The notes under the pieces were generated by a model, which saw nothing but the letters and a program-made list of their open reading frames with translations, was not told the DNA's origin and did not search any database. The position numbers were made by a program, and so were the translations under genes. A stretch of DNA of 33,145 bases from Candidatus Geothermincola secundus (GTDB lineage Bacteria > Actinomycetota > Geothermincolia > Geothermincolales > Geothermincolaceae). This document shows, piece after piece, positions 1 to 33,145 of the stretch; positions within the stretch are counted from its first letter, which is position 1, and every line of letters starts with the position of its first letter. The stretch covers positions 1-33,145 of the forward strand of contig JACVIY010000012.1 of the NCBI GenBank assembly GCA_015711755.1, read 5' to 3'.

Positions 1-162
1 AGGGGGCCTCCTCTCCCGCCCGCGCTTAATCGCAAGCGGCGCGATCCCCATCCGAGCAAAGAGCGCAGAGATTCGGTCGATAAAGGGCTTCAGCGCGGTC
101 GATGAGGGAGGATGATCAATAGACCCCGCCCCGATGAACGGGATGGCTTCTTCTTCCGCTCG

Positions 163-624
163 TCAAGCGCCGAAGGGTCCCACCGGCTTTCCCTGCAGCG
201 CCTCCATATAGCCGACGATGGAGTAGTAAACGGCCCGGTCGAAATAAAGCACCACCTGGTTGTTGAGCTCCAGCGCCTGATAGAGTTCCAGGTTGGTCTG
301 GGTAAGGCCCTCGGAAAGCACCTCCAGCCACAGGTATCTCTTCAGCAGGATGATGGCCATGACCACCTCGTCCAAGCCGAAGCCCTCCTGATAGCGTTGC
401 CTTCCGAGGTTCATATAGAAGAAGCGGATCTCCTCCTGTTTGGTCTCTGGAGACAGCCAATATCCCAACCGCTCGTATACGGCCATGGCCCGCCGGAAGA
501 GCTCTTCCTCGGAGAAGTGGTGGTAGGTGGGCGTGTATCTTGATTGCCGGACCTCTTTGAGCCACAGCTTGGCGACCTTGTCCGCCCTGGTCTCTATCAT
601 CTTCACGAATCTTCTGGTGAGCAA
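163..624 (-). CDS. RsbRD N-terminal-domain-like (RsbT co-antagonist/sensor) stand-alone protein
   Basis: C-terminal part of ORF 163..984(-): LLTRRFVKMIETRADKVAKLWLKEVRQSRYTPTYHHFSEEELFRRAMAVYERLGYW..., all-helical pattern typical of RsbRD_N. TTG start at 624 preceded by GGGAGGTAGGAG; GTG at 660 is an alternative. The longer N-terminus overlaps the divergent gene and is judged spurious. Confidence 0.6.
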   Translation of the reverse strand: MLTRRFVKMIETRADKVAKLWLKEVRQSRYTPTYHHFSEEELFRRAMAVYERLGYWLSPETKQEEIRFFYMNLGRQRYQEGFGLDEVVMAIILLKRYLWLEVLSEGLTQTNLELYQALELNNQVVLYFDRAVYYSIVGYMEALQGKPVGPFGA

Positions 625-681
625 CTCTCCTACCTCCCGCTCGGGTACCGGTCCGGCCACAGGGCAGGCGAACAACGAAGA

Positions 682-689
682 TATTATAC
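682..689. promoter_or_regulatory. TATTATAC promoter core (TATAAT on minus strand) in divergent intergenic region
   Basis: tattatac at 682-689 between the minus-strand gene starting ~624 and the plus-strand gene at 791. Confidence 0.4.
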
Positions 690-790
690 CCGCAGGAGGA
701 GGATGAGCGAAAGAAGCGGGCGGGGGCTTTGGGCTGGATTGATCCGCGGAAATGTAATATGTTGTGAGCTGATCCATGGAGGAGGTCCGA

Positions 791-1417
791 ATGGAGCTGG
801 TGCTGATCAGGCACGGGGAGACCGAGTTCAACCGCGCCGACATCTTTCGCGGCCGCGCCGACCCTCCCCTCAACGAGAGGGGACTGCGGCAGGCGAGGGC
901 GGCGGCCGCCCGCCTGGCGGCCCTGGAGATGGAAGCGGTATATTCCAGCCCCCTCAAGAGGGCCATGCAGACCGCCGGCATCATCGCCGGATCCCACGGG
1001 CTGGAGGTGCGGAGTCATCCTCTTTTCATAGACGTGGATTACGGAGAATGGAGCGGCAAGAGCGTGGATGAGGTGGAGAGCGCCTGGCCGCTCGAGTTCT
1101 CCCTTTGGAAAGAGGACCCCGGTCGCCTTTGTTTCCCCGGGGGGGAGCGCCTTGCGGAGGTGAGAGAGCGACTTTCGCGGGGATTGGAGGAGCTGCGAGA
1201 TCGGCACGGAGGGAGGGTCCTATTGGTCGGACATAAGGTGGTCAACCGCATCATCCTCTGCATTTGCCTGGGCCTCGGGCTTGAAGGGATCTGGCGGCTG
1301 GACCAGTCCAACGGGGCGATAAACGTCATCGCCGCAGCCGACTCCGGCTGGATGCTGCGCCGCATGAATGACGTCTCCCACCTCGAGGGCTGCGCGAGCC
1401 CCGACCAGCGGACCTGA
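791..1417 (+). CDS. histidine phosphatase family protein (phosphoglycerate mutase-like)
   Basis: MELVLIRHGETEFNRADIFRGRADPPLNERG (RHG motif) ... VLLVGHKVVNR; SD GGAGG upstream of ATG 791. Confidence 0.9.
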   Translation: MELVLIRHGETEFNRADIFRGRADPPLNERGLRQARAAAARLAALEMEAVYSSPLKRAMQTAGIIAGSHGLEVRSHPLFIDVDYGEWSGKSVDEVESAWPLEFSLWKEDPGRLCFPGGERLAEVRERLSRGLEELRDRHGGRVLLVGHKVVNRIILCICLGLGLEGIWRLDQSNGAINVIAAADSGWMLRRMNDVSHLEGCASPDQRT

Positions 1418-1448
1418 AGAGGCGGCTCCGCCCATCGGGGCAATTCGC

Positions 1449-1501
1449 GGCCACGCCGCACCAGGCCGCGGGCAGGCGGACGTGGCCGGGCATGTCTTTT
1501 T
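1449..1501 (+). terminator. possible intrinsic terminator downstream of the histidine phosphatase gene
   Basis: GGCCACG-CCGC ... GCGG-a-CGTGGCC (11-bp stem with one bulged A, 16-nt loop) followed 9 nt later by TTTTT. Confidence 0.4.
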
Positions 1502-1559
1502 CCTGGCGGACCGGTCGGCAGGGGCATATAATTTAAGAGGTCCGTGGGAGATAGGAGTC

Positions 1560-1916
1560 ATGAGGATAACAACCGTCGATTACCGCCTGAAGAGGGACGC
1601 GGTGCTGCGGGACTACCGCTGCGGCCGCCTCTCGCGCTGGGACGTGTGCGACGCCCATCCCGAGCTGGGCCGCATCGCCCGCAACATCGGCGAGCTCACC
1701 CGCCGCGACTGCCCGGTCTGTTCCCGCGAGAAGCTGCGGCGGGTCAATTTCGTCTTCGGGCGAGAGCTTGACTGCAACAACGGGCGGGCTTACCCGCTGC
1801 GCCAGGTTTTCGACGGCTTAAGGGAGCGTTACCGCGACTTCACGTGTTACGTGGTGGAGGTATGCGTGAGCTGCCAGTGGAACCATCTCCTTGAGAGCAT
1901 CCATATATCCAATTAG
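1560..1916 (+). CDS. DUF5318 family protein
   Basis: MRITTVDYRLKRDAVLRDYRCGRLSRWDVCDAHPELGRIARNIGELTRRDCPVCSREKLRRVNFVFGRELD...FTCYVVEVCVSCQWNHLL; matches remembered DUF5318 pattern (CPxC, YVVEVCxxCxWNHL). Confidence 0.8.
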   Translation: MRITTVDYRLKRDAVLRDYRCGRLSRWDVCDAHPELGRIARNIGELTRRDCPVCSREKLRRVNFVFGRELDCNNGRAYPLRQVFDGLRERYRDFTCYVVEVCVSCQWNHLLESIHISN

Positions 1917-1940
1917 CGACTGAGGACCAAAGGAGGGGCC

Positions 1941-2132
1941 ATGTGCGAATCCCATGCGTTCCTTGTGCAGGGCGAAGGGCAGGAGCTGGTGCTGGAGGAC
2001 GTGGTCAAGGTGAGCGAGGAAGGAGACCGGGTCCGCCTGGTCAGCATCATCGGTGAGGAGAGGGTCCTGCAGGCGGAGGTCTCGGTGATAGACCTGCTCA
2101 ACCACCGCATACTCCTCTCACCCCGGACCTGA
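1941..2132 (+). CDS. CooT-family (nickel-binding/RNA-binding-like) small protein
   Basis: 63 aa starting MCESHAFLVQGEGQELVLEDVVKVSEEGDRVRLVSIIGEERVLQAEVSVIDLLNHRILL; SD aaaggagg upstream. Confidence 0.65.
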   Translation: MCESHAFLVQGEGQELVLEDVVKVSEEGDRVRLVSIIGEERVLQAEVSVIDLLNHRILLSPRT

Positions 2133-2162
2133 GGCCGCCCCGCAACACCGAAGGAGCGCGTC

Positions 2163-3818
2163 ATGATTTTCAACTACCGCAAGCGCGAGGAGTTACTCGA
2201 CTCCATCCCTGGAAAGACCTATGACCTGTTGGTGGTGGGCGGGGGCATAACCGGTGCCTGCATCGCCCGAGATGCCGCCCGGCGGGGGATGAGGGTGCTG
2301 CTGGCGGAGAAGAACGATTGGGCCTTCGGCACTTCCTCCCGCTCCTCCAAGCTGGTGCACGGGGGCCTGCGCTACCTGGAGCTGTTCGATTTCAAACTGG
2401 TCTTCGAGGCCTGCCGGGAGCGGCGGCGGCTGCTCATCAACGCGCCCCACCTGGTCTGGCCTCAGCCCTTCACCTTCCCGGTCTACCGGGGGGACAAAAA
2501 CGGCCTCATCATGATCGGCATGGGGCTGTGGCTCTACGATATCCTGGCCCTCTTCCGCAACGTGCAGAACCACCGCCTGCACGGCCCCCGCCGCATCCTT
2601 AAGGTGGAGCCGGAGCTGGACAGCTCCCGCCTAAAAGGAGGCGGCGAGTTCTACGACTGCGCCACCGACGACGCCCGCCTGACCCTGGCCCACGTGCAAT
2701 CCGCCTGGCTGGAGGGGGCCGACTGCCTGAACTATGCGAGAGTCGTCGGGTTCCTGCGCCGCGGCGACGGCACCCTCTGCGGCGCCCGTATCCGCGACGA
2801 GCTGGGAGGGGCGGAGTGCGAGGCGGAGTCGCGGCTGGTGGTCAACGCCACCGGCCCCTGGACCGACATCACCTGCTGGATGGACGACCGGGGCGCCTCG
2901 GCCAAGCTGCGCCCCACCAAGGGCGCTCATGTCATCGTTCCGCGCAGCCGCGCCTACACCCGAAACGCCCTGCCCATCATGTCCCCGCGCGATCAGCGGC
3001 TCCTCTTCATCGTCCCCTGGGGCGACTTCTCCCTCATCGGCACCACCGACACCGACTATGAGGGCGATTACGATGAGCTCTACGCCGATCGCGACGACGT
3101 GGAATACATCCTGGAGGCGGCCAACGCCGCCCTGCCCCGGGCCGGGCTGGAGACCTCCGACATCATCAGCACTTATGCCGGCCTGCGCCCCCTCATCTGC
3201 GAGCAGGGAAGCGAAGGCGTCTCGGAATCGCAGGTATCCCGCGAGCACAGCATCTACGAGAGCCCCTCCGGCCTCATCACCATAACCGGCGGAAAGCTGA
3301 CCACCGCCCGCTCCATGGCCGAGGAGCTTGTGGACCTGGCGGCAAGGCGGCTGGCCGAGCGTTTCGGCGTGCAGGGCCTGCCCCGCTGCACCACCCGCTA
3401 TGCCGGGGTCTACGGCAAGGACGGCGCCCGTTTCCCCGCCCGCCTGCAATCCCTGGGCAGGGACTGGCGGGTTGACGACGAGGTCGTCTGCAACCTGGCG
3501 GCCTTGGGGACCGGGGCGGTGGAAGTGCTGGCCAGGGTGCGCAACGACCTCTCATCAGGGGAGAGATTGCATGAGGACATCCCCTACATCCGGGCCATGG
3601 TGGAGTACGCGGTGGACGCGGAGATGGCTCTCACCATCGATGACTTCATGGTCCGCCGCAGCCGCATCTACTATGAGGCCCCCGATCAGGGGTTGGAGGT
3701 GCTGGACAAGGTGGCGGCGATAATGGGGGCCCGCCTGGGCTGGAGCGAGGAAGAGAAGGAGCGACAGAAGGCGGCCTACCGCCACACCGTGGAACTGTCG
3801 CGTCTGTACAAGGCCTGA
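2163..3818 (+). CDS. glpD: FAD-dependent glycerol-3-phosphate dehydrogenase
   Basis: YDLLVVGGGITGACIARDAARRGMRVLLAEKNDWAFGTSSRSSKLVHGGLRYLE ... LIGTTDTDYEGDYDE ... AGLRPL ... ITGGKLTTARSMAEE; SD gaaggag. Confidence 0.93.
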   Translation: MIFNYRKREELLDSIPGKTYDLLVVGGGITGACIARDAARRGMRVLLAEKNDWAFGTSSRSSKLVHGGLRYLELFDFKLVFEACRERRRLLINAPHLVWPQPFTFPVYRGDKNGLIMIGMGLWLYDILALFRNVQNHRLHGPRRILKVEPELDSSRLKGGGEFYDCATDDARLTLAHVQSAWLEGADCLNYARVVGFLRRGDGTLCGARIRDELGGAECEAESRLVVNATGPWTDITCWMDDRGASAKLRPTKGAHVIVPRSRAYTRNALPIMSPRDQRLLFIVPWGDFSLIGTTDTDYEGDYDELYADRDDVEYILEAANAALPRAGLETSDIISTYAGLRPLICEQGSEGVSESQVSREHSIYESPSGLITITGGKLTTARSMAEELVDLAARRLAERFGVQGLPRCTTRYAGVYGKDGARFPARLQSLGRDWRVDDEVVCNLAALGTGAVEVLARVRNDLSSGERLHEDIPYIRAMVEYAVDAEMALTIDDFMVRRSRIYYEAPDQGLEVLDKVAAIMGARLGWSEEEKERQKAAYRHTVELSRLYKA

Positions 3819-3908
3819 GGGGGCGCAGAGCGGCTCGCGCGGCTAAAAGATCGGGGGCGGATCAGCGAGGAGGGGCCGGATCGGCCATCAGGACCCCCCG
3901 CGCCGAAC

Positions 3909-3926
3909 GGCATCGATGGCATCGAT
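3909..3926. repeat. short tandem repeat (GGCATCGAT)x2 in convergent intergenic region
   Basis: ggcatcgatggcatcgat at 3909-3926, downstream of glpD. Confidence 0.6.
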
Positions 3927-3955
3927 CTCGCGGGAGGCGCCACGCGGCTATGCGT

Positions 3956-4534
3956 TCATTCCTGCGCTTCCCAGTATTCGCTGCCCCCCACCACCTGGCC
4001 CCGCATCACCCTCCACTTGCCGTCGCTTTTGCGGAGGACGTACTCGCCCGGCTTGTCCTTGAAGCTCTCCACCTTCCATTCGGTGGTGTCGAACATCTCC
4101 TTCCCGATGTATCGGACCAGTCCGTCGACTATCCTCACCGTGGCCTCTCTCCCCTCCCAGGAGGGATCCTCGGCCTCCTGCGGATAGGTCTCGAACCGCA
4201 GGTCCTTGAACTCCACCTCCCAGTCCCGGGAGCTCCATTTCTCCCTGAGTTTTTCCATCTCCTGCGGGTCGGCGAGGACGCTGTCGGGGAAGAGGGCGGG
4301 GGCTGAGACCTCGACGAAAGCGTCGAAATCCCTGCCGTTTTCCGGGTTTCGGTCGATCCACTCCATGGACATGAGCAGCTTCTGGACGGCCGCCACCGGC
4401 GTGTGCTGATCCTCCGCCGGCTCCCGGAAAGGCTCCCCCGGCTGATATTGACCGCATCCGGCTACCGCCATGAGCAACAGGCCCGCAGCGGCCGCGGCGA
4501 TCGCCCGCAGCGCCTTTCTTTTCTTGTTCTTCAA
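3956..4534 (-). CDS. secreted lipoprotein, NTF2-like/DUF4878-like domain
   Basis: TTG start (SD GGGAGG): LKNKKRKALRAIAAAAAGLLLMAVAGCGQYQPGEP, lipobox AVAGC; C-terminal alpha+beta domain ending W(R/Q)xxxxxVxGG. Confidence 0.7.
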   Translation of the reverse strand: MKNKKRKALRAIAAAAAGLLLMAVAGCGQYQPGEPFREPAEDQHTPVAAVQKLLMSMEWIDRNPENGRDFDAFVEVSAPALFPDSVLADPQEMEKLREKWSSRDWEVEFKDLRFETYPQEAEDPSWEGREATVRIVDGLVRYIGKEMFDTTEWKVESFKDKPGEYVLRKSDGKWRVMRGQVVGGSEYWEAQE

Positions 4535-4583
4535 GCTTCCTCCCTCTCTCCTCAGCTCACCGGCGGAGAGGCCGTCCCGGCGG

Positions 4584-5306
4584 TCACAGTCCCTCTTCGA
4601 CCTCCGGGAACTCGCTGCCCCCTCCCGCATCCTCGGGGTAAACATCCGGGTATCCCGTCTTCACCGGGTCTTTTATCTGCCACTCTCCCTCCGCCCTGAA
4701 AAGATCCACGGTGCGGTTGTTGGTCCCGAAGTCGATGCCGGGCGAGGGGGGCATGATGTCATCCCGCCAGAAGCCGCGCAGGAAACCCCCAACGATCCTG
4801 ACCCGAGCGGTGTCCTCCTGCTGCTCCAGGAGCGTGGTGCGGATGCCGCGAACCTCGTAAAGATCGTAGTTCATATAGGCCTGGGCAGGCGGCTCCTCCG
4901 CCTCGCCGGCACGGATGGCCCGATAATAACCAAGGTCGGTCAGCTTTAAGTAGGCCATGATGTCGCGCTTCTCCATGGCCCCGAAAAAATCGTGTACCGC
5001 CTTCTCCGGGGCACTGAGGGAATCCCCGCCGCTCAGCACCACCGCCAGCACCACCGCCAGCAGCGCCAAGACCCCCAGCAGGGCCAGGCCCATCAGGGGC
5101 GTCGTCCTGCGAGCGGTGCGCCTCCTCTCCAGCCTCTCGGCTTCAATGCCCCGCTTCTCGGCCTCGCGGCGGAGGCGCGCCGCCTCGCGGGCGGTCCTTC
5201 TCTTGCTGATGGCCCTCTCGTGCACCAGCTCGGCTATCTTCTCGCCGCATTCCTCACAGAAGCGTCGCCCCTCAGGGTTCTCGTAACCACAATTAGGACA
5301 GATCAA
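4584..5306 (-). CDS. zinc-ribbon, single-TM protein with extracytoplasmic domain
   Basis: TTG start (SD GGAGGGAG): LICPNCGYENPEGRRFCEECGEK, Arg-rich coiled coil, TM LMGLALLGVLALLAVVLAVVL, then NTF2-like region. Confidence 0.7.
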   Translation of the reverse strand: MICPNCGYENPEGRRFCEECGEKIAELVHERAISKRRTAREAARLRREAEKRGIEAERLERRRTARRTTPLMGLALLGVLALLAVVLAVVLSGGDSLSAPEKAVHDFFGAMEKRDIMAYLKLTDLGYYRAIRAGEAEEPPAQAYMNYDLYEVRGIRTTLLEQQEDTARVRIVGGFLRGFWRDDIMPPSPGIDFGTNNRTVDLFRAEGEWQIKDPVKTGYPDVYPEDAGGGSEFPEVEEGL

Positions 5307-5460
5307 GCTGCTCCCTCCAGCACCGCTTTCACATACCATCCACGGTCGCTCTTCAAGCGATCCCTCGCGATAACGGGAAAAGTCATCTTCGCTTCTATTC
5401 TACATCCGCCGCGCTCTCCCTATGCATTTTGACGGCGGTCCGCGTCGAAAGCGAGCCGGA

Positions 5461-5955
5461 TCACTGCCTGCGCGTGCCGCACTCCGGGCAGAAGGCGGCG
5501 TCCGCCGGCATTTCCTTCCCGCAGCCGGCGCAGGCAACCATGCCCTCCGCCGCGGCGGCCTGCGGGCCGGGGGGGGCTGGGTGAGAGGCTGCTGGGGCCT
5601 CGGTGGGGGGAGGAGGAGCCGCTGCCCGCGCACCGGCTGCAGGAGGCGCGGGAGGCTGTGCCGCGGCAGCTCTGGCCGCTGCCGCGGCCTGCTTCTCCGC
5701 CTCTATCTGCTGCCGCAAGGCGATTATCTGCCTCTCCACCTCGAAGACCCGTTCCGCTTCCGCCCGCAGAGCGGCCTCGTCGATGCCGCCCGCCCGGAAC
5801 TGATCGAGCAGGAAGTTGCCCAGCTGCCTGGCCATCTCCTCCCGCTGCTTGCTGAGCGAGCTGAGCTGGGCCGCGCTCTTGGTGCCCTTGAGCGCTCCGT
5901 CCAGCTGGGCCCCCAGCTCCGAGGCCTGCTCCTTGATCTTGTCGAAGAAACCCAT
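5461..5955 (-). CDS. coiled-coil protein with C-terminal zinc ribbon
   Basis: MGFFDKIKEQASELGAQLDGALKGTKS... Ala/Pro linker ... MVACAGCGKEMPADAAFCPECGTRRQ. Confidence 0.75.
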   Translation of the reverse strand: MGFFDKIKEQASELGAQLDGALKGTKSAAQLSSLSKQREEMARQLGNFLLDQFRAGGIDEAALRAEAERVFEVERQIIALRQQIEAEKQAAAAARAAAAQPPAPPAAGARAAAPPPPTEAPAASHPAPPGPQAAAAEGMVACAGCGKEMPADAAFCPECGTRRQ

Positions 5956-6080
5956 GTCCTCACCGCCTCCCCGCCAGCCTCATGCCTCAGCGCATCTAGC
6001 GCATCTATTTTTACGGAGCGCGCCGGGAATGCGCCCCGCTCTCCGCGCCCGCCGCCTCGCGAACACTCCTGACCCCTTCT

Positions 6081-7499
6081 TTAAAGCCGGGCTGACGGCA
6101 GCTCCTCTCCCGTCAGCCTGCGGTGGATGCCTCGGGCAGCCCTTTTGCCCGCCCCCATGGCCTCTATCACCGTGGCCGAGCCGGTGACGATGTCCCCGCC
6201 GGCGAAAACCCCCGGCATGGAGGTCTCGCCGCTTTCCTCATCAACCAATATATACCCCCAGCGGTTGAGCTCCAGCCCGGGAAGAGTGGAGGGGAGCAAG
6301 GGGTTGGCGCGGGTGCCGATGGCCATGACCACAAGGTCGCATTCTATCTCGAATTCGGAGCCCTCTACCTTCACGGGGCGGCGCCTGCCGCTCTCGTCCG
6401 GCTCCCCCAGCTCCATGCGCAGGCAGGTCATGCCGCTCACCCTCCCGCCCTCGCCGTTTATCTCCACCGGCAGGGTGAGGAACTTGAAGCGCACGCCCTC
6501 CTCCACGGCATGCTGCACCTCCTCGGCGCGAGCAGGCATCTCCTCGCGGGAGCGCCTGTAGACCAGGAAGACCTCCTCCGCCCCCAGGCGCAGGGCGGTG
6601 CGGGCGCTGTCCAGGGCCACATTGCCGCCTCCCACCACCGCCACCCGGCGCCCTCTCTTGATGGGGGTGTCGTACTCGGGGAACAGGTACGCCTTCATGA
6701 GATTGGAGCGGGTGAGGTATTCGTTGGCCGAGTACACCCCGTTGAGGTTCTCGCCGGGTATGCCCATGAAGGACGGGAGGCCCGCTCCGATGCCGATGAA
6801 GGCGGCCTCATAGCCCTCCGAGAACAGCTGCTGCAGGGTGAGGGTGCGGCCGATGACCTGATCATAGACGAACTCCACCCCCAGGCGGGTTATGTAGTCC
6901 ACCTCACGATAGACGATGCGTTTGGGCAGGCGGAATTCGGGTATGCCGTAGGTCAGCACGCCTCCCGGGGCGTGCAGTGCCTCGAACACGGTGACCTCAT
7001 GCCCGGCCAGGGCCAGATCGCCGGCGCAGGTCAGGCCGGCCGGGCCGGAGCCGATGACCGCCACCCGATGCCCGCTGGGCGGCAGTTTTTCGGGGAGGTG
7101 GAGTTCGCCCTTCTCGGCCTCCCAGTCCGCCGCCAGCCGCTCCAGCCGCCCGATGGCCACCGGATCGCCCTTCTTGGCCAGCGCGCAAACCTTCTCGCAC
7201 TGGTCCTCCTGAGGGCAGACCCTGCCGCAGACGGCCGGCAGGCTGTTGGCCGCCTTCAGGGTGGCGATGGCCGACCCCAGGTCGCCTTTCGCGATCTCTC
7301 CTATGAAGCGGGGGATGTCTATGCCCACCGGGCACCCGCCCACGCAGGGCGCCTTTTTGCATCGCAGGCAGCGCGCGGCTTCCTCCCGACCCTGCTCCAG
7401 CGAATATCCCAGGGCCACCTCGTTGAAGTTGGATATGCGGTCGGGCATGTGCTGCTCGGCCATGGGCATGCGCGGCCTGCGATGCTCTCCTTTGGCCAT
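6081..7499 (-). CDS. gltA: NADPH-dependent glutamate synthase, small-subunit type (GltA/GltD family)
   Basis: CLRCKKAPCVGGCPVGIDIPRFI, VAVIGSGPAGLTCAGDLALAGHEVTVFEALHAPGGVLTYGIPEFRLPK, VAVVGGGNVALDSARTALRLGAEEV; SD GGAGGAGG before ATG 7499. Confidence 0.93.
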   Translation of the reverse strand: MAKGEHRRPRMPMAEQHMPDRISNFNEVALGYSLEQGREEAARCLRCKKAPCVGGCPVGIDIPRFIGEIAKGDLGSAIATLKAANSLPAVCGRVCPQEDQCEKVCALAKKGDPVAIGRLERLAADWEAEKGELHLPEKLPPSGHRVAVIGSGPAGLTCAGDLALAGHEVTVFEALHAPGGVLTYGIPEFRLPKRIVYREVDYITRLGVEFVYDQVIGRTLTLQQLFSEGYEAAFIGIGAGLPSFMGIPGENLNGVYSANEYLTRSNLMKAYLFPEYDTPIKRGRRVAVVGGGNVALDSARTALRLGAEEVFLVYRRSREEMPARAEEVQHAVEEGVRFKFLTLPVEINGEGGRVSGMTCLRMELGEPDESGRRRPVKVEGSEFEIECDLVVMAIGTRANPLLPSTLPGLELNRWGYILVDEESGETSMPGVFAGGDIVTGSATVIEAMGAGKRAARGIHRRLTGEELPSARL

Positions 7500-7554
7500 G
7501 CTCGGCCCCTCCTCCTTTCGCTCTAAAAATCCATATGGGGTTATGCTCGAACGA

Positions 7555-7571
7555 CGGACCCGCAGGGTCCG
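7555..7571. promoter_or_regulatory. perfect inverted repeat CGGACCC-GCA-GGGTCCG, candidate operator/5'-UTR hairpin
   Basis: Lies 4 nt past a minus-strand TATAAT (plus 7576-7581), upstream of gltA. Confidence 0.5.
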
Positions 7572-7803
7572 CAATATTATACATTATGGACGGAGCATTC
7601 TATCTTGCCGACCCGCGGATGATCAACGACGCGGATGAGGCCCGCGGCGGCCTCTCCGCGGCCCGGCGGCAGGGCGCGACCGAGGTTAGGGGGAACCGCG
7701 GTCGCGGACCCTCCATCTTATAGATGCCGGAAGGCCTCGTTTTTTAAAAGCAAGCCGGTTAAATGTTAAGCGCGGGAGTCCGCTATGAAAGGGGGCGGTC
7801 ACG

Positions 7804-8805
7804 GTGGATGCAAGCCGGCTGGGTCCTGGAAACAATAGCACGCGGGGCCGGAGAAAGCGCAAATGGGGGATGTGGGCGGCGGCATCCTTCGCCGCCCTTA
7901 CGGCCTTGATAATAGCCGCGGCGGCGCTGGCACTCACCGGGGACGGAGGAGGCGGCGGGGCTATGACCTGGGGGCAGCCGGAGGCCGAAGAGGGTTTAAC
8001 GGAAGCGGACAGGTCCTCTCATGCCCCATCCGCCCAGGACAAAGGGGAAGTCGCGGGGGCGGTCTCAAAGCAAAGCTCGATCTCCGCCGACCTTCCCGAG
8101 CTCTCGCCGCGGGTGATAAGGACGGGCAAGCTGTCGCTCGAGCTGGAGAAGGGGACCTATCAGGAGAAGAGGGGAGAGGTCTACTTCCTGGTGGAGTCGG
8201 CGGGCGGCTATGTGCAGAGCGAGAACACGGGAGGCGATGGGGGATCCGTCCGCGGGACCTTTCTTTTGAGGATACCCGCAGACCGCTTCGACCGGGTCTT
8301 TCCCGATTTATCGCGGCTGGGCGAGGTCAAGTCCACCGAGGTGGCCACCCAGGACGTCACCCAGGAATACATAGACCTGGAGGGAAGGATCCGCCACCTG
8401 GAGGCGGAGGAACAATTCTACCTGGGGCTTATCGCCCAGGCCAAGACCATCCAGGAGATGCTCTCCATAAGGGAACGCCTCGATTCCGTTCAGCTGCAGA
8501 AGGAGCAGGCCCTGGGACGCAAGAACTACCTGGACAAACAGATCAGCTATTCCCTGGTGACGCTGAACATGTCGGAGGCCCCTCCCGGGGACTCGACCGG
8601 AAAGGGTTTCTGGGGCCGCATAGGGGAGGCCTTCAGGTCCTTCGGGCGGGCCTGCCGAGAGCTGCTGGTGGGCCTGGCTTACGCCCTGCCATACCTGGCC
8701 CTCCTGATCATCGCCGCAATGCTGGCGTGGGCGGCCGTGAGAAGAAGGCGCGTCAGAAAGGCTCCGGGCCCCGAATCCCGAGACGGTCAAACTCCTCTCC
8801 AGTGA
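7804..8805 (+). CDS. DUF4349 domain-containing membrane protein
   Basis: RVIRTGKLSLELEKGTYQEKRGEVYFLVESAGGYVQSENTGGDGG...RIPADRFDRVFPDLSRLGEVKSTEVATQDVTQEYIDLEGRIRHLEAEEQFYLGLI...; N- and C-terminal TMs; GTG start. Confidence 0.9.
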   Translation: MDASRLGPGNNSTRGRRKRKWGMWAAASFAALTALIIAAAALALTGDGGGGGAMTWGQPEAEEGLTEADRSSHAPSAQDKGEVAGAVSKQSSISADLPELSPRVIRTGKLSLELEKGTYQEKRGEVYFLVESAGGYVQSENTGGDGGSVRGTFLLRIPADRFDRVFPDLSRLGEVKSTEVATQDVTQEYIDLEGRIRHLEAEEQFYLGLIAQAKTIQEMLSIRERLDSVQLQKEQALGRKNYLDKQISYSLVTLNMSEAPPGDSTGKGFWGRIGEAFRSFGRACRELLVGLAYALPYLALLIIAAMLAWAAVRRRRVRKAPGPESRDGQTPLQ

Positions 8806-9268
8806 AAGGGATCCGGCCGCTATTAAAGCCGCGTCACGAGGGGCGGGCGTCTTTCCGCGACTTCTCGATACCCTCCTCCGAGCCCCTTCGGACGGCCGAG
8901 AGCGGCAAAGCCGCGGGGCGATCATCGCCCGGTCGTGCTCATAAAGCGGCCGCCCCTTTCGGGAATATTCCGCCGGCCCCCGTTGGCGAGGCTCATTGCC
9001 GGCTGAGGCTTTTCTTCCCAGTACAAGTGGAAATGCCGCCTCGGCCGCATTTGGGGTCGCCGTGGCTCCGGGCCATCTTCGCGGCATCCCCCGGCATCTC
9101 GCGGATGAGGCCGCAGCGGCACTTCAGTGGCGGTCCGCGAGCGCCGGAGGGCGGCCTCCGCTTGAGGGGCCCGAGCCTTCATGCGCCGAGGCACTTCCTT
9201 CATGCCCAGATCCCCTCCGCACGCCGCCAAAAACGCCGGAACTTCCGCCCTGTTGCCGTCCGGGGCCC

Positions 9269-10711
9269 TCAGGGGCTGAGGTCGTTGTTGAAGAAGGCGT
9301 ACCCCGTGGTCACCGCCAGCAGCAGCCGCGTCCTCCGGCCCCATTCCCTCATGCACAGGAAGGGTATCACCCAGACCATGTACCACGGATAGAGATAGGA
9401 GGCGGTGAACAGGAAAGCCAACAAGGCCGTGTTCCACGAACCCAGAAGATCCTCCTTAGACCTGCAGCGAAGGGCCGCGGCGGCGAAAACGACGAGGAAT
9501 GCCAGAGTGAGAAGCGGGCGCGCCAGGCTCCATCCCAGGGATTGGGCGCGGTCAGCCGGCATCCGCAGGCACAGCGAGAAGATGAAGCCGAAGAAGCGGG
9601 CGAGAAGGGATCCGTTGCTCGCGGGAGTGGTCAGCTTGAGGTTCTCCCGGGTGGTCTGAAGGGTGGAGGCCCCCTCCCAAAAGGGGGCGAACAGGGCCGC
9701 GGTGATCAGCAATACGATGAGTGCGCAAACGACGGCTTCCTTTACGCGGTCGCGCCATCGCGCGTGCCTCCTTACCAGGTAGAGCAGCAATATGACCAGC
9801 AGCATGGCGGTCACGTACTTGATCAGCACGGAAAAGGTGAGCGATAATACCGCCGACCGCCCGTGCCCGGCCATTGCCAGATACAGGGCCAGCACGGCGA
9901 AGAAAGCCATCATCACGTCGTTGTGGCCGCCCCCGACGGAATGTATGAGCACCAAGGGGTTCCACGCATAGGCAACCGTCCCAGCCAGGCGGCGCCCGGG
10001 ATAGAAACGCCCCAAAAGCTTCCAGACGAGCAGGGCGTTACCCAAGTGAAAGGCGGCCATAGCCCCTTTGTTGACATAGATGCCGCTGATGAGGCCCTCC
10101 CCGGAGATCTTGGCCAGCCCCGCGGAGAACAGGGTGTAGAGCGGGCCGTAGACGATGGGGGTGTTCTTCCAGTAGGTGCTGATGGTGGTGAAGGCGGGGT
10201 CGTTGATGAATCTCTGAGGGCTGGTCACGTAGGGGTTGGCCCGGTAATGCGCCACCATCTTGCCGTAGTAGATGTTAGAGAAGATGTCTCGGCTGAAAAG
10301 AGGGGGCGCGAGCAGCAGCAGCGCCGCGGCTCCGGCGGCCACTGACATGATGACCCACAGGCGCTTCTCCGGCCTTCTCCTGAATATATACACCGCCCAG
10401 CCGTAGCCCAGCAGCATGAGGGCAAGCACGGCATTGGTCGCCATGCGCAGCTGTCCCAGTGAGGCACGATCCAGTCCCAGGCACTTGAAGACCCCCAGCA
10501 GAAAATCGTTGCGGTAGGCGGCCAGCTGCACCGGCGAGAACTTGCCGGCGCAGTTGATGAAGGAGAAGGACAGCGCGGCCAGCGCAGCGTAGAGAAAGAG
10601 GTTGAAACAGACCATGCCCACATAGGCGACCTCCCCGGAGAGATCGGGCCGGCCGTGGCGCCCGTTGGCATGCCTCCCGATCACGATCCCTGCCGTAACC
10701 GCGTGAGGCAT
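9269..10711 (-). CDS. polytopic GT-C glycosyltransferase, MptA/MptB-like (polyprenol-phosphate-mannose dependent)
   Basis: Many TMs; SRDIFSNIYYGKMVAHYRANPYV, VYGPLYTLFSA, WNPLVLIHSVGGGHNDVMMAFFAVLALYLAM. Confidence 0.75.
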   Translation of the reverse strand: MPHAVTAGIVIGRHANGRHGRPDLSGEVAYVGMVCFNLFLYAALAALSFSFINCAGKFSPVQLAAYRNDFLLGVFKCLGLDRASLGQLRMATNAVLALMLLGYGWAVYIFRRRPEKRLWVIMSVAAGAAALLLLAPPLFSRDIFSNIYYGKMVAHYRANPYVTSPQRFINDPAFTTISTYWKNTPIVYGPLYTLFSAGLAKISGEGLISGIYVNKGAMAAFHLGNALLVWKLLGRFYPGRRLAGTVAYAWNPLVLIHSVGGGHNDVMMAFFAVLALYLAMAGHGRSAVLSLTFSVLIKYVTAMLLVILLLYLVRRHARWRDRVKEAVVCALIVLLITAALFAPFWEGASTLQTTRENLKLTTPASNGSLLARFFGFIFSLCLRMPADRAQSLGWSLARPLLTLAFLVVFAAAALRCRSKEDLLGSWNTALLAFLFTASYLYPWYMVWVIPFLCMREWGRRTRLLLAVTTGYAFFNNDLSP

Positions 10712-10717
10712 GCCGCG

Positions 10718-11923
10718 CTACTCCCCCGCCGTTGTCTTTGCGGCCGCTTCCGGCGGCTTGGGATACGCCCGGATGCGGCCGTCGCGCGAGCTGGTGAAGA
10801 TCCTGCCTCCCGCCAGCAGAGGAGCCGTCCAAGGGGCTTCCTCCAGGCGCCAGCTCCCGAGCCTGTCGCCGCCCGTCAGCCCTATGCGGTGGATGTTGCC
10901 GGTTGAGGTGAAGGCGTATACCGCCTCCGAATCCGCCCGCAATGGCAGATCCACCGGCTGTTCCAGCCTCACCCTCCAGAGCACCTCGCCGTCGCGACGT
11001 CCCAGCGCATATACGCTCCTCTCGTAAGTGGCCAGCAGCAGCGAGTCGCCGACCAATAAGGGGGCCTGCCAAACGAACTCCCGCAGCGAACGCTCCCACA
11101 GCAGCGTTCCCTCATCCGCCCTGAGGGCTCGCACGCTCCCGTCAATGCTCACGTAATAGGCGACACCCCCGTATACTAGGGGGGAGGCGAAGATCACCCG
11201 GCCGGCGTCCATGGCCCAGGCCTGCTTGCCGGTGACCATGTTCAGCCCCACCGCCTCGCGGTTGTAGGTGCCGAAGTGCAGGCTCTTGCTCCCGCACGCA
11301 GGGGGGCCGGCCACCCAACCTTCGGAATGATGGCTCCATATCCTGCGGCCGCTGCCCGCATCCAGGCAGTGTATTGCCGAGGTCATTCCCATATCCACGG
11401 TCACGTACAACCTCCCCCCGCAGAAAGTCGGCGCGGACAGAGCTTCCCCTCCGGCATCAAAGGACCAGTCAACGACGCCGGTGGCGGCATCGATGGAGCG
11501 GATTACCCCGTTGGAGCTGCCGAAGAAGATCTTGCCCTCCGCGCTTACCGGGCTGGAGGTTATCCGGCCTCCCGCGTCATAGCGCCAAACGGGGGTGCCC
11601 TTCTCCGCATTCAGCGCGGTCACCTCTCCGCCGGTTGAGGCGGCCAGCAGCATATCGCCGGCAAGAGCGAGAAAGCAGGGTCCCTGCGCTTTCACCGACC
11701 AGAGCGGGGACAGTCCCGGGTAAGGAGATTCCGTTTCGGCCTCTATCGACGCCTCCCCCTCAGCCCCGTTCACCCGCAATCCCGGATCGGTGCGTATCTC
11801 CACCGGTCCCGCCATCCCGGCGCCGCTGTGGAAGCCCGCGAAGAAGCGGAATGTGCCGTAGGTCAGGACCAAGGCGAACGACAGCGCCAGCAGGGCCTTG
11901 CACCCGTTAGGCCGTATGATCAT
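10718..11923 (-). CDS. PQQ-like beta-propeller repeat protein, exported/anchored
   Basis: N-terminal TM; repeats such as GEVTALNAEKGTPVWRYDAGGRITSSPVSAEGKIFFGSSNGVIRSIDAATGVVDWSFDAGG. Stop lies 6 nt from the GT-C start. Confidence 0.9.
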   Translation of the reverse strand: MIIRPNGCKALLALSFALVLTYGTFRFFAGFHSGAGMAGPVEIRTDPGLRVNGAEGEASIEAETESPYPGLSPLWSVKAQGPCFLALAGDMLLAASTGGEVTALNAEKGTPVWRYDAGGRITSSPVSAEGKIFFGSSNGVIRSIDAATGVVDWSFDAGGEALSAPTFCGGRLYVTVDMGMTSAIHCLDAGSGRRIWSHHSEGWVAGPPACGSKSLHFGTYNREAVGLNMVTGKQAWAMDAGRVIFASPLVYGGVAYYVSIDGSVRALRADEGTLLWERSLREFVWQAPLLVGDSLLLATYERSVYALGRRDGEVLWRVRLEQPVDLPLRADSEAVYAFTSTGNIHRIGLTGGDRLGSWRLEEAPWTAPLLAGGRIFTSSRDGRIRAYPKPPEAAAKTTAGE

Positions 11924-11961
11924 TCAGGCCTTCCTTGACATTCCCGAGAGGCTCCCTTCCT

Positions 11962-11989
11962 TTGCCGGGCGGCTCAGAGGTATTATACT
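11962..11989 (+). promoter_or_regulatory. candidate sigma70 promoter TTGCCG-N16-TATACT; overlapping minus-strand TATAAT
   Basis: TTGCCG 11962-11967, TATACT 11984-11989; plus ATTATA 11982-11987 reads TATAAT on minus strand. Confidence 0.5.
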
Positions 11990-12042
11990 TTATTGATTGC
12001 AGGCAGTAAGTCTCAGGGGTATATCGGAAACGGGGTGAGAAG

Positions 12043-12294
12043 ATGGAAAAGCAGGTGGGCAGGGTGACCCATTATTTCGGCCGCATCGGGGTGGCCGCGG
12101 TGGAGCTGGAGGACACCCTGCGGGTGGGGGACAGCATCCGCGTTAAAGGCCACACCTCGGACTGGGTCCAGACGGTGGAATCCATGCAGGTTGACGGAGC
12201 GGACGTGCAACAGGCGGAGCGCGGCCAGGTGGTGGGCATAAAGGTCAAAGAACACGCCCGCGAGCACGATACGGTATTTCGGATCGAGGAGTGA
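12043..12294 (+). CDS. translation elongation factor-like small protein (EF-Tu domain-2-like beta barrel)
   Basis: MEKQVGRVTHYFGRIGVAAVELEDTLRVGDSIRVKGHTSDWVQTVESMQVDGADVQQAERGQVVGIKVKEHAREHDTVFRI. Confidence 0.8.
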   Translation: MEKQVGRVTHYFGRIGVAAVELEDTLRVGDSIRVKGHTSDWVQTVESMQVDGADVQQAERGQVVGIKVKEHAREHDTVFRIEE

Positions 12295-12439
12295 CGCCCG
12301 GGGTCGGGCAGCCCGCCTGGAACGGCGGGTGCCGGGGGAGACGTCGGCTCCGCAGGGCGGACGATCCTCCGAGGCGGCTTCGGGCGCTTTTACGGGTAAT
12401 TTCTTGCGGCGCCCCTGAATTGGGTATAGCATACACGGC

Positions 12440-13009
12440 ATGACGGAACTCGAAGCACCGCTCGATAAAAAGGGATCGGGGGCCGAGCGGCCGCCCGAAA
12501 GCAGCCCCGGCGCCCCGGTGATATTCGAGGTTGGCGCAGGCGGCTGGGAGGCATTGTGGGTGGCGGCGTTCTACGCTTCCGTGGCGGTGATCCTGCTGGC
12601 CACCTTCCGGATCGTCCCCTGGTACGCCTCGCTGGCGGGCGTAGCGGCCGTCTTCATTTCCATTCTGGCCATCGCCTCCTCTTCCCGCCGATTGATAGCG
12701 GATGGGGGCGGCTTGGTCCTCGAGGTCACCCGCTTCTGGCTGTCGTGGAGCAGGGCGCTGCCTGCGGAGGAGTTGCGCGGCCTCCGTTTGGTGGAATCCC
12801 GCCGCAGCAGCCAGTGGGAGGGGGGGGAGCCGCCTCAGCGCGATCTCTCCTATTTCGCGTTCGTGGAGCTGCTCACCTCCAGGGGTAAGGTGAGGGCCTT
12901 CCGCTCCAGCCTCACCGCGCCGCCGGCCAGCAACCGCACCGCGGCGGTGCGTGCGGCCGAAGAGCTTTCCCGCCTCACCGGACTGAGGGCGGAGCGCCTT
13001 CTGCGGTAG
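12440..13009 (+). CDS. hypothetical membrane protein (two TMs, PH-domain-like C-terminus)
   Basis: TMs LWVAAFYASVAVILLATFRIVPWYASLAGVAAVFISILAIASS; no SD, TATAGC 10 nt upstream of ATG. Confidence 0.6.
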   Translation: MTELEAPLDKKGSGAERPPESSPGAPVIFEVGAGGWEALWVAAFYASVAVILLATFRIVPWYASLAGVAAVFISILAIASSSRRLIADGGGLVLEVTRFWLSWSRALPAEELRGLRLVESRRSSQWEGGEPPQRDLSYFAFVELLTSRGKVRAFRSSLTAPPASNRTAAVRAAEELSRLTGLRAERLLR

Positions 13010-13021
13010 CCGTCCGCATCT

Positions 13022-14107
13022 TCAGATTCGGTTGACGTCTATCTCCACGACTTCCCCGGAAGCGGCGGTGATGGCGAAGACGACGCCGCGAGAGGGGTAC
13101 TGCCAGATGTTTATCGACTCGCCTCCGATTATTCTCTGATCCTCGAACTCGGGGGGGCCGAACTCCTTGATCACATCGCCCTGGCGCGATCCGATGCCCG
13201 TGCCCTTGGGGGTCTTCCCCGCATAGGGGGAACGCACGCCCACGGAGATTACCGCGTCATAATCGCCCGGCTTCCCATCGCCGTCGGTGTCCTCAAGGTA
13301 AAGGTTCAACTTCCAGCTGCCGGTGCCTCCCGTGTATGACGCGAAGACCAGCCCCTCACCCAGGCTGCCGGAGAGGTTGGGAAGCCCGTAAAGCTCTTTT
13401 ACCCACAGGAAGTTGTCGCCGATGCCGATGCCCGCGCAGGCGGATCCCGGAAGTACCGGCTCCGTCTTCGTGGCCCGGAATATGTCCCCCACCGCCTCGC
13501 GGTACTCCTTGCCCTTTCTGCGGGAGGGGGCCAATCCTCCCCGGGATGTGACCATGAGGGTCACGATCTCGGCGTCTTCCCCTTCCCCCCGAGCGACAAA
13601 GGCGAAGCCGCGACGCGAGAATACGTAGGTGACGTAGGTCTGGCCCCCGTACTCCGCTCTGGAGACGCCGTCGCATTCTCCCAGCTCGTTAAAAAAATCG
13701 CGGGGGGTGCTCTCCAAACCATTGCCGTTGACGGTGGTCCCGTGATAGGGGGCACTGGCCTCGACCTGGCCCACGCGGTCGCCTTCGCCCGGTTCGCCGT
13801 CCCCGTCGTCCTGGAACACCACCACGTAGTTCCAGGCCCCAGGGGCGTCTTGCTCCCCTCCCTCAGCGATTCGGCCGTAGAAGGCGTGGATGTAGCCGTC
13901 GCCCGAGCGGGTCTCATCCGGCCCGCCCAAGACCTCGCTCACCTCAGCGGGCGTGGAGTCTATGTTGACCCAGGCCAGGGAGTACCCCGGGACCACCGGC
14001 CCGTACTCGGGTCCTGAGGTGTCCGGCCCGCCGCCGCCGCATCCTCCCGCCAGGGCCGCTGCGAACAGCAGGACCGTCAGCGCCGCCCCGCACAGGGCTC
14101 TCTTCAA
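13022..14107 (-). CDS. lipoprotein with repeated BamE-like/EF-hand-like modules
   Basis: TTG start (SD GGGAGG): LKRALCGAALTVLLFAAALAGGCGGGG; two ~150-aa halves with QDDGDGEPGEGDRV and DTDGDGKPGDYDAV loops. Confidence 0.75.
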   Translation of the reverse strand: MKRALCGAALTVLLFAAALAGGCGGGGPDTSGPEYGPVVPGYSLAWVNIDSTPAEVSEVLGGPDETRSGDGYIHAFYGRIAEGGEQDAPGAWNYVVVFQDDGDGEPGEGDRVGQVEASAPYHGTTVNGNGLESTPRDFFNELGECDGVSRAEYGGQTYVTYVFSRRGFAFVARGEGEDAEIVTLMVTSRGGLAPSRRKGKEYREAVGDIFRATKTEPVLPGSACAGIGIGDNFLWVKELYGLPNLSGSLGEGLVFASYTGGTGSWKLNLYLEDTDGDGKPGDYDAVISVGVRSPYAGKTPKGTGIGSRQGDVIKEFGPPEFEDQRIIGGESINIWQYPSRGVVFAITAASGEVVEIDVNRI

Positions 14108-14200
14108 CTCCCTCGAATCCTCCCGCTGCCACACGCCTCGTATCAACATGGTATTTCGACGGAGGCCTCCCTCCATCCTCGAAACCGGCCGCAGCCCGGA

Positions 14201-15307
14201 CTATCCCGCCCCGAGAAGGCGGCCCGCCGCCCGTGCGGCCACGCGGGCGGTGCGGTCTCGAGAGCCGTCGCGGTGCCGCATGCCGACCAAATGCACGTCC
14301 ATTTCCATTACGTCCAGCCCGACCAGCTGGTTCCCCTCCTTCTGCAGCCAGCTTCCCAGCTCCGCCACCACCGCCGCGATCTCCCCCTCTCCAAGGCCGA
14401 ACAGGTCCATAAAGCGGCACGCCCTCACCGCATCCAGCGAGCCCACGTCCAGGTCCAGCGAGACATAACAGGGGCCTCTGCCCAGAGCCTCCAAGGCCTC
14501 CCGCAGCTCTTCCAGCCCGCCCTCTCTCCGCAGCCGTCCCCTTCCCAGAAAGGAAACGCCCAAGGCGCCCAAGCGCCTGAAATCCTCCAGAGCCGCCAGC
14601 CCCGCCTCGCTCCATCCCCCCCGCGGAGACTCCTCGGGAGGGAGGTCGGCCGGTCCCAAGAGCAGCAGGCGGCGCGGATCCACCCGGCCCTCGGCCACCA
14701 GGTGGTGCAGGAACGAGCCGCAGTTAAAGGAATCGGCGTCCTCTCCCCCGGGGAAAGCCCCCTCCTCTCCGCTGAGCGCATCTGAGCATCCGCCTTCCTT
14801 CAGCAAGCGGTAGAGTCGGCGCCGCCTCGCGGTGGAGAGGACGTCCGAATGGGCGTCGAGCACGATGACCCGGAGCTCGTCACGGCCGTAAAAGGAAGAC
14901 AGCGCCCCGATGGCCCCGGCGCTCTGGGAGTGGTCGACCCCCAGCATCAGGGGGCGCTTCGGAAGCACTTCCGCCTTCACGAACCCCTCTATCCGCCGCG
15001 CGTATTCCCGGCAGCCGTCAGCGTCTATGAACTCCCTGAATCTCCCGGGGCTCAACATGGTGCGGCAGCGCGCGCTCGGGCGGGGGGTCAGCCATTCCTC
15101 CATCGGCACCTTTCCCGCGGCCTTCACCTTTCCGACCGCCGAGGTCTCGAGCTGCGGCGCGAGGATGTCATAGGGGTCTCGAGGGTGGCGGGGGGGCAGG
15201 CCTCCCTTGCCCAGGGCCTCTAAATAAGCCAGCTTCATCTCAACCTTTTCCGGCGCATCCAAAGGATCGAGGGAAGCGCCGAAAGCGACCCATTCCTCTT
15301 TCGGCAT
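14201..15307 (-). CDS. divergent arginase/agmatinase-fold (ureohydrolase) family protein
   Basis: LMLGVDHSQSAGAIG, VIVLDAHSD, VSLDLDVGSLD, GLDVMEMDVH correspond to GGDHS, DAHxD, SxDxDxxDP and the terminal E motif. Confidence 0.75.
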   Translation of the reverse strand: MPKEEWVAFGASLDPLDAPEKVEMKLAYLEALGKGGLPPRHPRDPYDILAPQLETSAVGKVKAAGKVPMEEWLTPRPSARCRTMLSPGRFREFIDADGCREYARRIEGFVKAEVLPKRPLMLGVDHSQSAGAIGALSSFYGRDELRVIVLDAHSDVLSTARRRRLYRLLKEGGCSDALSGEEGAFPGGEDADSFNCGSFLHHLVAEGRVDPRRLLLLGPADLPPEESPRGGWSEAGLAALEDFRRLGALGVSFLGRGRLRREGGLEELREALEALGRGPCYVSLDLDVGSLDAVRACRFMDLFGLGEGEIAAVVAELGSWLQKEGNQLVGLDVMEMDVHLVGMRHRDGSRDRTARVAARAAGRLLGAG

Positions 15308-15314
15308 ACAACGG

Positions 15315-15320
15315 ATTATA
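15315..15320 (-). promoter_or_regulatory. -10 TATAAT located 7 nt upstream of ATG (leaderless signature)
   Basis: Minus strand: TATAAT-CCGTTGT-ATG. Confidence 0.5.
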
Positions 15321-15412
15321 GCGCCACCGCCGCGCTAACAGGGAGCTCGGCAGCGTTGGGGCCGGTCATTCTGTTAATCTTTAGGCAGGAATCATCGAGG
15401 AGGTGTCGGGTT

Positions 15413-16519
15413 CTGGAGCATTATGACTGCGTGATCATCGGGGCTGGCCCCGCCGGGTTGGCGGCGGCGCGCGTGCTGTCGGAGAGCGGATTCAAAGCGG
15501 TGGTCCTGGAGAGATCGGAGCCGGGCGGAGGAAAAGCATGCGGCGGCGCGGTCTCCGCCGGCGGCATGTCCTGTTTGGAGAGGCTTTTCGGCCCGCTTCC
15601 CGGCGAATTCGCCGAGGAAGCGATCCGCCTGGAGGGCCTGCGCATCGTCACACGTCGAGAAGGGGCCGTGGATCTCGCCTACAGCCCTCCTCGACTGGCA
15701 TTGCCCCGCCACATCCTCGGGCGCTGGCTGGCCTCCCTATGCGCCGTACGGGTCAAGGAAGGAGCGGAGGTCACCGACCTCCTCGCGGAGCGCTTCTTCA
15801 ATCGGTTAAAGGTCGTCGAGCGGGGAGAGGAATTGGAGCTCTCTTCCACCTTCGTGATCGCGGCGGATGGCGGCGCTTCCACGTCCCTGCGCAGACTGAG
15901 GCCCGAATTCAGCCGAATATATCATCAGCCCAACCTGCAGGCCGCCGTGGACCTCGTCTTCGACCTGCGCGAGGAGGCGAGGGGCTTAAGGGGGGTTCTT
16001 TTTCTGGAGCGGCCGCGGGCCGCCCTTCGCGTATATCCCTCCTTTGACGGCCTGCACCTCACCGTACCCTCGCGCCGCGAGGGGGACTGGGAAACGCTGC
16101 TGGAGGAGGCACTCCCGCTGCTGCGCCGCCACTTCGCCATGGAGGCGGAGGAGCCCAAAGGCCGCAGGCCCGCTCTCACCAACCGCATGGGGATGCTCGG
16201 CCATTTCAGCCCGGGGCTGGGCAGCGTGCTGCTGGCCGGCGAGGCAGCGGGGCTGCTGGACGCCTGGGGTGACGGCATCGAGGCCGCTCTGCGCAGCGGG
16301 GAGATCGCCGGGCGGGCGGTGGTGGACTGCGCGGGGGAGAGAGTTCTGCCTTACCGTTATTACGCCGAGAGGCTCAAAGAGCTGCGGGCGAGCTTTGAGT
16401 CGGAGCGGAGGGGGCAGGCGCAGGGCGACCTGCTGCTCCAAGGAAGCCCGCTAGACGTAAGAAAAGCGGGCGGCAGGAGGCGCTACCGCCGCCTGCTCAG
16501 GAGGCTGGCGGGGCCCTGA
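15413..16519 (+). CDS. geranylgeranyl reductase-like FAD-dependent oxidoreductase
   Basis: YDCVIIGAGPAGLAAARVLSESGFKAVVLERSEPGGGKACGGAVS ... VIAADGGAST ... VLLAGEAAGLLDAWGDGIEAALRSG. Start inferred as CTG 15413 with AGGAGG 9 nt upstream; the track's TTG at 15356 is the alternative. Confidence 0.85.
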   Translation: MEHYDCVIIGAGPAGLAAARVLSESGFKAVVLERSEPGGGKACGGAVSAGGMSCLERLFGPLPGEFAEEAIRLEGLRIVTRREGAVDLAYSPPRLALPRHILGRWLASLCAVRVKEGAEVTDLLAERFFNRLKVVERGEELELSSTFVIAADGGASTSLRRLRPEFSRIYHQPNLQAAVDLVFDLREEARGLRGVLFLERPRAALRVYPSFDGLHLTVPSRREGDWETLLEEALPLLRRHFAMEAEEPKGRRPALTNRMGMLGHFSPGLGSVLLAGEAAGLLDAWGDGIEAALRSGEIAGRAVVDCAGERVLPYRYYAERLKELRASFESERRGQAQGDLLLQGSPLDVRKAGGRRRYRRLLRRLAGP

Positions 16520-16548
16520 GGCATCCGGACCCGAGGAGGGAGAAGGGC

Positions 16549-17310
16549 ATGGCGAAAGGAAGGTTGCGTAAGGTGTTACTGGCAGGGGCAGCCCTGCACC
16601 TGTGGGCGGTCAGGGAATTGAGGCCGAGCGCGGCGGAACTCCTTGACCTCCGCTGGCACCGCGAGGTGCCGCTACGCATAACCGCGCGAGCTCTTGCACG
16701 CCTCCTGCCCTGGCTGTACCGAAAATGGGGGGAGAGGGGCGTGAGGTCCCTTCAATATGTCTTCTACCAAATAGGGCGGGACCGCGCTCCCCTGCTTATG
16801 AGGTACCTGGAGATAGATCCGGATGACGCCCGCAGCCTGGGGCGGGTCTTGGATTACGAAGACGGCCTGGTGGGCGTGCGGGGCATCTGGACGGAGGAGT
16901 GCCGGGGGCGGGCGGTGAAGGAGGAGAGGTACTGCCCCATAGCCGCCGACCTGGCCGGCTGCCCGGAGGTATGCACGCGCCTGATGATGGCCCTGGAGGC
17001 GGGGACTTTCTCCGTCATCAATCCGGACCTGGCGGTGCCCGAGCTGACCAAGCTCCTGTCCACCGGAGACGAGTGCTGTCTGGCGGTATTGGAGCTGCCT
17101 TACTTGAAAAGGCGGGAGGCCCGGAGTGCCTCTCCCCAGGCGACACCCGGCGCTTTTCCGCCCCGCCTCAGGCCGCCGGGGCTTCTTCCCCGACTCATGC
17201 TGACCTTGCCTCTGAGCTTTCTCAAAGCCCTTTTCGGCCTGCTGCTTCGGGGCCCTGAAGGTCTGGAGATGCACTGGTACGAGTTCTTCCGTTACCAGCC
17301 GCCCTCCTGA
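16549..17310 (+). CDS. L-2-amino-thiazoline-4-carboxylic acid hydrolase-like (ATC_hydrolase/V4R-like) protein
   Basis: YCPIAADLAGCPEVCTRLMMALEAGTFSVINPDLAVPELTKLLSTGDECCLAVLELP resembles the ATC_hydrolase C-terminal pattern (C...GDxxC). Confidence 0.5.
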   Translation: MAKGRLRKVLLAGAALHLWAVRELRPSAAELLDLRWHREVPLRITARALARLLPWLYRKWGERGVRSLQYVFYQIGRDRAPLLMRYLEIDPDDARSLGRVLDYEDGLVGVRGIWTEECRGRAVKEERYCPIAADLAGCPEVCTRLMMALEAGTFSVINPDLAVPELTKLLSTGDECCLAVLELPYLKRREARSASPQATPGAFPPRLRPPGLLPRLMLTLPLSFLKALFGLLLRGPEGLEMHWYEFFRYQPPS

Positions 17311-17363
17311 CCGGGGCCGGCAGGGGCGTCTCCAACGCTTTTTATCTCGCTCAAGGCAAAGGG

Positions 17364-18023
17364 ATGGCGCGCCCTTCAGCGAAGAAAACCGCGGAGGTTC
17401 AGTCCATGCCTTTGCCGGATGAAGGTGGATCCCGCCGCGCGCTTTCCAGGGCGGAGCGGCGGCAGAGGACGCGGGAGTCCGTGATCGAAGCCGCGGAGCG
17501 GTCTTTCCGGCTCCACGGGTTTGGGGACATCACCATGCAGCGCATCGCCGAGGAGGCGGGGGTGAGCAAGACCACCGTCTATGCATGTTTCGGCAGCAAA
17601 GAGGGCTTGTTGCGGGCGCTGCGGGAGCGCGCCCGGGACGAGCTGCTGAGGCGGCTCGGCTCCGCCGAAACGGCTGATGATGAGGAGCCCCTGCTGCAGC
17701 TGGAGAAGGCTTTTGACGGATGCTGCGATATCATCAGGCAGCGCCATTCGCTGGGCCTGCCCGCGGTCGACGCCAAGGCGTTGGCCTCTGCCGGTGACGG
17801 CGGCTCACCTGAGGGCACCGCACTTAAGCGATTGGCGGCCATACTGCGGCTGGGCATGCAAAAAGGCGTCTTCCGCGCCCTCGACCCCGACCTGGCGGCC
17901 TTTTTTCTCTTCAAGGCCTTCGAGGCTTGCGTGCTCTTTCTCCAGAATCCGGAGTGCCCGTTGGGGTTGGAGGAGGTCGAGGACGGGCTGTTCGATTTCA
18001 TCCGTCGGGGCATCATGGTATAG
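17364..18023 (+). CDS. TetR/AcrR family transcriptional regulator
   Basis: RESVIEAAERSFRLHGFGDITMQRIAEEAGVSKTTVYACFGSKEGLLRAL HTH. Confidence 0.92.
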   Translation: MARPSAKKTAEVQSMPLPDEGGSRRALSRAERRQRTRESVIEAAERSFRLHGFGDITMQRIAEEAGVSKTTVYACFGSKEGLLRALRERARDELLRRLGSAETADDEEPLLQLEKAFDGCCDIIRQRHSLGLPAVDAKALASAGDGGSPEGTALKRLAAILRLGMQKGVFRALDPDLAAFFLFKAFEACVLFLQNPECPLGLEEVEDGLFDFIRRGIMV

Positions 18024-18024
18024 T
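18019..18024 (+). promoter_or_regulatory. -10 TATAGT overlapping the TetR stop codon, 7 nt from next ATG
   Basis: TATAGT-ggcttcc-ATG; the stop TAG (18021-18023) lies inside the hexamer. Confidence 0.45.
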
Positions 18025-18031
18025 GGCTTCC

Positions 18032-19015
18032 ATGAGACCTTTGGGGCGCGGCCAGAGCGGTTCAGCCGTGGGCGATGTTCAGAGGCGCCTGCACGATCTG
18101 GGGTTTGACTGCCCCGGCTTCGCCGAGGAATGCGCGCGCTGCCTTTTCGGTGAGGCCACCCGCCGTCTGGTCTCCGATTTCCAGGAAGCGCGGGGGCTGC
18201 GGTCCAGCGGCGAGGTGGACGACGTCACCTGGCGCGAGTTGGTGGAAGCGTCCTACAAACTGGGGGACCGATTTCTTTACCTGAGATCGCCCTATTTCCG
18301 CGGGGACGACGTCCGAGAACTGCAGAGCTACCTCAACAGTCTGGGGTTCCACGCCGGCCGCGAGGACGGCATCTACGGCCCGGAAACCGATCGGGCGGTC
18401 CGCCTTTTCCAGGAGGACTCAGGGCTGCGGGCGGACGGCGTGGTCGGCGCCACCACCTTGACCCATCTCCTGCGGCTCAAATCGGCGGTAAGGCCGACCA
18501 GCATCAGCGTGGCAGAGGTAAAGGAGCGGCTTCAAGACTCCATCCCCCTTCCCCTCAGTGGGCGCCGGATAGCGCTGGACGCCGGAAATCCCCACGCCCG
18601 CCGGTGCGGCCTGCTCGAAGAGCTGGCCGCCCTGCTGCGGGGAGAGGGAGCCGAGGCGCTGCCCCTTCCCGCTATCGACGAATCCCCGGAGTCGGAGCGC
18701 GCTTCCCTGGCCAACCGCCTGGAGGCCGAGGCGCTGTTGAGCGTCATCGTGGTCGGGGCCGGCTCGCCCCCTCGCGCTTACTTTTTCGCGGGAAAGAATT
18801 ACGTCTCGCCGCGGGGTCAGAGGCTGGCGGGCTTGATCATGGACTCGCTGTCAGCGCTGGGCCTGTCGGGGAGCTGTGAGGGCAGGAGCTTTCCCCTTCT
18901 TCGGGAAACGCGCATGGTCTGCGTGGTCCTGGAGATTCCCGAGGGCGGGTGGGGATCAAGGGAAATGGCCGCCTCGCTGTTTGGGGCGTTCCGTTCTTTC
19001 TGGAGCGGCCGCTGA
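18032..19015 (+). CDS. CwlM-like protein: two peptidoglycan-binding domains + degenerate amidase_3 domain
   Basis: GDVQRRLHDLGF...LFGEATRRLVSDFQEARGL; DDVRELQSYLNSLGFHAGREDGIYGPETDRAVRLFQEDSGLRADGVVG; RRIALDAGNPHARR; LANRLEAEALLSVIVVGAG. Confidence 0.85.
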   Translation: MRPLGRGQSGSAVGDVQRRLHDLGFDCPGFAEECARCLFGEATRRLVSDFQEARGLRSSGEVDDVTWRELVEASYKLGDRFLYLRSPYFRGDDVRELQSYLNSLGFHAGREDGIYGPETDRAVRLFQEDSGLRADGVVGATTLTHLLRLKSAVRPTSISVAEVKERLQDSIPLPLSGRRIALDAGNPHARRCGLLEELAALLRGEGAEALPLPAIDESPESERASLANRLEAEALLSVIVVGAGSPPRAYFFAGKNYVSPRGQRLAGLIMDSLSALGLSGSCEGRSFPLLRETRMVCVVLEIPEGGWGSREMAASLFGAFRSFWSGR

Positions 19016-19033
19016 GGATACCGCCGGCTGCGA

Positions 19034-19045
19034 GGAGGGCCCTCC
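19034..19045. repeat. 12-bp perfect palindrome GGAGGGCCCTCC in convergent gap
   Basis: Read directly; between stops at 19015(+) and 19062(-). Confidence 0.6.
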
Positions 19046-19061
19046 CGACCATTCCGCCCCC

Positions 19062-19403
19062 TCAGCCGCCTTTTTCCCGGACCTCCACGCCCTCCACCAC
19101 CACCTCCACTCCGGCCACCCGCACCCCCGCCGCGGCTTCCATGTATTCCCTGATGCGCTGGGAGATCTCGGAGGCTATGCGGGGGATGTTCTCGCCGTAG
19201 CGCACCGATATATGCACGGTGAAGCGGTAGCTCCCCCCCTCCTCTTCCACCTTGACGCCGTGGCGTATGAACTCCCTTTTTATCCGCGAGGCCAGCGCCT
19301 CCATCGGGCTCTGAAGGCATTCCACCACCCCGCTTACGCTCAGGGCGGCCTGGGAAGCCAGGTCGGCCAGGGCATCCCGGGAGAGCTCGATCTTCTCTTC
19401 CAT
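19062..19403 (-). CDS. Asp23/Gls24 family envelope stress response protein
   Basis: ELSRDALADLASQAALSVSGVVEC...SYRFTVHISVRYGENIPRIASEISQRIREYMEAAAGVRVAGVEVVVEGV. Confidence 0.85.
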   Translation of the reverse strand: MEEKIELSRDALADLASQAALSVSGVVECLQSPMEALASRIKREFIRHGVKVEEEGGSYRFTVHISVRYGENIPRIASEISQRIREYMEAAAGVRVAGVEVVVEGVEVREKGG

Positions 19404-19411
19404 GCCCGCCC

Positions 19412-19927
19412 TCAGAGCTCCCTGGTGCCGTGGCGAATGGAGGTTATGGTTATCTTTCCCGTGCTCACGTCGAAGAACATGGTTCGGCCGTAGTTGCCCC
19501 CGGTGTCCTCTCCCAGCAGCGGTATCTTCAATTCGGCCAGGGTCTTCTTGGTTGACTCCACGTTGCGCTCCCCGATGTTCATGCCCGGAGAGGGCCCCGG
19601 CACGTTGGCGGGATTGGACGCCCCGGGTATGGTGAACATCTGGGCCCCCCCGGCGATCCTCGCGGTTATGCGGTTGCGCCTCGCCCCCAGGCGCACCATC
19701 TCCTCCACCATGGCGCGTATGGCGGTGTCGGCGAAGCGGCCGGCCCGCCCCCCTCTGGAGATGGCCCGGCTGTCCGGCAGCATGATGTGGGCCAGTCCAC
19801 CTATGCGCTTGGCCTCATCGTAAAGGGCGATGGCCACGCAGGAGCCCAGCCCGTAGCTGGCCAGCACCTTGGGGTTGTGGGTGACGTAGTATTCCGCCAC
19901 CCCCACTCCGACTATCTCTTCCGGCAC
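19412..19927 (-). CDS. cheD: chemoreceptor glutamine deamidase CheD
   Basis: VGVAEYYVTHNPKVLASYGLGSCVAIALYDEAKRIGGLAHIMLPDS; catalytic-type Cys and His 17 residues apart. Confidence 0.92.
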   Translation of the reverse strand: MPEEIVGVGVAEYYVTHNPKVLASYGLGSCVAIALYDEAKRIGGLAHIMLPDSRAISRGGRAGRFADTAIRAMVEEMVRLGARRNRITARIAGGAQMFTIPGASNPANVPGPSPGMNIGERNVESTKKTLAELKIPLLGEDTGGNYGRTMFFDVSTGKITITSIRHGTREL

Positions 19928-20541
19928 TAAGCGCTCACTCCCAGTCTTCCCAGAATGACCCCAAGCGACCCAAGGTCGGGGAAAAGGATCAGGTGTCCCT
20001 TTATCTTGTGGGCGGAGACGTCGAACTCGGTCTCGATGACCAGGACGTAGTCCTCCGATTGGCTTATCTCTATTAGTATGAAGTCTATGATGGCCCCGGC
20101 CATGTCCAGGGCGAAGCCGGGGACCGACGGCCGCAGCAGCAGGGAGGTCATCTGGGAGAGCGCGTTGAGGTAGGAGCCGGCCAAGATGCTCCCTGCCTCC
20201 TGAAGGGCCGACTGCTCGATCGTGGAAAGGGGCGCGGAGGGATCGGTAGACACCATCAGCTTGGCCAGCTCGAAGGCGCTGCGCTCCTCCAGAAGCAGGA
20301 GCATGCTGCCCGAGGCGTCCCCGGTTATGTGCAGATAGACCCCGGCCACCGGGGTCTCCGCCCCACCCACCAGATCGGACACTTTCACCAGCGGCACCAG
20401 GGAAGCGCGGGGCACGCTGAGCATCACCTTTTTGTCCACCATGGAGGACAGGGCCACGGCAGCGTTGCCGGAGCCGATGTTGCCCACCTCTCTCAGCGCG
20501 TCCAACTGCAGGGGCGTCAGCTCTCTTGGTTCAGCCATCAC
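19927..20541 (-). CDS. cheC: CheY-P phosphatase CheC
   Basis: LDALREVGNIGSGNAAVALSSMVDKKVMLSVP fits [DS]x3Ex2Nx22P; second degenerate copy SALQEAGSILAGS. Confidence 0.92.
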   Translation of the reverse strand: MMAEPRELTPLQLDALREVGNIGSGNAAVALSSMVDKKVMLSVPRASLVPLVKVSDLVGGAETPVAGVYLHITGDASGSMLLLLEERSAFELAKLMVSTDPSAPLSTIEQSALQEAGSILAGSYLNALSQMTSLLLRPSVPGFALDMAGAIIDFILIEISQSEDYVLVIETEFDVSAHKIKGHLILFPDLGSLGVILGRLGVSA

Positions 20542-20591
20542 CAGCGATTCCTCCCTTCAAGCGCAAGCCTTTCCGGCCTCACCGCCCGCCT

Positions 20592-22832
20592 TCACAGCAG
20601 GCTGGGTATGTCCAGTATGAGAGCGACTCTTCCCGATCCCAGGATGGTCGCTCCCGCGAATCCCTTGATCCCCTTGAGAAAGCGGTCCAGTGAGGTGATG
20701 ACTATCTCCTGCTGGCCCAGCAGCTCGTCCACCGCGATGGCCAGACTGCGCACCGCTATCTCCACCACCACCACGGGGAAGGAGCCCTTTCCGTTTTCCT
20801 GGGGAATGCCCAGCAGGCGGTGCAGTCGCAGCAGAGGCACCGTCTCCTCTCGCAGGAAGATCACCTCCTGATGCTGCACCTGCCGTATCTCATGCTCATC
20901 CACCACCGCGGTCTCCCGCACCGTTCCCAAAGGGATGGCGTAGATCTCGCCTCCCGCCTCCACCAGCAGGGCCTGGATTATGGCCAGGGTCAGAGGGAGC
21001 TTCATGGCAAAAGTGGTGCCCCTGCCCTTCTGGGAGGTCATCACCAGCATTCCGCCCAGGGATTCCACCTTGCTCTTGACAACATCCAGGCCCACGCCCC
21101 GCCCGGATACCCCGCTGACCTCGCTGGCCGAGCTGAAGCCGGGGCTGGCGAGGAAGCGCAGTATCTCGTCGTCGGTGAATGCCCTTTTCTCCTCGGGACT
21201 GGCGAGGCCGCGCTGCACCGCAAGCTCGAAGATGCGTTCGTGATCGACGCCCTGTCCGTCGTCGGAGACCTCTATGGAGACGTAATTGCGGTCACGGCGG
21301 GCCAGAAGGGTTATTATCCCCCGCCGCGGCTTGCCCAGCCTCTCGCGCTCCTCGGGATAGTCGATGCCGTGGTCCACCGCGTTTCTCAGCAGGTGCATCA
21401 GGGGGTCGCTTATCTCGTCCAGTATGGTGCGGTCCAGCTCTATCTCTTTGCCCTCTATGTTGAAGTCCACGTCTTTTCCCTGGCTCTTGGCCAAGTCTCT
21501 CACCATGCGGGGGAAGCGGTTGAACACGTGCTCCACCGGCACCATCCGCGTCTTCATCACCTCATCCTGCAAGTCGGCGGTGAGCCGGGCGGTGTGGTCC
21601 AGGGTCTCCTTCAGCTCCGCGATGTTGTAAGTAGACGCGATCTCCATGAGCCGGGTGCGGTTTATCACCAGCTCGCCCACCAGGTTCATCAGGTTGTCCA
21701 GGCGGGATATGTTCACCCTGACGCTCTGGGTGCGTATGGGGAGGGCGGCGGCTTGGGCCGGCTTGGCCTCGCCCCTCTCGCGAGGCTCCCATTGTTGCTT
21801 CTCTTCCTCCTCCGCGGGCCTTCCGGCTTCCTCCGCCACTTCCTCCGCCACCGGCACTTCCAGGGGGATTATCTCCACCCCCTCCACCTCGGCTATGGCC
21901 AAGATGGACTTCCGCAGCTGCTGCTGATCCTCCCTGGTGGCCACCAACACCTCGAAGGATGTGTCGAATTTCTCATCCTCCAGGTCCTCCACGGGGGGAA
22001 CGGATTTGACGATGCGGCTGGCCTGAGAGATCCGTTTGAACACCATGAAGACCCGCACCGATTTGAGGACACAGTCCTCATCCAGGGTGATGCGCAGAAG
22101 ATAAGGCAGCGCCCCTTCTTTTGCCTCCCTGGCCAACTCCTTGAGTTCCTCTCGCTCCAGCGCCAGCGGAGCCGCAGGCGTTCCTGAAGGGGCGGCTGCC
22201 CCCGCTTCGCCGATTTCTGCCGCCCCTTCGGGAGGCGCTTCCTCCTCGCGGGCCTCCGACTCGACCGGGGCCTCCTCGGCCGCCGCGGCAGCGGGCTCCT
22301 CCCGCGGCAACGCCTCTTCCCTTTCTTGCGGCGCGGCCTCCTCCTCTTCCTTGCGGGGCTTCTTGGCTCTGCGGGGCTTCTTGGCCGGCTTCCTTTCCGC
22401 GGCCCTGCCCTCTTCGGGCATCGGCGCGGGGCGAGGTGCGAGCGGCTGCCCCTCGACGACCGCCCGGAGCTCGGAGAGGATGGGCCTGGTGTCAACCGGC
22501 ACAGCGGAATCCTCGGCGATGGCTTTGACCAGGGCGCCCAGCGCGTCCAGAGCGCCGAACAGCAGGTCGAGCACCTCGGAGGTCACCAGGAGGTCCCCTC
22601 CCCTCAGGCCGTCCAGCACGTTTTCCATCTCGTGCGAGAGCTCAGTCAGTTGATCGAAGCCGAGGGTCGCGGACATCCCCTTCAGGGTGTGGGCCGACCT
22701 GAATATCTCCGTTAGGAGATCCAGGTTCTCCGGGTCCTTCTCCAGCTCCAGCAGCGACTGGTTGAGGGCCTCCAGGTGCTCGGTGGCCTCGCTTACGAAG
22801 AGTTCCTTGTATTGCGAAACATCCATATCCAT
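20592..22832 (-). CDS. cheA: chemotaxis histidine kinase CheA
   Basis: Hpt FRSAHTLKGMSATLGF; acidic/Ala-Pro linker; P2-like region; dimerization RLDNLMNLVGELVINRTRL; HATPase HLLRNAVDHGID; C-terminal CheW-like domain. Confidence 0.96.
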   Translation of the reverse strand: MDMDVSQYKELFVSEATEHLEALNQSLLELEKDPENLDLLTEIFRSAHTLKGMSATLGFDQLTELSHEMENVLDGLRGGDLLVTSEVLDLLFGALDALGALVKAIAEDSAVPVDTRPILSELRAVVEGQPLAPRPAPMPEEGRAAERKPAKKPRRAKKPRKEEEEAAPQEREEALPREEPAAAAAEEAPVESEAREEEAPPEGAAEIGEAGAAAPSGTPAAPLALEREELKELAREAKEGALPYLLRITLDEDCVLKSVRVFMVFKRISQASRIVKSVPPVEDLEDEKFDTSFEVLVATREDQQQLRKSILAIAEVEGVEIIPLEVPVAEEVAEEAGRPAEEEEKQQWEPRERGEAKPAQAAALPIRTQSVRVNISRLDNLMNLVGELVINRTRLMEIASTYNIAELKETLDHTARLTADLQDEVMKTRMVPVEHVFNRFPRMVRDLAKSQGKDVDFNIEGKEIELDRTILDEISDPLMHLLRNAVDHGIDYPEERERLGKPRRGIITLLARRDRNYVSIEVSDDGQGVDHERIFELAVQRGLASPEEKRAFTDDEILRFLASPGFSSASEVSGVSGRGVGLDVVKSKVESLGGMLVMTSQKGRGTTFAMKLPLTLAIIQALLVEAGGEIYAIPLGTVRETAVVDEHEIRQVQHQEVIFLREETVPLLRLHRLLGIPQENGKGSFPVVVVEIAVRSLAIAVDELLGQQEIVITSLDRFLKGIKGFAGATILGSGRVALILDIPSLL

Positions 22833-22881
22833 GAGAACCGCCTTTCGACGGAACCATTCTCTCCCGAAACGATCCCGCTCC

Positions 22882-23925
22882 TCACAGCAAACTCAGTATG
22901 GTCTCGGGGATCTGTTCCAGGGGGACCACCCAGTCCACGCATCTCGTCTCTATGGCCGCCTTGGGCATTCCGAAGACCAGGCAGGTCTCCTCGCTCTGGG
23001 CGACGGTCTTCCCCTTCTTCTCTTTCACCGCGGCCATTCCTCGGGCTCCGTCCGAGCCCATCCCGGTCATGATGACTCCCACGGTGTTCTCGCCGTAAGC
23101 CTCCGCGGCGCTGATCATGGTGGTGTCGATGTGCGGAGAGGCTCCGTGCCTGCCCTGTGACTCCACCAGCCTCACCTCGCCGGCTCCGCCTTTGTCGCCC
23201 CGCACCTGAAGGTCGAAGCCGCCCGGCGCCACCAGAACCTCTCCCGGCCTGATGGCCTCGCCCTGCTCAGCCTCCTTCACCGTGAGCTCGCAGCGGCTCG
23301 CCAGCCGCTCGGCGAATGAGCGGGTGAATATGCCCGGCATGTGCTGCACGATGATCAGGGCGGCGGGGATGTCGGCGGGAAACATCGGCATTATCTCCGC
23401 GAGGGCCTTAGGTCCTCCCGCCGAGGCCCCGATCACGACCAGTTTCTCTCGCTGGGCCGCCGACATGCGCAGCCGCAGTTTCCTCCGTGCCTGCATTGCG
23501 GTGATGCCCTTTTTCACGAATCCCCGGGCCTGAGCGGCCATCCTCACCTTTTCCAGCACCTCCTCGCGGACCTCTTTCACCGCGGAGGGGAAATGAGAGG
23601 GCTTGGTGATGAAATCCACCGCCCCCAATTCCAGCGACTTGATGGTGGGTATGGCGCCCTTCTGGGCCAGCGCGCTGAGCATCACCACCGGCCGGGGGCT
23701 CTTCTTCATGATGTATTCCAAGGCGGTAAGCCCGTCCATCTCGGGCATGTGGATGTCCATGGTGACCACATCGGGGTCCAGCTCGCCGACAAGGCGGATG
23801 GCCTCGATGCCGTTGGAGGCGGTGCCGATCACCTCCATCTCCGGGTCGCCGCCGATGATGTCGCGCAGCAGCTTGCGCACCAATGCTGAATCGTCGACGA
23901 TGAGGACTTTTATCCTGGGGGGCAC
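22882..23925 (-). CDS. cheB: protein-glutamate methylesterase CheB
   Basis: Receiver IKVLIVDDSALVRKLL...VTMDIHMPEMDG; methylesterase LVVIGASAGGPKAL...IVQHMPGIFTRSFAERL. Confidence 0.95.
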   Translation of the reverse strand: MPPRIKVLIVDDSALVRKLLRDIIGGDPEMEVIGTASNGIEAIRLVGELDPDVVTMDIHMPEMDGLTALEYIMKKSPRPVVMLSALAQKGAIPTIKSLELGAVDFITKPSHFPSAVKEVREEVLEKVRMAAQARGFVKKGITAMQARRKLRLRMSAAQREKLVVIGASAGGPKALAEIMPMFPADIPAALIIVQHMPGIFTRSFAERLASRCELTVKEAEQGEAIRPGEVLVAPGGFDLQVRGDKGGAGEVRLVESQGRHGASPHIDTTMISAAEAYGENTVGVIMTGMGSDGARGMAAVKEKKGKTVAQSEETCLVFGMPKAAIETRCVDWVVPLEQIPETILSLL

Positions 23926-23987
23926 CGCTTCCTCCTACCCGGGAACCCGGCCCGCGGCCCGTCCGGCCGCGGTGGGGCCGCCGCATC

Positions 23988-24353
23988 TCATCCCTTCAGC
24001 GCCTTTTCCACCGCTTCGATGACTTTGGAGGGCTGAAAGGGCTTGATGATGAAGTCCTTGGCCCCCGCCTCCAGGGCCTCCACCACCAGCGGCTGCTGGC
24101 CCATGGCGCTGCACATGAGTATCTTGGCGTTGGGGTCGATCTTCATTATCTGCTTTACGGCCTCGATGCCGTCCATCTCCGGCATGACGATATCCATGGT
24201 CACCAGATCGGGCCGGAGTTCTTTGTAGCGCTCGACCGCCTCCACGCCGTTCTCCGCTTCCCCCACCACCTCGAAGCCGTCCTTGTTCAAGATGTCCCTT
24301 ATCATCATGCGCATGAATAGGGCGTCGTCCACTATCAGCACCTTCGGCGCCAT
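23988..24353 (-). CDS. cheY: chemotaxis response regulator CheY
   Basis: PKVLIVDDALFMRMMIRDIL...LVTMDIVMPEMDGIEAV...ILMCSAMGQQPLVVEALEAGAKDFIIKPF. Confidence 0.95.
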   Translation of the reverse strand: MAPKVLIVDDALFMRMMIRDILNKDGFEVVGEAENGVEAVERYKELRPDLVTMDIVMPEMDGIEAVKQIMKIDPNAKILMCSAMGQQPLVVEALEAGAKDFIIKPFQPSKVIEAVEKALKG

Positions 24354-24435
24354 CTCATCCCTCCTTACGCGGGCCTTTTGCGCTATCGTCCGCCGGGGCC
24401 GTGATCCCTGCAGCGCGCATCTCTACCTCTTCTCC

Positions 24436-24906
24436 TCAAAAGCTGAGCTCGCTGATCTCCTCGGCTCCCAGCACCCGTGCCAGGTCCAGGAGGATGATCA
24501 GCCGGTTGTCCCTCTTCACCACTCCCTTAAGATATACGGCCTCAACGTCGGCGGCCAGGGCGGGGCTGGGTTCCACCTCTTCCTCGCTGATGCGCATGAC
24601 CTCGGAAACGGAGTCCACGATCATGCCCACCTTGGCATCGCCTGCCTCCACCACGATGATGCGGGTCTCCGAGCCGCGGTCCGCCGACTCCAGGCTGAGC
24701 CGCTGGGCCAAGTCCAGAACCGCGATGATCTGGCCCCTGAGGTTGATTATCCCCTCCACGAAAGAGGGGGCCTTGGGCATGCGGGTGATGTCCTGCATGC
24801 GGATTATCTCCCTCACCTGGGAGACGTCAACCGCGAACTCCTCCCTTCCCAGCTGGAATATCACCAGCTGCAGTTCCCGGTCCTCTCTGCCGGGATCGGC
24901 CATCAC
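24436..24906 (-). CDS. cheW: chemotaxis coupling protein CheW
   Basis: LQLVIFQLGREEFAVDVSQVREIIRMQDITRMPKAPSFVEGIINLRGQIIAVLDLAQRL. Confidence 0.95.
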   Translation of the reverse strand: MMADPGREDRELQLVIFQLGREEFAVDVSQVREIIRMQDITRMPKAPSFVEGIINLRGQIIAVLDLAQRLSLESADRGSETRIIVVEAGDAKVGMIVDSVSEVMRISEEEVEPSPALAADVEAVYLKGVVKRDNRLIILLDLARVLGAEEISELSF

Positions 24907-24955
24907 GACCTCCTTCCGCGTGTTCCCGCCTGGAGCCTACGCGCAGTTCCATCTA

Positions 24956-24984
24956 AATATAGCGTAATCAAAACCCTTAGACAA
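24956..24984 (-). promoter_or_regulatory. candidate sigma70-type promoter for cheW-cheY-cheB-cheA-cheC-cheD
   Basis: Minus strand TTGTCT (24984-24979), 17-nt spacer, TATATT (24961-24956), about 50 nt upstream of the cheW start. Confidence 0.6.
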
Positions 24985-25041
24985 TGAAAGTGGGGCCTTC
25001 CGCTCTTTCTCCAAGCGCCCCCTTAACGCCACGGGCACCCC

Positions 25042-26355
25042 TCAGGTCTTGAACTCGGAGATGATGGACCGCAGCCTTCCTGCCAGCTCGTCCAGCTCCT
25101 GGGCCGCCGCGGTGACTTCCTGCATGGCCGCGGTCTGCTCCTCCACCGAGGCGCTCACCTCCTCGGTGGAGGCGGCGGATTCCTCGGAGATGCTCGCTAT
25201 GGAGCCCATGACTTCCACCACCCTGTGCGCTCCCGAGGTCATCTGCTGAGTGGCGGCGAAGATGGCTTCGATCTCGCGGGAGATCGCCGCGGTGGCCTGG
25301 TCGATGCCCTCCAGCATATCCCGCGCCTCGGAGACCACCGCGTCTCCCTCCTCCGCTTCCCGCGTTCCCGCCTCCATGGCGTTGATGGTGTTCTCTATGC
25401 CTCTCTGTATCTCCCTCACAAGGTTCGCTATCTGGCTGGCGGCCTGGGCGGAGCCCTCGGCCAGGTTGCGCACCTCCCCCGCCACCACCGCAAACCCCCG
25501 TCCCTGCTCCCCGGCCCTGGCCGCCTCGATGGCGGCGTTGAGCGCCAGCAGGTTGGTCTGGTCGGCTATGGAGGTGATGACGTCCACGATCAGCCCGATC
25601 TGGGCGGATTGCTCGCCCAGCTGCCGCACGGCCTCGGCCGAGGAGTTGACCGTCTCCCGCAGCATGGCCATCTTGTCTTTGGCCTTCTGGGCCGCTTCCG
25701 TGCCCCTGGCCACCGTTTCCCGCGCCTCCTCCCCGGAGCGGGATGCCGAAGAGGCGGCCCGGGAGACCCGGTTTATCTCCTCCACTATCTCCCCCACCAC
25801 ACCCTGGGCGTGCATTATCGTCCGGGCCTGGTCCTCCGCTCCCCGTGCCAGCTGCGCTATGGTGTTCGCCGTTTCCTGGGCCGACTCGGTGGTTTCCCGG
25901 GAAACGCTGGACATGGTCTCGCTCGCCACCGCCAGCTGTCCCGCCGTGGTCGCCAGATTGTCGACCACCTCACGCATGAACCAGCAAAGGGAGTCGACGG
26001 CTTCCGCCGCCTTGCGCATGACCCTGGCCTCGGAGGACGTCAGGCCCGCGGTGAAGTCCTTCTGGCGAATGCTCTCGGCGGCGCGGTTTATGCGGGCGAG
26101 CGGACCCAGGAAGAACCGCAATACCATCCAAGTGGCCAGGCCCGCCGCAGCCGCAGAGTAGATCGCGCCCAGCAGCAGCCCCAGAAGAGCGGAGTTCCAG
26201 CTCGAGCGGGAGGCGATGACGGCCGCGACCACGGTGGCGCCGATGCCCGCGGGGAAGACCGCCGCGTATATCATCAAAAGAAAGGGCCTTATCTCCTTCC
26301 ACGCTTCCCTGGCATGCTCGTCCACGGCAACGCTCCCGCGACCGTCCGGACTCAT
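25042..26355 (-). CDS. methyl-accepting chemotaxis protein without extracytoplasmic sensor domain
   Basis: Two TMs with a very short loop, then HAMP-like and MCP signal domain ([44 protein letters not shown]). Confidence 0.93.
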
Positions 26356-28082
26356 TCTACCTTGAAGCCGCCGACGACCTTGCTCAGCCTGGCGGCCATC
26401 TCCGCGAGCTCCTGGGCCGCGGAGTTTATCTCCTGCATGGACGCGGTCTGTTCCTCCACCGCCGCCGCCGACTCCTCGGAGGACGCCGCCACCTCGTCCG
26501 CGATACTGGCTATCTCGGTTATGGCCTTGAGGGCCTGCTCGCTGTTCTCCACCTGCTTGCGGGTGCTCTCGGCGATCTCCTGAGCGTAGCGGGCGGTGTT
26601 CTGCACGGACACGGTTATCTCGCGCAGGGCCGCCCCGGCCCGCCCCACCACTTCTGTTCCCTTGGAGACCTCCTGCACCGACCTCTCGATGTTCTCAGCC
26701 ATATGCCCCACCTCACCCTGTATCTCCATGATCAGGTGAGATATCTGTTCCGCCGCCTTGCGGGAATCCTCCGCCAGCTTGCGCACCTCGTCAGCCACCA
26801 CCGCGAAGCCCCTCCCGTGCTCCCCGGCCCGGGCCGCCTCGATGGCGGCGTTGAGCGCCAGCAGGTTGGTCTGGTCGGCCACGCTGGTGATGACCTCCAC
26901 GATGATGCCTATCTGCATGAAACGCTCCTCCAGACTCCCGCTGGTGGCCAGCACCATGCGGGCGGCGCTGTTGATAGCCTCTATGGCCTCCGCCGTCTCC
27001 ACCGCGGCCTCGGCGCCCTTCTGCGCCAGCTCGATGGCCTCGAGGGAGGCGGAGCTCGACATCTCGGCCTTGTCCGAGATCTCCTGCACGGTGGCGCTCA
27101 TGGCCTCCATGGCGTGGGAGGTCTCCAGGACCCGCCGGGCTTGCTCCTCGCTGCCCTTGGCGATGTGGGAAACGGTGGAGGAGATCTCCTGGCTGGAGGC
27201 GTTTATCTCCTGGACCACCGAGGCCATCTGCTCCGCATGGGCGGAGAGCGCGCCGGCGATCTTGCTTATCTCGGCAATGGAGCCGCGCAGGGCTCTGATC
27301 ATCAGGTTTATGGAGTCCGCCAGGTTTCCCAGCGCTCCTTTTTCTTCCCAGACCACCTGCTGGGTGAGATCGCCGTCTCCCGCAGCGATCCTCCCCACCT
27401 GCCGGGTTATCATGTCTATAGGCCTGGTCACCCAGCGGTACATCAGCAGCGCGAAGGCGGCCCCCACCGCGCCCGCGACCGCCATCAGGACGGCGGAGGC
27501 GATGATGGCGGAGCGGAAGGTGCTCTTGAGGGACCCGACGAGCTCCGTTGAGCGTCCGGCGGCCGCTTCCAGAAAGGCAGCCCCTTTCTCCTGCACCGCC
27601 GAGGCCAGCTTACCTTCCCGCAGCAGGAGTTCGGCCACGCTCTCGTCGCCGCTGAGCGCCTTCCCCGCCCGGGCGTATTCCTCGAGGAAGGAATCAAGGC
27701 GGCGGTATTCCTCTTCCAGCCCGAGCAGCGCCTCCCGGATGCTCGCTTCTTCCGCGGCTTTCATCGCCTCCAGGCTCCTCAGGGCCGCAGAGCGCCCTCT
27801 GTCGAAGAGCTCTCGGGCCCCTTCCGTATCGCCGGAAAGGGCCAGGGGCAAGGCCCCCCTCTCCTCCTCCAATGCTGTGCTGAACGACGCGTATTCCCGT
27901 TGGGCCCCCTGCAGGCGCTGCGCACCGCTGGCCTTCCCCGTCTGCCCGGCGGATACGGCGATGGAAACGATGAAAACGGCCCATATCGCCCCCACGAAGA
28001 CGATGGTCGCGACAATCACCGAGCGTCGGTAGCTGAACCGCTTCTGTATGCCCTTCTCCAGCTTCAAATAAAGGCCCTCCAA
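26352..28082 (-). CDS. methyl-accepting chemotaxis protein, 4HB-like sensor + HAMP + signal domain
   Basis: TM1 [23 protein letters not shown], ~145-aa helical ectodomain, TM2, [27 protein letters not shown], hairpin [44 protein letters not shown]; overlaps next MCP by ATGA. Confidence 0.95.
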
Positions 28083-28151
28083 GGCGCTCCTCCCGGTTCT
28101 TTGTCCTTTTCCGCTATTTTAACCACAGGTCGTCGAAAAAGCGATTTTCCC

Positions 28152-29156
28152 TCATCGGCTTTCTTTCCTCGTCGCCGGACCTTGCCCGCCCCTCGAGCCG
28201 GCCCCCTCCCTCAAAGAGGGGCGAGAGCGCTCGCATCGAGCCGGCAAGCAGGTCTCTTCGGCCTTGCGGTAGATCCTCTCCCTCCTGAGCACCGGCTCAA
28301 AGCCGGCTCCCGCGGCGCCGATGATGGCCTCGCTCTTGCCCAGGACCAGGAAGCCGTCGCGCCGGAGCGAGGCTCGAAAGAGATCCAGCAGCCTCGCCTG
28401 CATGTCCCTCTCGAAGTAGATGAGCACATTGCGGCACAGGATCATGTCCAGGAAACGGTAGGGGGGCATCTTCATAAGGTCGGCTCGATGGAACTTCACC
28501 GCATGGGCCACCTCCTCGCTTACCCGCCATCCCTCGCCCTCCCGGCGAAAATAGCGCTCGGGCTGCATGCCTGGAAGCAGGGTGAAGGAGGGGTAGATCC
28601 CTCTCCTGGCCGCCTGCAGACTCCTCTCATCAAGGTCCGTGGCGGTTATTCGCACGTGCCAGGAGTCGCGGTCGGGCAGGCGGGACAGGAAGTCGAGCAA
28701 CAGGATGGACAGCGAATAGGGCTCCTCTCCGGTGGCGCATCCCGCACTCCAGATGCGTATGGTGTTGCTCCGCTTGGCCCTTTTATGCTCCAGCATCTGG
28801 GGGAGGACGTATTGGCGCAGGGCCTGGTACACGTCGGGGTCCCGGAAGAACTCGGTGACGTTTATGGTCAGGTCGTCCAGAAGCCGACGGTACTCGTCGG
28901 GGTCCCGCTTGAGGCGCTGGAGGTAATCGAGGTACCGCGCGGTGGAGGTGGCTCTCATGCGCACGCCGATCCGTCGCTTCAGATAGCTGGGCTTGTACTG
29001 CCGGCAGTCCAGGCCCCGGTGGTCGAATATGTGCTTGAGCAGCAATTGGAATTCCTGGGGCGAGCCGGCGGGTTCCGCCGCAGCCGGATCCGGGAATGGC
29101 GCCTTGCTCGCGCCTTCCCCAGGCACGTCCGGCCTCTCTCTGTCCCGTGCGGCCAT
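28152..29156 (-). CDS. cheR: chemotaxis protein methyltransferase CheR
   Basis: FQLLLKHIFDHRGLDCRQYKPSYLKRRIGVRM...NVTEFFRDPDVYQALR...IRIWSAGCATGEEPYSLSILL...DMILCRNVLIYFE. Confidence 0.95.
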   Translation of the reverse strand: MAARDRERPDVPGEGASKAPFPDPAAAEPAGSPQEFQLLLKHIFDHRGLDCRQYKPSYLKRRIGVRMRATSTARYLDYLQRLKRDPDEYRRLLDDLTINVTEFFRDPDVYQALRQYVLPQMLEHKRAKRSNTIRIWSAGCATGEEPYSLSILLLDFLSRLPDRDSWHVRITATDLDERSLQAARRGIYPSFTLLPGMQPERYFRREGEGWRVSEEVAHAVKFHRADLMKMPPYRFLDMILCRNVLIYFERDMQARLLDLFRASLRRDGFLVLGKSEAIIGAAGAGFEPVLRRERIYRKAEETCLPARCERSRPSLREGAGSRGGQGPATRKESR

Positions 29157-29373
29157 ACAGCCCTGCCTTTCGGCCCCGCCTAACCGCTGCCCCGCGGCTC
29201 ACCGCGGGTTTTCCCGCCGGCCTTCTCCCTATATAATTAATTATTCCATACCCGCGGCCTTCCCGCCTCTGCGGGCCGGGGCCGCCGCTTCGAGCAGGGG
29301 GGCCTCCTCCCTCCCCGGGACACGGCCCCCCACCGCCCTGCTATAATCGGAAAAAAGACGGTGGTGAGGCCGA

Positions 29374-30657
29374 TTGCAGTCAGGTGGGCGCTTTGACTAT
29401 TACAGCGGGCTCTACGCGGACCGCACCTACTCCATGATGTCCTCGGAGATAAGGGAGCTGCTCGCGGTCACCGCGCGTCCGGACATAATATCATTGGCTG
29501 GGGGTCTGCCCTGCACCGAGGTGATGCCCGTTGGCATGCTCACGGAGCTGGCGGAGCGCGTTTTCCGGGAAGACGGGCCGGGGGCCATGCAGTACGGCCC
29601 CACCGACGGGTATGCGCCGCTCAAACGCTCGCTGTGCATGGTGATGGAGGAGGAGGGGCTGCGCGCCTATCCCGAGGAGATCATCATCACCCACGGCTCC
29701 CAGCAGGCCCTGGACATGCTCTCCAAGATACTGCTGAATCCCGGCGACCCGGTCATCGTGGAGGCGCCTTCCTATGTGGGGGCGCTGAACAGCTTCATGA
29801 GCTATCAGCCGGAGATGTTCACGGTGGGAATGGACGGCGACGGCATGCTGCTTGGCGAGCTGGAGTCGGTCTTGCTGCGGCTGCGGCGCAGCGGAAAGCG
29901 GGCCAAGTTCCTCTACACCGTCCCCAATTTCCAGAATCCCGCGGGGATAACCCTTTCGGCCGAGCGGCGGATGGGCCTGATAGAGCTGTCTCGCGAACAC
30001 GACCTGATGCTGATCGAGGATAATCCCTACGGGCTGCTGCGATATGAAGGCGAGCCGCTCCCCACCCTCAAATCGCTGGATCCCCAGAGAGTGGTCTATC
30101 TGGGAACGCTGTCCAAGATCTTCTCAGCCGGCCTGCGGATAGGCTGGGCTTTTGCCCCCCCTCCGCTCCTGGAGAAGCTGCTTCTGGCCAAGCAGTCCGC
30201 CGACCTCTGCACTTCCGCGCTCACCCAGCGCATCGCCCACGCTTATTTCCAGACGCAGGACTGGCGCGCGACCGTGGCTCGGCTGGCGGAGGTTTATCGT
30301 AGGCGTCGCGACGTCATGCTGGAATCCCTCGAGGAGTTCTTCCCCGAGGAGGCATCCTGGACCCGCCCGGGAGGGGGGTTCTTCGTCTGGGTGACCCTGC
30401 CGCCTTATCTGGACACCAAAAGCATGTTGGCCCGGAGCGTGGAAAGCAAGGTGGCCTATGTGCCCGGAACCGGCTTCTATCCGGGGGGCCGCGGGGCTCA
30501 CGAGATGCGCCTCAACTTCTCCTATCCGGATGAAGAGGAGATACGCGAGGGGGTCAAGCGGCTTTCCAAAGTGATCCGGAGGGAGATCTCCCTGGCCCGC
30601 TCGCTGGGTCTGGACATCGCTGGAGACGAGGGCAGCGTTACCTCTGGAGGTGGATGA
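29374..30657 (+). CDS. PLP-dependent aminotransferase (LysN / 2-aminoadipate transaminase-like, class I/II)
   Basis: DIISLAGGLPCTEVMPV...ITHGSQQALDMLSKILLNPGDPVIVEAPSYVGAL...VPNFQNPAGITLS...YLGTLSKIFSAGLRIGW; TTG start proposed. Confidence 0.9.
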   Translation: MQSGGRFDYYSGLYADRTYSMMSSEIRELLAVTARPDIISLAGGLPCTEVMPVGMLTELAERVFREDGPGAMQYGPTDGYAPLKRSLCMVMEEEGLRAYPEEIIITHGSQQALDMLSKILLNPGDPVIVEAPSYVGALNSFMSYQPEMFTVGMDGDGMLLGELESVLLRLRRSGKRAKFLYTVPNFQNPAGITLSAERRMGLIELSREHDLMLIEDNPYGLLRYEGEPLPTLKSLDPQRVVYLGTLSKIFSAGLRIGWAFAPPPLLEKLLLAKQSADLCTSALTQRIAHAYFQTQDWRATVARLAEVYRRRRDVMLESLEEFFPEEASWTRPGGGFFVWVTLPPYLDTKSMLARSVESKVAYVPGTGFYPGGRGAHEMRLNFSYPDEEEIREGVKRLSKVIRREISLARSLGLDIAGDEGSVTSGGG

Positions 30658-31604
30658 TGGGCAGGAGAGTGGCCGTGCTCATGGGAGGCAGCTCGCTGGA
30701 GCGCGACGTATCCCTGCGCTCGGGACGGCGCATAGCGCGCGCCCTGCGCGAGCTTGGGCACGAGGTAAGCGAGCATGACATTGACCGCGAGCTGGTGGCG
30801 GACCTCAAGGCCGCCCGCCCCGACCTGGTGTATATCGCCCTGCACGGAAAGTACGGCGAGGACGGAACCGTTCAGGAGATCCTGGAGATACTGGGGCTTC
30901 CTTACACCGGCCCGGGCGTCTTCTCCAGCACCGTGGGCTTCAACAAGATACTCTCCAAGGAGATCTTCATCCGAGAGGGCATCCCCACTCCCCCCTTCTT
31001 CACCCTGTCCTCGGCCACCTTTCAGGAAATGGGGGCCTCGCATCTTCTCGGGGATATCGCTGATCGCCTGGGGTTCCCCTTGGTGGTAAAGCCCGCCGCC
31101 CAGGGCTCAGCGCTGGGAGTGAGGATCGTCGGCGGCCCGACTGAGCTAGCGCCGGCCATAGCTTCCGCTTTGGACTACGACGACCGCGTCCTTCTGGAGA
31201 AGTTCGTGCGGGGGACCGAACTGGCGGTCAGCATCCTCGGCAACTTCGAGCTCGAGGCCCTTCCGCCAGTGGAGATAGTGCCGCGCAGCGGATATTTTGA
31301 CTTTGAGTCGCGTTATACCCATGGGGCCACGGAATACCACTGCCCCGCGCGCCTGGAGGAAAAGGCGCGGGAGGGGGCCTCCGCGGTGGCCCTGCGGGCC
31401 CACCGAGCTTTGGGCTGCCTGAATGTCTCCCGCGTGGACATCATCGTCGACGAAGAGGGCGTTCCCCAGGTGCTCGAGCTCAACATCAGCCCGGGCATGA
31501 CCGAAACCAGTCTCCTTCCCATGTCGGCGGAGGCGGCGGGGATGACCTTCCTGGAGCTGGTGGAGCGTCTGGTGGAGCTGGCCCTGAATAAACCGGCGGA
31601 CTGA
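30654..31604 (+). CDS. ddl: D-alanine--D-alanine ligase
   Basis: VAVLMGGSSLERDVSLRSGRRIARAL...HGKYGEDGTVQEILEILGLPYTGPGVFSS...VVKPAAQGSALGVRIV...ESRYTHGATEYHCPARL...ELNISPGMTETSLLP; starts with ATGA overlap. Confidence 0.95.
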   Translation: MMGRRVAVLMGGSSLERDVSLRSGRRIARALRELGHEVSEHDIDRELVADLKAARPDLVYIALHGKYGEDGTVQEILEILGLPYTGPGVFSSTVGFNKILSKEIFIREGIPTPPFFTLSSATFQEMGASHLLGDIADRLGFPLVVKPAAQGSALGVRIVGGPTELAPAIASALDYDDRVLLEKFVRGTELAVSILGNFELEALPPVEIVPRSGYFDFESRYTHGATEYHCPARLEEKAREGASAVALRAHRALGCLNVSRVDIIVDEEGVPQVLELNISPGMTETSLLPMSAEAAGMTFLELVERLVELALNKPAD

Positions 31605-31610
31605 ACGGGG

Positions 31611-31622
31611 GGCCCGCGGGCC
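31611..31622. repeat. 12-bp perfect palindrome GGCCCGCGGGCC in convergent gap
   Basis: Read directly; lies between stops of ddl (31604) and parB (31625). Confidence 0.6.
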
Positions 31623-31624
31623 TT

Positions 31625-32491
31625 CTATCCCGCAAACTCCTCAGAGGTCTGCACCCCCAGCTCCGCAAGCAGCCTCGCGAGCTCCCTGTCGTTGCGGAAA
31701 TCGATGACGATGCGGCCCTTTCTCCTGCCCCTGAAAACCCTGACCTTTGAGCCCAGCCGCGCGGATATTATCGACTCAAGCTCTTCCAGTCTAACCGGCT
31801 TGGTTTTTTTAGAGGACGGCGCTCCTCCCTCCGCCGCCTTCAACAGATGCCTCCTCGCCAACTCCTCGGCCTGGCGGACCGACAGCCCCTCGTCGATGAT
31901 GCGCCTCGCCAGCTCTCCCTGATAAGGGTCTCCCTGCAGGGCCAACAAGGAGCGGGCGTGGCCGGCGCTGAGCTCTCCGGCCACCACTGCCGCCTGTATC
32001 TCCAGCGGCAACTGCAAGAGGCGCAGGGTGTTGGAGATAGCCGGCCTGCTCTTCCCCAATCTCTGAGAAAGCTCCTCCTGGGTAAGGCCGAAGTCCTCCA
32101 TCAGCTGCCGATAAGCCCCCGCCTCCTCTATGGCGTTGAGGTCCTCTCTGTGCAGGTTCTCGATCAGGGCAACCTCCAATGCCTGGGGGTCGCTCGTGTC
32201 CCTGACCACTGCGGGGATGGAGCTCACCCCCGCTTTGAGGGCGGCCCTCCATCTCCTCTCCCCCACCACCAGCTCATAGCCTCCCGGGCACGGCCTTACC
32301 ACCACGGGCTGCACAACCCCGTGCTCGAGGATGGAGGCGGCCAGCTCTTCCAGCCCCTCATCATCGAAGGTCTTGCGCGGCTGCAGGGGGTTTGGCTTGA
32401 TGCGGTCCAAGGGCACCATCTCGTAACGCGGCTCGGCGCCGTTGGAGGCGATGAGCGCGCTCAGCCCCTTACCCAGTCCTTTCTTGGCCAT
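31625..32491 (-). CDS. parB: chromosome partitioning protein ParB
   Basis: KKGLGKGLSALI, LDRIKPNPLQPRKTFDDEGLEELAASILEHGVVQPVVV, ELVVGERRWRAAL, LIENLHREDLNAIEEA. Confidence 0.96.
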   Translation of the reverse strand: MAKKGLGKGLSALIASNGAEPRYEMVPLDRIKPNPLQPRKTFDDEGLEELAASILEHGVVQPVVVRPCPGGYELVVGERRWRAALKAGVSSIPAVVRDTSDPQALEVALIENLHREDLNAIEEAGAYRQLMEDFGLTQEELSQRLGKSRPAISNTLRLLQLPLEIQAAVVAGELSAGHARSLLALQGDPYQGELARRIIDEGLSVRQAEELARRHLLKAAEGGAPSSKKTKPVRLEELESIISARLGSKVRVFRGRRKGRIVIDFRNDRELARLLAELGVQTSEEFAG

Positions 32492-33145
32492 TCCTCATCA
32501 CTTCCTTTGCAAGCTCATGGTAGGATATGGCCCCCTTGGATAGGGGGTCGTACTCACAAATCGGCCGCCCGTAGCTGGGGGCCTCGCTCAGCCTCACGCT
32601 GCGAGGTATGAGGACGGAGAAAGCGTGCTGCGGGTAGGCCTTGCGGACCTCCTCCACCACCTGTCGGGAGAGGTTGGTGCGCGGGTCGAACATGGTCATC
32701 ACTATTCCCCCTATGCGCAGGTCGCGGTTGAGATGGGCGCGCACTTTGTCGATGGTGCGCATCAGCAGCACCAGCCCCTCCAGGGCGTAGTATTCGCACT
32801 GAATGGGTATGAGCACTTCGTCCGCCGCTGCCAGTGCGTTTATGGTGAGCAGCCCCAGGGAAGGAGGGCAGTCTACAAAGACGTAGTCGTACTCGCACAG
32901 CACATCCTGCAGGGCCTCCTTAAGCCTCCATTCTCGCGACATCAACGCCACCAGCTCCACCTCGGCCCCCGCGAGCTGTATGGTGGAAGGAGCGAGCCGC
33001 AATCCATCTATGCCCGTATCGAGTATTATCTCTCTTATGGGCACATCCTTCACCAGGGAGCCGTAAACGCATTCTTTTATGCGGCCTCGCTCAACGCCCA
33101 GGCCGCTTGTGGCGTTGCCCTGAGGATCCAGGTCCACCAACAGAA
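32469..33145 (-). CDS. parA: chromosome partitioning ATPase ParA (5' end truncated by window edge)
   Basis: LLVDLDPQGNATSGLGVERG...YDYVFVDCPPSLGLLTINALAAADEVLIPIQCEYYALEGL; 3' end overlaps parB start by 23 nt. Confidence 0.95.
   Translation of the reverse strand, partial: LLVDLDPQGNATSGLGVERGRIKECVYGSLVKDVPIREIILDTGIDGLRLAPSTIQLAGAEVELVALMSREWRLKEALQDVLCEYDYVFVDCPPSLGLLTINALAAADEVLIPIQCEYYALEGLVLLMRTIDKVRAHLNRDLRIGGIVMTMFDPRTNLSRQVVEEVRKAYPQHAFSVLIPRSVRLSEAPSYGRPICEYDPLSKGAISYHELAKEVMRNGQERTG

Follow-up and report, generated by a model that had tools for sequence, protein, structure and literature searches.

A CwlM orthologue with a lost zinc-amidase active site across the order Geothermincolales

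The cwlM locus and its gene order

The window (the whole stretch of 33,145 nucleotides from Candidatus Geothermincola secundus that was analysed) contains an intact cwlM orthologue, which is listed in Table 1 together with its domains and the genes lying downstream. The encoded protein was found to carry two stretches matching the Pfam family PG_binding_1 (E 1e-30 for the whole CwlM protein), followed by a C-terminal half assigned to the Amidase_3 fold from an AlphaFold2 model searched with Foldseek and from hhalign; the sequence-only reading had proposed just this layout of two peptidoglycan-binding (PGB) repeats and an amidase_3-like domain. Relatives of PGB2 in the PDB are the N-domain of SleB and phage endolysins, and the only PHROGs matches of the protein were to endolysin PGB domains. 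Inspection of the N-terminus by eye revealed no hydrophobic stretch, with PGB1 running from residue 5.

Table 1. Coordinates of cwlM, its sequence features and the downstream genes in the window
Feature	Coordinates	Strand	Basis
cwlM orthologue (pseudo-amidase), 327 aa	18032..19015	+	intact ORF, ATG start
PGB1, N-terminal peptidoglycan-binding domain, ~residues 5-73	18044..18250	+	Pfam PG_binding_1
Inter-domain linker, residues 74-94, SYKLGDRFLYLRSPYFRGDDV	18251..18313	+	best-conserved stretch of the family; end overlaps PGB2 start
PGB2, second peptidoglycan-binding domain, residues 90-146	18299..18469	+	best Pfam PG_binding_1 stretch
Helix aligning with REEEL, the MurA-contact helix of mycobacteria; Glu165 kept, Arg166 adjoining	18503..18541	+	alignment
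Degenerate domain of Amidase_3 fold, residues 177-327	18560..19012	+	AlphaFold2, Foldseek match to Rv3717, hhalign to intact relatives
Asn186 at zinc His1 position; following loop, with zinc Glu, deleted	18587..18589	+	alignment columns
Ile239 at zinc His2 position (SxHxN)	18746..18748	+	alignment columns
LRETRM...VVLE motif, residues 290-301, including retained Glu301 (catalytic-type Glu); FITNP loop behind it shortened/missing	18899..18934	+	alignment
Asp23 and chemotaxis block (CheD, CheC, CheA, CheB, others) between cwlM and aminotransferase	19062..29156	-	six order mates arranged alike
PLP aminotransferase (PLP_AT), part of the ancestral cwlM-parB interval	29374..30657	+	gene order shared with other classes
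D-Ala-D-Ala ligase (Ddl), part of the ancestral cwlM-parB interval	30654..31604	+	gene order
ParB	31625..32491	-	matches parB adjoining cwlM in Acidimicrobiaceae L003
ParA, truncated by window end	32469..33140	-	gene order

Outside the class, the usual gene order is trxB-cwlM-(aminotransferase-ddl)-parB-parA, and trxB upstream with an oppositely oriented parB downstream was observed at 28 of 44 loci of other classes, with or without PLP_AT-Ddl. Within the class no upstream trxB was found within 9 kb of cwlM, and it is the downstream half of the locus that is conserved: CwlM-(Che block)-PLP_AT-Ddl-ParB-ParA was recovered not only in the window but also in six order mates and three genomes belonging to the class's other families. 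The window retains the ancestral order CwlM-aminotransferase-Ddl-ParB-ParA with the chemotaxis block inserted, and it is through this downstream half that it shares the conserved locus of the CwlM group.

Across the class, the Asp23 and chemotaxis cluster sits within the ancestral cwlM-parB interval, and the chemotaxis genes are present in lineages with intact and with degenerate CwlM. Just upstream of the TetR-cwlM pair, the window encodes at 16549-17310 a 253-aa protein without any Pfam or NCBIfam match, which is conserved upstream of cwlM in a family mate (G001).

Orthologues of cwlM were identified in 30 of the 31 genomes of the class, once per genome, and in 247 of 297 genomes of the phylum (~83% of the Actinomycetota sampled), with a second match in few of the phylum genomes. 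Profile search and a protein tree established full-length homology to this phylum-wide single-copy family, mycobacterial members included, and the identity of the gene as CwlM by descent is well supported. The proposal of a CwlM homologue in a deep lineage is borne out by architecture, synteny and family-wide homology, the lineage being a deep one within the Actinomycetota. That the gene might be a duplicate with a working copy elsewhere was rejected, as its own genome holds one cwlM and the other Amidase_3 genes there encode separate proteins.

Fold and active site of the C-terminal half

The AlphaFold2 model of the window CwlM, built on 30 orthologues, had a mean pLDDT of 88.5, with the amidase part mostly >90 and high values for the helices of PGB1 (residues 11-73); linker residues 77-89 fell below 50. 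Its top PDB match by Foldseek was the zinc amidase Rv3717 (E 6e-8), and hhalign against relatives with an intact active site covered 327 columns at a probability of 100%. The Pfam Amidase_3 profile reached only 12.1 bits (E 0.2) on residues 196-302, below its cut-off of 27. Because a sub-threshold profile match is accompanied by a structural match to Rv3717 and by profile-profile alignment, the C-terminal half is taken to be an Amidase_3 fold barely visible to sequence profiles. The TM score to amidase structures was 0.65 for the window CwlM versus 0.87-0.89 for an intact relative. An input of only 12 sequences limited the model of a sister protein to moderate quality (pLDDT 74.9), and a sequence search found no solved CwlM structure.

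A C-terminal half that the family profile fails to recognise was also noted in CwlM-like proteins of other actinobacterial families (L151, L154, L157, L158 and related loci).

A zinc amidase of this type carries His-Glu-His ligands and a catalytic Glu. At these four positions the window CwlM has Asn, a deletion, Ile and Glu, and comparable loss was observed across the order. Alignment confirmed the motifs as first read, LDAG[N] at D-x-G-H and SV[I]V at SxHxN, and the claim drawn from them that both zinc histidines are lost stands (Asn186, Ile239). The erosion goes beyond substitution, however: the zinc Glu is deleted along with ~15 flanking loop residues and the second active-site loop (FITNP after the last Glu) is shortened, while the terminal catalytic-type Glu301 is retained as the sole remaining site residue.

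In the order, 18 genomes were searched and 17 orthologues examined. His1 and the zinc-Glu loop were absent, and the last Glu present, in 17/17, with varying replacement residues; His2 was absent in 16/17, the exception being a family mate (L011) that keeps it. Fixation in all 17 orthologues examined argues that the active-site loss is not due to chance, and the occurrence of comparable loss in 17 genomes led us to reject an assembly frameshift artefact. The LRETRMP region shows 73% identity within the order while the rest of the amidase domain diverges, and with Glu301 retained, one old active-site feature is under constraint, possibly in a structural role only. No invariant His or Cys was found in the amidase domain of the orthologues, three of which have no His there at all, so that sequence, as far as it can tell, excludes a conserved zinc site of another make-up; the earlier reading had named other His or Glu residues forming an intact zinc site as the structural outcome that would overturn it.

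Among the other families of the class (L027-L038), all four residues (HEHE) were present in 10 of 12 proteins, and the last Glu alone was lost in the remaining two. Within the wider family of PGB-PGB-Amidase_3 proteins, too, many members have an intact site. Mycobacterial-type members have Arg, Glu, Arg and Asp (RERD) at the four positions together with a PTGTFTF tail, matching the published description (PMC4946905), and relative to these retained residues the site in the window is, as had been suggested, the more eroded one.

Descent and selection

In a tree of 107 proteins from which the ligand regions were left out, the proteins of the order grouped together with support (SH-aLRT 99). Support was lacking for joining the order to the other families of its class, and since the protein tree does not firmly place them together, vertical descent is argued mainly from synteny. 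The label intact or lost changes at least 12 times on the 107-protein tree and 8 times on a 59-row subset, counts that by themselves are not proof of direction; the active site was probably lost many times across the phylum. A relative from the Acidimicrobiaceae, located at a plain trxB-cwlM-parB-parA locus, has a degenerate active site too.

Among close pairs from the order with usable dS, dN/dS was 0.05-0.16 for the PGB part and 0.18-0.41 for the amidase part; the corresponding values for one close pair of intact proteins were 0.14 and 0.12. Selection on the amidase part of the order's proteins is relaxed yet still purifying, and the PGB part is strongly constrained. Mean identity within the order was 90% for the linker, 80% for PGB2 and 44% for the amidase half, and four linker residues (G78, R80, G91 and D93) are identical in 107/107 family members. 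Constraint has shifted and now lies on the PGB1-linker-PGB2 module and the LRETRMP core.

The linker (18251-18313) is the most conserved CwlM stretch phylum-wide despite its low-confidence structure prediction.

Putative function and comparison with known systems

We consider it likely that the CwlM orthologue of this order is a cytoplasmic, non-catalytic relative of the N-acetylmuramoyl-L-alanine amidases that serves precursor synthesis as a scaffold or regulator, both its location and its partner being predicted. The PGB1-linker-PGB2 module would make protein-protein (or precursor) contacts, these contacts would tune peptidoglycan-precursor synthesis with CwlM as scaffold or adaptor, and the amidase fold may be kept as a structural platform. 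More tentatively, PGB1-linker-PGB2 (G-x-R-x-L-Y-L-x-x-P-x-[FL]-R-G-D-D-V) could be an ancient phylum-wide cytoplasmic dock for a synthesis partner or precursor, needing neither amidase activity nor the phospho-tail. If docking is independent of both, the enzyme half could have been dismantled repeatedly, and the form found in the order would be one such outcome.

Mycobacterial CwlM is cytoplasmic and stimulates MurA when PknB phosphorylates its C-terminal tail, and its phosphorylation state decides whether it binds FhaA or MurJ (PMC4946905, PMC6180346). In vitro, stimulation of MurA also requires a charged REEEL helix, whose effects in vivo are small (PMC12723410), and CwlM can function without its active site (PMC4946905). 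It is unlikely that the window CwlM works in exactly this way, with a PknB-type kinase phosphorylating it, the phospho-form activating MurA and the unphosphorylated form binding MurJ. Orthology and the conserved locus are consistent with such a scheme, as are a kinase with four PASTA domains, FHA proteins, MurJ and MurA encoded in the genome, and Glu165, which aligns with E178 of the REEEL helix of Mycobacterium tuberculosis and is invariant in the order. However, the C-terminal PTG/TGT phospho-tail is absent from the window CwlM and effectively absent from the class, where a lone PTG occurs in 1 of 29 members (L012) and precedes the terminal helix. The E179 position holds Arg or another non-acidic residue, leaving a counterpart for one of the two MurA-contacting glutamates, and of the MurA positions contacted by the helix R355 is mostly kept and R346 mostly not. 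The MurA of the class has the canonical Cys at the mycobacterial Asp117 position and Ala at that of S368, and its MurJ lacks the CwlM-binding intracellular extension, the open frames being too short (~560-730 aa versus 1198 in a mycobacterial-type genome). The mycobacterial mechanism is unproven for the window CwlM, and the earlier suggestion of a MurA regulator in the mycobacterial manner was not upheld by these features of tail, helix, MurJ and MurA.

The remaining alternatives concern the nature of the protein itself. A secreted peptidoglycan-binding protein functionally unrelated to CwlM, such as an accessory protein of cell division or the spore cortex, would accord with the resemblance of PGB2 to SleB and endolysin binding domains; we regard it as very unlikely, as no N-terminal signal was seen by inspection, orthology to CwlM spans the full length and extends to synteny, and none of the CwlM homologues in the survey by Boutte et al. 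has a secretion signal (PMC4946905). Hardly credible is a hydrolase whose metal site has been rearranged or which works without metal: the model shows an intact fold at high confidence, Glu301 is universal among the 17 orthologues and L011 keeps His2, but the absence of an invariant His or Cys, the deletion or shortening of both ligand-bearing loops and the reduced TM score to amidase structures all weigh against it. The faster divergence of the amidase half is what a decaying pseudogene would display, yet near-universal retention in the class, dN/dS well below 1 in both halves and invariant residues throughout contradict decay, and this explanation was rejected as scarcely conceivable.

A separate observation concerns L193:467-2791 (G000:C70), which encodes a PP2C phosphatase domain joined to PASTA repeats and a predicted membrane segment and has CxxC-type repeats at its C-terminal end. 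Here the phosphatase bears the sensor that the kinase normally carries.

The role of mycobacterial CwlM is itself unsettled. The protein is essential even in cells with hyperactive MurA, and the effect of the MurA interface is modest in vivo (PMC12723410). The order separates active site and phospho-tail from what is conserved, because it has removed both while the gene is still under selection at the same locus. This makes PGB1-linker-PGB2 the part of interest and the site-intact CwlMs of the class the natural comparison. The order's protein is a clear case, though no revolutionary one, of an enzyme that has probably become a regulator. Degenerate and intact CwlM proteins across the Actinobacteria have already been reported (PMC4946905); new, as far as checked, are an order-wide form with deleted active-site loops and no phospho-tail, its comparison with site-intact CwlMs encoded at the same locus elsewhere in the class, and measurements showing that constraint has shifted towards the PGB module and the linker.

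Mycobacterial CwlM (Rv3915/MSMEG_6935; PMC4946905, PMC6180346, PMC12723410) belongs to the same phylum-wide family and shares with the window protein the layout of two PGB domains and an Amidase_3 fold and the loss of the zinc histidines; judged by inspection, the window protein would likewise lack a signal peptide. In contrast to the replacement of His by Arg there, the window CwlM has lost the zinc-Glu loop and shortened the second active-site loop; it also lacks the PTG/TGT phospho-tail and keeps the REEEL helix in part, and its genome's MurJ and MurA are without the mycobacterial features. With the CwlM proteins of the class's other families the window CwlM has PGB module, linker and chemotaxis-block locus in common, but 10 of 12 of those proteins are HEHE, and in one close pair the amidase half is as constrained as the PGB half. 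The Acidimicrobiaceae protein (L003) and other degenerate clades of the phylum resemble the window CwlM in the lost site, the TrxB-CwlM-ParB-ParA locus and the kept LRETRM core; they differ in the residues and deletions involved and fall in separate tree clades, consistent with independent loss. Finally, the Amidase_3 zinc amidases Rv3717/Ami1 and CwlV (4m6i, 1jwq) have the same fold and are catalytic and zinc-bound, whereas the window CwlM retains neither the ligands nor the loops.
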